From Rhodopirellula europaea 6C (lineage in GTDB: Bacteria; Planctomycetota; Planctomycetia; Pirellulales; Pirellulaceae), in assembly GCF_000338295.1 (NCBI RefSeq), contig NZ_ANMO01000216.1:186001-250000 (forward strand): 64,000 bases of DNA, given 5' to 3'. Shown one piece after another: positions 1 to 64,000 of the stretch (position 1 is the first letter of the stretch; each line of letters starts with the position of its first letter). The notes under the pieces were generated by a model that did not search any database, was not told the DNA's origin, and saw only the letters and a list, made by a program, of their open reading frames with translations. The position numbers were made by a program, and so were the translations under genes.

Positions 1-583
1 CCGTGCCGCCTTGGGCCCACCACCACACGATTTTGTGACCTTGGTAAAGCAGTCCGCGGTCGAACAAGTTCTTGAGTGACCACCAAACACTTTCAACATA
101 GGATTGATGGTAGGTCACATAGGCTTCTTCCAGGTTGACCCAGAACCCGAGCCGGCGGGTCAACGTTTGCCATTCCTGCATGTAACGCCAAACACTGGAT
201 TGGCATTTCTGGATGAAGGGTTCGACGCCGTAAGCTTCGATTTCTTCTTTGCTATGGATGCCCAGTTCTTTGCCGACTTCGACTTCGACGGGCAAACCGT
301 GAGTGTCCCAGCCAGCCTTTCGTTCGCAGCGGTAACCTCGCATGGTTTTGTAGCGAGGAAAAACGTCCTTGATCGCGCGCGTCAGGCAGTGCCCGGGGTG
401 AGGCATGCCATTGGCGGTCGGCGGCCCTTCGTAGAAGACGAATGTTGGTGCGTTGGCGCGACGGGCGAGCGATTGCTCGTAGATCGAATGCTGGTCCCAA
501 AACGCCAGCACCTGCTCTTCGAGAGTCGGGAAATGGGGGCTTGCGGCGGGGGCACGAAAAGCGGCGGTCGAATTCGCGGACAC
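1..583 (-). CDS. ileS: Isoleucyl-tRNA synthetase, N-terminal part (gene runs off the window)
   Basis: Class I aminoacyl-tRNA synthetase that charges tRNA-Ile in the cytoplasm. The visible ~194 residues contain the family's N-terminal signature: [15 protein letters not shown] (HIGH-like ATP-binding motif PHPGH), then [19 protein letters not shown], the hallmark of IleRS, followed by the start of the Rossmann/CP1 region. The frame stays open to base 1. The start used is GTG at 583-581 (protein begins [12 protein letters not shown]); there is no in-frame ATG further upstream before the alignment would begin, and no clear Shine-Dalgarno, so the exact start is uncertain. It stands alone, 97 bp downstream of the stop of the next minus-strand gene. 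The KMSKS motif and zinc site lie outside the window. Confidence 0.93.
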
Positions 584-680
584 GTGATAACCGGACGAAT
601 GAGATGGGAATGTCAAAACAACGCATAGTTTTATGCGTTGAAGGACATTTCCCCTACCCCCGTCCGGCTGGCGAGGCTTC

Positions 681-2720
681 TCAGGCGACCGCGGCCGCGT
701 TGGAACTCGCCGCAGCACGCTTCGCCGCCACCATTTCCTGGTATTTCAGCCGCAGAACGTTCAGCCAGTACATGAGGTACAGGTTGGCGACAAAGGACAC
801 GAGCAGCAACGCATTGAAAAGAGTCTGCGTGGCCACCTTTTCGCGGTTGGATCGATCGCCATTGTCGGAGGTTGCTCCCGTCGTGGCACCTGCGGCGTCA
901 GTCGAGCCGGAACCGAGACCTCGGGGTGGTGCGGCGCCGGCACTGGGCAATCCTGTCGGAGGCCCACCGGCGGACGTGTTGCTGTTTGCCACATAGGTTG
1001 GAACGGTGTTGGGATAGTTCGCGTTTTGATACGGGTATCCCGTAGCCGGATTGATGTTTGGATCGATCGGCGTGTAAGGCGGATTGGTTCCGTAATTCGG
1101 CACCTGAGGGTACTGAGTCTGGGGCTGAGCCGTGTTTGGATATCCGTTTCTTGGCGAGCCAGCGTATCCGGTTGGGATCGTTGGCGGCGGTTGCTGCGTG
1201 TTGGCGGTTGGGTACGTTTGGCCGTTCGGCCCATACGGGTTTGCCGGAGCACCGGAGGCGGGAGCTCCCGTGTTTGTTTGGCCGTAGCCATTGCTTGACT
1301 GATTGGCGTAGGTGGCGTCTGTCGAATTTCGACCGGTTTGAGTCGTTGTTGACGCATCACCAGGGAATGGGGGGCTGCCGGGATACTGAGAGTTGCCAGC
1401 TGGACTCGTGTTAGCGTTTGCACGATTTTCGGCATAGCTCGAAGAACCCACCGGTCGGCCGTTTTGACCAATGCGGTCGCCATAAACATTCAAGCGATAT
1501 CCAAAACGATCGACAGGATTGCCGGCGTCATCGAAGTCGTAGCCGTTCTTGGGCAGTCGGGCTGCTTCGGCCGCGGTCAGGTGCGGGGCGTACTCATCCC
1601 GCTGGATCGTGTCGTCTCGATCAGTCGCCGTCGTGGAATATGGGGTTTCTCGACGTGAGGGGGAGTTGGCGAGTGCGTCCGAGCTCGATTGACCGTAGGG
1701 ATTTTGTCCACTGATCCCACTGGGCATTTGATTGAAGTTGCCTGTGTTGAGTCCCGTGTTTGTGGCGTTGCGATTGGTTGCGTCCGAACCTGGTCGAGTC
1801 GTTGTGCCCGCGTTGGATGCGGTGGCGGAATTGTTGACGGGCGCGGTCGAAGGACGTTGGGCAGGTCGTTCTCCCAACGCGTACCAATCGTCGTCGTTGT
1901 TTGGCCAAGGTCGTGCGCTGCTTCCTGTGGACGCCGCCGGATCAGTCGATGGGCCTCCGGCACGGGCGGCGCGATCCGTGTTGTTCAGATTGGGATTCCC
2001 GGACAGATTGGAATTACCGGTGCCGGTGAACGGTGGAGGAGCTACGGTCGTTGAGGGATCGCGATTGGGGGCGGCTGCGTTTGTTGGGGCGGTGCTCGGT
2101 GTGCCCAGCCCGATGGAACGCCCGAAGGATTCGGCACCCGCACGAAGGCTGTCACCAAGCGATCCATTGTTTGCGGCACCGGTGGCGGTGGGGCCTTGCG
2201 CCAATGACGGCGGCATGCTGAAACCGCCGGTCGGTGCTCCGCCAGTTGGAGTGGGCGCATCGAATCCGCCGGGCATGCTCATGCCGTTGGATTGCGGCTT
2301 CATCAACCGAGTGACGCTGGGCGAGTTGACGTTCCCTGGAATGATCCCCGGTTGCATCGAATTGGATGACATGGGAATCGGAATCGGTCGACGGTCGTCC
2401 GATGCGATTGGCAATCCGCGAAGTGCATTTTCGTCCGAGACGACTTGCGAGACTCCGTAGGGATGCGATGCGTTGGTTTGCATCCAATTCGCAGGCATCT
2501 GCCGAGGCACGGGGCCATCGCCTACGCGAATGACGATCTCGCTGACGCGTCCTCGCACTTCCGGCGAAATCGTGCTGGTGATTTCACCGACGCGTTCGAG
2601 TTGATCGAGCTGGTCAGGCGGGACTTGGATGATGTATTTCACCCCATCGGCACCGTCCGGAGTCCATCCGAAAGTGATGCCCATCGTCGCGACCAACAAT
2701 AACGTCACAGCGCCACCCAT
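681..2720 (-). CDS. Low-complexity protein with N- and C-terminal membrane segments, function unknown
   Basis: No family recognised. The 679-residue product begins [19 protein letters not shown], a probable signal anchor, followed by a short folded-looking stretch ([21 protein letters not shown] at about 28-47, then [16 protein letters not shown]). Residues ~90-620 are a long disordered region rich in Asn, Gly, Pro, Ser, Thr and Gln with many NPYG/YPNT-like fragments. Near the C-terminus lies a hydrophobic helix ([21 protein letters not shown]) and then a basic Ala-rich tail. The ATG at 2720 is preferred because AAAGGA sits 7 bases upstream; a GTG at 2762 would add 14 residues. The topology suggests a long extracytoplasmic or linker region tethered at both ends to membrane. 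Function is not inferable. Confidence 0.8.
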
Positions 2721-2762
2721 GGCACAATCCTTTGCTGTGTTCAGTTGTGGGCTTGGAAGCAC

Positions 2763-3140
2763 ATTCCGAGTGATTCACATCGCAGCCCATCGGGTTTCAC
2801 GCCAAATCGTACCGGCGATGGCTGATTGAGGTAAAGCCCGATGTGGGGTGAAAACACAAGACTGTTTGGTGCCGGAACTTGAGATGACGGCTCGGCCTAT
2901 TGAAACCGACTGTAGAGCAACCTTCGATCTAGAAGCACAGTTTTTCGGCAGATGGGGGGTGGCTGCTAGGGCACTCTAGTGGCCTCTGAGCCAGTTCTTT
3001 GCGACAATAACTTACAAAATATGCGTTTTGGAACGCGATGTTTCTGTACCTGAGGTCGACAGTGTCCTTAAGATAGAAAGGCATTTGCTCTGCTCGTATT
3101 GAGCGACTGTTTTTTCGTTTTGTTCCTAGGAGATGTTGTC
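2763..3140. other. Divergent intergenic region, no gene seen
   Basis: This stretch separates the divergent low-complexity protein gene and the DUF1559 gene, so it should hold both promoters. I see no convincing promoter consensus; a sigma-54-like reading of the GG...GC pair near 2980-3003 fails on spacing. No coding potential or RNA gene recognised. The AGGAGA Shine-Dalgarno of the next gene lies at its right end (3129-3134). Confidence 0.5.
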
Positions 3141-4376
3141 ATGAAGCGTTTTCGCGTTCAGCCAAAAGGTTTCACTTTGGTGGAGCTTTTGGTGGTCATT
3201 GCCATTATTGGCGTTTTGGTGGGGCTGCTGCTGCCGGCAGTGCAAGCAGCCCGTCGGATGAGCTGCAGCAATAATTTCAAGCAGTTGGGGTTGGCAATGC
3301 ACAACTACCACTCGGCTTACAATCAACTTCCAATTCACGGAGTCGGAACTGGGGGGACAGCTGGAGGTGCTGCTCCGTTCGGAAACACTGGGGTTACTAC
3401 CAATTGGTGGACCAACTACGGCGATGCGAATGCATGGCGATTGAGCATGTTGGTTGGACTGACGCCTTTCGTTGAACAACAAGGTTTGTGGGAAGAGATC
3501 AGTAATCCGAGTTTGATCAACGCTCTCGACCCAGCGACGCCACTCGGAACAGCATGGCCCGCTATGGGGCCAACCGTCGAGTTCCTGCAGTATCGACCAT
3601 GGATGACCAATCTTCCCATGCTTCGCTGCCCAAGCGATCCCGGACAAGGATTGCCTGGGCAAGGCCGGACGAATTACGGTGCGTGCTTAGGTGATTCGAT
3701 GGAGTGGTCGGTCCGTGGAACTAAATCACATGATGGGAACAGCGGTGAGAAAGTCAGCAACAATGGTTGGGCACAGAGGTCGCGGGCAGCGGATCGAGGC
3801 ATGTTCGTTCCGCATACAACATCCAAATTTCGTGACGTTCTAGACGGTCTTTCTAATACTGTCGCCATGGCGGAATTGATCACTGATATTGGGGACCGTG
3901 ATACACGTGGGATCCAGTCCATCAACGGAAACCCGCCCAACGAAGTGCGGGCCAACCCAAATTTCTGCGTCGAGGACGGCCAAATCGATCCGGAACGCCC
4001 GCAGTTCTGGCTCGCGGGCACTCCGATCCAGGGTGTGAATGGTGGACGTGGCTTCAAATGGGCCGACTTCCGGCCCAACTTCAGTGGTGTTCACACAATT
4101 GCTCCGCCCAACGCTGCCATTTGTGGAGGCAACAATGCCGGGCAGACGGGGATGTTCCCGCCATCGAGCCGTCATCAAGGTGGTGCTCATATTTTGATGG
4201 GTGATGGGGCGATCAAGTTCATCACGGACTCAATCGATGCAGGGAACCAAAACCACGAGATGGTTTGGCAGAATGCGACGATGGCAACCGCGAGACCAGG
4301 ATCAAAGAGCCCCTACGGAGTTTGGGGATCGTTGGGCACAAAAGCGAGTCGCGAGGTCATCGACTTCGAGTTGTGA
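3141..4376 (+). CDS. DUF1559 pseudopilin-like protein with H-X9-DG motif
   Basis: A 411-residue member of the DUF1559 family that is greatly expanded in planctomycetes. The N-terminus carries a type IV pilin-like prepilin peptidase site, [20 protein letters not shown], with cleavage expected between G and F and Glu at +5, followed by a single hydrophobic helix and the typical PAVQAARR and [21 protein letters not shown] segments. Near the C-terminus [12 protein letters not shown] is an exact H-X9-DG motif. The start is ATG 3141, 6-7 bases after AGGAGA; an upstream TTG would add 14 residues and is less likely. It is monocistronic, with a strong terminator just downstream. The product is expected to be exported or inner-membrane anchored by a type II secretion-like system; its molecular role is not established. 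Confidence 0.92.
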
Positions 4377-4403
4377 TGCCAATGAAATGGCTAGAAAAAT
4401 AAC

Positions 4404-4442
4404 AAAAGCCGGTTTCGCTCAAGGAGCGAAGCCGGCTTTTTT
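4404..4442 (+). terminator. Rho-independent terminator of the DUF1559 gene
   Basis: A 13-bp stem (gccggtttcgctc paired with gagcgaagccggc, one G-T pair) with a 3-base loop lies at 4408-4436 and is followed by six T's. It begins 28 bases after the stop codon. An A-run at the left side makes it potentially bidirectional. Confidence 0.9.
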
Positions 4443-4500
4443 ACTAGCCACGAGCGAACTGGCGTAAATGCTAGATCGAATGCGTTATATCGGTCGTGCG

Positions 4501-4624
4501 CTAGCGGGCTGTTGATTCAATGAGCCGCACCGCGTTAGCGGCGGTTAGTCAGACGCCATTCGGGGCTAACGCCCATCGGCTAATTGTTGTCACTCGGTAT
4601 ACGACTAAATCAACAGGCTGCTAG
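4501..4624. repeat. Nested palindromic intergenic element
   Basis: Outer inverted repeats ctagcgggctgttgatt (4501-4517) and aatcaacaggctgctag (4608-4624) match at 15 of 17 positions when folded. Inside is a second pair, gcgttagc (near 4533) and gctaacgc (near 4565). The element lies between the DUF1559 terminator and the lipoprotein gene, and its right arm supplies the lipoprotein stop codon (TAG at 4623-4621). Similar palindromic gttagcgg-type intergenic sequences are, as far as I know, common in Rhodopirellula genomes; copy number could not be checked here. Confidence 0.65.
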
Positions 4625-4809
4625 GGCTTGGTATCGAGCGAATCGTCCATCGCGGCTTGTTCTTTGGCTTGTTCCGCTTGGTAAGCTTCAATCGCCGACT
4701 GGTCTGCGTCTTCCAGTGCAGTGCCCGGTTGTGATGGGCATCCAATTGCGGTGCCCAAGGTAAGGCAGCAAACAACAGCGAGGGCGCGACGAAGATTCGA
4801 GGCGTTCAT
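4621..4809 (-). CDS. Small putative lipoprotein
   Basis: A 62-residue product with a basic start (MNASNLRRALAVVCCLTLG), a hydrophobic segment and a lipobox-like TAIGC with Cys24 as the candidate lipidated residue. The mature ~38 residues are polar and rich in Ala, Gln, Asp and Glu (a short stretch such as AIEAYQAEQAKEQAAMDD could be helical). A Shine-Dalgarno GGAG lies 6 bases before the ATG. The gene ends inside the palindromic element, whose right arm provides TAG. No homologue family is recognised; small lipoproteins like this are frequent in planctomycetes. Its reality rests on the signal sequence, RBS and codon pattern. Confidence 0.68.
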   Translation of the reverse strand: MNASNLRRALAVVCCLTLGTAIGCPSQPGTALEDADQSAIEAYQAEQAKEQAAMDDSLDTKP

Positions 4810-4944
4810 GGGGCACTCCGGTCAAGAATTCGAAAAAGGACAGGCGTCAACAAAGTGGACGCGGGCTCGCCATTGTAACCGTTTGGAACGGGAGCGGTGT
4901 TGTTCTGAGCGGGGTCTGGCAGGTGTGAAGTCGATGTCAGCGCA

Positions 4945-4978
4945 TAAAAAATGCCGAGCCACCTGGGTGACTCGGCAT
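4945..4978 (-). terminator. Rho-independent terminator of glnII
   Basis: Read on the minus strand, ATGCCGAGTCACC-CA-GGTGGCTCGGCAT forms a 13-bp stem with one G-T-type mismatch and is followed by a run of six T's. It lies about 80 bases after the glutamine synthetase stop codon. Confidence 0.88.
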
Positions 4979-5060
4979 CGAATTTCAGAGTGATATCAAC
5001 TGTGGCGATTGAAGTCGCTCACGATTGAATCGGCTCAGCAGCCTGGGCCGGGAACTTGGT

Positions 5061-6086
5061 TCAAACGCCGGCTGGGACGTTGGCTGTCTTGACCGTTGCG
5101 ATGATTGCACTGGCAACCATGTATGGGTCAGCGTTCGAAGCTGGGCGACGATCTTCCAACCATCCCTTCCAGCCCTTTTCAACCGTGGCGATTGGAATGC
5201 GGATCGATGCGCCGCGGTCCGAGATGCCGTAGCTGAACTTGTCGATCGATTGCGTTTCGTGCAAACCGGTCAAACGCTGATCGTTGTCAGCACCGTAAAC
5301 ATCGATGTGCTCGGTGATACGAGGCTCGAAGGCTTGGCAAATCGCTTCGTAAACTTCTTTGCTGCCGCACGTACGCAGGGTCGTGTTGCTGAAGTTGGCG
5401 TGCATACCGCTGCCGTTCCAGTCGCCTTTGACTGGTTTGCAGTGGTAGTTGATTTCCATGCCGTACTTCTCGCCGGTGCGATCCAGCAAGTAGCGTGCGA
5501 GCCAAATTTCGTCGCCAGCTTGGGCAGCACCCTTGGCGAAGATTTGGAATTCCCACTGGCCCATCATGACTTCGGCGTTGATGCCTTCGACGTTCAAGCC
5601 AGCTTGCAAGCACAGTTCGAGGTGCTCTTCGACGATTTCACGACCGACTGCTTTGCCGGCACCGACCGAGCAGTAGTAAGGGCCTTGAGGTCCTGGGAAA
5701 CCTTCAGATGGGAAGCCGATTGGTTTCTTGGTTTCTGGGTCGAAGATCGTGTACTCCTGTTCGAAACCGAACCAGAAGTCATTGTCGTCGTCCTTGATTG
5801 TTGCACGGCCGTTGCTGCGGTGAGGCGTGCCATCGGCATTCATCACTTCGCACATCACCAAGAAGCCGGTGCCCAAACGATCCGGATCGGGAACGCAGAA
5901 GACGGGCTTCAACAAGCAGTCGCTGGCTCCACCGGGGGCTTGTTCGGTTGACGAACCGTCGAACGACCACATTTCGGCGTCTTCCACTTTGCCGCTGAAG
6001 TCGTCGACGATTTTGGTTTTGCTGCGCATGCTCTGGGTCGGTTGATAGCCGTCGAGCCAGATGTATTCCAACTTACACTTGGTCAT
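5061..6086 (-). CDS. glnII: Glutamine synthetase, type II (eukaryotic-like)
   Basis: Cytoplasmic ATP-dependent condensation of ammonia and glutamate to glutamine. At 341 residues it has GSII rather than GSI (about 470) size. The N-terminal beta-grasp contains EYIWLDGYQPTQSMRSKTKI and WSFDGSSTEQAPGG; the catalytic domain has FGFEQEYTIFD, AGLNVEGINAEVMMGQWEFQ, NYHCKPVKGDWNGSGMHANFS (ATP/glutamate site) and SDRGASIRIP. ATG 6086 is chosen because AGGAGAC lies 8 bases upstream and the protein then starts at the expected MTKCKLEYIWLDG; an upstream start would add 18 non-conserved residues. It is monocistronic with its own terminator. No NtrC/sigma-54 promoter was found in the 350-bp upstream region. 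Confidence 0.95.
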   Translation of the reverse strand: MTKCKLEYIWLDGYQPTQSMRSKTKIVDDFSGKVEDAEMWSFDGSSTEQAPGGASDCLLKPVFCVPDPDRLGTGFLVMCEVMNADGTPHRSNGRATIKDDDNDFWFGFEQEYTIFDPETKKPIGFPSEGFPGPQGPYYCSVGAGKAVGREIVEEHLELCLQAGLNVEGINAEVMMGQWEFQIFAKGAAQAGDEIWLARYLLDRTGEKYGMEINYHCKPVKGDWNGSGMHANFSNTTLRTCGSKEVYEAICQAFEPRITEHIDVYGADNDQRLTGLHETQSIDKFSYGISDRGASIRIPIATVEKGWKGWLEDRRPASNADPYMVASAIIATVKTANVPAGV

Positions 6087-6443
6087 GGATGCGAGTCTCC
6101 TAAAGACTTTTTGGTGCCCTTGGCGGTCTTGCCAGAGCAAAGAATGAAACTGTCAGACAAACGGTTCTACCCAACCGCAGCAATGAAAAATGAACCAGCG
6201 TGATTCACTTCGATGCAGCCAACGGCCCTTAAAATACCCGAATTGACACGGATTACCAATGCTCAGAAAGGGAAGAATCTGGGGCGGTACCAAATCCGAA
6301 TGCATTTGGGTTTAATGTTCGCTCTGTTACGAAGCAGCTGAATATGCCAGCTTGGTAAGCATTGCGGGAGCCATGGCGGTCAACGCAATCGTCAATTGCT
6401 TGTCAGGGAAGAATCTTCACCATCGCGTGGGCGAAACGGAATC
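6087..6443. other. Divergent intergenic region between glnII and a membrane protein gene
   Basis: About 360 bases with no coding potential, tRNA or recognisable riboswitch. It should hold the glnII promoter (reading left) and that of the membrane protein gene (reading right). I searched by eye for the sigma-54 TGGCAC-N5-TTGC pattern and found none. Confidence 0.45.
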
Positions 6444-7037
6444 ATGTCCAATACACCAAACGATCCATTTGATCCAAATCGGGCCTATCAAAATCCATTG
6501 ACTCCCGAAGTCGTTGGTGGTCCCGGGGGGCCCGGTGCTCAACCACCGGCCAAGAAAAAATGGCCGATGATTCTCGCAATCGTCTTGGGGCTCGGTTTCG
6601 TCTCGATGCTGATTTGCTGTGGCGTGCTGTGGTTTGCGATGTCAAAAGTCGGCGGTTTGGGTGCCGTTTTCGAACCCGTTCGAGCAGACCTGAACCGAAT
6701 GCCCGAGGTCACCGACGAGATTGGCGAGATCGAGTCGATGTCGATGAACTTTGGCGAAACAGTCAACGAAGCCGAAGAGAATCCCGACTTCATCGTTTTC
6801 GATCTGGAGGGAACCAGCGGTTCCGCCAAAGCAGCGGTGAAAGTGGGACCGGGCGGCGGAGTCGATGAAGCCATCTTGATCTTGCCCGATGGGACTCGCA
6901 AAGAACTCAATGCTTCGAATCCGTCCTCGACAATTCCCGATGGCCTTGGTTCCGACGACGAGCCGATCGATGAGATGACGTTTGAAGACGAAACTGAGCG
7001 AGAACTTCGCGAATTGGAATCGTCGCTCGATTTGTGA
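6444..7037 (+). CDS. Single-pass membrane protein with Pro/Gly-rich N-terminus, unknown function
   Basis: A 197-residue product. Residues 1-38 form a hydrophilic Pro/Gly/Asn-rich tail (MSNTPNDPFDPNRAYQNP... GGPGGPGAQPP AKKK); a single transmembrane segment follows at about 42-66 (PMILAIVLGLGFVSMLICCGV); the C-terminal ~130 residues are soluble and acidic, ending in a Glu-rich tail (EDETERELRELESSLDL). By the positive-inside rule the short tail is cytoplasmic. No domain family recognised. The ATG at 6444 has only a weak GGAA upstream; an upstream start at 6396 is possible. It precedes the cyclophilin gene by 80 bp on the same strand. The N-terminal layout (NDPF-rich tail, basic residues, one TM, soluble domain) resembles that of the product at 61616-62512. 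Confidence 0.78.
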   Translation: MSNTPNDPFDPNRAYQNPLTPEVVGGPGGPGAQPPAKKKWPMILAIVLGLGFVSMLICCGVLWFAMSKVGGLGAVFEPVRADLNRMPEVTDEIGEIESMSMNFGETVNEAEENPDFIVFDLEGTSGSAKAAVKVGPGGGVDEAILILPDGTRKELNASNPSSTIPDGLGSDDEPIDEMTFEDETERELRELESSLDL

Positions 7038-7117
7038 GTCTTGTGACCGACGCGAATGGCGTTCTCCCAATCAACCCGACCAACAAACCGTTTTTACTTC
7101 TTAGACGAAAGTGACCG

Positions 7118-7549
7118 ATGAAAGTTGCCACCTTTGACACCGATCGCGGAACGATTCGCATCGAATTGTTTGACGACAAAACTCCGAAGACCGTTGAGAA
7201 CTTCGAAACGCTCTGCGAGAAGAAGTACTACGACGGATTGGTTTTCCATCGCGTGATTCCCAACTTCATGGTTCAAGGCGGTTGCCCCGAAGGCAGTGGA
7301 CGCGGTGGACCTGGGTACCAGTTCGAAGATGAGTTCCACCCCGAGCTCAAACACGATGGCCCCGGCGTTTTGTCGATGGCCAACGCTGGCCCCAACACGA
7401 ATGGGTCGCAATTCTTCATCACTCACGAAGCCCAGCCTCACCTCGACAATCGACACAGCGTGTTCGGCAAAGTCATCGAAGGCCAAGACGTCGTTGATGC
7501 GATCGAGCAAGGCGACACGATGAAGACCGTTCGCGTCACCGAAGAGTGA
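7118..7549 (+). CDS. Cyclophilin-type peptidyl-prolyl cis-trans isomerase
   Basis: A single-domain 143-residue cyclophilin that catalyses cis-trans isomerisation of Xaa-Pro bonds. Characteristic segments in order: [29 protein letters not shown] (with the catalytic-site FHR and the substrate-pocket F/M/Q residues), [42 protein letters not shown]. There is no signal peptide, so it is expected in the cytoplasm. The typical central Trp/His of human CypA is replaced by the bacterial pattern. A perfect terminator follows, so it ends its transcription unit; the preceding membrane protein gene is 80 bp away. Confidence 0.95.
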
Positions 7550-7603
7550 ACTGACACTGTCCTCGGCAACCCGCATGCTGGGAATGTTCTTGATGCAAAC
7601 GCG

Positions 7604-7630
7604 ACCCCGGTGAATTCACCGGGGTTTTTT
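7604..7630 (+). terminator. Rho-independent terminator after the cyclophilin gene
   Basis: A perfect 10-bp palindrome, ccccggtgaattcaccgggg at 7605-7624, is followed directly by six T's. It lies between the convergent cyclophilin and TPR/FG-GAP genes. Confidence 0.93.
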
Positions 7631-7682
7631 CATGTCGTTTCGGAATGGCCGAATCCAATTTCGGGCAATTCATCGGGATGCG

Positions 7683-10600
7683 TCAACGAAGGTTGATGGC
7701 TTGTGGTTTTCCCTGAACCATCAACCATTCTGAATCGGTTGCGAGTCCCGCAAAGCTTTGTTGCTGGTCGTCCGGCCACGTGATTTCGACACGAACCTCG
7801 TCCTCGGCATCCGGGCAGCTCAACATCCAACTCGCTTCCTCGTTGCAGAGGTAACTGCCACCGGAGGTTACCCAGTGCGTCCTTTTCCAGTCGCCAGCGG
7901 TCACGGTGATCTTGGTGCCGATTGCGTCACGGGAAGATCGCGTTCCGGTCACGCGTAATCTCAGCTTTGGAGCTGACGACTCGGTGTGATTGACGAGCAA
8001 CGCGACAGGCTCGGTTTGGTGAGTCACCAACAGGTCAGGCTTGAAATCGCGATTGGCATCGATCGTCCACAGGCTGCGTCCGACATGTGGTTGAGAAAGG
8101 TATTCGCCAGAGGTCGCCGCGGGTTCGAAACGGCCGTTGTCTCCGTGGCGAAAGAACTGCATCGGCTGAGCATATTGGCTTCGGCGAGCAGGTCGGTCTG
8201 TTGCTTCTTCAGAAAGGTCATCCCGCTGGAAAATATCAACGTGGCCATTGGAAACGACTAACTCATTGTTTCCGTCACCGTCCAGGTCTGTCGTCGTGGT
8301 TCCAAAGCCAACCAGCGGCAATGTGTCTGATCCCAAGTCCACTGCCATGGTGGAATCACGCCAACTGCCGGGACCGGTTTGGAGATGAAGCGTGTTGTAC
8401 TCCTGGTCAAAGTTCGTGACGTAGAAGTCAATTTTACCGTCGGCGTTGAAGTCATCCGCGGCGATGCCCATCGAACCCTGAGCGACCGATCGAACGTCAA
8501 CGGCCAGCCCTCGTGGCAAGGCTGATTCGGTCCAGCTCATGTTTGCGGTGTCGTCGCTGGACGTTTGGTTCAAAGCACGCGACCAATAGAAGTTGCTGGT
8601 CATGTCATTGGCGACGAAGATTTGGTTGCCAATGCGATCTTCAAAGCGTCCGATTACCAGACCGAGACCGCGGCCGGCATCGGTGGCTTTTACACTCCAC
8701 TGTTCGGTCACGTCGCGAAGGTTTCCGCGGAAGTTGGTTCGGAAGAATTGATCGTGATCGCCACTGAACCGCATCGGCGAGCACGATCTGGCTGGCTCGT
8801 CGTCCGAGTCGCTGCCACAAACAAACGTGACAGGATCCAAGCCTTCGCAGTAATTCAACACAACCAAATCCGACAGGCCATCCGAATCCAAATCAGCAAA
8901 GGCAGCTCCAGTGGACCAGCGTGATTCGTCTGGATTAGCGAGCCATTGATCGGTCGCGTTGATGAACGTTCCATCGCCTTGATTGATCAACAGCTCGTTC
9001 GGTCCATAGTTGGTGCACAGCAGATCGGGCCAGCCATCTTCGTTGAGATCGCCCACCGCGATTCCTTGTGCGAAACCACGGTCGTTGACACCGGCTGATT
9101 CGGGGGCTGTTGTGAACACACCGTTCTCGTTCCGCAGCAGAACGTTTGGCGGGGAGTCCTTTTGTGGTGGCGTGCCGCCTGCTGTGACCAATGCCAAGTC
9201 GCTCCATCCGTCGCGATCAAAATCCAGCGTCGCACCGCCGCATCCGAGTGTTTGATGCAGGCTGATCCCCGGTTGGTCCAGGTCATCGCCGGTCGAAGCT
9301 AAGAAGGCAATGCCGCGTTGTTTGGCTTCGTTGACCATTTCGATCGGACCAGTTTTTCCGCGATCTTCGTCCGCCATTTCGAGCTGTGGATCATCGATCA
9401 CCGAAGGCGGCGTGTCACGCGGGTCTTCGTCTGATTGCTCGTCGAGGAATCGTTCGATGGAAGGTTGAAAAGCCAGATGGGAAAGATCCAGTTGAAGTTC
9501 TGGGAATTCTTTGGTCTGTTGCCAAGGCGTGTCGCGACGGAGTTCAGCGATCAGGTCCTTTCGCATTTGCTGCAGGTCGATCGTGTCGTCCTCCGGCAAG
9601 TGCATCGCGACGGAGATCCACGCTTCGGCTTCCCAGGGACGGCCCATTTCTCGCACGACGCCTACCATGTCAGCGATCACGGACCGCGAAATACGACCGG
9701 ACCGATTGAAACGACGGCGAAGTTGATTGAATCGGTTGAGTTGTTCGGCTCGATTTCCAACCGCTTCGATCACCTGGGGACTCGCACCGAGCGAAGGGTT
9801 GCTTTGAAGGACCCGTTGCAGATCCAGCCATGAACGCGAAATGTCGGGATCGAGTTGAGCCGCTCGCAAATAAGCTCGTGCCGCTGAACCGGCGTTCCCA
9901 ACCGCTTCGGACCACATGCCCATCGCCGTCCAGAAATGACGCCGCTGAGTCACTTCCGCGGGCAAGTTTGCCAGCGATGATTCGAGCTCCTTCCAATCCG
10001 CTTGTTCAGCAAGCAGAAGCGAACGCATTGCTGCGGCGGTCGCGTAATTCGGGTGACGATCAACAATCTTGTCCAGGCTTTTTCTTGCTTCATCGAATAA
10101 GTTTTGGTCCAGCGCCGAACGAGCCGCTCCGATCAACGGGCGGAGGTCATCCGGATTGCGCTGCACCATTTCGTCCAGCGGCTTTGCATCCATGGATCGG
10201 ATCTCGGTGTCGGTCATCGTCATCAGCAGTTCGAGATCAAACTGCCTTTCCAAGATTAGCTTGCGTCCGTGTTCCAGGCCGGCTCCACGTTCTTCGGTGC
10301 CCATCTGCAGATCGAATAGCACTCGCCGGGTTTCGTGGCGATCCGGATGGGCGTTCACGACCTTTTCCAAAAAGGCCATCGCGTCGTGCGTTCGACCGGC
10401 GGAGATCATCGCGATGAGCGTTTCATCGACTCGTTTTGCGGAAGCGTAGTTTTCGACCTGGCTGGCTTGCTCGAGATAGTCGGCCGCCAGATTGGCTCGC
10501 CCGGTTTGATGTGCCACCCGCGCGACATACGTGATCGCGTCTGGATCTTCGCCGTGTTTTTCCAGCACGGCTTCGCGAAGCTGCCAGGCATCGTCCCACT

Positions 10601-10802
10601 TTCCGTTTCGACCGAGCACGCGCATGCGTCCCAGTGGTCGCTTAGCGGTGACCTCTTCATCGGTATTGCTCGTAGTGGTGGAGCGAGGGCATCCACCGCA
10701 GAGGGTCAACAAAGCCCAAATAGCAACGAATCGACCTGCCGCGGGACGGCAGCGACGGAGAGAATTCTTTATCAAATAACAAGCAGCGTTCATGGCAGTC
10801 AT
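7683..10802 (-). CDS. Lipoprotein-like TPR / FG-GAP (VCBS) / ASPIC-UnbV protein
   Basis: A 1039-residue protein. After a basic N-terminus comes a hydrophobic segment with a lipobox-like sequence, AIWALLTLCGGC (Cys ~38). Residues ~50-440 read as helical TPR-type repeats (alternating A/L-rich helices such as DAWQLREAVLEKHGEDPDAITYVARVA). From ~500 to 930 are FG-GAP/VCBS repeats with calcium-binding-like motifs DFDRDGWSDLALV, DLNEDGWPDLL, DLDSDGLSDLVV, DFNADGKIDFYV and DLDGDGNNELVV. The C-terminus (IGTKITVTAGDWKRTHWVTSGGSYL...EVRVEITWPDD) matches the ASPIC/UnbV (CRTAC1-like) domain. This architecture is common in planctomycetes; expected location is periplasmic or surface, with binding partners unknown. 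It is divergent from the cytochrome-containing FG-GAP gene at 10984, suggesting a shared regulatory region. Confidence 0.88.
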   Translation of the reverse strand: MTAMNAACYLIKNSLRRCRPAAGRFVAIWALLTLCGGCPRSTTTSNTDEEVTAKRPLGRMRVLGRNGKWDDAWQLREAVLEKHGEDPDAITYVARVAHQTGRANLAADYLEQASQVENYASAKRVDETLIAMISAGRTHDAMAFLEKVVNAHPDRHETRRVLFDLQMGTEERGAGLEHGRKLILERQFDLELLMTMTDTEIRSMDAKPLDEMVQRNPDDLRPLIGAARSALDQNLFDEARKSLDKIVDRHPNYATAAAMRSLLLAEQADWKELESSLANLPAEVTQRRHFWTAMGMWSEAVGNAGSAARAYLRAAQLDPDISRSWLDLQRVLQSNPSLGASPQVIEAVGNRAEQLNRFNQLRRRFNRSGRISRSVIADMVGVVREMGRPWEAEAWISVAMHLPEDDTIDLQQMRKDLIAELRRDTPWQQTKEFPELQLDLSHLAFQPSIERFLDEQSDEDPRDTPPSVIDDPQLEMADEDRGKTGPIEMVNEAKQRGIAFLASTGDDLDQPGISLHQTLGCGGATLDFDRDGWSDLALVTAGGTPPQKDSPPNVLLRNENGVFTTAPESAGVNDRGFAQGIAVGDLNEDGWPDLLCTNYGPNELLINQGDGTFINATDQWLANPDESRWSTGAAFADLDSDGLSDLVVLNYCEGLDPVTFVCGSDSDDEPARSCSPMRFSGDHDQFFRTNFRGNLRDVTEQWSVKATDAGRGLGLVIGRFEDRIGNQIFVANDMTSNFYWSRALNQTSSDDTANMSWTESALPRGLAVDVRSVAQGSMGIAADDFNADGKIDFYVTNFDQEYNTLHLQTGPGSWRDSTMAVDLGSDTLPLVGFGTTTTDLDGDGNNELVVSNGHVDIFQRDDLSEEATDRPARRSQYAQPMQFFRHGDNGRFEPAATSGEYLSQPHVGRSLWTIDANRDFKPDLLVTHQTEPVALLVNHTESSAPKLRLRVTGTRSSRDAIGTKITVTAGDWKRTHWVTSGGSYLCNEEASWMLSCPDAEDEVRVEITWPDDQQQSFAGLATDSEWLMVQGKPQAINLR

Positions 10803-10983
10803 TGTATCTCAGCAATTGCTTTGGCATGAGCGGCGGGGCTAAACTGCCAACGGTATTTCGTTGTTTCCGATGTGGTTTCGCGGTCCACCCTGTCAGCGGG
10901 AGGACGTCCTCCGCTCGTTTTTCGATCACCCTTCTACTTGGAACAATTTTTTGCTTTTCGGTACGCACACGACACTCACTCGA

Positions 10984-12648
10984 ATGCTCTGTTTCGGGTT
11001 GGCCATCGGAGTGCTTTCGATCGAAATCGGATGCAGGCCTTCGTCTGATTCGTCATCGGACGACGTAGACAAAGAAACGGTCCAATCCAAGAAAAACGAT
11101 CCCGTTTCGGACACAGCCAAAGTCACCGATTCGCGATCGCTTGATGACCGATTGGTTGAGCGGGTTCGTCCTCAGGTCGAGGAGTTCTGTTCGACTTGTC
11201 ATGTGATGCCCAGTCCCAGCGGCGCACCACAATCCGAGTGGCCGCAGGTGGTCGATCAGATGTACATGACTTACCAGGAATCAGGCCGCACGGACGTGAT
11301 CGTTCCGGACCGCACGGAAACAGTGAAGTTCTTTCAGTTGCAGGCACCCAAGTCGAAGGGGCTGCCGTTCGCCGAGCAAGAATTTGGGCGGAGCCGTGCG
11401 GATTGGATGCAACGTTCCGTAGATCTGCAAACGTCACGCCCGCCCGGGATCAGCCACCTGCAATGGATCTCATCCGGACTCGGTGATTCCCCGGCGCTCG
11501 TTGCCTGTGATGTAAACACCGGGGCGGTCTTTGCGACGTGGCCAGGTGAATCGGAAAGCATGACAAAACGTTTGGCAACTCTGTTTCAACCCGTCCATGT
11601 CGAACCTTGTGACATCGACGCGGATGGTTTGTTGGATCTGATCGTCGGCGATGTCGGTGAGTTCAATGCGGCGGACAGCGACCTTGGTCAAGTCGTCGTG
11701 CTTCGCCAGTCAAAGCCGGATGAAACCGATGAGGTCGGAACCATGGAAAAGATCGTCTTGGCCGATGGGCTGGGACGAGTTGCCGAGGTTCAACCAGGTG
11801 ATTTTGATTCCGACGGCGACCTGGATTTTGTTGTCGCGGTTTTTGGTTGGAGAAAAACGGGTGGGCTGTTCTTATTGAGACGCGACGGAGAAGTCGACAT
11901 CTCGCTAGGAAGCAAAGCTTTCACGATGGAAACAATCGATGAGCGAGCCGGCCCGGTCAACGTTCCCACAATCGATCTGAATGGGGACGGGCATTTGGAC
12001 TTTGTCGCCCTAATTAGTCAGGAGCATGAGTCCATTGAAGCGTTCTTCAATGACGGGACGGGGCAATTTCGAAACGTCGCCCTGTATTCGGCTCCTGATC
12101 CGTCTTATGGTTCAACCGGCATCGAACTGGTTGATCTGGATGGTGACGATGATATCGATGTGCTGTTCAGCAACGGTGATTCATTTGACCGAGGTGCAAA
12201 GCGTCACCACATGGTTCAGTGGCTCGAGAATCCATTCGAGGACCAAAGCCGCTGGGTAGAATCACCCGCATCAAAACCTGACCAAGCTCCGAGAGCTGAG
12301 TTTGTGCATCATCCACTGGCCGTTATGCCGGGTGTGTTGCGAGCGCAAGCGGGAGATTTTGATGGAGATGGCGACCTGGATGTGGTCGCGGGCGCGCTGC
12401 TGGCTTCACCGACGATCAAGCGTTGGCGGGGAAGCGGTTCGCCATCGCTGTTGTTGCTTCGACAAAGCGAGGACGGTGTTTTCGAAGGCGAGATCCTTGA
12501 GACCGATTTCCAATACCATCTGACGTTGGAGGTCGCTGACATGGACGCCGACGGCATCGACGAATTCGCAATCGGCAACTTCTTTCGAGACGAAGAATCC
12601 GATGATCCTCACGTCGAATGGTGGAAGCAGCTGAAGGCTGCGGACTGA
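10984..12648 (+). CDS. c-type haem-binding FG-GAP/VCBS repeat lipoprotein
   Basis: A 554-residue protein starting MLCFGLAIGVLSIEIGC, a short lipoprotein signal with Cys17-18 region as lipobox. Residues ~60-130 hold one c-type haem motif, VEEFCSTCHVMPSPSG (CXXCH), with a downstream segment typical of a small cytochrome module. The rest is VCBS/FG-GAP repeats with Asp-rich motifs: DIDADGLLDLIVGDVG, DFDSDGDLDFVVAVFG, DLNGDGHLDFVALI, DLDGDDDIDVLFSNGD, DFDGDGDLDVVAGALL, DMDADGIDEFAIG. The start is uncertain: an open frame extends upstream to a TTG at 10861, but the ATG at 10984 gives an obvious export signal. It is transcribed divergently from the TPR/FG-GAP/UnbV gene. A periplasmic electron-transfer or sensing role is inference only. 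Confidence 0.84.
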   Translation: MLCFGLAIGVLSIEIGCRPSSDSSSDDVDKETVQSKKNDPVSDTAKVTDSRSLDDRLVERVRPQVEEFCSTCHVMPSPSGAPQSEWPQVVDQMYMTYQESGRTDVIVPDRTETVKFFQLQAPKSKGLPFAEQEFGRSRADWMQRSVDLQTSRPPGISHLQWISSGLGDSPALVACDVNTGAVFATWPGESESMTKRLATLFQPVHVEPCDIDADGLLDLIVGDVGEFNAADSDLGQVVVLRQSKPDETDEVGTMEKIVLADGLGRVAEVQPGDFDSDGDLDFVVAVFGWRKTGGLFLLRRDGEVDISLGSKAFTMETIDERAGPVNVPTIDLNGDGHLDFVALISQEHESIEAFFNDGTGQFRNVALYSAPDPSYGSTGIELVDLDGDDDIDVLFSNGDSFDRGAKRHHMVQWLENPFEDQSRWVESPASKPDQAPRAEFVHHPLAVMPGVLRAQAGDFDGDGDLDVVAGALLASPTIKRWRGSGSPSLLLLRQSEDGVFEGEILETDFQYHLTLEVADMDADGIDEFAIGNFFRDEESDDPHVEWWKQLKAAD

Positions 12649-12694
12649 GGTTCTCCGTTGAAACTCGCTGGTACGCTTTGGGCGTTCTAACTTC

Positions 12695-12753
12695 TTAGCG
12701 GAATAGTGCGAGCCATCCGGTTCCTCACCGGGGGGATCGCGTCACTCCGCTAA
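12695..12753. repeat. Palindromic intergenic element with ttagcgga ends
   Basis: Perfect 8-bp terminal inverted repeats ttagcgga (12695-12702) and tccgctaa (12746-12753) flank an imperfect inner stem (gcga...ccggt paired with accgg...tcgc around the loop ttcctc). It sits in the 118-bp gap between the convergent FG-GAP and mutS genes. No T-run follows on either strand. It shares the ttagcgg core with the element at 4501-4624. Confidence 0.6.
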
Positions 12754-12766
12754 CACGAAAGCTATC

Positions 12767-15442
12767 TCAACCTCGAACCGGATTCGGGCCGGCGGTCAGT
12801 TTCGCTTTCGCATCTTGCAGAAACTGCCAAGCCTGGATCGGTGACATTGAATCAATGTCGACTGTTTCAATCTCTTGGATCAGCGGGTGATCGGCGTAGC
12901 CGAACAACGTCAGTTGATACGTGTCGCCGGAGCCCTTTCCGTTGGCTCCACTTGGTGGAGCGATCGTGGGTCGGTCGAGACTGTCACGGTGGTCTGCTTC
13001 AAGTTGTGCCAGCACGTCCTTCGCACGCTCGTTGACTTCGACCGGAATCCCGGCCAATCGAGCGACTTGGATGCCGTAGCTCTTGTCTGCACTCCCCGGC
13101 ACGATGCGGTGCAAGAACACCACTTCGTCTTGCCATTCTTTCACCGCGACGCTGAGGTTGGCGACGCGTGGAAGGGTTTCTTGGAGTGCGGCGAGTTCGT
13201 GATAGTGCGTTGCGAAAAGCGTTCTTGCGCCGATTTGTTCGTGCAAATGCTCGGTGATCGCCCAGGCCAACGACAAGCCATCGTACGTGCTGGTTCCACG
13301 ACCGATTTCGTCAAGGATGACCAAGCTGCGTGAGGTCGCGGTGTTCAGAATCCGAGCGGTCTCGACCATCTCGACCATGAACGTGCTTTGGCCGCGACTG
13401 AGTTCATCGCTCGCACCAACCCGAGCGAAGATTCGATCGGCGATTCCAATTTCGGCGGAGGTCGCGGGGACGAAGCTGCCGGTTTGTGCCAGCAAAGTGA
13501 TCAACGCGACTTGGCGAATGTAGGTGCTCTTACCAGCCATGTTGGGGCCGGTGATCAGCAAAATCATTCCCGTTTCGGGGCTTTGATTGCAATCGTTGGG
13601 AACGAATTCGCCCTGCGCCATCGTGACATCCAACACCGGGTGTCGGCCGCCTTCGATACGAAGCACGCTGTCATCGGTCAGGGTTGGACGCACCCAATGA
13701 TGTTGCGCCGCGACTTCTGCCAATGATGCGACCACGTCGGTCATGGCGATGGCGTTCGCAACTTCCTGCAAGATCGCCAGATGCTTGTGCGTGTTTTCGC
13801 GGAGCAGCGTGAAGAGCATTTGCTCGCGGCTGGATGCCTTTTCATCCGCCGCGAGAACCTTCTCTTCGTATTCTTTGAGCTCCGGCGTGATGTACCGTTC
13901 GCAGTTCTTCAGTGTCTGCTTGCGAATGAAGTCCGCGGGGATTTTGTCTTTGTGTGCGTTGCTGACTTCCAGGTAGTAACCAAAGACGCGGTTGTAACCG
14001 ACCTTCAGATTGGGGATGCCGGTTTCGTCCATTTGTCGCTGTTGATATTCAGCGATCCAGCGTTTGCCGCCGCGAGCCAATTCGCGGAGTGTGTCGAGTT
14101 CGGAATCAAAGCCTTCACGAATGAAGTTGCCATCGGCAGCCGACAGCGGGCATTCATCATTGAGGGCGGACTCGAGTTGTTCGCGAAGTTCGGGACAGAG
14201 ATGCAGTTCCGATTCCAGTTGAGTCAGACACGCGCTGTCTCGTTCGGCCAAACGAGCTTTAAGGGCCGGAAGACCACTGAGAGTGACGGCGATTTGTCGC
14301 AAGTCGCGCGGTCCGGTGCGTCCGGTGGCGACTCGAGCCAGCAAACGGGTCAGGTCGTATGTGTCACCAAGGACGGTGCGGATGTCGCTTCGCAAGTTGT
14401 TGTTGCGAACGAACTCGTCCACCGCGTCCGTTCGATAGGTGATCGCGTCCGCATCGATAAGCGGAGCAGCCAAGTGATCCGCGAGCAATCGCGAACCCAT
14501 CGGCGTCACGGTCCGGTCAATCACGCCGAGCAAAGCACCTTCGCGAGAACCGGTTCGCATCGTCCGAGTGATTTCGAGACTGCGTCGCGTCGCGGCGTCG
14601 ATCTGCAAAACCGGGCTGCGGTTGTGGCAGGTCAGCGAACGAAAGTGATCCAGTGATCCTCGCTGGGTTTCTTTCAGATAACAAAGCACCGCACCGGCGG
14701 CTCGGATCGCAACGTCGCCGTTGTCTTCAAACCCAAGGCCTTCGAGGTTGGCAACCGAAAGCTGTTTGCACAGCGATTTTTCGGCGTCGGCGGCCGCGTA
14801 GCTCCAGGCGGGACGAGCTGTCCAAGACCAAGTCGCGGTTGGGTCGGGGTGAACGGAGGCGTCGTCTTCGCAGTGAAGCACTTCGGCGGGACCAATTCGA
14901 GCGAGCTCATCGTCCAGGCGGGCTCGCGGGAAAACGCCGGCCTCGAAACGGCCGCTGGAAAGTTCCGCCCAAGCGATCCCGACGACGTCACCACCGCTCG
15001 GGTCGTTGTTTTTGGCTGCTTCTTTCTTCGCTTTTTCGCGAGCCTTCTGGCTCGGTGCGAAAACGGCGGCCAAGTAGTTCGGTTCCTTGGGATCGAGCAA
15101 TCCCTCGTCGGTCAACGTGCCGGCGCTGACCACCCGAGTGATCTCGCGGCGGACCAAGCCCTTGGCGGCTTTTGGATCTTCGACTTGCTCGCAGACCGCG
15201 GCTCGAAAGCCCGCACGAATCAGCTTTTGCAGGTACTGATCCAACTGATGATGGGGGAAACCCGCCATCGCCGTCGGATTTTCGCTGTCTTTGTCGCGGC
15301 TGGTGAGGGTCAGCCCCAAGATCCCCGCAGCGACCTTGGCGTCGTCCAAAAACAGCTCGTAGAAATCGCCCATGCGAAAGAAGAGCAATGCGTCACCGCA
15401 CGCCTCTTTCGCCTCGTGGTACTGTCGCATCATGGGAGTCAT
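12767..15442 (-). CDS. mutS: DNA mismatch repair protein MutS
   Basis: An 891-residue MutS1 that recognises mismatches and small loops and couples ATP binding to recruitment of MutL. The N-terminus MTPMMRQYHEAKEACGDALLFFRMGDFYELFLDDA contains the mismatch-reading F-x-E-type motif (FYELF). Connector, core and clamp domains follow; the ATPase has Walker A GPNMAGKST, DEIGRGTSTYDG (Walker B and D-loop region), FATHYHEL, and the composite-site ARVGASDELSRGQSTFMVEM. The length is slightly above E. coli MutS (853), partly from a ~30-residue Ala/Lys/Asp-rich stretch near 132-150. No Shine-Dalgarno precedes the ATG, but the start matches the family. The NIPSNAP gene lies 48 bp upstream on the same strand. 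Confidence 0.97.
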   Translation of the reverse strand: MTPMMRQYHEAKEACGDALLFFRMGDFYELFLDDAKVAAGILGLTLTSRDKDSENPTAMAGFPHHQLDQYLQKLIRAGFRAAVCEQVEDPKAAKGLVRREITRVVSAGTLTDEGLLDPKEPNYLAAVFAPSQKAREKAKKEAAKNNDPSGGDVVGIAWAELSSGRFEAGVFPRARLDDELARIGPAEVLHCEDDASVHPDPTATWSWTARPAWSYAAADAEKSLCKQLSVANLEGLGFEDNGDVAIRAAGAVLCYLKETQRGSLDHFRSLTCHNRSPVLQIDAATRRSLEITRTMRTGSREGALLGVIDRTVTPMGSRLLADHLAAPLIDADAITYRTDAVDEFVRNNNLRSDIRTVLGDTYDLTRLLARVATGRTGPRDLRQIAVTLSGLPALKARLAERDSACLTQLESELHLCPELREQLESALNDECPLSAADGNFIREGFDSELDTLRELARGGKRWIAEYQQRQMDETGIPNLKVGYNRVFGYYLEVSNAHKDKIPADFIRKQTLKNCERYITPELKEYEEKVLAADEKASSREQMLFTLLRENTHKHLAILQEVANAIAMTDVVASLAEVAAQHHWVRPTLTDDSVLRIEGGRHPVLDVTMAQGEFVPNDCNQSPETGMILLITGPNMAGKSTYIRQVALITLLAQTGSFVPATSAEIGIADRIFARVGASDELSRGQSTFMVEMVETARILNTATSRSLVILDEIGRGTSTYDGLSLAWAITEHLHEQIGARTLFATHYHELAALQETLPRVANLSVAVKEWQDEVVFLHRIVPGSADKSYGIQVARLAGIPVEVNERAKDVLAQLEADHRDSLDRPTIAPPSGANGKGSGDTYQLTLFGYADHPLIQEIETVDIDSMSPIQAWQFLQDAKAKLTAGPNPVRG

Positions 15443-15490
15443 GGTGCGAATCGTACCGGCAGGCCGCCGCCTCGGACAGCCTCGCTGGGG

Positions 15491-16270
15491 TCACATTTGC
15501 GAGTAAGGTTTCGCCGAGAGTACGAATTTGTCGATCCGGCTGACCGTGCCACCGTAGCGAGGGTTTTTGCTCAGCACTTTCCAGTCCGGGTGGGCACGGA
15601 ATGCGTCCCAAGCTTTTTCGCGGGCCGCTTCGTTTTTGTACACCGTCAGGTAGGTCAAGCTAGGCATTTGCGGTCCCACCAGAGCTTGTCCGATGAAAAT
15701 GGGCTGAATGCCGCTGTCGAGAAAAATCGGCACTTCGCCGGCGTTGAACATTTCGACTTTCAAGTCACCCAGACGCTCGTTGGCGCTTTCGTACAGGCGA
15801 AGTTCGTACACCCGTTCATCGTTTTCAAGCGTTCCGTCAGGAACAACGGTTTTGGGCCAGCAATCCATCGCGGTGAGCAATTCGCTGCTGATTCGCGAAT
15901 AAGGAGGCGACTTCGCGTCGCGGCCCAAGTAATCCGCGGCGGCATTTTGATATTCCGAATCCTTGGCCAATGCGGCTCGTGACGTTTCCACCTGCCCAAG
16001 TTCGGTGAACGGGATGATGACAAAGACCGATCCCGCTTTGGTTTCGGAGTTTTCTTTGGGGGCAAAGACGCCGACCGGGCCAATGTTTTGTCGTTCCAAT
16101 GCGGGAATCAGTGCTTTTTCAAGATACTGATCAATCGCCGCCGCATCGCCCTTTTCGCCCAGAACGATCGTGCGGACTTCGTAGTATTCGTCAGCAAAAC
16201 TCATGGCAGATTGCAAGCAAGCGGTGAGGCAAAGAGCGGCGGTCCAGCCGAATGTCATCCATCGTTTCAT
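15491..16270 (-). CDS. Secreted NIPSNAP-domain protein
   Basis: A 259-residue product with a signal peptide (MKRWMTFGWTAALCLTACLQSAMSFA, cleavage after ASA/SFA). The mature part has two ferredoxin-like halves; the C-terminal half (VYELRLYESANERLGDLKVEMFNAGEVPIFLDSGI... SLTYLTVYKNEAAREKAWDAFRAHPDWKVL) is a clear NIPSNAP domain. The N-terminal half (YYEVRTIVLGEKGDAAAIDQYLEKALIPALER) is a more divergent copy. In planctomycetes such exported double-NIPSNAP proteins are common; activity is unknown. ATG 16270 is chosen because the signal peptide starts there; a TTG 15 bases upstream is an alternative. It is upstream of mutS with only 48 bp between, so co-transcription is possible. Confidence 0.9.
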   Translation of the reverse strand: MKRWMTFGWTAALCLTACLQSAMSFADEYYEVRTIVLGEKGDAAAIDQYLEKALIPALERQNIGPVGVFAPKENSETKAGSVFVIIPFTELGQVETSRAALAKDSEYQNAAADYLGRDAKSPPYSRISSELLTAMDCWPKTVVPDGTLENDERVYELRLYESANERLGDLKVEMFNAGEVPIFLDSGIQPIFIGQALVGPQMPSLTYLTVYKNEAAREKAWDAFRAHPDWKVLSKNPRYGGTVSRIDKFVLSAKPYSQM

Positions 16271-16580
16271 GGGAAGTGTCTTCAAAGTGGGAGGGAAGGA
16301 TCGTTGTCCGGAGGAACGAACGCAGCAGGCAAATCGGAAGTGCGTCCGGCAACCAGCGTCAATTTAGCACAGCCGACCGCACCAGATTTAACTCGGCCGG
16401 TGGCGTCGAATTTACACCGTCGGTGGCGAACGAATTTCACAGCCGATTCGCGTCACGCTGATCATTGAGTTTCGTGGGAGTCCACTCATCGGATTCGCGT
16501 GATACGATTTTCACCGAGGGCGTTGGCTTTGCCGATCGACCCTCCACATATCTTCACTCCAATTCAGCGGAACGAAACTG
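16271..16580. other. Divergent intergenic region, no gene seen
   Basis: About 310 bases between the NIPSNAP gene (-) and the ABC ATPase gene (+). No open frame with protein-like composition, no tRNA and no palindromic element longer than a few base pairs was recognised. Promoters for both flanking genes are expected here. Confidence 0.4.
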
Positions 16581-17279
16581 TTGACGGATTCAGACGGCAC
16601 GCCAGCGACCGACACCCCACCGTTGCTCGAGTTGCGGGGTGTCAGCAAGCACTACGTGGACGGCGATGTCGACGCATTGGTGAATGTCAATTTGTCGATC
16701 GCGTCCGCCGAATTTGTGGCCATCGTCGGGCCCAGCGGAGGTGGCAAGTCGACTTTGCTGAACATGTTGGGGGCCTTGGACGAGCCAACTCGGGGTGAGG
16801 TTTGGTTTGAAGGCAAACCGTTGTCGCAACAACCCAGTCTGGACCGGTTTCGAGCTCATAAGATCGGATTCATCTTTCAGTCGTATCATTTGTTGCCCAA
16901 TCTGACCGCTCATGAGAACGTGCAACTGACAATGTTCGACACGCATCCCAACGTGTCGCAACGAAAAGCCGAAGCGATCCGTTTGTTAGAAAGAGTTGGA
17001 CTCGGCGATCGAGTGAACCATCGCGCCGACAAACTTTCGATCGGGCAAAGACAACGTGTTGCCATCGCGCGAGCGATTGCGGGGAACCCGCCATTGATCT
17101 TGGCCGATGAGCCCACCGGTGCACTTGATACCGAGCGTGGGAACGAGGTGATGGATTTGCTCGATGAAATCCGCAAAGAAGAAAACTCCACACTCGTCGT
17201 GGTGACTCACGATGAACGCGTGGCGGAGCGTGCTGACCGGGTAGTCTATATATGTGACGGGATGTTGCGGACCGTCTAA
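16581..17279 (+). CDS. ABC transporter ATP-binding protein, LolD/MacB-like
   Basis: A 232-residue ABC ATPase. Motifs in order: Walker A GPSGGGKST, Q-loop IFQSYHLLPNLTAHENV (the FQSYHLLP form is typical of the LolD/MacB/FtsE-type MlaF-like branch), signature LSIGQRQRVAIARAI, Walker B LILADEPTGALD and H-loop VTHDERVAERADRVVYI. This class drives FtsX/MacB-type permeases in lipoprotein release, macrolide efflux or cell-division roles. No permease gene lies next to it in the window, so the partner is unknown. The start is TTG at 16581, weakly supported by GCGGAA upstream; no ATG is available before the first conserved strand. Confidence 0.9.
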   Translation: MTDSDGTPATDTPPLLELRGVSKHYVDGDVDALVNVNLSIASAEFVAIVGPSGGGKSTLLNMLGALDEPTRGEVWFEGKPLSQQPSLDRFRAHKIGFIFQSYHLLPNLTAHENVQLTMFDTHPNVSQRKAEAIRLLERVGLGDRVNHRADKLSIGQRQRVAIARAIAGNPPLILADEPTGALDTERGNEVMDLLDEIRKEENSTLVVVTHDERVAERADRVVYICDGMLRTV

Positions 17280-17368
17280 GATGTGGTGTGGGCTTTAGCA
17301 GACCCTTGCGGTTTGTTCCTTCGCACAGCCATCTTCAAACCTTCCCACCACAAAAGCCACGGCACGCA

Positions 17369-20300
17369 ATGCGTGATCTATCGACTCTGTTCTTGACCCG
17401 CGACGGAAAACGCAATCTGAACCACCGGAAGCTTGGTTCATGGAATTGGATTGTGTCCGTGATCTGCGTCGTTGCGCTGGTTCCGTTTGCGAACGCTGAC
17501 GACGCGAGCGAACCGGAAGATGCGATCCAGTTCAATCGCGACATCCGTCCAATCTTGTCAGAGAATTGCTTTCACTGTCACGGACCAGACGACGAAAACC
17601 GTGAGGCTGGTTTGCACTTGGATACCGAAGAAGGGGCCAAGGACTGGGCGATTGTCGAAGGCGATTGGGAAGCCAGTGAAGTCTGGTTGCGAATGGTGTC
17701 CGACGATCCGGACATGTTGATGCCGCCGCCGGATTCGGAACGCAAGGTGACACCCGAGCAAACCGAACTCGTGCGTCGTTGGATCGAACAAGGTGCTCAC
17801 TATCAAAGCCATTGGTCGTTCATCTCACCGGCGGACGTCGATGTTCCAGATGAAGACGCACTCGGCGATCAGTCATCGGGTGGAGCGAACGAGATCGATC
17901 GGTTCATCAATCTCGCGTTGACCAAGGCTGGGTTGCAGCCCGAAGGTGAAGCCGACCGAGAAACTTGGTTGCGCCGGGTAACGTTTGACTTGATAGGCAT
18001 TCCGCCGACGCTTTCGGAGATGGACGCGTTCTTGGCGGATGACAGTCCGATGGCCAAGGTCCGCGTGATCGATCGATTGCTCGCGCGTCCCGAATACGGC
18101 GAACGCATGGCGACGGATTGGCTCGACGCAGCACGGTACAGCGACACATATGGGTATCAGGTCGATCGTGATCGCTTTGTCTGGCCATGGCGAGATTGGG
18201 TGACCAACGCGTTCAACGACAACATGCCCTATGACGAATTTGTGACGCAGCAACTGGCGGGCGATTTGTTGCCGGGTGCGACTCGCGAACAGATCTTGGC
18301 GACCACGTTCAATCGTTTGCATCCACAGAAGGTCGAAGGCGGAAGCGTGCCGGAAGAGTTTCGCATTGAGTATGTTGCCGACCGAGCCCAGACCGTTGCG
18401 ACCGCGATGATGGGACTGACGTATGAATGTTGCCGATGTCACAACCACAAATACGATCCGATCAGCCAAGAGAATTATTTCCAACTGAATGCGTTCTTCG
18501 ACAATATTGACGAAGCCGGGTTGTATTCGTATTTCACACCATCGGTTCCAACGCCCACATTGCCGTTGCCGACCGAAGAAGAGGAACGCCGGTTGAAGCA
18601 GTTGCAAAGCGACATTGCCGTCGCGGAACAACGGCTTCGAACAACGATCCAAGAGCGACGTGATCATTGGTCTGAACAGTTGAATCAGACCAGCTTAACT
18701 TCGATCGCTTCATTACCAGAACATCGTTTGGCGAAGCCTGTCGCCTCACTGGATTTCGAAGACGAACCCAAATCGCCCAACCAGTCAGTCGAAGGCAAAG
18801 TCGGGAAGGCTTGGCAGTTGACCGGCGATGACGCCGTTGCGACCGAAGTGGGAAACTTTGATCGTTCCCAGCCGTTTTCGGTTTCCCTTTGGATGAAGAC
18901 TCCCGACCTCAAGGAACGCGCCGTCGTCTGGCATCGTTCGAGAGCTTGGACGGACGCCGCCAGTCGCGGTTATGAATTGCTGATCTTGGATGGAAAACTT
19001 CAGTGGTCGCAGATTCACTTTTGGCCGGGCAATGCAATCAGCGTTGTGACGAACGAAGCCATTCCCGTTGGTGAGTGGGTGCATGTCACGGCCACAACCG
19101 AAGGATCCAGTTCAGCATCTGGGCTGGAAATTCACGTCAACGGAAAAGCGGTCGAGACCAGCGTTGTTCGAGATACCCTGACCAAACAAATCCAAGGCGG
19201 TGGCGGCGACAACATCACCATCGGCGAACGGATGCGAGATCGTGGTTTCAAGAAAGGGGCTGTCGACCAGTTCCGCGTCTTTGATGTTCGCTTGAGCGAC
19301 TTGGAAATCCAGCAACTCGCCCGCGATGAATATGAGTTCGACACCGAATCGGACTGGGATCGGGATCAGTTGATCGATCATGCCTTGGAGCGTTGGGACG
19401 AAGAAGTCGCCTCGGCTCGAGCCAAGTTGCGCGAGGCTCGCGTTGCGAAGTGCAAGTTGGAAGATTCGCTCGATGAAATCATGGTGATGCGTGAGTTGCC
19501 TGAGCAACGGCCCACTCACTTGCTCGCCCGCGGTGTCTACGACAGTCCACAACAAGTCGTCCAGCCAGGCACGCCTGACTTCTTGCCGCCGATGAACTCG
19601 GACGGCTCATCCAACCCGAACCGATTGACGTTGGCGAAATGGTTGTGTGACCGAGAGCATCCGCTGACGTCACGAGTCGCAGTGAACCGATTGTGGCAAA
19701 TCTGTTTTGGTCAGGGTCTGGTCCGCACGCCGGAAGATTTTGGAAGCCAGGGGATGCCGCCGACGCATCCAGAGTTACTGGATTGGTTGGCTTTGGATCT
19801 AGCAGACAATGGCTGGGACCTGAAGCGAATGATGAAGCAGATCATGCTTTCAGATGTCTATGGTCGCAGCAGTGTCTCGACACAAGACAGCCTCGCCTTG
19901 GTTGATCCGAGCAATCGGTTGCTGTCGCACTTTCCGACTTATCGATTGCCCGCCGAGATGTTGCGTGACCAAGCACTCGCCGCCGGCGGACGCTTGGTTC
20001 GAACGATGGGCGGACCGCCAGCGAAACCATACGAAGTGGAAGTGTCGTTCAAGCCCACCGATCGCGACAAAGGCGAGGGTTTGTACCGGCGGAGTTTGTA
20101 CACCTATTGGAAACGCACCAGCCCCGCTCCGGTGATGACAACATTGGATGCTGCCAAGCGAGATGTTTGTCGTGTTCAGCGTGAACGAACCGCGTCGCCA
20201 CTGCAGGCGTTCGTGATGCTCAACGGCCCGCAAACGATCGAGGCCTCTCGCGGTTTAGCGGAACGATTGGTTCGGGAAGCATTCTCCCAAGACGTGAAGA

Positions 20301-20545
20301 CGGTGCTTCGTGATGCATTCCGTGTCACAACGAGCCGGCGTCCAACGCAAGACCAACTGAGTGTGCTGGTCGATTTGTACGACGAGCAACTCAACTACTT
20401 TCAAACTCATGAATCAGCAACGAGCGAATTTCTCTCGATCGGCGATGCCGAGCCGGATGCTTCTCTGGACGCCAACCGCGTGGCAGCGATGACGGTTGTG
20501 GTGGGAACGTTACTGAACTTTGATCTCTGTCTTGTGAAACGATGA
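17369..20545 (+). CDS. Planctomycete PSCyt1-DUF1549-LamG-DUF1553 protein
   Basis: A 1058-residue exported protein. The signal peptide ([19 protein letters not shown], residues ~21-40 after a basic stretch) is followed by PSCyt1 with one CXXCH motif ([20 protein letters not shown]) and the MPPPDS element, then DUF1549/PSCyt2 ([64 protein letters not shown]), a LamG/concanavalin-like insert at ~470-690 ([10 protein letters not shown]... [12 protein letters not shown]... [10 protein letters not shown]), and C-terminal DUF1553/PSD1 ([51 protein letters not shown]). The second CXXC-H cluster ([10 protein letters not shown]) may bind haem or metal. Start ATG 17369 places the signal peptide correctly. 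It overlaps the DUF1501 gene by 4 bases (ATGA). Such pairs are planctomycete-typical and often near sulfatases; their function is not proven. Confidence 0.93.
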
Positions 20546-22023
20546 ACGAATCCGCACTGAATCCGATTTCAATCAATCGTCGTGCTCTGCTTCAGAATTC
20601 CGCTTATGGATTCGGCGGTATGGCTCTCGGGCAGTTACTCGCCAGCAGTCTGGGCGAATCCAGTGCCTTCGCGAATTCAGCGAATGCTCATGGTGAGGGG
20701 ACGCCCGTTCCGGGGTCGATGGGGACGTTGCATCACGCCGCGAAAGCCAAACGGGTGATCTTTTTGTTCCAGTCCGGTGCGCCGTCACAGTTGGATTTGT
20801 TTGATTACAAACCTTTGCTGAATCAAAAACACGGCACGGAACTGCCCGACGAAATTCGCGGTGGCCAGCGTTTGACCGGGATGAGTGGCAATCAATCCAG
20901 TTTGCCGCTGGTGGGTTCTCCTTTTGAATTCAAGCAGCATGGCGAGTCTGGCACTTGGATGAGTGATCAGCTGCCCTACACATCCAAGATCGCGGACGAC
21001 ATTTGCGTCGTTCGGTCGATGTACACCGAGGCGATCAACCACGGCCCCGCGGTCACGTTCATGCAAACGGGAAGCATGTTCCCCGGACGACCCAGCATGG
21101 GTGCTTGGGTGGATTACGGTTTGGGCAGCGAGAACGAAAACCTGCCCGCGTTTGTGGTGATGACGACCAAGAACCAAAACAGTGGCCAGCCATTGGTGTC
21201 ACGATTTTGGGGCAACGGTTTCCTGCCCAGCGAGCACCAGGGTGTCCAGTTCCGTAGTGGTGCCGATCCGGTGTTGTACTTGAGCAACCCACAGGGCATC
21301 GATTCAAAGAGTCGACGCTCGGCGATGGACGCTCTCTCAAAGTTGCATCAAATGCAATTGGCGACCCAAGCGGATCCATTGGTCGAGGCTCGCATTGCCC
21401 AGTACGAAATGGCGTTTGCGATGCAGTCTTCGATTCCCGAAGCCACCGACTTTGCTGACGAACCCGAAGAGGTTTTTGAACTGTACGGTAAAGATTCCAA
21501 AAACCCCGGTTCGTTCGCCGCGAATTGTTTGATGGCCCGAAGATTGGCTCAGCGCGGTGTGCGTTTTATCCAGCTTTACCACAAGGGATGGGATCACCAC
21601 GGCGGATTGCCCAAGGGATTGCCGAATCAATGCAAGGCGACCGATCAAGCGTCTGCGGCTTTGGTTCAGGATTTGAAACGACTGGGAATGCTCGATGACA
21701 CGCTGGTCATCTGGGGCGGCGAGTTCGGACGCACAAACTATTGTCAGGGCAAACTGACGCAAAACAGTTTCGGCCGTGATCATCACCCGCGGTGTTTCAG
21801 TTTGTGGATGGCCGGTGGAGGGGTGAAGCCAGGGATCACGCATGGTGCAACGGATGACTTTGGTTACAACCTGACGGAAGCTCCCGTGCACATTCACGAC
21901 CTGCACGCGACTATCATGCACTTGCTGGGAGTCGACCACGAGCGTCTGACGTTCCGATACCAGGGACGTCAATTCCGTTTGACCGATGTGCACGGCGAAG
22001 TGGTCCACGACATCCTGGCATGA
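20542..22023 (+). CDS. DUF1501 protein with twin-arginine-like signal
   Basis: A 493-residue DUF1501 protein, a family with an alkaline-phosphatase/sulfatase-like fold. The N-terminus [23 protein letters not shown] is Tat-like (RR followed by hydrophobic segment). Family segments: [87 protein letters not shown] and [21 protein letters not shown], whose Asp/His residues are the likely metal ligands. Its ATG overlaps the TGA of the upstream PSCyt/PSD1 gene (ATGA), so translational coupling is likely and the two products probably work together. Substrate unknown. Confidence 0.94.
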
Positions 22024-22086
22024 CCGGGTGAGCGTCGTCGGTGCGATCGCCTCATCATTCTTTCGCTTTCTGTTGAGGCTGTATCG

Positions 22087-23304
22087 ATGTTGCGTTGTGT
22101 TTGTCTGTTGGGTTGCTTGCTGGTCGCGGTCTCGTCTCGCGCTGAGACACCGTCTGATTCGGAATCCGCCAAGCCTCTGCAGGTTTATATTCTGGCCGGA
22201 CAGTCCAACATGGAAGGTCACGCCAAGGTCGAAACGATCGACTACATGAGCGATGACCCGAATTGCGAGGCGTTGCTCAATCGAATGCGAAACGAGGACG
22301 GATCTTTCCGCGTTTGCGATCGAGTTTCCATCTCTTACTTGACCGGTCGAGGTGAGAACAACGGAGAAGGCGTTGGCAAGCTGACCGCCGGCTACGGCTC
22401 GCGACAAACACCAAGTGAAGACGGTGGCAAGATCGGGCCCGAGTTCACGTTTGGATTGACGCTGGAAGAAAACACCGAAGCCCCGATCCTGTTGATCAAA
22501 ACGGCGTGGGGCGGCAAGTCATTGTTCTACGATTTTCGTCCACCGAGTGCTGGCGTCTACGCGAGAACCCAAAACGACATCGAGCGAGATCGCAACGGCG
22601 AGAAGGATTCAGGAAAATACTATCGGTTGATGGTTGATCATGTGAAATCGGTGCTCAACGATCTCGATCGGGTCGTGCCTTCCTACCAATCCGAACAGGG
22701 TTACGAACTAGCGGGTTTTGTTTGGTTCCAGGGTTGGAATGACGTTGTCAATCGGGATGTTTATCCGCGACTACCCGCCGATACCGAGCAGAACCGATTC
22801 GCGAAATATTCCGAATGGATGGCGGACTTCATTCGTGACGTGCGATCGGATCTGAACGCTGCGGAATTGCCGTTTGTGATTGGCGTGATGGGAGTCGATG
22901 GTGAGCACCCGAGTCCCGATCATCAGCAATTCCGAGATGCGATGGCAGCGCCGGCGAAGCTCGATGAATTTCGCGGCAATGTGGTCGCGGTGCCCACGGG
23001 GCCATATTGGGATGACAAGCTGGGAGCCATCGCGAGCAAGTTCGCGGAGGTGCGGCAGAAGTCGTATCAATTGCGAACGAAGCAACGCGGGCATGAGAAT
23101 CACGACGGCTCGATGTCCAAAGAACAGCAAGCCGAGTTCATGCAAAAGTTTGAACGCGAGTTGATTTCAGAAGAGGAACTCAGGTTGTGGAAGCGTGGCG
23201 CATCGAACGCCGGGTACCACTATTTGGGCTGCGGAAAAACCATGGCCCAGATCGGCGAAGCATTCGCGTGGGCGATGCTAGAGTTGCAAGGCAGTTCCAA
23301 CTAG
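22087..23304 (+). CDS. Exported sialate O-acetylesterase-like (SASA) hydrolase
   Basis: A 405-residue SGNH-type carbohydrate esterase-like protein. A signal peptide (MLRCVCLLGCLLVAVSSRA) precedes VYILAGQSNMEGHA, the GQSN block with the nucleophilic Ser; further blocks are GPEFTFGLTLEE, LIKTAWGGKSL, GFVWFQGWND (block with catalytic-site Asn/Gly region) and near the C-terminus NAGYHYLGCGKTMAQIGEAFA, in which HYLG supplies a plausible catalytic His. These enzymes remove acetyl groups from sugars; in planctomycetes they often occur in polysaccharide-degradation contexts. It follows the DUF1501 gene by 63 bp and may share its transcript. The sialic acid name is by family only; substrate is not inferable. 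Confidence 0.9.
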   Translation: MLRCVCLLGCLLVAVSSRAETPSDSESAKPLQVYILAGQSNMEGHAKVETIDYMSDDPNCEALLNRMRNEDGSFRVCDRVSISYLTGRGENNGEGVGKLTAGYGSRQTPSEDGGKIGPEFTFGLTLEENTEAPILLIKTAWGGKSLFYDFRPPSAGVYARTQNDIERDRNGEKDSGKYYRLMVDHVKSVLNDLDRVVPSYQSEQGYELAGFVWFQGWNDVVNRDVYPRLPADTEQNRFAKYSEWMADFIRDVRSDLNAAELPFVIGVMGVDGEHPSPDHQQFRDAMAAPAKLDEFRGNVVAVPTGPYWDDKLGAIASKFAEVRQKSYQLRTKQRGHENHDGSMSKEQQAEFMQKFERELISEEELRLWKRGASNAGYHYLGCGKTMAQIGEAFAWAMLELQGSSN

Positions 23305-23336
23305 TCGGCGAACGAAGGAGATCGCGGGGGTCAACA

Positions 23337-23359
23337 CGAGTCCAGTTGTCCTGGACTCG
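23337..23359. terminator. Possible bidirectional stem-loop between convergent genes
   Basis: A perfect 9-bp stem, cgagtccag / ctggactcg, with loop ttgtc. It lies between the convergent esterase and trxB genes. There is no adjacent T-run on either strand (a five-T run is 15 bases away on the plus strand), so termination is only suggested. Confidence 0.4.
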
Positions 23360-23382
23360 CCCGCTCAATTCTTTTTCCTGTC

Positions 23383-24516
23383 TTAGGTCAGCGAAGGACG
23401 AGCTTCGCTTGTTCCCGTCGTTTCTTCGTGTTCGACCAAGAAGCGTTCCGCATCGAGAGCGGCCATGCATCCGGTTCCCGCTGACGTGATCGCTTGACGG
23501 TAGTAATCGTCTGCGACGTCGCCAGCAGCGAAGACACCGTTGACGGAAGTGTTCGTTCGGAACGCCTTGGTCCACTGGATGTAGCCTTCGCTGTTCATTT
23601 CGACCGCACCGTCCAAGAACGAAGTGTTGGGTGTGTGGCCGATGGCGACGAACATACCGCCAACCTTCAGTTCACGAGTCGATCCATCGACGGTGTCTTT
23701 CAGACGCAAGCCGTTGACCAGCTTTTCATCGCCGAGGACTTCTTCCACGACGGTGTTCCAAAGGATCTCGATGTTGGGGTGATTGATCGCACGATCTTGC
23801 ATGACTTTGCTGGCCCGCATTTGGTCGCGACGCACGAGCAAATAGATCTTGTCGGCACCTTTCAGGTTGGCCAGGTAGGTGGCTTCTTCGACCGCGGAGT
23901 CGCCACCGCCGACAACGGCCAATGGCTTGCTGCGGTAGACAGGTAGTGCACCATCGCAAACGGCACAGGCGCTGACGCCCTTGTTCTTGTAAAGTTCTTC
24001 GCTCGGAAGACCCAAGTAGTTGGCTCGGGCACCGGTGGCGATGATCACCGTCTGAGCTTGGACCGGCTCGCCCGAGGCTGGGTACAGCGTGTGCGGTGGT
24101 CCTGAGAAATCGACGCGTTCGATGTCGTCACCAACCACTCGTGTGCCGAAATTCAACGCTTGTTGCTTCATCAGCTCCATCAACTCGACGCCTTGCACGG
24201 CGTAGTGTGGTTGGCCGTCTTTTTCGTGGCCTTCGGGAGCCATCGGTAAGTTCCAGTGTCGATCTTTGTCGACGGCGGATTCCACGAATGCACGGACGTT
24301 GCCAGCGGGAAAACCGGCGAAGTTTTCAATTTCGGTGGTGTAGGCAAGCTGCCCCAAAGGAATCATTTCTGGCTTGACTGTGCCCTCGTAAAGAACGGGA
24401 TCCAGGTTCGCTCGAGCCGCATAGATGGCCGCTGACCAACCCGCCGGCCCACTGCCGATGATGATCGTCTTTTCGATTTTGGATGGGGCGTTTCCGTTGC
24501 TGGAAGCAGAGCTCAT
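23383..24516 (-). CDS. trxB: Thioredoxin-disulfide reductase
   Basis: A 377-residue FAD/NADPH flavoprotein that reduces thioredoxin in the cytoplasm. FAD-binding [19 protein letters not shown] at ~18-36; redox-active CAVC at 184-187 followed by [15 protein letters not shown]-binding [18 protein letters not shown]; late FAD motif [29 protein letters not shown]. It is longer than E. coli TrxB (321): extra residues lie at the N-terminus (~15), in a loop around 78-110 ([27 protein letters not shown] region) and at the C-terminus. It is monocistronic and divergent from cstA. Identification as TrxB rather than another member of the family rests on the CxxC within the NADPH domain. Confidence 0.95.
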
Positions 24517-24933
24517 GATTCAGTCTTGATGGGTGAGTGGTCGCGAAAGCGAAATGGTCTCGATTGGGCCTGCGGCATCGTTCGGAGCCCACACGTTTCG
24601 CGTATTATAGGGGCCGAATTCGAATCGACGACCGGCCAGTGGCAGGAATTCCGCCGGGAACGATTGGGATTTGCGAATCGGTTCCGTCAAAGCGTCTCGG
24701 TCGGTCTGGCCACTTCACTGCGATCCGCGGACCAATCGCGAGAACGGGAGGTCGTGAAAGTCGCGTCCTTCCTACTGAAGAATGGCGAGTTCCTGCCCTG
24801 CACCGCCGGTAAACTCCGTTCGCTCGCGACCAGTCCTAGTCGCTTTCCCCTCGCCACTTGCCCCTTGTCTTCATCGTCCCTCGTCTGCTCCCGCCGTTCA
24901 TCCCCACCTTTGCCAGCCGGCTGATTACTCCGT
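24517..24933. other. Divergent intergenic region between trxB and cstA
   Basis: About 420 bases. Both strands contain open frames but their composition (Arg/Ser-rich) looks like read-through of high-GC non-coding DNA. No tRNA, riboswitch or repeat was recognised. Confidence 0.4.
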
Positions 24934-26849
24934 ATGAGCACTCTTGTCATTGCGATCCTTTCGATGGTCGCGTTTGTCGTCGCCTACCACACCTATGGTC
25001 GCTATCTCGCCACGAAGTTGTTTCGGCTGAGCGGTGACGAACCGATGCCCAGCGTTGCGCTGCGGGATGACGTCGATTTTGTGCCGACCAATCGGTCGAT
25101 CGTTTTTGGCCACCATTTCACGAGCATCGCTGGGACGGGGCCGATCGTTGGCCCGGCACTGGCGGTTTTTTGGGGATGGTTGCCGGCGTTGCTTTGGGTT
25201 GTGTTCGGTTCCATTCTGATCGGCGGCGTGCACGACCTGGCCGCTTTGGTGATTTCAATCCGAAACCGAGGCGAGTCGATTGGGCAAGCCGCGGGACGAT
25301 TGATTTCGCCACGAGCGAAGGTGCTGTTCCTGATTGTCCTGGCACTGGCGTTGTCGATTGTTCTGGCGGTGTTCGGCTTGGTGATTGCAAACATCTTCAA
25401 GCTGTATCCCGAATCGGTTTTGTCCGTCTGGACCGCGATGCCGGTGGCCGCCTTCATCGGTTGGGCGGTGATTCGACGCGGAGGCAATTTGGTCCTGCCG
25501 TGCTTGATCGGGCTGGGGATCCTCTATCTGACCGTTTATTTGGGCACGACGACGTTGCCCTTGGATTTGTCAGAGGTGTTGCCCGCGGATGCGGTTTACA
25601 TGACCCCCGTGGTCGTTTGGACTTTGCTTTTGCTGGTTTATGCCTTTTTCGCTTCGGTGTTACCGGTTTGGTTGTTGCTTCAGCCCCGTGACTTCTTGAA
25701 TAGTTTGCAGTTGGGTGTGGCCTTGGTTTTGTTGGTCGCTGGTTTGGCGGTTGCTTCGCTGAACGGTCAAGCCAATTTGGCCACCGCAGCACCCGCGATT
25801 GCAAAGCAAGTGCCCGCGGACGCTCCACCAATGTTGCCGTTCTTGTTCATTACCATCGCATGCGGTGCTTGCAGCGGATTTCATTGTTTGGTCAGCAGCG
25901 GTACGACGAGCAAGCAGCTCAAAAACGCTCGTGATGCTCAGATGATTGGATATGGTTCCATGCTGGGCGAAGGCATGCTGGCCGTGTTGGTGATCTTGGC
26001 CTGTTGCGCGGGAGTTGGCATGGGCCGGCTGACTCGCGATACGTCATCTGGGTCGATCGAGATCACACGCCAAGAACCCGTCGCGATGGCGGAAGTTTCT
26101 GCGGAGGAAGCTGCATTGGATGGCTCGGCGGCGTGGCGTTCCTATTACCGAACCGGACGAACGACCACCGATGGCTCCGAAGGAGCTGCCGCAGCTGCGG
26201 GTGGTGGATGGAAGGGGCAAGGACTCGACAAAAAGCTGGCTGCTTTCATCGACGGGGTGCCAACTTCATTTCAGCAATCGGTATCCCGTTGAAATACGGC
26301 GTTGCGATCATGGCGGTGATGGTTGCCTGTTTCGCCGCGACAACCTTGGACACCGCGACTCGTCTGCAACGTTATGTGATCAGTGAACTCGCCTCTTCGG
26401 CCGGTTGGCAGGCTGGTACCAACAAATATGTTGCAACGACGATCGCTGTTGGCATCGGGATGGCCATCGCCGTTTTCGCGGGCGACAGCCCTGGCAAAGG
26501 CGGTTTGATGTTGTGGCCGTTGTTTGGTGCAACCAACCAACTGTTGGCTGGTTTGGCTTTGATGGTCGCCGTTTTCTATCTCGCGCGACGCAGTCGACCT
26601 GTCGCGGTTCTAGCAATTCCGATGGGCATGATGTTGTTGTTGCCGGCGTGGGCAATGGTCTTTGATTTGGTCAACAACTGGTGGCCGCAGCGAGACTATG
26701 TACTGATCGGATTCGGAACATTGGTTTTGATTCTGCAGGCTTGGATGGTGGGCGAAGCGGTTTCCCTATGGCGACGTTTGCCCGAAGTGATGAAGGAAGC
26801 CAAAGCAAATGGCGAACCGGCGAGCACTGATCCTCTCGCGACTCCCTAA
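24934..26849 (+). pseudogene. cstA: Carbon starvation protein CstA, split by a one-base frameshift
   Basis: Polytopic inner-membrane peptide/pyruvate transporter of the CstA family. The first frame (24934-26292, 452 codons) contains MSTLVIAILSMVAFVVAYHTYGRYLATKLF, the cytoplasmic VDFVPTNRSIVFGHHFTSIAGTGPIVGPALA hallmark and several TM helices, then ends out of frame shortly after AAFIDG. The rest of the protein continues without a gap in another frame from about 26258 (GANFISAIGIPLKYGVAIMAVMVACFAATTLDTATRLQRYVISEL...) to the TAA at 26849. One additional G in the gggg run at 26254-26257 would restore a single ~638-residue protein (AAFIDGGANFISAIG). Both halves are otherwise intact and uniform in codon use, so this is either a sequencing error in a homopolymer, a recent inactivating mutation, or, less likely, recoding. 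Confidence 0.9.
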
Positions 26850-27349
26850 TTGACTCGATCGTCGTGGACACTGGTTTACGGTGTTCCGAGCTTCATTACC
26901 GCGGTCAAGCTTTTGTGACGCTGTGCCTCTGAAAAAGACAGCGAGCGTCTGAGACGCAGCGGTCTTCAATGGACCATCGTGATTGCGAATCGCCGCTGCG
27001 CAAAAGCGGTGTCGAAGTAGCACGTCTAGGGGGAGGCTCCCGATTGTGAAAGCTTTTCGCAAGGCGAGGCCCCATTTCTTCACAATATCTTCAACACCGC
27101 TTGTTGGCTCGAATTGAGCGGTTCGCGTCACTAAGGGTGGGATGAGGCTGCAAAAGACGTCTTTTTAGGGGGCGGATGTGGTTGTTCTGTCGCGTCGTGG
27201 GGTCTGTTTGTCAAGCTAGGGAAGAGGATTACAATTCCTCCGCGCGGATATCAAACCGCGTCAAAGGATTGAGCATGACGAATTTTATGCCTCTTCGAAC
27301 AGACGTTCCCCACTCCCCTAATCGTCCCAGAAATCCAGGCGATCCGACA
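26850..27349. other. Leader region of the pst operon, structured, no gene seen
   Basis: 500 bases between cstA and pstS. No coding sequence is supported, although the pstS frame is open upstream to 27176. It contains two adjacent short stems: gagga-ttacaat-tcctc (27224-27240) and cgcgg-atatcaaa-ccgcg (27243-27260). A degenerate ctgtc/ttgtcaag pair near 27188-27213 was considered as a Pho box but spacing does not match the known tandem 7-mer arrangement. The pst promoter is expected here. Confidence 0.45.
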
Positions 27350-28408
27350 ATGAAATTCTCCTCTTTCGCTTTCTCGTGCTTGATCGCCCTCGCGGTCGTT
27401 TCGACAGGCTGTGACAAGTCTTCATCGAACACTGAGCCCGGCGCCGACTCATCGGCACCAGCGGCTGAATCAAATTTGGTCGGCACGATCAAAGTTGACG
27501 GCAGCAGCACCGTGCAGCCGATCAGCAACGCCATCCGCGAAGGCTTCATCAAAGAACACCCCAACGTTGACATCATCGTCAGCGGCAACGGGACCGGAAA
27601 CGGATTCAAGAGCTTCTACGACAAGGGCACGGACATCTCCGATGCTTCGCGTCCTATCAAAGGCGGCGAATTCGAACAGTGCAAAGAGAATGGCGTTGAG
27701 TTTGTTGAACTGCCCGTCGCATACGATGGTTTGACCATCGTTGTGAACCCTCAAAACGACTGGGTCAAAGAACTGACCGTCGATCAACTGAAGTCGATGT
27801 TCGTCGGCGACGACGCAGTGAAGAACTGGAGCGATGTTGATCCGAGTTGGCCTGAAGAAGCAATTCAGATCTATTCCCCAGGCACGGGTTCGGGAACCTA
27901 CGATTACTTCCACGAAGTATTGGCGAAGAAGTCGAAGAAAGAACTCCGTGGTGACATGAACCTGAACGAAGATGACAACATCTTGGTCAAGGGCGTTTCA
28001 GACAACAAATTCGCAATTGGTTTCTTCGGAGTTGCCTACTACGAAGAGAACAAGGACAAGCTTCGTGCGGTTCCTGTTGTCAATCCAAAGGATGAAGTTG
28101 CCTACGAGCCAACGACTGAGAACATCGCATCGAACAAGTACGCTCCGTTCAGCCGACCTTTGTTCATCTACGTCAACACTGACTCGCTGAATCGTGCGGA
28201 AGTTCAAACCTTCGTCGAGTACTTCGTGGCCAACACTCCCGAAGTCAGTGAGAAGGTTGGCTATGTCCGATTGCCTGAAGCTGTCATGGCAAAGGCTCAA
28301 GCCAACCTGGACGCGGTCAAAACCGGCACCCACTTTGTCGACGAGTCGGGAGAAAGCCGTAGCGGTGCATTGACCGATCTGTTCGTTGAAGAGAATCTCG
28401 TCAAGTAA
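27350..28408 (+). CDS. pstS: Phosphate ABC transporter substrate-binding lipoprotein
   Basis: A 352-residue periplasmic phosphate-binding protein. The signal [21 protein letters not shown] ends in a lipobox (STGC, Cys21), so it is anchored as a lipoprotein. Phosphate-binding family motifs: [87 protein letters not shown] 27350 is chosen as the start of the signal peptide; upstream ATG and TTG codons in the same frame (27274, 27176) would add residues with no signal character. First gene of pstSCAB-phoU; followed by two stem-loops before pstC, a layout expected to give more PstS than permease. Confidence 0.95.
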
Positions 28409-28440
28409 ACATTCGTTTCACTTGTTTCTAGATCTTTTTG

Positions 28441-28500
28441 TTCGCCGCTTCCCTGGCGGCGAATGCTTTTCTTAGGGCTGCCCTGCTATCCAAGCAGGGC
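28441..28500 (+). promoter_or_regulatory. Two intercistronic stem-loops between pstS and pstC
   Basis: Stem 1: ttcgccgc / gcggcgaa at 28441-28463 (8 bp, 7-base loop), followed by tgcttttctt. Stem 2: gccctgct / agcagggc at 28480-28500 (8 bp, 5-base loop). They occupy most of the 112-bp pstS-pstC gap and the first resembles a leaky terminator or 3'-end protecting hairpin. Function as a processing or attenuation site is inference from position. Confidence 0.6.
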
Positions 28501-28520
28501 GGTGGATCGGGAAGACTGCT

Positions 28521-29468
28521 TTGAATCGTCCAGCCGCGCTCGTCAACAAGAAGTTTCGTTCGACGGGAATTGGCGTGGTGCAAGAGAAAGTCATGGTGGC
28601 TTTGCTCGCACTTTGCGCACTCATGACCATCGGGATCACCGTGGGCATCATCGTGATGCTGATTGGTGAGAGCTGGAATTTTATCCAGAGCAAGTACGTT
28701 TCGCTCAGCGGTTTTCTCACCGGAACCGAATGGACGGCTCTTCAAAGCAAAGACATTGAGAAAGCGGAGTTCGGGATCTGGCCATTGTTGTCGGGAACCC
28801 TGCGCGTCACGGTCATTGCAATGTGCATCGCATTGCCCTGCGGTCTGATCACAGCAATCTTTTTGTCCGAGTTTGCTTCCAGTCGTGTTCGAGCGATTTT
28901 GAAGCCGACGCTGGAAGTCATCGCGGGGATCCCCACAGTAGTTCTCGGTTATTTCGCCGTGTTGGTCGTCAGTCCATCGCTGCAATTTTTCTCCGGTGGT
29001 GGATTCGATACGTTCAATGCCACCAGCGCCGGAATCGCAGTTGGCATCCTTTGTTTGCCAATGGTGAGTAGTCTGTCCGAAGACGCTTTGCACGCCGTGC
29101 CACGAGCTCTTCGTGAAGGGGCATATGGTTTGGGATGCACACCGTTTGAAACCGCCGTCAAGGTTGTCGTACCCGGGGCACTCTCGGGGATCATCTCCGC
29201 CTTCTTGCTGGCGTTCAGCCGGGCGATTGGTGAAACGATGGTGGTCGCGTTGGCAGCGGGAACGCGTGCCACTTTTACAGCTGACCCACGCGAACAATCT
29301 CAAACGATGACAGGCTTCATTGTTGAGATGATCAAGAGTGAGAACGAGTACGGGACCGTTCAGTATTTCAGTTTGTATGCGGTCGCAATGACGCTGTTTG
29401 TGATTACTTTCGGGATGACATTGGTCGGCCAATTGATTCGCCGTCGCTACCAAGAAGTTTACTCCTGA
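28521..29468 (+). CDS. pstC: Phosphate ABC transporter permease PstC
   Basis: A 315-residue inner-membrane permease with about six TM helices. After the first helix (VMVALLALCALMTIGITVGIIVML) comes a ~65-residue periplasmic segment and the permease core: PLLSGTLRVTVIAMCIALPCGLITAIFLSEF, VIAGIPTVVLGYFAV, the EAA-loop REGAYGLGCTPFETAVKVVVPGALSGIISAFLLAFSRAIGETMVVALAAG that contacts PstB, and a final TM helix. The start is TTG at 28521 with GGGAAG 5-10 bases upstream; later ATGs would remove the start of helix 1. Operon position 2, 34 bp before pstA. Confidence 0.95.
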   Translation: MNRPAALVNKKFRSTGIGVVQEKVMVALLALCALMTIGITVGIIVMLIGESWNFIQSKYVSLSGFLTGTEWTALQSKDIEKAEFGIWPLLSGTLRVTVIAMCIALPCGLITAIFLSEFASSRVRAILKPTLEVIAGIPTVVLGYFAVLVVSPSLQFFSGGGFDTFNATSAGIAVGILCLPMVSSLSEDALHAVPRALREGAYGLGCTPFETAVKVVVPGALSGIISAFLLAFSRAIGETMVVALAAGTRATFTADPREQSQTMTGFIVEMIKSENEYGTVQYFSLYAVAMTLFVITFGMTLVGQLIRRRYQEVYS

Positions 29469-29502
29469 GTCACTCCCGCTTTTACTTACAGATACAAGTT
29501 TC

Positions 29503-30771
29503 ATGGCGACTGATATCAACGCACCGGTCGACAACAGCGACCCGCCAGCGGCCTCCGGGTATCCGGGCGGCGGATACGCGGTATCGACTGACAACTCAAG
29601 CCGACGCAAATTATACAGCCGGTTGTTCTATCTGCTCTGCGTTTTGATCTCCGGTCTTAGCGTTGTGGTTTTGGGAGTCCTTTTGGTCTCCATCGGGTGG
29701 CAAGGCCATTCGCGATTGACCTGGGATTTGCTTCAGAACTCACACAGTGAACTCAATCCAGAATCGTCTGGCATGTGGCCATCGATCATTGGGTCTGTCT
29801 TCATCTGTGGCATTTGCGCTGCGTCCGCCCTGCCGCTGGGAATTGGCACCGCGATTTTCTTGGAAGAGTTCAAGCCGGCCAGTAAACCGCTGCGAATGCT
29901 GCACAGCTTCATTCAATTGAATATTTCCAACCTCGCCGGCGTTCCATCCATCGTTTATGGATTGCTTGGCTTGAGTTTGTTTGTCTTCATGTTCAATGTC
30001 TTCGGTCGGATTCAGGTCAATGAATCCAGCGGGACTGAATTGTTCGGTGTCAGCCACTACTACCAGGTTCTCTCGCTTGCGGGGGGCGGACACACGGTTC
30101 TGATTCCCCAGGAAGATGAGTCACAAAAGACCATTAAGATTGATGAGCCGACTCAAGCGGTTTCTCGTGACGGAGAGACGTTTGAGTTGGCAATTTGGGA
30201 TCCCGCATCGGGCCAGCCCAAACCGAGTGACCCTGAGGTTCGGAAGCGAACCGTTCGGAAAGGCCAAGGCGGTGGCGCTTATTCCGAAACGGAGTGGTAC
30301 TACCTGAGGTTGCCGTTTGGCAAAAGCTTCCTGGCGGCGGGTTTGACGCTCTCACTGGTTATTTTGCCTATTGTGATCATCGCATCCCAGGAAGCTCTTC
30401 GCGGAGTCGCCCCCAGTTTGCGGGAAGCCTCGTTTGGATTGGGATCGACCAAGTGGCAAACTGTTCGGCATGTTTCGCTACCGGCGGCCATGCCGGGTAT
30501 CATGACGGGTGCCATTTTGGCGATGGGCCGCGCGATTGGTGAAGCGGCACCAATCTTGGTGGTGCTCGGTGCCGCAGTGGCAAAGAATTCCGGGCCCCAG
30601 AATTTGATGGATAATGTGGTTACGATGCCGGTGTTGATTTTTAATTGGGCCGGCCGTCAACAAGCTGCTTATCAAGAACTCGCTGCAGCGGCGATTATCG
30701 TCTTGCTCGCCGTGTTGTTGCTGATGAACTCAGCAGCGATTTACCTTCGACAAAAAATGCGGGTGGGATAA
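29503..30771 (+). CDS. pstA: Phosphate ABC transporter permease PstA with large insertion
   Basis: A 422-residue permease, against roughly 280-300 residues usual for PstA. Residues 1-35 form a hydrophilic Pro/Gly/Ser tail; TM1 is ~37-63. The permease core SIIGSVFICGICAASALPLGIGTAIFLEEF (~94-123), NLAGVPSIVYGLLGLSLFVFMF (143-164) and the EAA loop LREASFGLGSTKWQTVRHVSLPAAMPGIMTGAILAMGRAIGEAAPILVVLGAA are intact. Between the TM helices ending at ~168 and restarting at ~273 lies an insertion of about 100 polar residues (QVNESSGTELFGVSHYYQVL ... SETEWYYLRLPFGKS), predicted by topology to be extracytoplasmic. It precedes pstB by 9 bp. Confidence 0.94.
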   Translation: MATDINAPVDNSDPPAASGYPGGGYAVSTDNSSRRKLYSRLFYLLCVLISGLSVVVLGVLLVSIGWQGHSRLTWDLLQNSHSELNPESSGMWPSIIGSVFICGICAASALPLGIGTAIFLEEFKPASKPLRMLHSFIQLNISNLAGVPSIVYGLLGLSLFVFMFNVFGRIQVNESSGTELFGVSHYYQVLSLAGGGHTVLIPQEDESQKTIKIDEPTQAVSRDGETFELAIWDPASGQPKPSDPEVRKRTVRKGQGGGAYSETEWYYLRLPFGKSFLAAGLTLSLVILPIVIIASQEALRGVAPSLREASFGLGSTKWQTVRHVSLPAAMPGIMTGAILAMGRAIGEAAPILVVLGAAVAKNSGPQNLMDNVVTMPVLIFNWAGRQQAAYQELAAAAIIVLLAVLLLMNSAAIYLRQKMRVG

Positions 30772-30780
30772 AACGGTCCA

Positions 30781-31629
30781 ATGAAAGCTCTAAACGCGAA
30801 TATCTCCACGATGTCTGAAGTCTCTCGATCGGCGACTCCCCAATCGGATTCACCCGCGCAAGCGGAGGTGACGCCGGAAGTCTGCATTCGCATTGCAAAT
30901 TTTAACGCCTGGTACGGGTCGTTTCAGGCGATTCACAACCTTTCTCTCGACGTGCCTCGCAATCAGGTGACCGCCTTCATCGGTCCCAGCGGTTGTGGCA
31001 AGAGCACGTTGTTGCGATGGATCAATCGAATGAACGACATCGTTCCCTCGGCGAATAGTCGTGGGACTCTGATGATTGATGAGTTGGATGTGCTGGCACA
31101 AACGACTGACGTTGTGAACCTTCGTCGTCGCGTCGGGATGGTGTTTCAAAAGCCCAACCCGTTTCCGAAATCCATTTACGACAACGTTGCGTTCGGCCCC
31201 AAGCTGCACCTTTATCTCAGTCGTGCTGAGCTGGATGAGTTGGTTGAATGGTCGCTTCGCAAAGCGGCGGTTTGGGATGAAGTGAAAGACCGGCTTCACG
31301 CACCCGCACTGGGATTGTCCGGTGGTCAACAACAGCGGTTGTGTATCGCTCGTGCGATCGCGGTTGGTCCGGAAGTTCTCTTGATGGACGAGCCGTGTAG
31401 CGCACTGGATCCCGCCAGCACGTTGGCGATCGAAGACTTGATCTATGAGTTGCGAGAGCAGTACACGATCGTGATGGTGACCCACAACATGCAGCAAGCA
31501 AGCCGCTGCAGCGACCGGACGGCTTTCTTTTTTGAAGGAAAGTTGGTCGAATCGGGGCCCACGCAGGATGTCTTCACCAAGCCCCAGGAAAAGCGAACCG
31601 ACGACTATGTTCGCGGGCGCTTCGGTTGA
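30781..31629 (+). CDS. pstB: Phosphate ABC transporter ATP-binding protein PstB
   Basis: A 282-residue ABC ATPase that powers phosphate import. [26 protein letters not shown] begins the nucleotide-binding domain; Walker [10 protein letters not shown], PstB-type [26 protein letters not shown]-loop [23 protein letters not shown] (diagnostic for PstB), signature [15 protein letters not shown], Walker [14 protein letters not shown] and H-loop [22 protein letters not shown], ending with the family tail [17 protein letters not shown]. The first ~35 residues are non-conserved; a second ATG at 30811 (MSEVSRSA) is an alternative start. It is tightly spaced after pstA. Confidence 0.97.
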
Positions 31630-31717
31630 TCCGCCTCACGTCCTGTGGCAGACCATCACCAATCATTCATAGCCCTCGGCCGATCATGTCCGCCGAGCGG
31701 CAGCTTTGGAATCACGC

Positions 31718-32395
31718 ATGAGCAAGCATCTTCACCGAGCCGTTCAGGATCTCCGCACCGACTTGGTGGAGCAATTTGGCGTCGTTGAGCAAATGATCAA
31801 TATGTCAGTGCGGGCGCTTGTTGAACGCCGTCCCGACATGGCCGTTCAAGTGATCGAAACCGACGACAAGGTGGATGCGAAAGACATCCTGATTGAAGAA
31901 GAGTGCTTGAAGCTATTGGCACTCTATCAGCCCGTCGCGATTGATCTTCGCTGGATGGTGTCCGCGATCAAGCTCAATGGTGATTTGGAACGCATGGCCG
32001 ATCTGGCTTGCAACATCGCAGAACGGAGCAAGTCATTGGATTTGTTTCCGCTGTTCAAAGTGCCGGACGACATCAACCAAATGGTGACAATCACTTTGGA
32101 AATGGTTCGTTCCGCGCTGGATTCCTTCATCGAGCAAGATGCGGAGCTCGCTCGCGAAGTGATTTCTCGCGACGACGAGGTGGATCGTTTGAATGTTGAG
32201 TTGATCGAAGAACTGCAATCGATGATGAAAACCGACACGGACTGGATTGAGCCCGCTGTTCATTGCTTCAGTGCCACTCGCCACATCGAGCGAATTGCCG
32301 ACATGGCCACCAACGTCGCGGAGGAAACCATTTACATGGTCAGCGGCGACATCGTCCGGCACAAACACCACTTGGAAGAAGGCAAAGCTCACTGA
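31718..32395 (+). CDS. phoU: Phosphate signalling regulator PhoU
   Basis: A 225-residue all-helical protein that modulates PstSCAB and the PhoR/PhoB two-component system. Two PhoU repeats are visible: LRTDLVEQFGVVEQMINMSVRALVERRPDMAVQVIETDDKVDAKDILIEEECLKLLALYQPVAIDLRWMVSAIKLNGDLERMADLACNIA in the first half (metal-binding E/D-x-x-x-D type) and the repeat with DSFIEQDAELAREVISRDDEVDRLN ... ATRHIERIADMATNVAEETIYMV in the second. ATG 31718 is preferred over a TTG 12 bases upstream. It lies 88 bp after pstB on the same strand and completes the pst operon. No phoR/phoB genes are in the window. Confidence 0.95.
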   Translation: MSKHLHRAVQDLRTDLVEQFGVVEQMINMSVRALVERRPDMAVQVIETDDKVDAKDILIEEECLKLLALYQPVAIDLRWMVSAIKLNGDLERMADLACNIAERSKSLDLFPLFKVPDDINQMVTITLEMVRSALDSFIEQDAELAREVISRDDEVDRLNVELIEELQSMMKTDTDWIEPAVHCFSATRHIERIADMATNVAEETIYMVSGDIVRHKHHLEEGKAH

Positions 32396-32739
32396 GCCTC
32401 GCTCGCCGCTTCGCAGGCTTGCTCGTGGTGAGGCGAGTGACGTTGATTTGGTCGATGCGAATCCAGTTCTCGCTTTGAATTCCAGGGTGTCGATACATGC
32501 CGACTTTCAAATAACGCCGAAAAGCGTTGTTCATGTTGCGGCTGTCATCGCAATGGTGCTTCAGGAATGTTCACCAGGGAAAACTCGATGATGTCTCGGC
32601 ACGAGCGACCTGTCGAAGCTTCATCGGACTTTCGATGTCCGGATTGAACCGTACGAAGGTTGGGGGTGGTGGTCCGATCCGTGCTTCGGGGCGGTTGGGT
32701 GACTGGGCTCGGATCGTCATGAGGTATGGTTTGTCCACG
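32396..32739. other. Convergent intergenic region after phoU
   Basis: About 340 bases before the thiC terminator. Open frames here overlap phoU out of frame or have no protein-like composition. A weak long-loop pairing of ctcgcc and ggcgag near 32405-32445 lacks a T-run. Nothing else recognised. Confidence 0.4.
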
Positions 32740-32777
32740 AAAAAAGCCTCGGGACTGCGAGGCAATTCCGAGGCTTT
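32740..32777 (-). terminator. Rho-independent terminator of thiC
   Basis: Read on the minus strand, AAGCCTCGG pairs perfectly with CCGAGGCTT (9 bp, arms 32768-32776 and 32744-32752, 15-base loop) followed by a run of T's. It begins about 35 bases after the thiC stop codon. Confidence 0.88.
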
Positions 32778-32809
32778 GGATTGTTTCTGCGTGTGGTTCG
32801 CAGGGCGGA

Positions 32810-34180
<1,371 letters not shown>

Positions 34181-34258
34181 TTATACGTCAGCACCGGTGC
34201 ATCGAGTAGGCCGCAAAAAGCCGACTCGGGCAGGTTAAGCCAACGATTTGGAAGACAG

Positions 34259-35374
34259 TTAGCCGACGATGCCACGTTCAATTTCGCGGCCCACTTGATC
34301 CCAGGACATGTCAGCGGCTTCCTCGGGAACACTGCCGGAAAGCTGCAGCAGCCAGGTGAGGGCGTGAACGCGTTCAGCAATCACTCCGGGATCCAGTCCA
34401 CCGGGAATGTCTCGTCCCGCTGCTCCTTCAACCGCGAGTTTCCACCACAAGCAAACATGCAAATCAGCAGCTTGAAGTAGCTCTTCCATTGGCCGCAGGA
34501 TGGCGTGTTTGATCAGGTCTTCGTGCGGTAGCGACAGGATCAAGCGAAGCACGCTGGCAAGGTCACAGCGTTCATCGGGCCAATCGAGGTCCGGTTGCAT
34601 TTGCAAGGCCCACTGCAGTGTGTGCAGCGACTCGTAACGCCATGCGGCGGTGTCGACCATTTCAGCAGGAGGCGAAACGAGGTCGAAGAAATCTTTCTCG
34701 GCGGGTGTTAGCGCTTCTGCGGCCAACGGGGATCGCTCGCGGACCCGGTCCAAGTCGAGCGTTTGGTTGTTGGCCATCGCTTCGGCTCGAGCCGCAACCG
34801 CAAACAGTCCCAGCATTCGCTTGGCCGCGATCGCAGGTGCAAAGGTTTCGGTTTCGCTGCTGCTGGGCAGAGGAGCGGTGCCGTCGACTGGGTCGAGATT
34901 GCGGTTTCGCAGGACGGTTTCTGACTCGAGGCGTCGCTGTCGGGATTCCGGAAGAAAAGGAATCTGCGCTTCGGCATCGAAATTCCCAGGGCCGTGCAAT
35001 TGTCGCCCGGCAGGATCGTTCAGCGTCGCTGGTTTGCCGATGCTTTCGGGGGTCCACCAAAGAGCATTGGCAGTCCAGGCCCAATCTTGCCAGTTGGACG
35101 CGGGAAAGCTCGCCTGCGAATTTTCGGGCGATTCCAGGCGAAAGACGTGCCGGGTGCGTTGCAGGTGACGCTGCAGGAGTGCCGCCAGCGGATTGGGAGA
35201 TTGATTCGGGGAATCAATCTGTTCCCAGCATTCTTCCAGCAGGTCTTCGGTTGCCTCGGGGGCAAGTTCAGTCACGTTCCAATCCGACTCAATCTCAGCA
35301 GGGTTCGCGGGAAGGCGAACCGTCGAAATGGCGAAATGGACCGAAGCAGATGAAGGCTCGGACGGATTGCCCAT
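34259..35374 (-). CDS. DUF4272 domain protein
   Basis: A 371-residue product. The C-terminal ~150 residues match the DUF4272 pattern as I recall it: EALTPAEKDFFD, WRYESLHTLQWALQMQPDLDWPDERCDLASVL, KHAILRPMEELLQAADLHVCLWWKLAVEG, VIAERVHALTWLLQL and a final MSWDQVGREIERGIVG. The N-terminal half is polar and unassigned (HFAISTVRLPANPAEIESDW). The ATG at 35374 follows the stop of the upstream gene by 5 bases, so the two are probably translationally coupled; a start at 35410 would overlap that gene. Upstream of thiC by 123 bp on the same strand. Function of DUF4272 is unknown. Confidence 0.82.
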   Translation of the reverse strand: MGNPSEPSSASVHFAISTVRLPANPAEIESDWNVTELAPEATEDLLEECWEQIDSPNQSPNPLAALLQRHLQRTRHVFRLESPENSQASFPASNWQDWAWTANALWWTPESIGKPATLNDPAGRQLHGPGNFDAEAQIPFLPESRQRRLESETVLRNRNLDPVDGTAPLPSSSETETFAPAIAAKRMLGLFAVAARAEAMANNQTLDLDRVRERSPLAAEALTPAEKDFFDLVSPPAEMVDTAAWRYESLHTLQWALQMQPDLDWPDERCDLASVLRLILSLPHEDLIKHAILRPMEELLQAADLHVCLWWKLAVEGAAGRDIPGGLDPGVIAERVHALTWLLQLSGSVPEEAADMSWDQVGREIERGIVG

Positions 35375-35379
35375 CGGGC

Positions 35380-35823
35380 TCAGCCGAGGCCCCACTTTTC
35401 TTGGAACCAAGCCACGCGGTCAGCACGACGCGGGCTGTAGTTTGCGGTCGGTTTGAACTTTTCTCGTTTCAAGAAGCTGATCATCGCCGCGGCGGGCACA
35501 TAAGCGTGCTGGGTGATCGCATCGGTCGTTTCGCTGTCGGCTTTCCAGTTGTACAGGATCGCTTTGTCGCGTTCGAACCATTCGTCGAGGTAAGCCGCAT
35601 CGGTCGAGCTGCAGACAACGTGCTCGTAGTCCTTTTTGCAAAGGAAACCAAGCATTCGTCCCGCCATGTCGCGAGTCCGGGCGGTATCGCCGTCACAGGT
35701 GGCCGAAGCAACATTCCAAACCGACGCGAAGCCATGCTCGTCGGTATCGTCTTTGTTGTAGCGCAGAACGATTTCGACGGGGGTTTCTTCTTGGGGCGTA
35801 TCTTCGGTTTGCTCGGTAGCCAT
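35380..35823 (-). CDS. Conserved-looking cytosolic protein, unknown function
   Basis: A 147-residue soluble protein with an acidic Glu/Thr-rich first 16 residues and then a mixed alpha/beta domain (VEIVLRYNKDDTDEHGFASVWNV, DMAGRMLGFLCKKDYEHVVCSST, YLDEWFERDKAILYNWKADSETT, AYVPAAAMISFLKREKF). No known domain or catalytic motif recognised. No signal or TM. It is the first gene of a minus-strand pair with the DUF4272 gene (5-bp spacing). Confidence 0.75.
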   Translation of the reverse strand: MATEQTEDTPQEETPVEIVLRYNKDDTDEHGFASVWNVASATCDGDTARTRDMAGRMLGFLCKKDYEHVVCSSTDAAYLDEWFERDKAILYNWKADSETTDAITQHAYVPAAAMISFLKREKFKPTANYSPRRADRVAWFQEKWGLG

Positions 35824-35995
35824 AAAGCGTCAGGGCGCAGCTTGTGAGGGGTGAAAGGGAAGTCCCGTATTGAACACGAAAATGCCTAGAAAGAGAAGTC
35901 CCCGCCGCAGTGCTGCGTCAAATTCCGCTTGGAGAGCCCTGGTGAAAGTGGCATAATTGGAGGGTTCGCGGTGAATTTGCCGGCGACGCTTTCAC

Positions 35996-37480
35996 ATGGA
36001 TGGTGGCGAAATCAGGATGGTGACCAAACGCAAAGGACGTAAGAAGCGGCATTCACAGCCCGCTGACCTGTTGAATGAAATGGGTGGGGAGGTTGCCGAA
36101 ACTCCTGACGCGAATCCTGCGGAAGAGGCCAGCGACCGGGCGAATGACGCCACCCAGGTCGGTGAGGCCGTCGCCGGGTACGAGCTGGCGAGTGATTCCA
36201 GCGGCGAACCCGTTGCTGACAGTGCCGCGCGGCAACGTCCGTCAGGTCACCTCGATCATTGTCCTTCGGGTGTTCGTGTTCCGGTCCCCGCCATTTCCTC
36301 CCATCTGATCGAAGGCTTTGGACCTGATTCGCTGGACCCCTACGGTGGCCGTCCCGGTGACATGGTGGGTGCCAGTGATCGAAAGGGGCTGAGGTCGAAG
36401 GTCCGCACCCTATGCCCGCCGGTTCCGGGTATCTACGGAATGTTCGATCGGCATGGCGAGCTGATCTATGTTGGCAAGAGTCGGTCGTTGCGACACCGAT
36501 TGCTGAGTTACTTCGGTGAGGCCGCACGCAAAGAAAAGGGCGGTCGTATCATCGAGAACTCGAGAGCCATCCAGTGGGAAACCCAGCCCAGCGATTTCGC
36601 CGCTCAATTGCGAGAGCTGCAATTGATTCGACGTTGGACACCGCGGTTCAATGTTCAGGGCGTTCCTCATCGGCATCGTCCGGTCTATTTGTGCTTGGGA
36701 CGAAAGCCAGCAGAAACGTTCTTCCTGGCCAGTTCACCGCCGGCAACCGATTGCGTTGCCATCGAAGGACCATTCTATGGTGCCGAAAGAATGCGATCGG
36801 TGGTGGACGCGCTGAACAAGACGTTCCAGCTTCGTGACTGCAGTCAGCAAACTGTCTTTCAGTACCAGGACCAGTTGTCGCTCTTTGAGTTGAGTCCGCG
36901 ACCCGGATGTCTTCGTCTTGAAATTGGCACTTGCCTGGGCCCATGTGCGGCAGCGTGTTCTCGAGACGAATACGTTCAACGAGTGAACGCTGCGCAAAGT
37001 TTTTTGGACGGATTCAACGACGAGCCCTTGGTCGCCGTCCGCGAATTGATGGAATCTGCTTCGGCGAACCAGCAATACGAATTGGCGTCGCGAGCCCGAG
37101 ACACGCTGAAGTCACTGCAATACGCTTCACGCAAATTAGGTCACTTGGCCGATGCGCGACGTGATTTTTCGTTTGTGTATGCCGCGACGGGATACGACGC
37201 GTGTTCAATTTGGTATTTGGTTCGAAGTGGTGAGATCATTGATGTCGCTTCTGCTCCCAAGGACCGGGACCAATACCAGCTTCTACGGCCGACGCTAAAG
37301 AAGTGGCAGTCCTTGCTTGTGTCGCGGCATCAACGTGTGCGAGTCGATCAGCCGCACAGTGTGGCCGTCGTCGCATCTTGGTTCCGCAAGCATCGCGGTG
37401 AACTGAAGCAAACGTTTCAGCCGGAAGGTGCCGGCAGACGCTACCACCGACTATCGCACCATCGCGCGGATGCGCTGTGA
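35996..37480 (+). CDS. Short UvrC-like GIY-YIG nuclease
   Basis: A 494-residue protein with the N-terminal half of excinuclease UvrC. Residues 1-110 are polar and poorly conserved, beginning with a very basic stretch (TKRKGRKKRHS). The GIY-YIG domain starts at ~142: VPGIYGMFDRHGELIYVGKSRSLRHRLLSYF, with the catalytic Tyr/Arg/Glu-type residues, then LRELQLIRRWTPRFNV. A UvrC-type Cys cluster follows (CLRLEIGTCLGPCAAACS) and a UVR/UvrB-binding motif (EPLVAVRELMESASANQQYELASRARDTLKSLQ). The C-terminal RNase H-like endonuclease and HhH domains of UvrC (normally to ~600 residues) are missing, so it resembles Cho-type 3' incision enzymes. A complete uvrC elsewhere would be expected. It converges on the M56 peptidase gene with a 21-bp gap. 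Confidence 0.88.
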   Translation: MDGGEIRMVTKRKGRKKRHSQPADLLNEMGGEVAETPDANPAEEASDRANDATQVGEAVAGYELASDSSGEPVADSAARQRPSGHLDHCPSGVRVPVPAISSHLIEGFGPDSLDPYGGRPGDMVGASDRKGLRSKVRTLCPPVPGIYGMFDRHGELIYVGKSRSLRHRLLSYFGEAARKEKGGRIIENSRAIQWETQPSDFAAQLRELQLIRRWTPRFNVQGVPHRHRPVYLCLGRKPAETFFLASSPPATDCVAIEGPFYGAERMRSVVDALNKTFQLRDCSQQTVFQYQDQLSLFELSPRPGCLRLEIGTCLGPCAAACSRDEYVQRVNAAQSFLDGFNDEPLVAVRELMESASANQQYELASRARDTLKSLQYASRKLGHLADARRDFSFVYAATGYDACSIWYLVRSGEIIDVASAPKDRDQYQLLRPTLKKWQSLLVSRHQRVRVDQPHSVAVVASWFRKHRGELKQTFQPEGAGRRYHRLSHHRADAL

Positions 37481-37501
37481 GCTGAGTCGTTGCTCTTTTG
37501 G

Positions 37502-40500
37502 TCAGTCTTCAAGACTCGATATCACCGATTGCATTTCGCTGGGTGAGATGCGTTTGCAGGAAGCTTCCATCATCTTTCTCAGGTGTTGTTTGCCTTCAAA
37601 TCCTGACACGGATCCAATGTTTCCCAGGGGACCTTTGCTGTCGATGATCCTGGTCCCGTCAGCGGAGAACATGGCGTGAAACGGGATGCCAACATGATTT
37701 CCATCGGTCAAGCGGTTCACGATTTCACTGTTATCTGAACTCGTACCCTGCTCCAGTTTCAGCATTACAAAGTCCTTGCTCAATACGTCGCTGTGGTCAT
37801 CCAGCCAGCGAGCGAATGTGAAGCATGGACCGCAGTAGCGTCCGCTCAATCGCACCCAAACTCGTCGGTCCGTTTTCTTTGCCACGGCGAACGCTTCGTT
37901 CCAAGCCTTTTCCATGTCGACATCCTCCAGGGCGTGTTGACTCAGGAATGCTGATGCTTGAGCGACGCTGCTCGGGGCACTGGCATCAAACGTTTCACGT
38001 CCGATTTCCGTTCCGGATTTATCGTAGGCGATCGCAGTGAGTTTGTTTTCACTAGGAACGGTCCAGTTCTGAGTCGCTGCGAAACGGGCGTCAGCGGGAT
38101 TGGGATGGTAAGTCAGCGTCATAAACTTCGCAGCGGAACGATTCTGTCGATAGTTCAAGAGGTGATCACCTATGAACTGATTCATTTCGGCATTGTCTTG
38201 CGAGAGAATGACCAACGGACGGTAGCCACCCAGTCGGCAGTCTCGCATTAGAGTTGACCAACGTAGGGCGATGGGTTTGCGGGGTGCTTTTGACTGGGTT
38301 GTGCTTTGAAGTCTTGAAACCAACGGCGGACGTTTTTCGCCGGGTTGCAGATAGACTTGGTCGAGCCGCCAGTCCTGGCCTTCGGCGTAGATCGTGGTGG
38401 TCACAAAACACGGCAGACCGGTGATGACATAGTTGCCATCGGCATCCGAAGTTGCGATCCGCTTCACAAGTCTTATTTGAGAGGGGAACGTGACCGCACC
38501 GAATGGATCAACTGTTTGAGAAGCGGTTGGGTCGCGTATGTTCCCGATCGCGGTGATCTTTTGACCGGCAATAGGAGATCCTTCTGAATTCGTCACGCGA
38601 CCGTGAAGGGGCTGCGTCGGGTACATCGTGACAACGATCGGTTGCGAGAGATCTTCGGCGATGATGACGCCTGCGAATCGCTCATCATCGGTGACGGCGC
38701 CAACTCCAAGTTTGGTTGCCGCTGTTGTGAAAGAAAATGTTGTGACGCCGTTGAGCCGGATCAATCGTTCGTCCCGAGTTTTGCCATCAAGGGCGCCGAT
38801 GGTCAGCTCGCAGTCGTTCAAGGAGGCATCAGCATTTTCTGCCAGCACCAGTTTTCCCGTCACCAATCTCGACTCGGCAACTTCTCGGTGAAGTTCAGCA
38901 AAGTTCTCGCCGTTTTCGGCGACATCGATGTTAGCTGAACTCCGCCAGTCTTTTTGTAGAACTGAGACTTCCACGGTGCCGGGAAGCACGAGCATTGTCG
39001 CGATTCCATCCTCGTCGGTGGTTGCCCAAGTGCTTCGCCCTGTGACACCCTTGCGGGATTCTCCATCTTCCATCCATTCGTACCGGTGCTTTTCTCGAAA
39101 AGACACGCTTGCGTTCGCGATAGGTGTCCGATCCTTGCCAGCGGTCAATTTGGCCTTTGCCACGACACCTTCTTGCAGGGTGAGTTCAGGTGCATTGACT
39201 TGCGAGGTTTCTGGATCGAACGCGAGCACGTCGGAATAGTCGCTGGCTAAGATCGAGTCGTTGACATGGACGCTGTACGTCGCTCCGGGAAGCACGTCAA
39301 TCCAAAAGTGTCCCTGGGAATCGGTGATCGCGAAAAGTTGCTCGCTATGACCTTCCGTTTCTGCCTGGAAAGTTCCGGCTTGTACATTGAAGCCGGCCAA
39401 GTTGATCTGATCACCCTTGAGACTTCCCATCACACGGTGACGCTTGACACGACGTTTGAGTGTGATGACCAGTGCGTCATCGACAGGAGTCGCTTCTTTC
39501 AGAATGAACCAATCTTGGCTGAGCAGTTCGGCGTAGCGATAGACCTCCGGCCAATCCGGGAAATATTTCAAAACGGCTTCACCATTTGAATCCGTCTTCA
39601 ATTCCCACTGATCGGTCGTGCCGATGTAGTTGACGTACGGTACTGGAGTTGCCAACTGCATTCGGAATTCAACGCCCTCGATGCCGGCGCCATCTTCGTC
39701 AACCATGCGGATGGTTTGGTCACGACACTTTGACAGTTCAACATAGTGAACCGGGGCATTGCGATCTCGAACGGGTTGGCGACTGAATTGATAGCCGCCG
39801 ACGCGATGGTCCGCGGTCCACGCCGTGATGGACGACAGCCTTTTGTTTTCGTAGAGATTGATTTTGGCCATCCCGTTGCGGTCGGTTTTCTCGCGAGCGG
39901 TTCGACCGAATGCGATTTGAACCTGCACATTGGCGTTTGGAACAGGCTGGTTCTTCTCGGTAACATGAATCTCGGTGAAGCCTGTCGGACGTTGTAGCTG
40001 CACGTTCATGCCGTTTTTGAGGAATTCACGGAGTTCACGGCGTCTGACATAGTAAAACGCACGTTCGTTGCTTGTGTCATCTCGGCGAACATCCACATTG
40101 AGGCTGTGCCAATTCAAACCTGAAGCCGGCAACCAAGTTTTGAAGGAATTGCCACTGATCGTTGGCTTGAGGCGTTTGTTGCCATGCACGAGTTGAAGCG
40201 ATATTTCGATTTGTGGATCGGGAACAGGGTTGCCTTGCGAATCAACCACCGTTCCACGCAAAAGGACCTCCGTCGAAGTCCCAGTGCCACGGGTTTGGAC
40301 TCCGAGTTCCTCAGTTTGTTCGGCGACTGTTGTTGGTTCATCCGCCATCGAACTAGGACGCAAGACAGAGACCGCACCGCTGATCATTGTGATGGTAACC
40401 AGCACGCCAATTGCAAGGGATCGGTTGACTGCGATGCGTGATCGTGTCGCATCCAGCAGTGAGACGATGCGTTGTTGCAAAGCGTTCGGGCGTGCCATTG

Positions 40501-41479
40501 CGAGTCCGATCGCATGATGGGAGCGGCGATAATCACGTGCGACATCGAGCAGTGTTTCGGCGTATTCGCTGGCAACGACGCCCGAGCGAAGGACGTGGTC
40601 ATCGCAAGCCTGTTCGCGTTCAACATGCAGCCGTGCGACGGCGAGCCAGACGAAAGGATTGAACCAGTAGACAGCACGGCAGATCTCGGCCAGTGATTGA
40701 GTCAGCAAATCACGCCGAACAACATGAGCCAGCTCATGAAGCAGGACTGACCTCAGGCGTTCTTGCGGCCAAGTTAAACATTCGGTCGGAAGGAGAATGA
40801 CTGGTCGAAATATTCCTGCTGCACATGGCATCGACAGATCTTCTCGGTGCAACAGCGAGACCTGTGGAGATCGGCTCGAAGCGTTTCGCTCCATCGAATC
40901 TTTGCGAATATCTGACAACAACGAGAGCACTTTTGGCTCGTCAACAGGATGCGCGTTGGAGATCCAGTTCAGCGTCCGAAATTGACGAAGCAACCAAGTT
41001 ACCAACAACACAGTGGTACCAATCAGGTACAACACAATCCACCACGAATCGCTTGCTGCGGGCGTTTGAACCAAAGGAGGCATCAGAATTGACGGTGCCG
41101 ATGCACGGTCTGGTTGATGTGCCGACTCTGCCATGGATGCGGCATCGATGACAGTCGCATCGGGCATCGCATTGGGTGACTGCTGTGGGGGCTCGCCAAC
41201 AAGAAGCGGTTCGACCATTCCGGTTGATTCAGCCAGTGCATCGGTCGAGGCTGTTGTTGCGGCCTCCGCAACGGATGTTGGCGGCAGAACAGCGACTTGA
41301 TAGCTTGGTAACAGGCATGTGAACAAAGGGATGCCGAGAGTCCCGCACAATCCGAGTGTCCAGATTCGGTGTCGAACAGCAGCGGAGGAACGGTGAAACA
41401 CCAACGCCATCGAGGTCACGATCGCCATCACGACGAATGATTTCAAAGACACGTTGAACATCCAGTCGCTGAGTGACAT
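37502..41479 (-). CDS. BlaR1-like M56 peptidase with carboxypeptidase-regulatory repeats and C-terminal thioredoxin-like domain
   Basis: A 1325-residue membrane protein. N-terminal TM helices at ~10-30 and ~40-60, another at ~145-163; zinc peptidase motif LLHELAHVVRRD with HELAH at 248-252 and the third ligand in VEREQACDDHVL (~285); a further TM (LAIGVLVTITMISGAVSVL) then leads to a ~900-residue outer region with beta-sandwich repeats of the carboxypeptidase-regulatory type (RGTVVDSQGNPVPDPQIEI, HGRVTNSEGSPIAGQKITAIG and others). The last ~140 residues look like a thioredoxin fold with the redox motif RYCGPC. The stop of the BlaI-like gene is separated by one base, so the pair is one operon. 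Expected role: sensing an outer signal and cleaving the repressor; the fused redox module is unusual. Confidence 0.87.
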   Translation of the reverse strand: MSLSDWMFNVSLKSFVVMAIVTSMALVFHRSSAAVRHRIWTLGLCGTLGIPLFTCLLPSYQVAVLPPTSVAEAATTASTDALAESTGMVEPLLVGEPPQQSPNAMPDATVIDAASMAESAHQPDRASAPSILMPPLVQTPAASDSWWIVLYLIGTTVLLVTWLLRQFRTLNWISNAHPVDEPKVLSLLSDIRKDSMERNASSRSPQVSLLHREDLSMPCAAGIFRPVILLPTECLTWPQERLRSVLLHELAHVVRRDLLTQSLAEICRAVYWFNPFVWLAVARLHVEREQACDDHVLRSGVVASEYAETLLDVARDYRRSHHAIGLAMARPNALQQRIVSLLDATRSRIAVNRSLAIGVLVTITMISGAVSVLRPSSMADEPTTVAEQTEELGVQTRGTGTSTEVLLRGTVVDSQGNPVPDPQIEISLQLVHGNKRLKPTISGNSFKTWLPASGLNWHSLNVDVRRDDTSNERAFYYVRRRELREFLKNGMNVQLQRPTGFTEIHVTEKNQPVPNANVQVQIAFGRTAREKTDRNGMAKINLYENKRLSSITAWTADHRVGGYQFSRQPVRDRNAPVHYVELSKCRDQTIRMVDEDGAGIEGVEFRMQLATPVPYVNYIGTTDQWELKTDSNGEAVLKYFPDWPEVYRYAELLSQDWFILKEATPVDDALVITLKRRVKRHRVMGSLKGDQINLAGFNVQAGTFQAETEGHSEQLFAITDSQGHFWIDVLPGATYSVHVNDSILASDYSDVLAFDPETSQVNAPELTLQEGVVAKAKLTAGKDRTPIANASVSFREKHRYEWMEDGESRKGVTGRSTWATTDEDGIATMLVLPGTVEVSVLQKDWRSSANIDVAENGENFAELHREVAESRLVTGKLVLAENADASLNDCELTIGALDGKTRDERLIRLNGVTTFSFTTAATKLGVGAVTDDERFAGVIIAEDLSQPIVVTMYPTQPLHGRVTNSEGSPIAGQKITAIGNIRDPTASQTVDPFGAVTFPSQIRLVKRIATSDADGNYVITGLPCFVTTTIYAEGQDWRLDQVYLQPGEKRPPLVSRLQSTTQSKAPRKPIALRWSTLMRDCRLGGYRPLVILSQDNAEMNQFIGDHLLNYRQNRSAAKFMTLTYHPNPADARFAATQNWTVPSENKLTAIAYDKSGTEIGRETFDASAPSSVAQASAFLSQHALEDVDMEKAWNEAFAVAKKTDRRVWVRLSGRYCGPCFTFARWLDDHSDVLSKDFVMLKLEQGTSSDNSEIVNRLTDGNHVGIPFHAMFSADGTRIIDSKGPLGNIGSVSGFEGKQHLRKMMEASCKRISPSEMQSVISSLED

Positions 41480-41480
41480 G

Positions 41481-41879
41481 TCAGTTCCCTTGCTTGCGAG
41501 CTTGGTCGATGGATTGTTGAAGTTGAGCCAATTCTTCGTCGGACAATTGGCACGCGGATTCATCTAGCAAGGCGGCGAGCATCTTGCTGGCGGAGCCTTC
41601 GAAGAACGTCGACATCAAATGCGTTAGTGCCGAACGCCCCGCTTTCTCGCGAGATCGAGTTGCCGAATAGAGATGACGAACTCCATCACGATGCCGTTGC
41701 AGGAATCCTTTTGTTTCCAGGATCCCCATCATCGTGCGAACGGAGGAGTAGCTCGGCGGGTCGTTCAGTTGCGACCTCACATCAGCGACCGAAGCCTGCC
41801 CAAGGTGATAGACGGCATCCAAAATCTGCCGTTCTCGGGCGCCTAGTTTGGGAGGTTCAGCTGGTTTCTTTTTCGCCAT
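41481..41879 (-). CDS. BlaI/MecI-family transcriptional repressor
   Basis: A 132-residue winged-helix regulator of the BlaI/MecI/CopY type. LGARERQILDAVYHLGQASVADVRSQL forms helices 1-2, PPSYSSVRTMMGILETKGFLQRHRDGVRHLYSATRS the recognition helix and wing, and the C-terminal half (LTHLMSTFFEGSASKMLAALLD... LSDEELAQLQQSIDQARKQ) the dimerisation domain. Such repressors are cleaved by the partner M56 peptidase. ATG 41879 is chosen over an upstream TTG. A palindromic candidate operator lies just upstream. The gene precedes the peptidase gene by one base. Confidence 0.93.
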   Translation of the reverse strand: MAKKKPAEPPKLGARERQILDAVYHLGQASVADVRSQLNDPPSYSSVRTMMGILETKGFLQRHRDGVRHLYSATRSREKAGRSALTHLMSTFFEGSASKMLAALLDESACQLSDEELAQLQQSIDQARKQGN

Positions 41880-41898
41880 TGCCAACGATGTACCGCAC

Positions 41899-41926
41899 GT
41901 GTTAATGAATTAACACATGTCAATGT
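41899..41926 (-). promoter_or_regulatory. Candidate BlaI operator palindromes
   Basis: A perfect 18-bp inverted repeat gtgttaat-ga-attaacac (41899-41916) overlaps a second one, acat-gtca-atgt (41915-41926), 20-47 bases upstream of the repressor start. A TTGACA box lies inside it on the minus strand (41923-41918). Palindromic A/T-rich operators containing TACA/TGTA-like ends are known for BlaI/MecI; binding here is inferred from position. Confidence 0.65.
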
Positions 41927-41957
41927 ATTGGCATGCGGTGGGCGGCGTCAAGCGTTT

Positions 41958-42518
41958 TTATTCACCCTCAAATAAATCTTGCAGGTCCAGGGTCGCGGTG
42001 GTTTGGATCGACGGAGAGGCTGAATCGCCAATTTGAAAAACTTCGCGATGGTTGTAAGCCTTGCCGTTTGGCTCACGCATCACGTGCAGTCGCTGATGCG
42101 GTACATCGACGACCCAGTACTCGGAGAGTCCTGCCTCGGCGTATAAGTCTGCTTTCTCGCCCAAGTCATACTGCAAGCTGGAATCGGCAACCTCAATCGC
42201 GAGAACAACATCACTCACTCCAGGATGTCGGTCGCGGTAACGCCTGCGATGGATCCAGAACACGTCCGGTTCGGGACGACTGCCCACTTCGGGCATGTTC
42301 ACGCCGGATTGACCGGTTACAAGAAATGCGGAGCGATCCGCCTGATCGTGAGACCAATCAAGTAAGTACATGATCAGATCCCCGTGAACCGGTCCTGCTG
42401 GATTCATCTGGCGCAACTCCCCACGAATCAATTCGATGTGCCGGTCCATGCCGACGAATGCTCCCGCAGCAATCATCCGGTCGTATTCTTCGAGTGACAA
42501 TTGCAGTGCCGTACTCAT
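41958..42518 (-). CDS. Uma2-family (DUF820) putative endonuclease
   Basis: A 186-residue member of the Uma2/DUF820 family with a PD-(D/E)XK nuclease-like fold. Family segments: LSLEEYDRMIAAGAFVGMDRHIELIRGEL, VGSRPEPDVFWIHRRRY (catalytic-type PD), DVVLAIEVADSSLQYDLGEKADLYAEAGLSEYWVVDVPHQRLHVMREP (E-V and K core). ATG 42518 is preferred because AGGAGA lies 9 bases upstream. Uma2 genes are numerous in cyanobacteria and planctomycetes and have no demonstrated substrate. No toxin-antitoxin partner or mobile-element gene is adjacent. Confidence 0.9.
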   Translation of the reverse strand: MSTALQLSLEEYDRMIAAGAFVGMDRHIELIRGELRQMNPAGPVHGDLIMYLLDWSHDQADRSAFLVTGQSGVNMPEVGSRPEPDVFWIHRRRYRDRHPGVSDVVLAIEVADSSLQYDLGEKADLYAEAGLSEYWVVDVPHQRLHVMREPNGKAYNHREVFQIGDSASPSIQTTATLDLQDLFEGE

Positions 42519-42908
42519 CTCGCTTGTTCTCCTTTGACACATCCGACAAAACCCTGCCTGCTATTGTAACGTCGAGGATGAAGCCAAGGCGGGAGTGATG
42601 CCGGACCGACGTATGCGAGCTTTCCAAGGAAGGGGAACACGCCTCACTTCTCATGCCCGGCCCTCACCTTCGCGTACGCCTGAACCGCGTCGCTCGACCT
42701 AGTATATCGCTCTCCCCAAACTTCGTTTCGGGAGAGGTATGCCATGTAGAAATCTGCCGAAAAGCGGTATCAAAAACTGCACGGCCTCTGCCACGGGCGG
42801 CGTTCTGCAGAGAATTGCCGGGGCGCTACTTTGACGGGCGGATTCGAGTTGGCCGCTTATCCGCTAAGCTATTGGAAACGAATACATGCTTCTCTTTGAA
42901 GACTCTTG
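42519..42908. other. Intergenic region, no gene seen
   Basis: About 390 bases between Uma2 (-) and the following plus-strand gene. Open frames present have no recognisable protein features, and no tRNA or repeat was found. A short T-run region (ggtcgttcgg-type) is absent; promoters for both genes are likely here. Confidence 0.4.
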
Positions 42909-43826
42909 ATGCTGCCGCACTCTGAATATGTTGAACAAGCGTACTTGTTCGATCTGCTACGACAACGCATCGCTGAGCAGACTCCGATGCAGGAGTTGCT
43001 GGAGCAGTTGCGGCACGAACTGCTTGCGACCACTCGTTTGCCGATGGCGATCGAATTCATGCTGACAGAACTGCGGCACACCGGTTTGATGGGGCCGGCG
43101 ATGGAGCGACTGTCGCATTACTTCTCGCCCTTTCAGACTTATCTGGTCAATGAGTCCGAAGAAGAAGCCGGGCGATTCACCATTCACTTGGCTTTGCAGA
43201 TCTTGCAGGCCGATGCGAAGTTGCGTTCTCAGTTCAGTGAGCAAATGGAAGCGATCGAATCGAATTCGATTCCACCCGCTCGAGCGGATTCGCATCATCG
43301 CGGACCCGCCACTCCAGAAGCAATCGTGCAGCATTGCCGTTGTGGCTTCTTCTTCTTTCAGTTTGAAACGCTTTCGCGAAATCGACTGGGGTATGACGCG
43401 GGATTGCTGGCGATGAGCAAGGATCCGGTTTACGACCAGGCTTGGTCTCAGTGGTTGCTGAATTTGCGTGCCCAAGTCGGTTTGGTCGATCTGGCTGACT
43501 TGCTGTTTTTAAGCAGCGAAGAGTATCGCCGTCGGCTGATCGAAATCGACCAAGACGTCAGTCAGAAAGGACCGTTTCTGTTTGGCGAAAAAGAAGGTCG
43601 CATCGCGCTCGCGAACCGACGCAAAGATCCGGTGTATTTGTTCGGTGCGATGCAGCGGCACTTGGGTTATCCACCAGTGCCACGCCCCGTTCGTGTGACG
43701 GAAGATCGCGACACGATCCCACAATTGCTCCGCCGAATCGAACGTTTGGAATCACGTTTGAAATTGATGGAGCAAGAGCAAAAGCAGGAACTCGACATCA
43801 GCAAGTTTTACGAGAAGCCAAGCTGA
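42909..43826 (+). CDS. Unknown cytosolic protein with C-terminal coiled coil
   Basis: A 305-residue protein not assigned to any family I know. The first ~110 residues are helical (YVEQAYLFDLLRQRIAEQTPMQELLEQLRHELLATTRLPMAIEFMLTELRHTGLMGPAMERLSHYFSPFQTYLV). The mid-part contains an odd Cys/aromatic stretch (VQHCRCGFFFFQFETLSRNRLGYDAGLLAMSKDPVYDQAW). The C-terminal ~40 residues (IPQLLRRIERLESRLKLMEQEQKQELDISKFYEKPS) form a probable coiled coil. No signal peptide or TM. ATG 42909 is used; the preceding TTG is 3 bases upstream. Monocistronic between Uma2 and an oxidoreductase. Confidence 0.78.
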   Translation: MLPHSEYVEQAYLFDLLRQRIAEQTPMQELLEQLRHELLATTRLPMAIEFMLTELRHTGLMGPAMERLSHYFSPFQTYLVNESEEEAGRFTIHLALQILQADAKLRSQFSEQMEAIESNSIPPARADSHHRGPATPEAIVQHCRCGFFFFQFETLSRNRLGYDAGLLAMSKDPVYDQAWSQWLLNLRAQVGLVDLADLLFLSSEEYRRRLIEIDQDVSQKGPFLFGEKEGRIALANRRKDPVYLFGAMQRHLGYPPVPRPVRVTEDRDTIPQLLRRIERLESRLKLMEQEQKQELDISKFYEKPS

Positions 43827-43869
43827 TCTGAAGGCAGGGGCAATTGGCTGAGGGCGATTGCCACGTGGG

Positions 43870-43910
43870 TTGCCAGCGTGAGTTGCCAGCGTGAGTTGCC
43901 AGCGTGAGTT
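43870..43910. repeat. Short 13-bp tandem repeat, three copies
   Basis: Three perfect copies of ttgccagcgtgag at 43870-43908 plus the next two bases, in the 94-bp convergent gap between the unknown protein and the oxidoreductase gene. The preceding bases (cacgtgggttgcc) partly resemble another, diverged unit. Confidence 0.85.
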
Positions 43911-43920
43911 GAGCCGATTG

Positions 43921-45042
43921 CTACAACGTGACCCAGCGGCTTTCGTCGGCATCGCTGCGACGCAGTGCGTCAAGAACTTGTTGAGTCTTGACCGCAATCT
44001 CGGATGAGCGAGCTTCGACTCGGCCATGCAAGACCTCATCAGCGAAGTGCCGGAACATTCGAGTTTCCTGTGAGTCCGCTTCACCGCTCGCGTGTTCGGT
44101 GACGCCGTGCTTGCGACTGTGCTCGCCAAAGTTCCAACGGCAATTGTCGATGATCAACTCGTGTTGGTGTGTCTCCCAACTGCATTCTGATCCGTTGAAA
44201 GGCAATACAAAATCGTTCAACGTTGCGTAGCCGCGGTTGCCCGAGAGGGTTGCGGTTTGTTGGTTGACACAAAAGAACGAACAGAAGAAGCCGGCGGTCA
44301 GTCCGTCATCAAAACGCATCTCACCTTGGAATTCGCCTGGCACGCGGCCTTCGTCCAAGCGAACCGTCGATTGGCCACTGACGGCAGTTGGCAATCGGTC
44401 GCCGGCAGCCCAGAGCGTGAACCGAATGCAGTACCAACCGAGGTCGCCGAGTGCGCCATGTGGTTCGAGATCGGCGCTGGCGCGAATGTTGGCTTCTTCG
44501 AACGAGTCATCACCGCAGAATGAGAAATGCGTTTGGATCCGCTTGAGGTCGCCAAAGGCGGCGGGGTCGGTCAGCGTGTGCTTCAGCTCAGGCAATCGGC
44601 TGGAGTGATCAAACATCACGCCGTCCATCAAGTTGACGCCCGCTTCACGACAGGCATCGGCCATTTCGATGGCGTCGTCAGCATGGACCGCGAAAGGTTT
44701 TTCGGCGATGACGTGCTTGCCCGCAGCGGCAGCGGCGAGGACCCATTTCTTGCGATAAGTCGTCGGCAACGCGATGTAAACCGCGTCAATGTCGTCGCGG
44801 TCCAGCAAGGTTTGGTAGTCACCGATGGCCTCGGGGCGAGTCAGTTCGGCCGAACCGTCTGCTCCGGTGATCACGGGAGGACATTCAAGCGAGCAATCGT
44901 GAATGAAGCCTTCGGCTCGCTGCACATCTCGACTGGCGACAGCGGTGACAACTCCATTCCCGCTCATCCGGATGGCTTTCCAATTTTTGCGGGCGATGTT
45001 CGCTGCGCCTAGGATTCCCCAGCGGCAGATTGGCTTGGTCAT
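43921..45042 (-). CDS. Gfo/Idh/MocA-family oxidoreductase
   Basis: A 373-residue NAD(P)-dependent dehydrogenase. An N-terminal Rossmann fold starts RWGILGAANIARKNWKAIRMSGNGVVTAVASRD (GxGxxA-like ILGAANIA); the family's AEKPFAVHADDAIEM with the substrate-site EKP follows, and then the C-terminal alpha/beta domain (LMDGVMFDHSSRLPELKHTL, DLGWYCIRFTLWAAGDRLP). These enzymes oxidise or reduce sugars or sugar derivatives; the substrate is not inferable. ATG 45042 is chosen because it gives MTKPICRWGILGA; an open frame extends ~106 residues upstream without similarity to the family. It lies 28 bp downstream of the phosphatase gene, so co-transcription is possible. Confidence 0.93.
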   Translation of the reverse strand: MTKPICRWGILGAANIARKNWKAIRMSGNGVVTAVASRDVQRAEGFIHDCSLECPPVITGADGSAELTRPEAIGDYQTLLDRDDIDAVYIALPTTYRKKWVLAAAAAGKHVIAEKPFAVHADDAIEMADACREAGVNLMDGVMFDHSSRLPELKHTLTDPAAFGDLKRIQTHFSFCGDDSFEEANIRASADLEPHGALGDLGWYCIRFTLWAAGDRLPTAVSGQSTVRLDEGRVPGEFQGEMRFDDGLTAGFFCSFFCVNQQTATLSGNRGYATLNDFVLPFNGSECSWETHQHELIIDNCRWNFGEHSRKHGVTEHASGEADSQETRMFRHFADEVLHGRVEARSSEIAVKTQQVLDALRRSDADESRWVTL

Positions 45043-45070
45043 ATTCGAATACGGGGTTGTTAAAAGATGT

Positions 45071-46924
45071 TCAGTGATTTTCGGACAAGTTGGCTGGCAA
45101 GGTGTCGTTGATGTCCAGCTCGTTGATCGTTTCAGATTGTTTGGAGGCTTGCGGTTCGTCTTCATCCGACTGGGCAGCGGCCGGTTGGGATCGGGGCGCA
45201 CCCGCAGCGGCGTCTTCGGTTCGTTCGATGATGACCATGCACATGTCGTCGAACTGCACCGCGCCGCCCATGTGCTCAAACGCTTGACGAACGATCTCGT
45301 TCTTGACCACTTTGGCCAGAGGTTCGTCGTCTTCGTCGGAAGGAGTCGCTTCAAGCACAATTTTACGAAGTGGATCGGTGCCCCACTCCTCTTCTTTTGC
45401 GTTGAGTGCTTCGCTGAATCCGTCGGTGTACATCAACGCCAGATCGCCGGCATGCATTGGGACGGTGGTCACCGCGTATTCCATGCCTTCATCGATCGCG
45501 ATAGGCAGTCCCGAGTCTTCGTCGCCGGGTTCGCTGATTTTGCCCGACACCGCATCGCGAACGATTGGAGGCATGTGGCCCGCGTTGACGATTTTGAGTT
45601 CGTTGGATTGAGGGTCGATCACCACCAGCAGGTAAGTCACGAAGCGTTGGACTTCGAGAGCACTCATGCGATCGTTGAGTCGTTCCACCGCGCGAGCGAG
45701 ATCGGGTTCGCTAGCGAGACAGAACCGAGTTTCAGCGGAGAGTTTGGCCATGTACATCGCTGCGGCGACACCGTGACCGACAACATCCGCGACGACGACT
45801 GCGAGACGCCCGTCCGGCAAGTCGACGTAGTCAAAGTAGTCGCCACCGATGTGGTTGGCGGCTTGGTAGAAGCTCTCCAGGTGGTACGTGGGAACCTGGG
45901 GCGCTTCCGCGGGAAGGAAGGCACGCTGCACTTCCGTCGCGAGCTTGAGATCTTGTTCGACCTCTTGTTGCCGCAGGGCTTGTTCGTGCATGCGAGCGTT
46001 GTTGATCACGACGCTGGCTTGGGCGGCGATACCGGTCAGCAGGTCGATGTCCTCGTCTCGGAATTGACCGCGACCTTGGGTGGAATCGATTTGCAACGCG
46101 CCGATGGCATTTCCGTCTTCGTCGTGAAGTGGTGCGCACATCATCGAACGGATCGAAAAGTCAGCGATTGATTCGCTGCTGTCGAACCGGCTGTCATCCA
46201 TCGCGTCGAGTGACAAGATCGTGTGACCCGTTTCCATCGTTTGGCGAATGATGGTTCGGCTGATGCGAATCGTTTCCGTGTCGTCGGTTTTGTTTCGCAG
46301 TTGGACCCAGCGCGGAACAAGTGCTCCGTCGGGTGTCTCCATGACCACAAAACCCCGGTCGGCTGATGGAAAGATTTGAAACAAACTGGACAGCACTTTG
46401 GGCAGCACATCATCGACGGAAATCGCGCCGGTCAGGTTGCTGTTGATCGCGATCAGTGCGGCCAGCTTGGCTTCCGCGGTCGCTGACATTTTCAGGCCGT
46501 CGTCGCCCGATCGGAATTCGACTTTGGGACCGGTGATCTGCTTGGCGTGAGTCTCATCGACCATCAGGATCCCAAAGTTGGATCCGTCGAAGGTCATTTC
46601 GCCACTGCCACTTCCGCTGGCAAAACCGGGGACCTCGTCGCCATGAAAGACAAGCACGACTTCGCTGATTCGGATTCGGTCTCCTTCGGAAAGCACATGC
46701 GGTCGCGAAAGGAGTTGGCCGTTGACGAACGTTCCGTTTCGGCTGCCGGCGTCTTCGACCGCGAACTCGTTCCCTTTTTTCGTGATTTTCGCGTGGTATC
46801 GACTGACCGCCCCAGCGTCGACCACGATGTCACAATCGGGATGGCGGCCCACCTGCATTTCGTCTCGGTCCAGCTGGAAGGTGCCCGAGGGATTGCCGTC
46901 GATGGTAGAAGTGAGGTGGGCCAT
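45071..46924 (-). CDS. FHA-GAF-PP2C (RsbU-type) serine phosphatase
   Basis: A 617-residue signalling protein. FHA domain at ~1-95: LTSTIDGNPSGTFQLDRDEMQVGRHPDCDIVV, AVSRYHAKITKKGNEFAVEDAGSRNGTFVNGQLL, with the phosphothreonine-binding GRH, SRYHA and NGTFVNG. A GAF domain at ~140-320 (LAALIAINSNLTGAISVDDVLP ... LHDEDGNAIGALQID) precedes a short linker helix (EQDLKLATEVQRAFLP) and a PP2C/SpoIIE-type catalytic domain (AANHIGGDYFDYVDLPDGRLAVVVADVVGHGVAAAMYM, LALMYTDGFSEA, FDDMCMVII) with the metal-binding Asp residues. The last ~55 residues are acidic and disordered. It should dephosphorylate an anti-sigma-factor antagonist or similar protein. ATG 46924 gives the FHA start; no clear RBS. Confidence 0.93.
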   Translation of the reverse strand: MAHLTSTIDGNPSGTFQLDRDEMQVGRHPDCDIVVDAGAVSRYHAKITKKGNEFAVEDAGSRNGTFVNGQLLSRPHVLSEGDRIRISEVVLVFHGDEVPGFASGSGSGEMTFDGSNFGILMVDETHAKQITGPKVEFRSGDDGLKMSATAEAKLAALIAINSNLTGAISVDDVLPKVLSSLFQIFPSADRGFVVMETPDGALVPRWVQLRNKTDDTETIRISRTIIRQTMETGHTILSLDAMDDSRFDSSESIADFSIRSMMCAPLHDEDGNAIGALQIDSTQGRGQFRDEDIDLLTGIAAQASVVINNARMHEQALRQQEVEQDLKLATEVQRAFLPAEAPQVPTYHLESFYQAANHIGGDYFDYVDLPDGRLAVVVADVVGHGVAAAMYMAKLSAETRFCLASEPDLARAVERLNDRMSALEVQRFVTYLLVVIDPQSNELKIVNAGHMPPIVRDAVSGKISEPGDEDSGLPIAIDEGMEYAVTTVPMHAGDLALMYTDGFSEALNAKEEEWGTDPLRKIVLEATPSDEDDEPLAKVVKNEIVRQAFEHMGGAVQFDDMCMVIIERTEDAAAGAPRSQPAAAQSDEDEPQASKQSETINELDINDTLPANLSENH

Positions 46925-47324
46925 GAGATGATTGAGTGGAAGGCGGGCACGGCTCGCGAAAACTCGCAATTTCACTAAAGCTGTTTTAGCGGATCAAGGA
47001 TGCAAAGGATCTTTGTCCGTCGCGACGTGCTAGTGTAGCCACTCCAACCAGAACCCAAAACGAGGTGACCCTTGCGAGGCGATCTCGGCAGGGTGATCTT
47101 GATACGGCGGAGCGGACTGTGCATTCATTCAGGCGTTCCGATGGAAGCTCGACGCCGCGACGCGATGTCCAAGTCCACCAGAGTGTGGACCACCATCAAA
47201 GACCCGTGGTTTGCTGTGGATTGCCGGCTCAACCGCAAGGGGAGCCGTGAACGTCATCGGGCCGCTGAGGTCACAGCGGATGATCGAGATGGGACGGCGG
47301 TTCACCAGAAGGGCACCAGGCCAA
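46925..47324. other. Intergenic region, no gene seen
   Basis: About 400 bases between the phosphatase gene (its upstream side) and the terminator of the next minus-strand gene. Open frames in this stretch are Arg-rich and lack features. The phosphatase promoter should be within the first 100 bases. Confidence 0.4.
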
Positions 47325-47366
47325 CGAAAAACGCCCTTCATGCGAGCGGGTTCGCATGAAGGGCGT
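47325..47366 (-). terminator. Rho-independent terminator of the HTH/receiver gene
   Basis: A perfect 15-bp stem, acgcccttcatgcga (47331-47345) with tcgcatgaagggcgt (47352-47366), loop gcgggt, is followed on the minus strand by five T's. It begins about 38 bases after the stop codon. Confidence 0.92.
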
Positions 47367-47403
47367 CGAGGCGGGGTGGCACAAAGGCCCTTCTGAGTCG
47401 GTC

Positions 47404-47976
47404 TTAGACCAACTCCTTCTTTGCTCCGACGAGGGTTCGCAAACGTTCTGCCAGCAAGTGTGCGTCGAACGGTTTTTTGAACGTTTCGTTGATGCTGCTG
47501 CGATCGAAGCTCATTGGTTGGCCATCATCTGGCAGCAACGCAATCAACACGATATCGGTGAAATCGATGTTCTTTCGCAGGTTTTGGCAAATCTGAACCG
47601 CTTCGATTTTACCGATCGAAAAGTCCACGATGATGCAGTCTGGATTGAAGCTTTCGGCTTGAATGCCGGCTTCAAATCCGCTGGCTGCAACAGCGACTTT
47701 GAACGATTTTTCGGGTGGCAATTCACGCTTCAGGTTCTCGATGAGAACTTGGTCCTGGGCGACGATCAGGCACTTTGCCATCGCTTCGTCTTCCAGGTCG
47801 CCCAAGGGCATACCATGCTCCTTCAAGAATTTAATCAAATACTCCCGCGGGATCCGCCGATCTTGCGATCCAGGAATGCGGTAGCCTTTCAAACGCCCCG
47901 AATCGAACCATTTACTAACAGTTCGTGGGGCAACTTTACAGATCTTGGCGACCTGTCCAGTTGTGAAGACCTTCAT
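47404..47976 (-). CDS. Regulator with excisionase/MerR-like HTH and degenerate receiver domain
   Basis: A 190-residue protein. Residues 1-60 are a MerR/excisionase-like winged HTH (MKVFTTGQVAKICKVAPRTVSKWFDSGRLKGYRIPGSQDRRIPREYLIKFLKEH). Residues ~75-185 resemble a response-regulator receiver domain: KCLIVAQDQVLIENLKREL, PDCIIVDFSIGKIEAV with a phospho-acceptor-like Asp, and TFKKPFDAHLLAERLRTLV with the conserved Lys-Pro. The usual acidic pair near the N-terminus is reduced to one Asp, so phosphorylation is doubtful. HTH before receiver is the reverse of the common order. ATG 47976 has GGAG 8 bases upstream; the frame is open to 48078. It has its own terminator. No kinase gene is adjacent. 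Confidence 0.87.
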   Translation of the reverse strand: MKVFTTGQVAKICKVAPRTVSKWFDSGRLKGYRIPGSQDRRIPREYLIKFLKEHGMPLGDLEDEAMAKCLIVAQDQVLIENLKRELPPEKSFKVAVAASGFEAGIQAESFNPDCIIVDFSIGKIEAVQICQNLRKNIDFTDIVLIALLPDDGQPMSFDRSSINETFKKPFDAHLLAERLRTLVGAKKELV

Positions 47977-49021
47977 ACTAGGTGCTCCAAAACGCCTCGT
48001 TGATTCTTCCCTTGGAACAATGGTGCGTCGGTAACCATTGCCCCTGTGGCCCTTGTTTCGCTCTCCGTTCTCATCCACACGCTCTCAACGAAAATCTCGT
48101 TGGGAACCAATCTGTTCACGGTGGGTCGTGCTTCGATTGATGGTGGGTGAGGTTGTCAAACGCTGGGTCTGGGCCTGCCGGCTCGCGTCCTGCTGAACGC
48201 TTTCCGATTCGGGATTCTCGCGATGAAAATGTAATGAGTCTGTTCAAACGACTGCATGGGTTTGCAATCGGCGGGAAGAACACAGAAAGCCATCAAGTGA
48301 CACTCGGCCCAGCGTTCCGCAACATCGCACTCGTTTCATTCCCCACGAGTCATCCTGACACGTGGTTCATGCAATACGATTTGTTGGTGCGGAACGATCG
48401 GCTGAGATCGCCCGTTGGCAGTGCTAGGAATCACCTGTGCAATCGTGGTCCGTCGTCATGACGAACCCTTCCCGCGGCGGTGAGACACCGAAGCACCGTT
48501 TCCCAGAATTCCCCCCTGGGTGTCCGGGAGCGTTTCAGCCGAAGCCAAACTGCTCCCTTCCGAGACATAGTGTCGAGTAAATCCGGGTCAACTCTTTAAT
48601 GTGATTCATCGCGAACAATCACTATCAGCGAATCGACTGCTGGAATCACGTGTTTTCCGTGTCAACATCAATCAACATTCGCAAAAAAACTTTCCCAAAT
48701 CTTTTTGATTGGATGCCGGGGATAGCGGTTTGGTTCCCCAGGCCCACCCGAGTTGGGCATTGATGGACATCGTCTGCGGCGGAATCATCGTGCGAGCCGC
48801 CAGGACCGCGTTTGCGTGCAGTCAGGCCGCTCCGGTGAAGTTCGATTGAGGCTAGCAACTCCGATTGCGCATGCGGCTTTGGTTGTGCTCATGTGGCATG
48901 CGGCTCAAACTGCTCGAAACCGACGCTGATGCGACCGCAATGGATTTTGTGCCGGTCAGTCCGCCATCCAGCTCGCTCCGCCTGTCATTGCCACTTCTGT
49001 CATCGCCGCTTCGATTCTGCC
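47977..49021. other. About 1 kb without a supported gene
   Basis: The longest frames here (plus strand 48147-48461; minus strand 48646-48858 and 48852-49037) have no RBS, no recognisable motif and atypical composition, so none is annotated. A 6-bp hairpin (caacga-aaatc-tcgttg at ~48088-48104) is too weak to classify. The region between 48460 and 48900 shows no repeat or tRNA. It may contain promoters for moaC and for the HTH/receiver gene (reading left), or an RNA that cannot be seen by eye. Confidence 0.45.
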
Positions 49022-49549
49022 ATGAAACCCGATCCACGCTCGACTCATTTCAACGCCGCGGGAGAAGTCCATATGGTCGACGTGACCGGCAAGGACATCA
49101 CCGTCCGTCAGGCAGTTGCCTCGGCGAGGATTCGCATGTCGGCGGATGCAGCCGAATCGATCCGGCGGGGCGACGCCAAAAAGGGTGACGTTTTGGCCGT
49201 GGCAAGGTTGGCGGGAATCGCGGGTGCAAAGTGGACGTCGCATTTGATTCCGTTGTGCCACGCCATTCCGATCGAAGCCGTGTCCATCGACTTTGATTGG
49301 GTGGAGGAATCCGAATCGGATGATGCCGCGGCCGCTTGCCAGACGCTTCGATGCACCGCGACGGCTCGCACGACCGGGAAAACCGGTATCGAAATGGAAA
49401 GTCTGACCGCGGCCAGCACCGCCGCACTGACTGTGTACGACATGCTGAAGTCGGTCGACCGAGCGATGGTCATCGCGCAAGTGCGGCTGGAGTCGAAATC
49501 CGGTGGGAAGAGCGGTGACTTTCGTAGAGGCACAGGCGAGCAAGCTTGA
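49022..49549 (+). CDS. moaC: Cyclic pyranopterin monophosphate synthase MoaC
   Basis: A 175-residue enzyme of molybdenum cofactor biosynthesis that, with the radical SAM enzyme MoaA, converts GTP to cyclic pyranopterin phosphate. Family signatures: VHMVDVTGKDITVRQAVASARI, KGDVLAVARLAGIAGAKWTSHLIPLCHAIPIEAVSIDF (with the catalytic-site HLIPLCH), TARTTGKTGIEMESLTAASTAALTVYDMLKSVDRAM and the C-terminal LESKSGGKSGDF. ATG 49022 gives a start close to the conserved N-terminus; a longer open frame begins at 48893. No other moa genes are in the window. Confidence 0.95.
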   Translation: MKPDPRSTHFNAAGEVHMVDVTGKDITVRQAVASARIRMSADAAESIRRGDAKKGDVLAVARLAGIAGAKWTSHLIPLCHAIPIEAVSIDFDWVEESESDDAAAACQTLRCTATARTTGKTGIEMESLTAASTAALTVYDMLKSVDRAMVIAQVRLESKSGGKSGDFRRGTGEQA

Positions 49550-49648
49550 GATTGCCGCGAGTGAATCGGCAGAATCAAGTTTCAGCTGAGAATTCGAGGT
49601 TGTCCTCGGGGCTTGGCTTCGGTTTAGTCCAGACGGGGGTATTCAGAA

Positions 49649-50842
49649 ATGCTCTCTCGCCTGATGATTGACGGTTTTCTGTTCTTGTCTAGTTTCACTG
49701 GTCGCGTCATGGATCGGTCTGTGGTCCCTCCCTCTTCGAAATCCACCGTCTCCAAGCGAACGGCCGATGCCGACTCATCCATCGCTTCGGCGGATGCAGT
49801 CTCCAGTGCGCATGAAACGTCCGGTGAAGTCAGTCCGCTTCGATCGATCTATGCACCGATTGTGGAATCTTTAGCGGCCGTCGACGCTCGTCTGCACCGT
49901 GAATTGCAATCTCGCTACGAAGCCTTGGTGCCTGTTCTACGACACGGAACGCAATTGGGCGGAAAACGTTTGCGTCCGGCGCTGTTGCTGCTTTCGGGTG
50001 CCGCGATGCACGCCGACCGGACGGCGAAAAATCCATTGACGACGGAAGAATTGGCGACGACCGAAGATCACGTCGTGATGGCAACGGTTGTCGAAATGGT
50101 TCACACGGCGACGCTGATCCACGACGACGTTTTGGACAAAGCCGCGACGCGTCGGCACGTCCCGACCATCAACGCTCGTTGGAACGACGACACCAGCATT
50201 CTGCTGGGGGATTATCTGTTTGCTCAGAGTTTCTATCTTGCCGCGACACTGCCTTCGACGTTGGCGTGCCGTTTGGTTGGCCAAGCGGCTCAAAAGGTTT
50301 GTGAGGGCGAACTGCGGCAGGTGCTCGGTCGCGATTGGCTGGACATCGACGAGGAGACCTATCTAGACATCATTCGCGGTAAAACGGCCGAGCTGACTCG
50401 TGTGTCCTGTCAAATTGGTGCGGATCTCAGCGGCGGCGATGAAGGCCAAGTCGAAGCGTTCGCTCGGTTTGGCAACGATCTGGGCATCGCCTTTCAAATC
50501 GCGGACGACTTCCTTGACTTGTGGGGTGACGATGACGACGTGGGCAAAACGTTGGGAACCGATCTGCAGCAGGGCAAGATCACTTTGCCATTGATCCGGT
50601 TGCTGCGTCACGAAGACACCACGGTCGCGACCGCTGCGTTGGATGCGTTGCGATTGCCGCCGGAAGATCGGCTAGCGCGAGTGATGCCGTTGCTGCGAAA
50701 GAGCGACGCGGCGGATTACACCCGCAAAGTGGCGGAATCCTATCGCCGAAGTGCCATCGAAGCGATCAGCGGATTCGCTCCTTCGTCGGCCTTGGAGTCT
50801 TTGAAGACGATCGCCGATTTCGCGGTCGATCGAAAGTTCTAG
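49649..50842 (+). CDS. Polyprenyl (octaprenyl-type) diphosphate synthase
   Basis: A 397-residue trans-isoprenyl diphosphate synthase, all-alpha, that elongates allylic diphosphates with isopentenyl diphosphate for quinone side chains. Conserved blocks: LGGKRLRPALLLLSGAAMH, first Asp-rich motif in VHTATLIHDDVLDKAATRRHVPTINARW (DDVLD), ILLGDYLFAQSF, GKTAELTRVSCQIGADLSG and second Asp-rich motif in GIAFQIADDFLDLWGDDDDVGKTLGTDLQQGKITLPLI (DDFLD). The first ~85 residues are non-conserved; ATG 49709 is an alternative start. Chain length cannot be assigned from residues seen. It lies 99 bp downstream of moaC on the same strand. Confidence 0.94.
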   Translation: MLSRLMIDGFLFLSSFTGRVMDRSVVPPSSKSTVSKRTADADSSIASADAVSSAHETSGEVSPLRSIYAPIVESLAAVDARLHRELQSRYEALVPVLRHGTQLGGKRLRPALLLLSGAAMHADRTAKNPLTTEELATTEDHVVMATVVEMVHTATLIHDDVLDKAATRRHVPTINARWNDDTSILLGDYLFAQSFYLAATLPSTLACRLVGQAAQKVCEGELRQVLGRDWLDIDEETYLDIIRGKTAELTRVSCQIGADLSGGDEGQVEAFARFGNDLGIAFQIADDFLDLWGDDDDVGKTLGTDLQQGKITLPLIRLLRHEDTTVATAALDALRLPPEDRLARVMPLLRKSDAADYTRKVAESYRRSAIEAISGFAPSSALESLKTIADFAVDRKF

Positions 50843-51015
50843 ATCACGCCGGGATTTTTTGCGTCGGCCCTACAGGCCACGGACGCCGTTATTCTGCCGC
50901 AGTGTCAGTCTGTCTTGGTGCCAGACAGTGAGATGAGCTTCCGAGTCCGTCGGTTTGAGTGGCTATTGCCGGACTTGGATGTCCGGCTCACCTGGAAAGC
51001 TCGCAGGATGATGCG
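50843..51015. other. Convergent gap with two stem-loops
   Basis: Stems ctgtct-tggtgcc-agacag (50910-50928) and ccggac-ttggat-gtccgg (50969-50986) lie between the polyprenyl synthase and fabF genes. Neither is followed by a T-run. They may act as a bidirectional end region, but that is inference. Confidence 0.4.
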
Positions 51016-52305
51016 TTAGCCGTCGAAGCGACTCAGGCACAGCGTCACGTTTTGGCCGCCAAAGCCAAAGCTGTTGTTCAGTGCGTGCTTGATCTCGGCA
51101 GGACGAGCCTCATTGGGCACGTAGTCCAGATCGCAATCCGGGTCCGGCGTTTCTTGGTTGATTGTCGGTGGCAAAACCGAATCGCGAATCGCCATTAGGC
51201 AGACGATCATCTCCGTCACGCCCGCAGCCGCGATCAGGTGGCCCATCATGCTTTTGGTGCTGCTAACGGGGGTCTGTTCGGCATGCTCGCCAAACACTTC
51301 GCGGCAAGCCTTGGTTTCAACGCGGTCGTTGACTTTGGTGCTGGTGCCGTGAGCGTTGACATAACCGATGTCAGACGGGTTGAGTCCCGCGTCGGCGATT
51401 GCCATTCGCATGGACCCGATACCGCCGTGGCCGTCCGGTGGAATGTCGGTGATGCGATAGGCATCGGCCGTTGTGCCGTAGCCGGCGACTTCGCCGTAGA
51501 TCGTCGCGCCGCGTTTCTTAGCCGATTCGAGTTCTTCCAGCACAACCATGGCGGAGCCTTCGCCCAGCACAAAGCCGTTGCGGCCGGCGTCAAAGGGGCG
51601 GCTGGCTTTGGTTGGATCGTCGTTGCTTTCGCTCAGCGCCGTCAGCAGGTTGAATCCGGTCACGCCGAACGGGTGAATCATGCTGTGGGTTCCGCCCGCC
51701 AACATCGCATCGGCTTCACCGCGACGAATGATTTCGGTGGCTTCGCCAACAGCTTGGCTGCTGGCCGCACATGCGGTGAGGCAGTTGAAGTTAGGGCCTT
51801 GCGCGTTGAAACGAGCGGCGAGGTGAGCCGCGGGCATGTTCGGTTCTTGTTCCAGTTCTTTGGCTGGATCGAGCAGACTCAATCCGGCGGCAATGAACTT
51901 GGTCGGGTCGTAGGTTCCATCGGCAAGTGCCGCGACCATCATTTTGCTGAACGTGTTGAAGTCTTGGTTGCCTTCACCACTGCCCAAATAAACGCCGATC
52001 CGCGTAGGATCCTTGATCGACGACAGAACGCCGCTGTCCTTCATCGCTTGAGTGGCAGCCGCGATCGCGAATTGGGTGTGACGTCCGCGTTGGACGTGTT
52101 TTTCACCGTCTTCAACCGCTTTGGTGATGTCCCAATTTTTGATTTCCGCACTGATGCGAGTGGGGAAACCGCTGGCGTTGAACAGCGTCGTTGGCGCAAC
52201 GCCGCTGCCGCTTTCTTGAAGGCCAGACCAAACGGTGGCGACATCCCAACCCATTGGGTTGATCATACCGATTCCGGTGACGACGACTCGGCGACGCGAC
52301 GACAT
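51016..52305 (-). CDS. fabF: Beta-ketoacyl-ACP synthase II (FabF-type)
   Basis: A 429-residue condensing enzyme that extends acyl-ACP with malonyl-ACP. Catalytic triad: Cys179 (CLTACAASSQAVGEA), His319 (GYVNAHGTSTKVND) and His356 with Lys351 (TKSMMGHLIAAAGVTEM). N-terminal VVVTGIGMINPMGWDVATVW and C-terminal NNSFGFGGQNVTLCLSRF are typical of the KAS I/II family. It begins 6 bp after the stop of the hot-dog dehydratase-like gene and is the last gene of the fabZ-acp-hotdog-fabF set. Whether this is the cell's main or a dedicated elongation system cannot be decided from the window; other fab genes (fabD, fabG, fabH) are absent here. Confidence 0.94.
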   Translation of the reverse strand: MSSRRRVVVTGIGMINPMGWDVATVWSGLQESGSGVAPTTLFNASGFPTRISAEIKNWDITKAVEDGEKHVQRGRHTQFAIAAATQAMKDSGVLSSIKDPTRIGVYLGSGEGNQDFNTFSKMMVAALADGTYDPTKFIAAGLSLLDPAKELEQEPNMPAAHLAARFNAQGPNFNCLTACAASSQAVGEATEIIRRGEADAMLAGGTHSMIHPFGVTGFNLLTALSESNDDPTKASRPFDAGRNGFVLGEGSAMVVLEELESAKKRGATIYGEVAGYGTTADAYRITDIPPDGHGGIGSMRMAIADAGLNPSDIGYVNAHGTSTKVNDRVETKACREVFGEHAEQTPVSSTKSMMGHLIAAAGVTEMIVCLMAIRDSVLPPTINQETPDPDCDLDYVPNEARPAEIKHALNNSFGFGGQNVTLCLSRFDG

Positions 52306-52311
52306 GGACGT

Positions 52312-52818
52312 TTACAGATTTTCGTGAAAGGGAATCGGTTCTCCGTCAGCCGTGACGGCGACGTGAAAGAAGTTCATCATCCGCATCATGGCCAGCAAAT
52401 CGCCAGGATTGAAGAGCGGTCCGTCGATTAAATGGCCTTCCTCGAGGAAGGCAAACATCAAATCAACTTCGGCTTGCAATTCACCATCGCAGTGGCTGGT
52501 ACCGGTGACGGTTGCGCCGCTGTCTTGGGTGCGTTCCAGTTTGACATGGTACTGCAACGAATCGCCAGGTCGCGCCGGTGCATAGTACTTGGCACTGCCG
52601 ACCTTGGCCAAAACGACCCGTTTGGTAAATCCAAATTTCTCGTGCACCAGGATCCCGCCCAGTTGAGCGAGACCCTCGATGATGAGAGTTGGCGGAAGCA
52701 TCGTGTAGCCGAGGCAGTAATCGTCAACGACCTCTTCGTCCAACGCGACGTTCTTCACGCCGGACGCATGAGAACCGCTCACAAATTCGGTGAAGCGATC
52801 CACCCAAAACCATCGCAT
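52312..52818 (-). CDS. FabA/FabZ-like hot-dog protein lacking the catalytic His
   Basis: A 168-residue hot-dog-fold protein. Its first 50 residues align without gaps to the FabZ product encoded 450 bases upstream (M-DRxTE..., ..LxxNEE/LDEE.., D33-x34...E48). In FabZ residue 34 is His in DHFPRFPVMPGVMMLEAL; here the matching segment is DYCLGYTMLPPTLIIEGL, with Tyr34 and the Glu48 retained. The remainder (LGGILVHEKFGFTKRVVLAKVGSAKYYAPARPGDSLQYHVKLERT) keeps the fold signature. It may be a non-catalytic partner, a thioesterase-like or an altered dehydratase. ATG 52818 matches the FabZ start; the product continues 6 bp before fabF. Confidence 0.85.
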   Translation of the reverse strand: MRWFWVDRFTEFVSGSHASGVKNVALDEEVVDDYCLGYTMLPPTLIIEGLAQLGGILVHEKFGFTKRVVLAKVGSAKYYAPARPGDSLQYHVKLERTQDSGATVTGTSHCDGELQAEVDLMFAFLEEGHLIDGPLFNPGDLLAMMRMMNFFHVAVTADGEPIPFHENL

Positions 52819-52849
52819 GGCAGGCTGCCTTCGGTTGTTACGCGGATGC

Positions 52850-53239
52850 TTACTGGTTGACTTTGCTGTCGACGTAATTGCACAAGTCGCCAACGGTCAA
52901 CAAGTTGCCGAAGTCTTGAACCCGTGGGTTTTCTTGGAATTTCGACAAGTCGGCCCAAGGCATCCGTTTCTTCAGTTCGGCCATTCCGTCGGCGGTGACA
53001 ACACCGTCTTGAACGTATTGGCTGTTCGTCAGAATGTCTTCCGGCGACAATTCTTCGCGAGGGATTTGGATGTCGAAAGCTTTTTCGAGCTTGAACACGA
53101 TGTCCAAGAAGTCGATTGATTCGGCACCGAGATCGCCCACCAAAGTGGCATCGCGAGTGGTTTCGTCGTCATCGACACCCAATGCGTCAACGAGAGCTTC
53201 TTGGACCTTGGTGAAAATTTCGTCTTCTGAGAGCGCCAT
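52850..53239 (-). CDS. Acyl carrier protein with long insertion
   Basis: A 129-residue ACP; standard ACPs have about 75-80 residues. Ser41 in LGAESIDFLDIVFKLE is the 4'-phosphopantetheine site (DSL replaced by ESI). Helices I-III run through residue ~65 (FDIQIPREELSPEDI). The final ACP helix pattern (LTVGDLCNYVDSKV, residues 114-127) appears only after about 45 extra residues (TNSQYVQDGVVTADGMAELKKRMPWADLSKFQENPRVQDF region, 71-110). It is acidic as expected. Located between fabZ and the FabZ-like paralogue, so it is probably the carrier for this fatty-acid module. Confidence 0.92.
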   Translation of the reverse strand: MALSEDEIFTKVQEALVDALGVDDDETTRDATLVGDLGAESIDFLDIVFKLEKAFDIQIPREELSPEDILTNSQYVQDGVVTADGMAELKKRMPWADLSKFQENPRVQDFGNLLTVGDLCNYVDSKVNQ

Positions 53240-53265
53240 CGTGCGTTCCTAATCCTAAGTGTGTT

Positions 53266-53799
53266 TCAAACAGAGTGAGGGGTCATGGTCGGCGATATGT
53301 TCTCGCCGGGACGACGCAGGGCCATCGCGGCGGGTGAGTCGCTGAACAAGGAAAAAAATTGCTCGCGAGAGAGTCTTTGAACGTCCGCGTCGGTACCAAG
53401 ATGTTCTGGGTCGCCACTAGAGCAGCTCTCGAGGACCAAGCGAGCCGAAACAGTCGTTCGGTCGCCTTTGCGGGCTTTGGCTTTGACAATCGTCAACGCA
53501 CCGTCGCGTTTGAATATCTCCGCTTCCACTGTCAGCGTCTCACCAGGCGATAAAAAATCACCAAACTTGACGCTTTTGGCTTCGCGAAGAAGTACCAAGG
53601 CAGAATCAAAATCAGGCGACATTCGGATCAACCACACGGCGGCTTGGTGCAATGCTTCGAGCATCATCACGCCGGGCATGACGGGGAACCGCGGGAAATG
53701 GTCGGCTAAGTATTCTTCGTTTGCCGCCAAAGTTCGTTCGCCGACCAAGCGTTGGCCGGGTGTCAGTTCGGTAATTCGGTCGATTTGGCGGTATTTCAT
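53266..53799 (-). CDS. fabZ: 3-hydroxyacyl-ACP dehydratase FabZ
   Basis: A 177-residue hot-dog dehydratase that converts 3-hydroxyacyl-ACP to trans-2-enoyl-ACP. Active-site His34 and Glu48 are in DHFPRFPVMPGVMMLEALHQA, the FabZ signature. The downstream half (LREAKSVKFGDFLSPGETLTVEAEIFKRDGALTIVKAKARKGDRTTVSARLVLE) completes the fold; the last ~50 residues (GTDADVQRLSREQFFSLFSDSPAAMALRRPGENISP) are a C-terminal extension. ATG 53799 gives MKYRQIDRITEL; a longer start at 53850 is possible. First gene of the fabZ-acp-hotdog-fabF set. Confidence 0.93.
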   Translation of the reverse strand: MKYRQIDRITELTPGQRLVGERTLAANEEYLADHFPRFPVMPGVMMLEALHQAAVWLIRMSPDFDSALVLLREAKSVKFGDFLSPGETLTVEAEIFKRDGALTIVKAKARKGDRTTVSARLVLESCSSGDPEHLGTDADVQRLSREQFFSLFSDSPAAMALRRPGENISPTMTPHSV

Positions 53800-53899
53800 G
53801 CCGCGTAACTTAGTACCCCGCCCAAAACGCCTCAACCATAGAATCGGCACAGAATTGCACCGAAGCGGTCGAATTGGGCAAATTCTACCCAGCGGAGGC

Positions 53900-54838
53900 T
53901 CACATTCGGGTGCTGGTGCCCTTCGTCAGAGCCATGAAGGCTGATTCCAGGTCGAGTTCTTCCTCGGCGAAACGCTTCAGGCCGATGCCGTTTTCAATCA
54001 GCAGTTTGGGCAATTCACTGTAATCGTCCGTGTCGCTATTGAGGATCACCCGAACGGCGTCATCACCCGGCTGAGTCGATTGGACCAATGGATGGCCCTG
54101 GAAAAGCTCCGCGATTCGGGACATCTGTTCGCGTTGGCTTGGCTGAATGATCAACACGGTGTGTTCGCGGACCATCCGGATGACTTCGGTGACGCGAGCG
54201 TTCTGCTTGAGTTCACCGCGGTCGATGATTCCGACCTTGTTACAAACGTCAGCCAATTCCGGCAGGATGTGACTGCTGACGATGACGGTCTTGCCCATTT
54301 CGCCTAGACGACGCAGCAGGTTCCGCATCTCAATCCGAGCTCGCGGGTCGAGTCCCGAAAGTGGCTCGTCGAGCAGCAGGACTTGAGGATCGTGCAGCAG
54401 CGTTCGCGCCAGCCCAAGGCGTTGGGTTTGTCCGCGAGAAAGCGTGTTGGCGTAGGCGTCCCGTTTGAAGTCCAAATCGACGACTTCCAGCATTTCGTTA
54501 ACGCGTTTGCGTCGATCGGTGCCACCGATCCGGTACGAAGCGGCGAAGAATTCGAGGTACTCGACCACGGTCATGTCGTCGTACACGCCAAAGAAGTCGG
54601 GCATGTAGCCGACCAACCGGCGAATTTCCTTGGGCTGCGTGTGGACGCTGTGGCCGCACACGTAAGCTTCGCCCCAGCTGGGTTCCAGCAGCGTGGCGAT
54701 GATCCGCATCGTCGTCGTTTTGCCAGCTCCATTGGGGCCGATGAAACCGAACAGGTCGCCCGCTTCCAGGTCCAAATCAATGGCGCGGATCGCGAATGCG
54801 TCGCCGTATTTTTTCGTCAGGTCAACTGTCTTGATCAC
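53900..54838 (-). CDS. ABC-2-type transporter ATP-binding protein
   Basis: A 312-residue ABC ATPase. Walker A FIGPNGAGKTTTMR, Q-loop MPDFFGVYDDMTVVEYLEFF, signature LSRGQTQRLGLARTLL, Walker B VLLLDEPLSGLDPRARIEMR, and SSHILPELADVCNKVGIIDRG for the H-loop. The GLDP form and C-terminal ~90-residue domain (VIRMVREHTVLIIQPS...) are typical of ABC-2 export/Nod-type ATPases. It follows the large membrane protein gene by 45 bp and precedes fabZ by 100 bp, all on the minus strand. The matching ABC-2 permease is not recognised in this cluster; the 780-residue neighbour has only about three TM segments. Confidence 0.93.
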   Translation of the reverse strand: MIKTVDLTKKYGDAFAIRAIDLDLEAGDLFGFIGPNGAGKTTTMRIIATLLEPSWGEAYVCGHSVHTQPKEIRRLVGYMPDFFGVYDDMTVVEYLEFFAASYRIGGTDRRKRVNEMLEVVDLDFKRDAYANTLSRGQTQRLGLARTLLHDPQVLLLDEPLSGLDPRARIEMRNLLRRLGEMGKTVIVSSHILPELADVCNKVGIIDRGELKQNARVTEVIRMVREHTVLIIQPSQREQMSRIAELFQGHPLVQSTQPGDDAVRVILNSDTDDYSELPKLLIENGIGLKRFAEEELDLESAFMALTKGTSTRM

Positions 54839-54883
54839 GAGCCGGCACGATGCAGAACAAGGGAAACAAACGGGGGAATTCGA

Positions 54884-57226
54884 TCAACGCCGGACTTCTT
54901 CGACCGGCAAAACCAAACGGACATAGGAATTGGATTGCTCAGGCATCGCGAGCGATTCAGCGGTTTTGGAAGCGTTATCCGAGTCGGGCGATTCCGTCGT
55001 CACGACCAACTCCGACCAAGGCGTCTTGCAACGTCCAATCAAAATGCAGCGGTCAGCCGTCAACAAAGAACTGAAATCCAAATGGCCGAGGACCTCGTTG
55101 CGAAGGACTGTGTAGCGAGGCCCACCGACGGCATCATGGAACATCAGCATCTCTGCCAAACGACGCGGTTGATCGACCATCGTCACGTCCCACGACTCGC
55201 CTTCGGAAGCACTTTCCAAAGCTCGTTGTCGCGACAATTGCCAGCGGAAGTTCTTTTGGCGAAGGGAGTCGACTTCGTCAATTCGCGAACCAGCGGGTAA
55301 GCGAGTGGGCAGCAGGTAAACCCAGTTTTGATAAATCAACATGCCGTCGAGCAAGTCGACCGGCAACGTGTTGACGAGCTCTCCATTGAGCAGTTCGCTG
55401 CCGCGTCGACGCTTGAGTATTTGTTCCGGCAGGTCAGTCGAAAACTGTGTCTGCAGTGCGATCGACTTGCTGCTCCGTGGCGACAGTCGCATCCCGCCGA
55501 TCTGACTGCTCAGCGGTGATGCTGGATCGGCTTGTTTTAGTAAAACGCCGCAGGATTTTCCTGACGACTCGATTTGAATGCCGCCCATCGCCAGGCTGGG
55601 CGTCCCAAACGGCGCCAGGACTTGATGATGGAATTGGTCAGCGACCGCTTTGGATTCTGCCGTGGTACGAGTGGCAATTCGAATGCGATTGGATGGGTGC
55701 GAGTAGATGAACGACCATCGAAACAGTCGGCCAAACCCGGACTGGGCATCGATGTCGACGAACTCGATTGAGTTGGTCCGCAGCAACGCGTCGTCGACCG
55801 CGGGTTGGTTGGCCGTCGATGCGTCAGTCGACCTCGCGTCCGCCGGTTGCCTGGGTTGAGCCGCCATCCAAAGTCCGATCGACAGAGCGACGGAGACTGT
55901 GGGAAACGTCAGCCAGCCGATCCAACTGCTTTGGTTGAACTTTCGCATCAGCAAGTAGTCCAGTGGACCAACCAAGGCGATCAGGACGCCGATGATCACC
56001 GCCAAGACAGCGAAGCTGAATGGGCGTTTGAGGTCAAAACGATCCAGCGTCGCGCGGGTTTGGCCAGCCAAGTCTGCGAAGCCGCTGAGCCGAATGCTTT
56101 CGCTCACATTGTCTTCGTCCGCATGCCGCAGCTGATCGCCGATCAAAAGCATGACCAAGTCCATCCGCTGGGGCCATTCGGCAAATTCGGGCGATTCCAG
56201 ATCCGCCGCCAACACAGTGATGTTGCCAAAACCGGATACATATCGAACAGCAAACGGTTGGCTCACCCGGCGGCTGGTTCGGCCGGAAATCAGCATTTCG
56301 CCGATGCCTTCGCGGCCAAAAGTTTTGGGAAGCTGAAGCCCCTCAAACTCAGGAAGTCGAGTTTGGCTGCTCGTGAACGTTTCCAAACCCGAAGGGTCCA
56401 TTCGAGTGGTTTTGGCGGTCGCAACCGCTTCGGGCAGCAACTCCGCCAACCAATCGGCCGTGTCCAGCAATGCCTCCGCATTCTCGCCCAGCGTCAGCAG
56501 AACTTGCCCGCCGTTGCGAACCCAATGTGCCAGCGCAGTTCGTTGCGATGCACTGAGTTCTTTCAGGATCGGAATGCCAGCTGCGTTGATCACCATCAAG
56601 TCGATGCCATCCAAAGCCAACGCATGGTTTGGGACCGCGGCGGGATCCTGGATGTGAGTCACCGCGACCGAAGCTTCGCGGTTGAGCAGTTCATTCACTC
56701 CGATCGTGTCGATGGTGAGCGTGTCGCCAAAGACCATGACCCAGGGCATTCCCAGAGGAATCATGGCGGCTCCGTTGGCCGGAACGCCTCTTTCGGGCAA
56801 TCGCGTTTTCGCCAGAACTTGTTCGCCAGATCGGATGATGATCGGAGCCGCTTCACTGCCGGGAATGACGAGCCCGAAAGGAGAGTTTTCGGAAAGATTG
56901 GGTTGTTCGTAGGTAACAACCGCTCCGTCGCCGTCGAGCGTTTCGATGACCAAGCCGCTGAGCTGCTCAACGGGAATCGCATCGCCGATGGTCGGTTCGC
57001 CTTGCGCGGTCTTCAATCGAATGGCGGTCCATTGGCCCGGTCGATAGTGACCTTGGATCCCTGCCCACTTCGCTTGGACGTTGGGGGCCATGGCGTCCTG
57101 TGCCGCGGCGGACGATCCTCGATGGATGGAAATTGTCGCCAGCAAGGCGATCGCGAAAATCGGGATCAGCGAAGACGTGAGCCTTTGGCTTTGGCGGATC
57201 TGTGCAAATGCGTTCCGACTGCTCAT
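54884..57226 (-). CDS. Large membrane protein in ABC transporter cluster, unknown function
   Basis: A 780-residue protein. An N-terminal hydrophobic segment (LIPIFAIALLATISIHRG, ~20-37) acts as signal/anchor. Residues ~50-410 form a probable extracytoplasmic region including a Rossmann-like stretch (LALDGIDLMVINAAGIPILKELSASQRTALAHWVRNGGQVLLTLGENAEALL). Two TM helices follow, PFSFAVLAVIIGVLIALVGPLDYLLMRKF and SSWIGWLTFPTVSVALSIGLWMAAQ; the GPLDYLLxR-x-WLTFP pattern occurs in proteins coded near ABC or MoxR clusters in several phyla. A long C-terminal domain follows. ATG 57226 overlaps the TGA of the MazG-like gene (ATGA), so translation is coupled. Confidence 0.82.
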   Translation of the reverse strand: MSSRNAFAQIRQSQRLTSSLIPIFAIALLATISIHRGSSAAAQDAMAPNVQAKWAGIQGHYRPGQWTAIRLKTAQGEPTIGDAIPVEQLSGLVIETLDGDGAVVTYEQPNLSENSPFGLVIPGSEAAPIIIRSGEQVLAKTRLPERGVPANGAAMIPLGMPWVMVFGDTLTIDTIGVNELLNREASVAVTHIQDPAAVPNHALALDGIDLMVINAAGIPILKELSASQRTALAHWVRNGGQVLLTLGENAEALLDTADWLAELLPEAVATAKTTRMDPSGLETFTSSQTRLPEFEGLQLPKTFGREGIGEMLISGRTSRRVSQPFAVRYVSGFGNITVLAADLESPEFAEWPQRMDLVMLLIGDQLRHADEDNVSESIRLSGFADLAGQTRATLDRFDLKRPFSFAVLAVIIGVLIALVGPLDYLLMRKFNQSSWIGWLTFPTVSVALSIGLWMAAQPRQPADARSTDASTANQPAVDDALLRTNSIEFVDIDAQSGFGRLFRWSFIYSHPSNRIRIATRTTAESKAVADQFHHQVLAPFGTPSLAMGGIQIESSGKSCGVLLKQADPASPLSSQIGGMRLSPRSSKSIALQTQFSTDLPEQILKRRRGSELLNGELVNTLPVDLLDGMLIYQNWVYLLPTRLPAGSRIDEVDSLRQKNFRWQLSRQRALESASEGESWDVTMVDQPRRLAEMLMFHDAVGGPRYTVLRNEVLGHLDFSSLLTADRCILIGRCKTPWSELVVTTESPDSDNASKTAESLAMPEQSNSYVRLVLPVEEVRR

Positions 57227-57543
57227 GGCTTTTCGCTCAGGCTGCATTCGCATTGAAAACGTCCACATCCCGGGCAACCGTTGCCGTACTTCTTCGACAA
57301 AGCGTCGGCCAAATCGATGTCGGCGACGTTTGCGATCGTGAACAACCAAGCGATCACGTCGGCAAATTCTTCTGCCAAATTTTCGCGGTCATCCCCCCGT
57401 AGGGCGGAGGCGAGTTCACCGACCTCCTCCATCAACCACATGAATGTTCCATCCACACCGCGAGCGACGTCTTTGTCGTAATACATGCGGTGGATGTGCT
57501 TTTGCAAATCCGCGATCGAGAGATCTTTGCTGGGAGACGTCAT
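57223..57543 (-). CDS. MazG-like nucleotide pyrophosphohydrolase
   Basis: A 106-residue single-domain MazG/all-alpha NTP pyrophosphatase. The metal-binding pattern is WLMEEVGELASALRGDDRENLAEEFADVIAWLFTIANVADIDLADAL (EEVGE ... EEFAD). This fold hydrolyses non-canonical NTPs to NMP and PPi. The C-terminus contains GNGCPGCGRFQCEC, a CX2C...CXC cluster that could bind a metal and is not part of the basic family. ATG 57543 is preferred; a frame opens to 57633. It overlaps the following membrane protein gene by 4 bases, so the two may be co-expressed although no functional link is obvious. Confidence 0.88.
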   Translation of the reverse strand: MTSPSKDLSIADLQKHIHRMYYDKDVARGVDGTFMWLMEEVGELASALRGDDRENLAEEFADVIAWLFTIANVADIDLADALSKKYGNGCPGCGRFQCECSLSEKP

Positions 57544-57801
57544 GAAGAAGTCGGGCGGAGAAGGCGGAATTCGGCAAAGGCCGAGCGGAAGATTGGATTC
57601 GAGATTGCGGATCAGGCTACTTTGAACCGTCAAACACGCAAAAAATCTTTATTCGATCGATTCGGATGATAGGCCAATTCGACTGCGAGGCGTATTCTAG
57701 CGACCCGAATCGGAACCGCGAGGCACCTTGGCATGCCTCCCTCTTGTGTCACGCTGTCCCCTTCCGTTCCGCCCAATTTCGGCACACTTGCAACCAGTCG
57801 C

Positions 57802-58974
57802 ATGGAATCCACTTCGAAATCCGAAGTTCCCTCAACGCCTTCAGCCAAAGCGGCAAAAATTAAACCGGCCAAGCTGAACTCGTACCCGTTTTACAGCCCG
57901 CGTTTTTGGCACGGGATGCGGCCAGCCGCATGGTGGCGTTTGCTGCGCAGTGGCAGTTTCGAAATCAGTCCATCGCGAATCCCGATGGTGATCAGCGTTT
58001 CACTGACAACATTCGTCAACACGCTGTTGACGTGGCTGCAGAACGTTTTGTTCGCGCGACGGCTGCGAGAAGCTGAATTGCACGGGCCTCCGGTCTTCAT
58101 CGTCGGGCACTGGCGAAGCGGCACAACGTTGCTGCATGAGTTGATGGTTCGCGACGAACGGTTCAGTAGCCCGTCGACGTTTCAGTGCTTTGCACCCTCG
58201 CATTTTCTCGTGACGCAGTGGTTCTTTCGGAAATTCGCCAGCTGGTTGCTGCCGGGCAAGCGTCCGATGGACAACATGGATGCGGGGTGGGAACGGCCAC
58301 AGGAGGACGAGTTTGCCTTGATGAATCTGGGGCTGCCCTCGCCATATCGCAGAATCGCGTTTCCGCGAAGAAATCAGGTCGACATGGAGTATTTGGACCT
58401 GATCGACGTGTCCAACGAGGATCGCGAAACTTGGTTGTCGACGCTGCGGTCGTTTTTATTGCGAGTCAGCGTGTCGACGAATCGGCCTTTGGTGATCAAA
58501 AGTCCAACGCACACCGGCCGAATCGGTCATTTGGCTCGAGCTTTTCCGCAAGCCAAGTTTGTCCACATCACTCGCGATCCGCGGTCGCTGTTTCCGAGCA
58601 CCTGTCGGCTGTGGCGAAGTTTGGACGAGGTTCAATCGTTGCAAACCAGCGATGAAGAAGGGCTGGATGAATACGTGCTGACTTGTCTGTCAAAGATGTA
58701 CGACTCGTTTCATGCGGATCGTCAGGAGATCGACGAGCATCACATCATCGATATTCGTTACGAAGACTTGATCGCCGATCCGGTCGGCACTTTGCGAACG
58801 ATCTACGAGTCGTTGCGGTTGAGCGATTTCGATACGGTCAGCGAAGACATCCAAGATTGGGCCGACAACGAACACCGGCAGTACAAAACCAACAAGCACC
58901 AATTGGATCCGGATCAAGAAAAGCTCCTGCTGGATCGTTGGAGCGACTATTTTGACCGGTACGGATACCGTTGA
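57802..58974 (+). CDS. Sulfotransferase-family protein
   Basis: A 390-residue PAPS-dependent sulfotransferase-like protein. The 5'-phosphosulfate-binding loop is VFIVGHWRSGTTLLHELMVRDE; the 3'-phosphate-binding segment FVHITRDPRSLFPSTCRLWRSL follows and IDIRYEDLIADPVGTLRTIYESLRL is typical of the C-terminal half. No signal peptide, but a hydrophobic stretch precedes the domain (VISVSLTTFVNTLLTWLQNVLFA), which could anchor it. Targets are often glycans or lipids in planctomycetes; substrate unknown here. The start is uncertain: ATG 57802 (MESTSKSEV) is used, ATG 57733 is possible; neither has an RBS. Confidence 0.9.
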   Translation: MESTSKSEVPSTPSAKAAKIKPAKLNSYPFYSPRFWHGMRPAAWWRLLRSGSFEISPSRIPMVISVSLTTFVNTLLTWLQNVLFARRLREAELHGPPVFIVGHWRSGTTLLHELMVRDERFSSPSTFQCFAPSHFLVTQWFFRKFASWLLPGKRPMDNMDAGWERPQEDEFALMNLGLPSPYRRIAFPRRNQVDMEYLDLIDVSNEDRETWLSTLRSFLLRVSVSTNRPLVIKSPTHTGRIGHLARAFPQAKFVHITRDPRSLFPSTCRLWRSLDEVQSLQTSDEEGLDEYVLTCLSKMYDSFHADRQEIDEHHIIDIRYEDLIADPVGTLRTIYESLRLSDFDTVSEDIQDWADNEHRQYKTNKHQLDPDQEKLLLDRWSDYFDRYGYR

Positions 58975-59006
58975 TCTCTTTTTGAATTCACTGGATCGTT
59001 TGGATA

Positions 59007-60344
59007 ATGATGAACCGAATCTTCTCTCGCTCGTCCTATGCGTTCACGATTGCGACTTGCTTGTGCGCCAGCATGATCGTTGCGGGTTGCTCGTCTTCCG
59101 CGACAACGGAGTCAACGGACAAAGAAACCGAAACCACGACCGGCTCGGTTGCCGCGATCGATGAGTTGCCGCCGGAGTCTCCCGAGGCTTCTTTCGAGCC
59201 GCCCGTTTTTGAAGCCGACGCCGAGAAGTTGTTGGCCAGTCGTTTGCCGATCGAACGAACCCAAGAGGGTTGGATTCGATTGTTTGACGGGCACACTTTG
59301 TTTGGGTGGGTGATCGGTGGGAATGCCAACTTCCGAGTGGAAGATGAAACCATCGTGGCCGACAAAGGCGAGAATTGTTTGCTGACCACGTCGACGCAGT
59401 GGAGCGACTACGAATTGGAATTGCAGTTCCAATGCGATGAAGAGACCAACTCGGGTGTGTTTGTACGCACGACGCTGGATCCGCAGAGCGTTCAAACGGA
59501 TTGCTATGAGGTCAACATCGCGCCGCCGTCGAATCCGTTTCCAACCGGAGGCGTGGTGCAGCGATCGAAAGGCGAAACGTTCGACACCGATCCTGAAAAA
59601 TGGCACACCATGAACATCTTGTGCGATGGTGCAACGTTGCGAGTCACCATCGACGGAACCGTGACTTGCGAATTGGATGATGCGACGCAGCCGACTTCCG
59701 GATACATCGGATTACAACATCGCGAAGGCCGAATCGCTTTCAAAGACATTCAGTTGCGTCCGTTGGGTCTGAAGAATCTGTTGGCCGATGGCTTGGAAGG
59801 TTGGACCGTTCGGGAAGGAATGGATGGCGAATACCGAATCAATGACGATGGTCATTTGGTCGTCGACGGCGGCAAGCAACAGCTTGAGACGGAGGCTGTG
59901 TTCGGCGACTTCGTCATGTTGGCTGATTACAAGATGGATGATCCAAAATCCAACTCGGGTTTGTTCTTTCGCGCCATCCCCGGCGATGAAATGATGGGCT
60001 ACGAGTGCCAGGTCAGCAACGAGTTGATCGATGGCAATCCGTTGCAGCCCGCTGACTGCGGTGCCGGCGGGATCTTTCGTCGACAAGACGCTCGTGTGGT
60101 TGCCGGTGAACCGGAGCGATGGAATTCAATCTTGCTCGTCGCCGAAGGCAATCACTTCGCAACTTGGGTCAACGGTTTGCAGGTGACCGATATCGTTGAC
60201 ACTCGCAAGGCGGATGAAAATCCTCGCCGAGGACTTCGGTTGGAGCCCGGTTCGATCATCGTGCAGGGACACGACAAGACCACGCAAGCGACCTATCGCC
60301 AAATCGCAGTTGCCGAAAAGGTCGCCGCAGAAGGCGGTGAATAG
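59007..60344 (+). CDS. Lipoprotein with two DUF1080 (3-keto-disaccharide hydrolase) domains
   Basis: A 445-residue protein. The lipobox is IVAGCSSS (Cys28) after a signal segment. Two jelly-roll DUF1080/3-keto-disaccharide hydrolase domains are seen: ~85-250 (GWIRLFDGHTLFGWVIGGNANFRVEDETIVA ... SDYELELQFQCDEETNSGVFVRTT) and ~255-435 (LADGLEGWTVREGMDGEYRINDDGHLVVDGG ... NSGLFFRAIPGDEMMGYECQVSNE). The family hydrolyses or lyses modified disaccharides in some characterised cases. It ends TAG and overlaps the start of the following membrane protein gene by one base, suggesting a two-gene unit. Predicted periplasmic or outer-membrane lipoprotein. Confidence 0.92.
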   Translation: MMNRIFSRSSYAFTIATCLCASMIVAGCSSSATTESTDKETETTTGSVAAIDELPPESPEASFEPPVFEADAEKLLASRLPIERTQEGWIRLFDGHTLFGWVIGGNANFRVEDETIVADKGENCLLTTSTQWSDYELELQFQCDEETNSGVFVRTTLDPQSVQTDCYEVNIAPPSNPFPTGGVVQRSKGETFDTDPEKWHTMNILCDGATLRVTIDGTVTCELDDATQPTSGYIGLQHREGRIAFKDIQLRPLGLKNLLADGLEGWTVREGMDGEYRINDDGHLVVDGGKQQLETEAVFGDFVMLADYKMDDPKSNSGLFFRAIPGDEMMGYECQVSNELIDGNPLQPADCGAGGIFRRQDARVVAGEPERWNSILLVAEGNHFATWVNGLQVTDIVDTRKADENPRRGLRLEPGSIIVQGHDKTTQATYRQIAVAEKVAAEGGE

Positions 60345-61600
60345 TGGTGGCGATGAGGCGGATGCGAGGCGGTTACGAAGCGTTTTGGTCGCTCGCATTG
60401 TTGGCTTTGATGGCCGCAACATTTCGGCTTTGGCTGCCGGCTAGCTGGATCGGAACGGGGGATTACCCCGCGGTGCCAATGTTTGATCTGGCGAAGGTCG
60501 GATTGACGCAGCAAGCCGCCGGTTTGGTTTCCTTCGCTGCGACGCTCGCGATCGTGGTTGCTTGTTTCGCGACCGTTGGATTGGGACGATCGCGTTTGAC
60601 TTGGCCAATCATCGCAGTGTCGCTGGCGACCGCGGTGATTTTGGATCAGCATCGATTGCAACCTTGGGCTTATCAATCGTTTCTCTACGCCATTTTGTTC
60701 GCGGCTGCTCCACGGGACGAGTCGGGGCGTTTGTCTGAATCAACCTTCCGTTTGGTTCGCTTGCTGACGATCAGCGTGTACGTATTCAGTGCGGTCGGCA
60801 AATTTGATTTTCAGTTTTTGCACACCGTTGGCCAGGACTTCCTCAAAGCTCCGCTGCAATGGGGCGGCGTTGATGTATCGGCTTGGTCGGCAAGGACCAG
60901 GTTGATTGCAGCAGCTAGCTTTCCGGGCTTTGAATTGTGCGTCGCGATTGCACTGAGTTGGCCTCGGACTCGGATGCTGGGCGTTTGGATGGCGACGGTG
61001 ATGCACCTCGGGTTGATCGCGGTGTTGTCACCGATGGGATTGGGGCACAGCCCCGGTGTGATCGTTTGGAACGCTGTGATGGCGATGCAAGCTTGGTGGT
61101 TGTTCGCCGGAACCGTTGTGGAAGTTGAGGACGAGCCGAACACAGAGATTCGCCGCGTGGGGGCTCTGCCTTGGACGGTCGTTGTGATCGCTCTCGTGAT
61201 GCCGATATTCGAGCGAGCAGGCTACTGGGATCACTGGCTCGCGTGGGCGTTGTACTCACCGCACAGCAGCCGAGTCACGCTTCAGATTCACGAGTCAGCG
61301 ATCGACCAATTGCCCGAAGAATGGCAGGCCGCAATCACCGCCGATGATGATCCGGATCGATGGCACGATTTTCATCTCGGTCAGTTATCGCTGGCCGTTC
61401 GAAAAGTGCCTTCCGTTCCGCAGGCTCGGTATCAATGGGCGCTGGCGGATCGGATCATCCAGCAGTTCGGTATCGAGAACCAGGTTCGCGGCAAAGTTCA
61501 ATCCGCATCCGACCGTTGGACGGGCGAACGAGACGAGCAGTGGTGGACTCGGCCGGATGAGTTTGAGAAAGCTGGCAAGCAGTTTTGGTTGGTGCCCTGA
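60344..61600 (+). CDS. Polytopic membrane protein, unknown function
   Basis: A 418-residue membrane protein. Helices are at about 12-28, 48-75, 80-100, 102-118, 134-150, 185-205, 210-230, 240-258 and 272-292 (for example GLVSFAATLAIVVACFATVGL and LGVWMATVMHLGLIAVL). The C-terminal ~115 residues are soluble (VTLQIHESAIDQLPEEWQAAITADDDPDRWH... EQWWTRPDEFEKAGKQFWLVP). It overlaps the DUF1080 lipoprotein by one base; GTG 60344 and ATG 60353 are both possible starts. Topology is reminiscent of HTTM/DoxX-type membrane proteins but I do not assign a family. Confidence 0.82.
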   Translation: MVAMRRMRGGYEAFWSLALLALMAATFRLWLPASWIGTGDYPAVPMFDLAKVGLTQQAAGLVSFAATLAIVVACFATVGLGRSRLTWPIIAVSLATAVILDQHRLQPWAYQSFLYAILFAAAPRDESGRLSESTFRLVRLLTISVYVFSAVGKFDFQFLHTVGQDFLKAPLQWGGVDVSAWSARTRLIAAASFPGFELCVAIALSWPRTRMLGVWMATVMHLGLIAVLSPMGLGHSPGVIVWNAVMAMQAWWLFAGTVVEVEDEPNTEIRRVGALPWTVVVIALVMPIFERAGYWDHWLAWALYSPHSSRVTLQIHESAIDQLPEEWQAAITADDDPDRWHDFHLGQLSLAVRKVPSVPQARYQWALADRIIQQFGIENQVRGKVQSASDRWTGERDEQWWTRPDEFEKAGKQFWLVP

Positions 61601-61615
61601 CCACCGATCGCGAGA

Positions 61616-62512
61616 TTACTCCGCGATTGATTCGGCGGCGTCTTCCGGTACTGATTCTGGTTCTGCTGAGTCAGCATCGTCGACTGGTGCATCGGGCTCT
61701 TCTGATGCACCCGTTTCGTCTGAATCGTTCTCGGCGTCCGGTTCACGCAATTGAAGAATGATTGCATCGTCGACCACTTCGATCTTGTCAAACTTCCGCA
61801 GCAGTTCCGCGGTCTCAACATCGTCGTAGGCGTCTTTCGCAAGGTTCTGTTGTGCGAGGCCTTCCATGAATGATTCCGGGATGGGCTCGCCTTTGACACT
61901 GGCGCTGGTCAGACGCACGACCAAAACGCCATTGTCCATCGAGACTTCGAACTCGGCATCGGCGTTGAAATAGCGTCCTTTGCCACCGGGGATCATGTCG
62001 GTCGGCAAAGTGATTTGACCGTACAGTCGGCTCTCTTCAATTCGCACGTACGCTTTGCCACGCAATTCTTCGTTGGCCGAGATCAATGCGTTGATCTCAT
62101 CGCTGGTCAAACGCAACTCTCGGGGAGCGTCGGCGGCAACCGGCGAAGGATCGTTCGTCTCAAGTTCATCGCCAGCGATCTCGCCGTCGATGGTTGTGTC
62201 GTCATCTTGAGAGCCGGATTTAACTTGTTCGCTGAACGCGTCGATCCGGGCCTGCAGCTCATCCAAGCGTTCTTGTTCCCATTCGACAACAGGGACTTCG
62301 GCGGGCCGATCGTCGGTGTATTTTTCGACTTGGCCGGTGAACAAGTAATAGGCACCGAAGACGCTGGCGACCAACAACACGATCGCGAAAGTGAGCGTTC
62401 CTAAGCATCCCCAAATGACGCAGCCCCAACCAGATTTTTTGGCAGGTTGCACCATGACGTTTGGATCGTTCGGCGAACCAGATTGAAACGGATCGGTGGG
62501 ATGCGTCGACAT
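61616..62512 (-). CDS. Single-pass membrane protein with acidic C-terminus, unknown function
   Basis: A 298-residue protein. The first ~24 residues are polar (MSTHPTDPFQSGSPNDPNVM), a basic stretch (PAKKSGWG) precedes a TM helix at ~30-58 (GCLGTLTFAIVLLVASVFGAYYLF). Residues 80-240 are soluble alpha/beta (RELRLTSDEINALISANEELRGKAYVRIEESRLYGQITLPTDM), and the last ~50 are acidic and disordered (DENDSDETGASEEPDAPVDDADSAEP). The N-terminal layout is like that of the product at 6444-7037. It ends 15 bp from the convergent plus-strand gene and starts 2 bp after the plsC stop. Confidence 0.8.
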   Translation of the reverse strand: MSTHPTDPFQSGSPNDPNVMVQPAKKSGWGCVIWGCLGTLTFAIVLLVASVFGAYYLFTGQVEKYTDDRPAEVPVVEWEQERLDELQARIDAFSEQVKSGSQDDDTTIDGEIAGDELETNDPSPVAADAPRELRLTSDEINALISANEELRGKAYVRIEESRLYGQITLPTDMIPGGKGRYFNADAEFEVSMDNGVLVVRLTSASVKGEPIPESFMEGLAQQNLAKDAYDDVETAELLRKFDKIEVVDDAIILQLREPDAENDSDETGASEEPDAPVDDADSAEPESVPEDAAESIAE

Positions 62513-62514
62513 GT

Positions 62515-63120
62515 TCAGACTTCCTTGAGTTGGAGCACTGCTTGGCGAGCGCGGCGCAAAAAGTCAGCTTTGGGTTCGCCGGTTTCCAAAAAGATGGGAG
62601 CGCCGATCGTAATGCATGAGAGCAACGGAACCGGCAGCACTTCGCCACGCGGCAAGATTCGATTCACATTTTCGATGTAAACGGGGACCAATTCGAGGTC
62701 AGGGCGTTTCTTACCCAAGTAGTACAGGCCGCTTTTGAAGTCGCTCATCTCTTCGCCAGCTGATCGGCTTCCTTCGGGAAACACGATCAACGAATACAGG
62801 TCACCCATTTGCCGGATCATGATGTCGATCGGGCTTTTATGGACCTTGATCTCTTTGCGATCGATCAACAAAGCGTTGAAGCTGCGCGCGATGTGTTCTT
62901 TGAACCAGCTCCCGGTCCAGTAGTCTTTTGCCGCGACTGGACGAGTCAACAGGCGTATTTCGTGCGGCAATGCCGACCAAAGCACCACCGCGTCGAGGTG
63001 GCTGGTGTGGTTGGCAAAGTAAATTCGTTGGCACGTGTCCGGCTGGCAATCCACCCACCGAACGGTGAAGCCGCTGAACATCTTTGCGAGCAGAACGATG
63101 ATATGGCTGGTCAGTGTCAT
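62515..63120 (-). CDS. plsC: 1-acyl-sn-glycerol-3-phosphate acyltransferase-like (PlsC)
   Basis: A 201-residue acyltransferase. NHTSHLDAVVLWSALP carries the H-X4-D motif (NHTSHLD) and FPEGSRSAGEEMSDFKSGLYYLGKKRPDLELVPVYIENVN the FPEG glycerophosphate-binding motif. An N-terminal hydrophobic segment (HIIVLLAKMFSGFTVRWVD) is the membrane anchor. Likely acylates lysophosphatidic acid or a related lipid; exact acceptor is unproven because the family is broad. It precedes the membrane protein gene by 2 bp and lies 13 bp after the glycosyltransferase gene, so the three form a probable operon. Confidence 0.88.
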   Translation of the reverse strand: MTLTSHIIVLLAKMFSGFTVRWVDCQPDTCQRIYFANHTSHLDAVVLWSALPHEIRLLTRPVAAKDYWTGSWFKEHIARSFNALLIDRKEIKVHKSPIDIMIRQMGDLYSLIVFPEGSRSAGEEMSDFKSGLYYLGKKRPDLELVPVYIENVNRILPRGEVLPVPLLSCITIGAPIFLETGEPKADFLRRARQAVLQLKEV

Positions 63121-63133
63121 GCGACCAGTTTAC

Positions 63134-64000
63134 TCAGCCAGCCGTTGCCCTCGAAGCACCCTTGATTGGGTTGGTGCGGGTTCGAGGAGCGGTTTCGGCA
63201 GAGGGAGCTCGTTGGCGGGCTCGTGATTTCTCTGTGAAAATTCGATGCACAAGCGATTGGTAGCCGTCCACCATCGATTGCAGCGATCCGGTGGCTTGAA
63301 CCAATTCGCGGCCGTTTCGACCCAATTGTGAACTCCGCTGAGGATCGTTGAGCAGCATATCGATCGCTGCCACGAAGGACTGCACATCTTCGCTGGGGAC
63401 CAGTTCGCCAGTTTTGCCCGGCAGAACGGTTTCGGAAATGGATCCCACGTCCGTGGCGACGACGGGGGTCTCACAAGCGAGAGCTTCCAAAATTGAAACC
63501 GGTGAGGCTTCGTTGAGTGAGCAAAGCGTGAAAATATTCATGGCGGCGAGCAAACGAGGCGTGTCTCCACGATTGCCCAGCAGGTGAACTCGGTCGGTGA
63601 GTCCCAATTCTTCGATCAATGGTTCGATCGTCGCTCGCTCGGGGCCTTCGCCAATAACCAGCGTATGAAGGTCGGGATGCCGGTCGCGCAGTTTGGCAGC
63701 TGCGTGTACCAACATCGAATGATTCTTTTCGCTTCGTAGTGCAGCCACGATTCCGATCAACGGAGTTTCTTCGGGCAGCCCGAGTTCTTCGCGAACGTTG
63801 GGTGAGGTGCGGCATTCAGCCGAAGGATGGAAACGATCGCAATCAATCCCGTTTCGAATCACGTTCACTTTGTTGGGCGGGAACTTCTCGAACGTACGCA
63901 GGAATTCTCCGTGTGATTCGGCAACGCCAATGAATGCATCGGTGATGGAAGTGAGCAAGCGGTTCAGGCGTCCGACGCCGTCCGGCCAACCGGTGGAATG
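63134..64000 (-). CDS. Glycosyltransferase family 4/GT1-type, C-terminal part (gene runs off the window)
   Basis: The C-terminal ~289 residues of a GT-B glycosyltransferase. The visible part has VNVIRNGIDCDRFHPS, then a donor-binding Rossmann half: LIGIVAALRSEKNHSMLVHAAAKLRDRHPDLHTLVIGEGPERATIEPL, VHLLGNRGDTPRLLAAMNIFTLCSLNEASPVSILEALACETPVVATDVGSISETV (with the E-x7-E donor motif NEASPVSILEALA), ending in an Arg-rich tail. The frame is open to base 64000, so the N-terminal acceptor domain is missing. It is the first gene of the glycosyltransferase-plsC-membrane protein set. Confidence 0.9.
   Translation of the reverse strand, partial: HSTGWPDGVGRLNRLLTSITDAFIGVAESHGEFLRTFEKFPPNKVNVIRNGIDCDRFHPSAECRTSPNVREELGLPEETPLIGIVAALRSEKNHSMLVHAAAKLRDRHPDLHTLVIGEGPERATIEPLIEELGLTDRVHLLGNRGDTPRLLAAMNIFTLCSLNEASPVSILEALACETPVVATDVGSISETVLPGKTGELVPSEDVQSFVAAIDMLLNDPQRSSQLGRNGRELVQATGSLQSMVDGYQSLVHRIFTEKSRARQRAPSAETAPRTRTNPIKGASRATAG

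What the first reader, a model, noticed from the sequence alone, without database searches (positions are those of the whole stretch)
52850..53239. Acyl carrier protein with ~45 extra residues before its last helix
Ser41 sits in the normal place and helices I-III are ordinary, but the expected final helix TVGDLCNYV follows only after about 45 extra residues that include KKRMPWADLSKF. ACPs are usually ~75-80 residues long and highly conserved in length, so this suggests a specialised carrier that docks with particular partners, here the adjacent hot-dog protein and KS.
Basis: partly seen in the sequence, partly recalled or inferred. Interest (0 to 1): 0.72.

Follow-up and report, generated by a model that had tools for sequence, protein, structure and literature searches.

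The report
Planctomycete carrier protein with inserted subdomain
The gene encodes a small fatty-acid carrier protein with a conserved 45-residue extra piece, apparently the dedicated carrier of a second, still unassigned lipid-making system shared by many planctomycetes and also seen in gene clusters on Streptomyces plasmids.

Summary
Window 52850-53239 (minus strand) encodes an intact 129-residue ACP with Ser41 in place and about 45 extra residues before helix IV. It is no error: all 41 full-length relatives carry the insert, and pN/pS is like the core's (0.145 against 0.138). It is not the general ACP: an ordinary AcpP passes its cut-off in 30 of 30 long-ACP genomes tested. A strong full-length match occurs in 204 of 393 sampled Planctomycetota genomes, 98 of 99 in the window's class; this undercounts, since one genome below the cut has a diverged inserted ACP. 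AlphaFold draws the insert as ordered.

The steadiest partners are two FabZ-like hot-dog genes flanking the ACP. A ketosynthase pair, KSalpha with a Cys-less KSbeta/CLF-like subunit, lies beside the ACP or elsewhere. Nearly full-length relatives lie on 16 Streptomyces plasmids; all five regions read are type II PKS clusters.

I read it as the dedicated carrier of a separate KS-CLF elongation system, its insert most likely a folded specificity module. Product and docking are untested.

The parts
52850..53239 (-). Long acyl carrier protein, 129 aa (P0001), Ser41 attachment site
   Evidence: PP-binding over residues 11-64 only; 41 of 41 full-length relatives
52904..53041 (-). The inserted segment, residues 67-112, between helix III and helix IV
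   Evidence: alignments A1, A2, A3; AlphaFold helices 67-71, 83-92, 99-103, 107-112 and a short hairpin near 76-81, pLDDT 80-90 by block of ten
53117..53119 (-). Codon of Ser41, expected phosphopantetheine site
   Evidence: invariant in the 41 rows of A2; modification itself not tested
53266..53850 (-). HD1, FabZ-like hot-dog (P0004), upstream of the ACP; a later ATG at 53799 is a possible start
   Evidence: PF07977 E=3.6e-16; His and Glu of FabZ kept
52312..52818 (-). HD2, second FabZ-like hot-dog (within P0002), from the Met at 52818; the longer TTG-start ORF overlaps the ACP
   Evidence: PF07977 E=9.1e-9; His of HFP replaced by Tyr, Glu kept
51016..52305 (-). KSalpha, FabF-like ketosynthase (P0003) with Cys-His-Lys-His intact

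Best explanation
This is the dedicated acyl carrier of a second type II elongation system that runs beside the housekeeping fatty-acid synthase. The system's enzymes are a ketosynthase pair (KSalpha with a Cys-less KSbeta/CLF-like partner), in some genomes a FabG-type reductase in the cassette (13 of 82 loci), and two FabZ-like hot-dog proteins that probably act as a dehydratase pair, in Pirellulaceae with only HD1 keeping the catalytic His. The chain rides on Ser41 of the long ACP through rounds of condensation, ketoreduction and dehydration, ending as a special acyl or polyene-type chain, most likely for the cell envelope. The extra ~45 residues form a small folded subdomain between helices III and IV. 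Its likeliest job is specificity: it gives the carrier a surface that its own hot-dog pair (and KS-CLF) recognise and that keeps it apart from the housekeeping enzymes. Shown by calls here: the conserved insert, the separate AcpP, the gene association, active-site states and KS phylogeny. Inferred: heterodimers, the reaction cycle, the product, and the insert's docking role.
For: Separate AcpP over its family cut-off in 30 of 30 long-ACP genomes, no long-ACP match over it. Insert under purifying selection like the core's and predicted ordered. Hot-dog downstream in 77 of 82 loci and upstream in 64 of 82; of the 5 without a downstream one, 1 is cut by its contig end (L025), 2 are second copies in their genome (L142, L150) and 2 (L138, L146) have an HD2 in front of the KS pair elsewhere. 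KS pair with Cys-less first member in 14 of the 15 loci with two KS and as a detached pair in 7 of 7 genomes checked. Best-scoring KS match to the window KS is 40-47% identical in 12 sampled genomes below the long-ACP cut and 50-62% in 6 above it. Inserted ACPs beside KR, DH, DH and KS genes in three of five Streptomyces plasmid clusters read, beside AcpS and KS genes in the other two; KS1 there groups with planctomycete KSalpha with moderate support (88/89).
Against: No binding, activity or product data. HD2 keeps its His in 33 of the 37 other downstream rows, so a degenerate partner is not general. Two genomes keep the KSalpha without a detectable long ACP (G373 69%, G191 50% with HD2 and KSbeta). 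One of the 12 low-identity genomes, G061, has a diverged inserted ACP beside FabG, FabZ-like and KS genes with a best KS of only 45%, so KSalpha and insert do not coincide perfectly. In Pirellulaceae the KSbeta is not beside the cassette and the two own-genome KSbeta-like genes are long branches. The KS2-KSbeta grouping was 89/88 in one tree and not recovered in a quicker one. 18 of 82 loci have no HD1 upstream, some because the contig is short there.
Confidence: 0.55

Rival explanations
1. AcpXL-like: the protein carries very long chain acyl groups for lipid A, and the insert mainly enlarges or shields the hydrophobic cavity rather than docking with enzymes.
For: Among the 50 fold matches shown (of 356) the one with the highest query-normalised TM-score is RPA2022 of Rhodopseudomonas (2kw2, TMq 0.58); PMC9234698 (passages) names that target family AcpXL and discusses cavity opening. 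The rhizobial order acpXL-fabZXL-fabF2XL-fabF1XL (PMC11901934, passages) resembles ACP-HD2-KSbeta-KSalpha here. Almost all lipid A genes are essential in Planctopirus limnophila (PMC10632474, passages).
Against: It misses the AcpXL family model (43.5 bits against a cut-off of 83). No acyltransferase or alcohol dehydrogenase was among the recurring neighbour clusters that I identified; no dedicated search for them was made. The Streptomyces kin lie in type II PKS clusters of a genus without lipid A (recalled).
Confidence: 0.25
2. A reducing type II polyketide (polyene) carrier: the product is a conjugated polyene or related secondary metabolite, as in aryl polyene and ishigamide pathways, not an envelope fatty acid.
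For: KS-CLF, KR and two dehydratases, with no enoyl reductase recognised in the cassette; the five Streptomyces regions read are type II PKS clusters. PMC8358021 (passages) describes the ApeO-ApeC KS-CLF and a paired dehydratase.
Against: Presence in 98 of 99 sampled genomes of the class fits a core lipid better than a secondary metabolite. The ACP chain of 6kxf (83 aa, called ACP; the ishigamide one by recall) matched only positions 2-67 and has no room for the insert. A housekeeping enoyl reductase could complete saturated chains.
Confidence: 0.25
3. The insertion is a neutral lineage marker of no functional weight in an otherwise ordinary ACP.
For: The insert varies more than helix II (mean pairwise identity 0.44 against 0.90).
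Against: Near-fixed length, invariant G85, near-invariant V76, G79, L89, P94, pN/pS close to the core's, and retention in Streptomyces and in a viral-collection contig.
Confidence: 0.07

Closest known systems
AcpXL, specialised ACP for very long chain fatty acids (RPA2022, PDB 2kw2)
   Same: Extra specialised ACP; chain of 101 residues in the PDB, longer than AcpP; fabZ and two KS genes next to acpXL (PMC11901934, passages); highest query-normalised TM among the 50 matches shown
   Different: Fails the AcpXL model cut-off; insert longer; two hot-dogs instead of one FabZ; one KS of the pair lacks Cys; no lpxXL or adh gene recognised beside it
Reducing type II PKS systems: ishigamide (Iga) and aryl polyene (Ape) clusters
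   Same: KS-CLF pair, KR, dehydratases, free-standing ACP
   Different: The ACP chain of 6kxf has 83 aa without room for the insert; Ape CLF described as half the size of its KS (PMC8358021, passages), here KSbeta is full length; distribution here is nearly class-wide
Uncharacterised type II PKS clusters on Streptomyces plasmids (16 of 72,556 plasmid records hold a nearly full-length relative; 5 regions read)
   Same: Inserted ACP, 31-41% identity over 82-98% of the query; KS1 akin to KSalpha, KS2 with the Cys replaced; KR-DH-KS-DH-KS in 3 of the 5 regions
   Different: Actinomycete; own FabD, a further 787-794 aa KS protein, KSIII; in 2 of the 5 regions no DH or KR is annotated in the stretch shown
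General AcpP of the same genomes
   Same: Helices I-III and the serine site
   Different: 81 aa in the window's genome, in the fabD-fabG-acpP order; over its own family cut-off in 30 of 30 genomes
Anammox ladderane FASII clusters (AmxACP3)
   Same: Specialised ACP in an FASII cluster of a planctomycete (PMC9821293, passages)
   Different: The genome family that I take for anammox (f43, unnamed) shows only ordinary-ACP scores

Membership tests
ACP superfamily (PF00550 PP-binding) | Carrier fold with serine attachment site | tested here: met
   40.2 bits against cut-off 20.8; Ser41 invariant in 41 rows; fold matches ACP structures
General AcpP (TIGR00517) | Score over the equivalog cut-off 70.45 | tested here: not met
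   54.5 bits; no long-ACP place over the cut-off in 30 genomes
AcpXL (NF005079 / PRK06508) | Score over the equivalog cut-off 83 | tested here: not met
   43.5 bits, residues 8-65 only
[quoted passage not shown]
   Needs lipid analysis or acyl-ACP mass spectrometry
KS-CLF type II system | KS pair, one member without the active-site Cys | tested here: met
   14 of 15 loci with two adjacent KS, 7 of 7 detached pairs; in the window's own genome the two Cys-less homologues are on other contigs, so met there only at genome level
KS-CLF type II system | KSalpha and KSbeta form a heterodimer | not testable with these tools
   No complex modelling offered
FabZ dehydratase pair | Catalytic His and Glu | tested here: inconclusive
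   HD1: His in 64 of 64, Glu in 58 of 64 (Gln in 6); HD2: Tyr for His in 40 Pirellulaceae-type rows, His in 33 of the 37 others
Holo-ACP | Phosphopantetheinylation of Ser41 | not tested
   Needs expression and mass spectrometry

The most novel reading that the evidence does not exclude
Planctomycetes of the window's class and many of other classes share an ancient, near-core KS-CLF synthase of an unknown envelope lipid. Its carrier defines a new ACP subfamily whose inserted subdomain is a portable orthogonality module, shared with type II PKS clusters on Streptomyces plasmids and apparently captured by a very large phage.
Probability: 0.35. Interest if true: 0.78.

Novelty: new variant of a known kind. 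Interest (0 to 1): 0.6.

Why it matters
ACPs are strongly conserved in length, so a folded 45-residue insert kept in about half of the sampled genomes of a phylum, and shared with actinomycete PKS clusters, offers a natural example of how a carrier may be kept private to one pathway. If the reading is right, planctomycetes of this class make an uncharacterised lipid with a dedicated, nearly universal enzyme set, which can be tested directly by deletion and lipid analysis; the insert could also serve as a building block for orthogonal carriers.

Tried and rejected
Sequencing error or frameshift: rejected. General planctomycete ACP: rejected. Membership in AcpXL: rejected by score. Neighbour lists from longest ORFs picked antisense ORFs in many loci; replaced by profile searches of stop-to-stop ORFs. 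The C-terminal 70 residues alone found nothing in plasmids or phages; the whole protein did find the Streptomyces relatives. The upstream ABC ATPase and 821-aa gene were considered as operon members; they did not recur beside the hot-dog gene of the relatives, so I left them out. Sinorhizobium, Photobacterium and S. clavuligerus partial hits were fetched but not analysed further. The Bacteroidales-type loci L053-L091 match residues 6-80 at most; dropped before the counts. Literature: nine searches of open-licence PMC papers; in the titles and abstract beginnings listed I saw no description of this insert; one search returned no paper, one search was limited to 2022 on. Subscription papers are mostly not held. 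Of eleven papers I saw passages only.

The count 204 of 393 was read by hand (long forms 6.8e-28 or better, the rest 7.4e-15 or worse, 11 with no match) and counted. It is a lower bound for inserted ACPs: G061, counted as without, has a diverged one; the other weak matches were not opened. The 82 loci include near-identical relatives and are not independent; several end near the ACP. Outside Planctomycetota only 3 genomes behind Bacteroidales loci, the plasmid, phage and viral collections, and the one capped genome-contig scan were searched. The second structure job was not used, so HD1, HD2 and KS were not modelled.

Full report
WHAT IS THERE. The gene lies on the minus strand at 52850-53239 and encodes 129 residues. 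The only Pfam domain found, PP-binding, covers residues 11-64; helix IV resumes near residue 115. The same genome has a general AcpP of 81 residues in a fabD-fabG-acpP setting, another ACP beside a KS on contig C80, and ACP domains in large open frames. Rhodopirellula baltica also has an annotated 81-residue acpP, RB318 (PMC2754498, passages). The long form is therefore an additional, separate carrier.

IS THE INSERT REAL. One scan of genome contigs kept the best 80 of 129 loci, of which 41 match over nearly the whole protein, all from planctomycete records, at 69-92% identity. All 41 translate to one open frame with the insert. A profile search of 393 Planctomycetota genomes (at least 90% complete asked for) gave a two-humped result: 204 genomes have a full-length-type score (E of 6.8e-28 or better), 189 have only weaker matches (7.4e-15 or worse) or none (counted). 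The window's own class has 98 of 99, other classes 106 of 294. The weak group is not free of inserts: the one weak match I opened, in G061, is an ACP with a diverged insert beside FabG, FabZ-like and KS genes, so 204 is a lower bound. I fetched 40 regions from 38 genomes and aligned those ACPs with the window's (A2). Mean pairwise identity is 0.90 in helix II, 0.65 in helix I, 0.51 in helix IV and 0.44 in the insert; the insert's length varies by at most 3 residues, and V76, G79, G85, L89 and P94 are each kept in 39 or more of 41 rows. In 14 comparisons of the window with relatives pN/pS is 0.145 in the insert and 0.138 in the core.

STRUCTURE. AlphaFold2 with the 18-row alignment A1 gives pLDDT 86 and pTM 0.73, with no block of ten residues under 80. 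The insert is drawn as a short helix, a small hairpin and three further short helices before helix IV. Foldseek against the PDB finds ordinary ACPs first (E 4e-4); in several rows the alignment spans the insert to pick up helix IV. Among the 50 rows shown of 356 the highest query-normalised TM-score (0.58) is that of the specialised ACP RPA2022, 2kw2. In the PDB sequence searches the best stretches of the 60 chains shown (of 75 and 86) end by residue 80.

NEIGHBOURS. In the window the order on the minus strand is HD1 (FabZ-like) - ACP - HD2 (FabZ-like) - KSalpha, with gaps of 26, 31 (from the Met at 52818) and 6 bases (coordinates). Over 82 loci (41, 40 regions, the window) a hot-dog gene lies downstream on the same strand within 2.5 kb in 77 and upstream within 4 kb in 64. 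The five without a downstream gene are a truncated contig (L025), two second copies (L142, L150), and two (L138, L146) whose genomes carry an HD2 in front of the KS pair elsewhere. The 18 without an upstream one are 16 Pirellula-type loci, some with short upstream sequence, and the two second copies. A FabG-type reductase is on the ACP's strand nearby in 13 of 82 loci. So HD1-ACP-HD2 is the steadiest unit; KS adjacency is common but not universal.

THE KETOSYNTHASES. Every KSalpha read keeps Cys and both His. In 15 loci a second KS precedes it; in 14 of these its active-site Cys is Asp or Glu (the exception is L148). 19 of the 82 loci gave no KS over 330 residues, some because the contig ends. 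In 7 of 7 genomes from this group that I checked, an adjacent pair lies elsewhere, and all 7 first members lack the Cys. In the window's genome the KSbeta clade contains two stand-alone genes on contigs C246 and C119 (support 100/98, long branches), both without Cys. KS identity mostly separates genomes: 40-47% for the best-scoring match in 12 genomes below the long-ACP cut, 50-62% in 6 above it. Exceptions: G373 has a 69% KS and G191 has HD2-KSbeta-KSalpha, but neither shows a long ACP; G061 has an inserted ACP with a best KS of 45%.

DEHYDRATASES. HD1 keeps the FabZ His in 64 of 64 rows. HD2 has Tyr in its place in all 40 Pirellulaceae-type rows, window included, and His in 33 of the 37 other rows. 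A catalytic and a helper subunit would explain the Pirellulaceae form, but this is inference.

BEYOND THE PHYLUM. tblastn of the whole protein against 72,556 plasmid records gave 70 records with a match, of which 16 Streptomyces plasmids are covered nearly end to end; a second query gave the same 16. Five regions were read: the ACP follows fabD in all five, then come KR-DH-KS-DH-KS in three and AcpS-KS-KS in two, followed in all five by a further KS protein of about 790 residues (two KS halves in the two that I translated) and a KSIII gene. Alignment A3 shows the insert in two of these ACPs, the translations show it in the other three. KS1 has the Cys and groups with planctomycete KSalpha (88/89, moderate); KS2 has the Cys replaced and groups with KSbeta at 89/88 in the careful tree but not in a quick one. 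In the three clusters with two DH genes, the DH next to KR lacks the HFP motif and the other keeps it. A 390-kb contig of the viral collection also encodes an inserted ACP at 41% identity. Of 15 annotated-phage records with a match, none was covered to 80%.

HOW IT MOST LIKELY WORKS. Established knowledge of type II systems: the chain sits on the phosphopantetheine of the ACP serine and visits KS-CLF, KR and DH in turn. Here a private set exists except for starter loading and enoyl reduction, which may come from the housekeeping enzymes. The insert sits between helix III and helix IV, and the ACP is kept next to the two hot-dogs more faithfully than next to the KS. I therefore favour a specificity module for the hot-dog pair and KS-CLF (inferred). 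A chain-sheltering role like that discussed for AcpXL is the main rival.

COMPARISON WITH THE KNOWN. AcpXL clusters (acpXL-fabZXL-fabF2XL-fabF1XL-adhlA2XL-lpxXL; PMC11901934, passages) resemble it in plan, but the AcpXL model is missed (43.5 against 83 bits). Reducing type II PKS systems resemble it in enzyme kinds (PMC8358021, passages), but the ACP chain of 6kxf has 83 residues. None of the 18 NCBIfam models listed reaches beyond residue 74, so no model there covers the insert. One generic ACP subfamily model (NF002150) is over its cut-off (69.2 against 66). Verdict: a new variant of a known kind.

Noticed in passing
L162:4001-4393 (IMGVR_UViG_3300036766_002289, 390 kb): A very large contig of the viral collection encodes a 130-aa ACP with the same insert, beside a DNA methyltransferase-like ORF; I recognised no FabZ or KS among the listed ORFs of the 8 kb held.
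   Followed up: partly
Own genome C246:66506 (L179) and C119:52082 (L182): Two stand-alone Cys-less KS homologues fall inside the KSbeta clade of the cassette, far from the ACP.
   Followed up: partly
L258 (G061:C136:9500-19500), ACP at 6102-6794 minus: A genome counted as lacking the long ACP has a diverged inserted ACP in a cluster with two FabG-like, two FabZ-like and three KS-like frames; the family is wider than the cut shows.
   Followed up: partly
L166 15572-17956, L168 14811-17174: Streptomyces plasmid PKS clusters carry a KS-KS fusion protein of 787-794 aa, the second half apparently without the Cys.
   Followed up: no
L150 (G180:C105): A second copy of the long ACP lies alone, next to a 1188-aa ORF whose start resembles a transporter of the acyltransferase/acyl-ACP synthetase fusion type (recalled resemblance).
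   Followed up: no
L011 (own genome C80:51877): Another ACP, without this insert by its translation, next to a different KS.
   Followed up: no
G191:C1:362433-365040, G373:C168: KSalpha (and in G191 HD2 and KSbeta) kept without a detectable long ACP; G191 is a single contig, so a real loss or replacement is possible.
   Followed up: partly
L249 8087-8638, L250 8510-9118: Between KSbeta and KSalpha of two genomes sits a gene whose product resembles the GxxExxY family (recalled name), an unusual guest in a KS pair.
   Followed up: no
PDB 9s5h/9s5i chains B and C: Two different 3-oxoacyl-ACP synthase chains in one entry match the window KS (4e-87 and 1.5e-66), perhaps a solved KS pair; organism not seen.
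   Followed up: no
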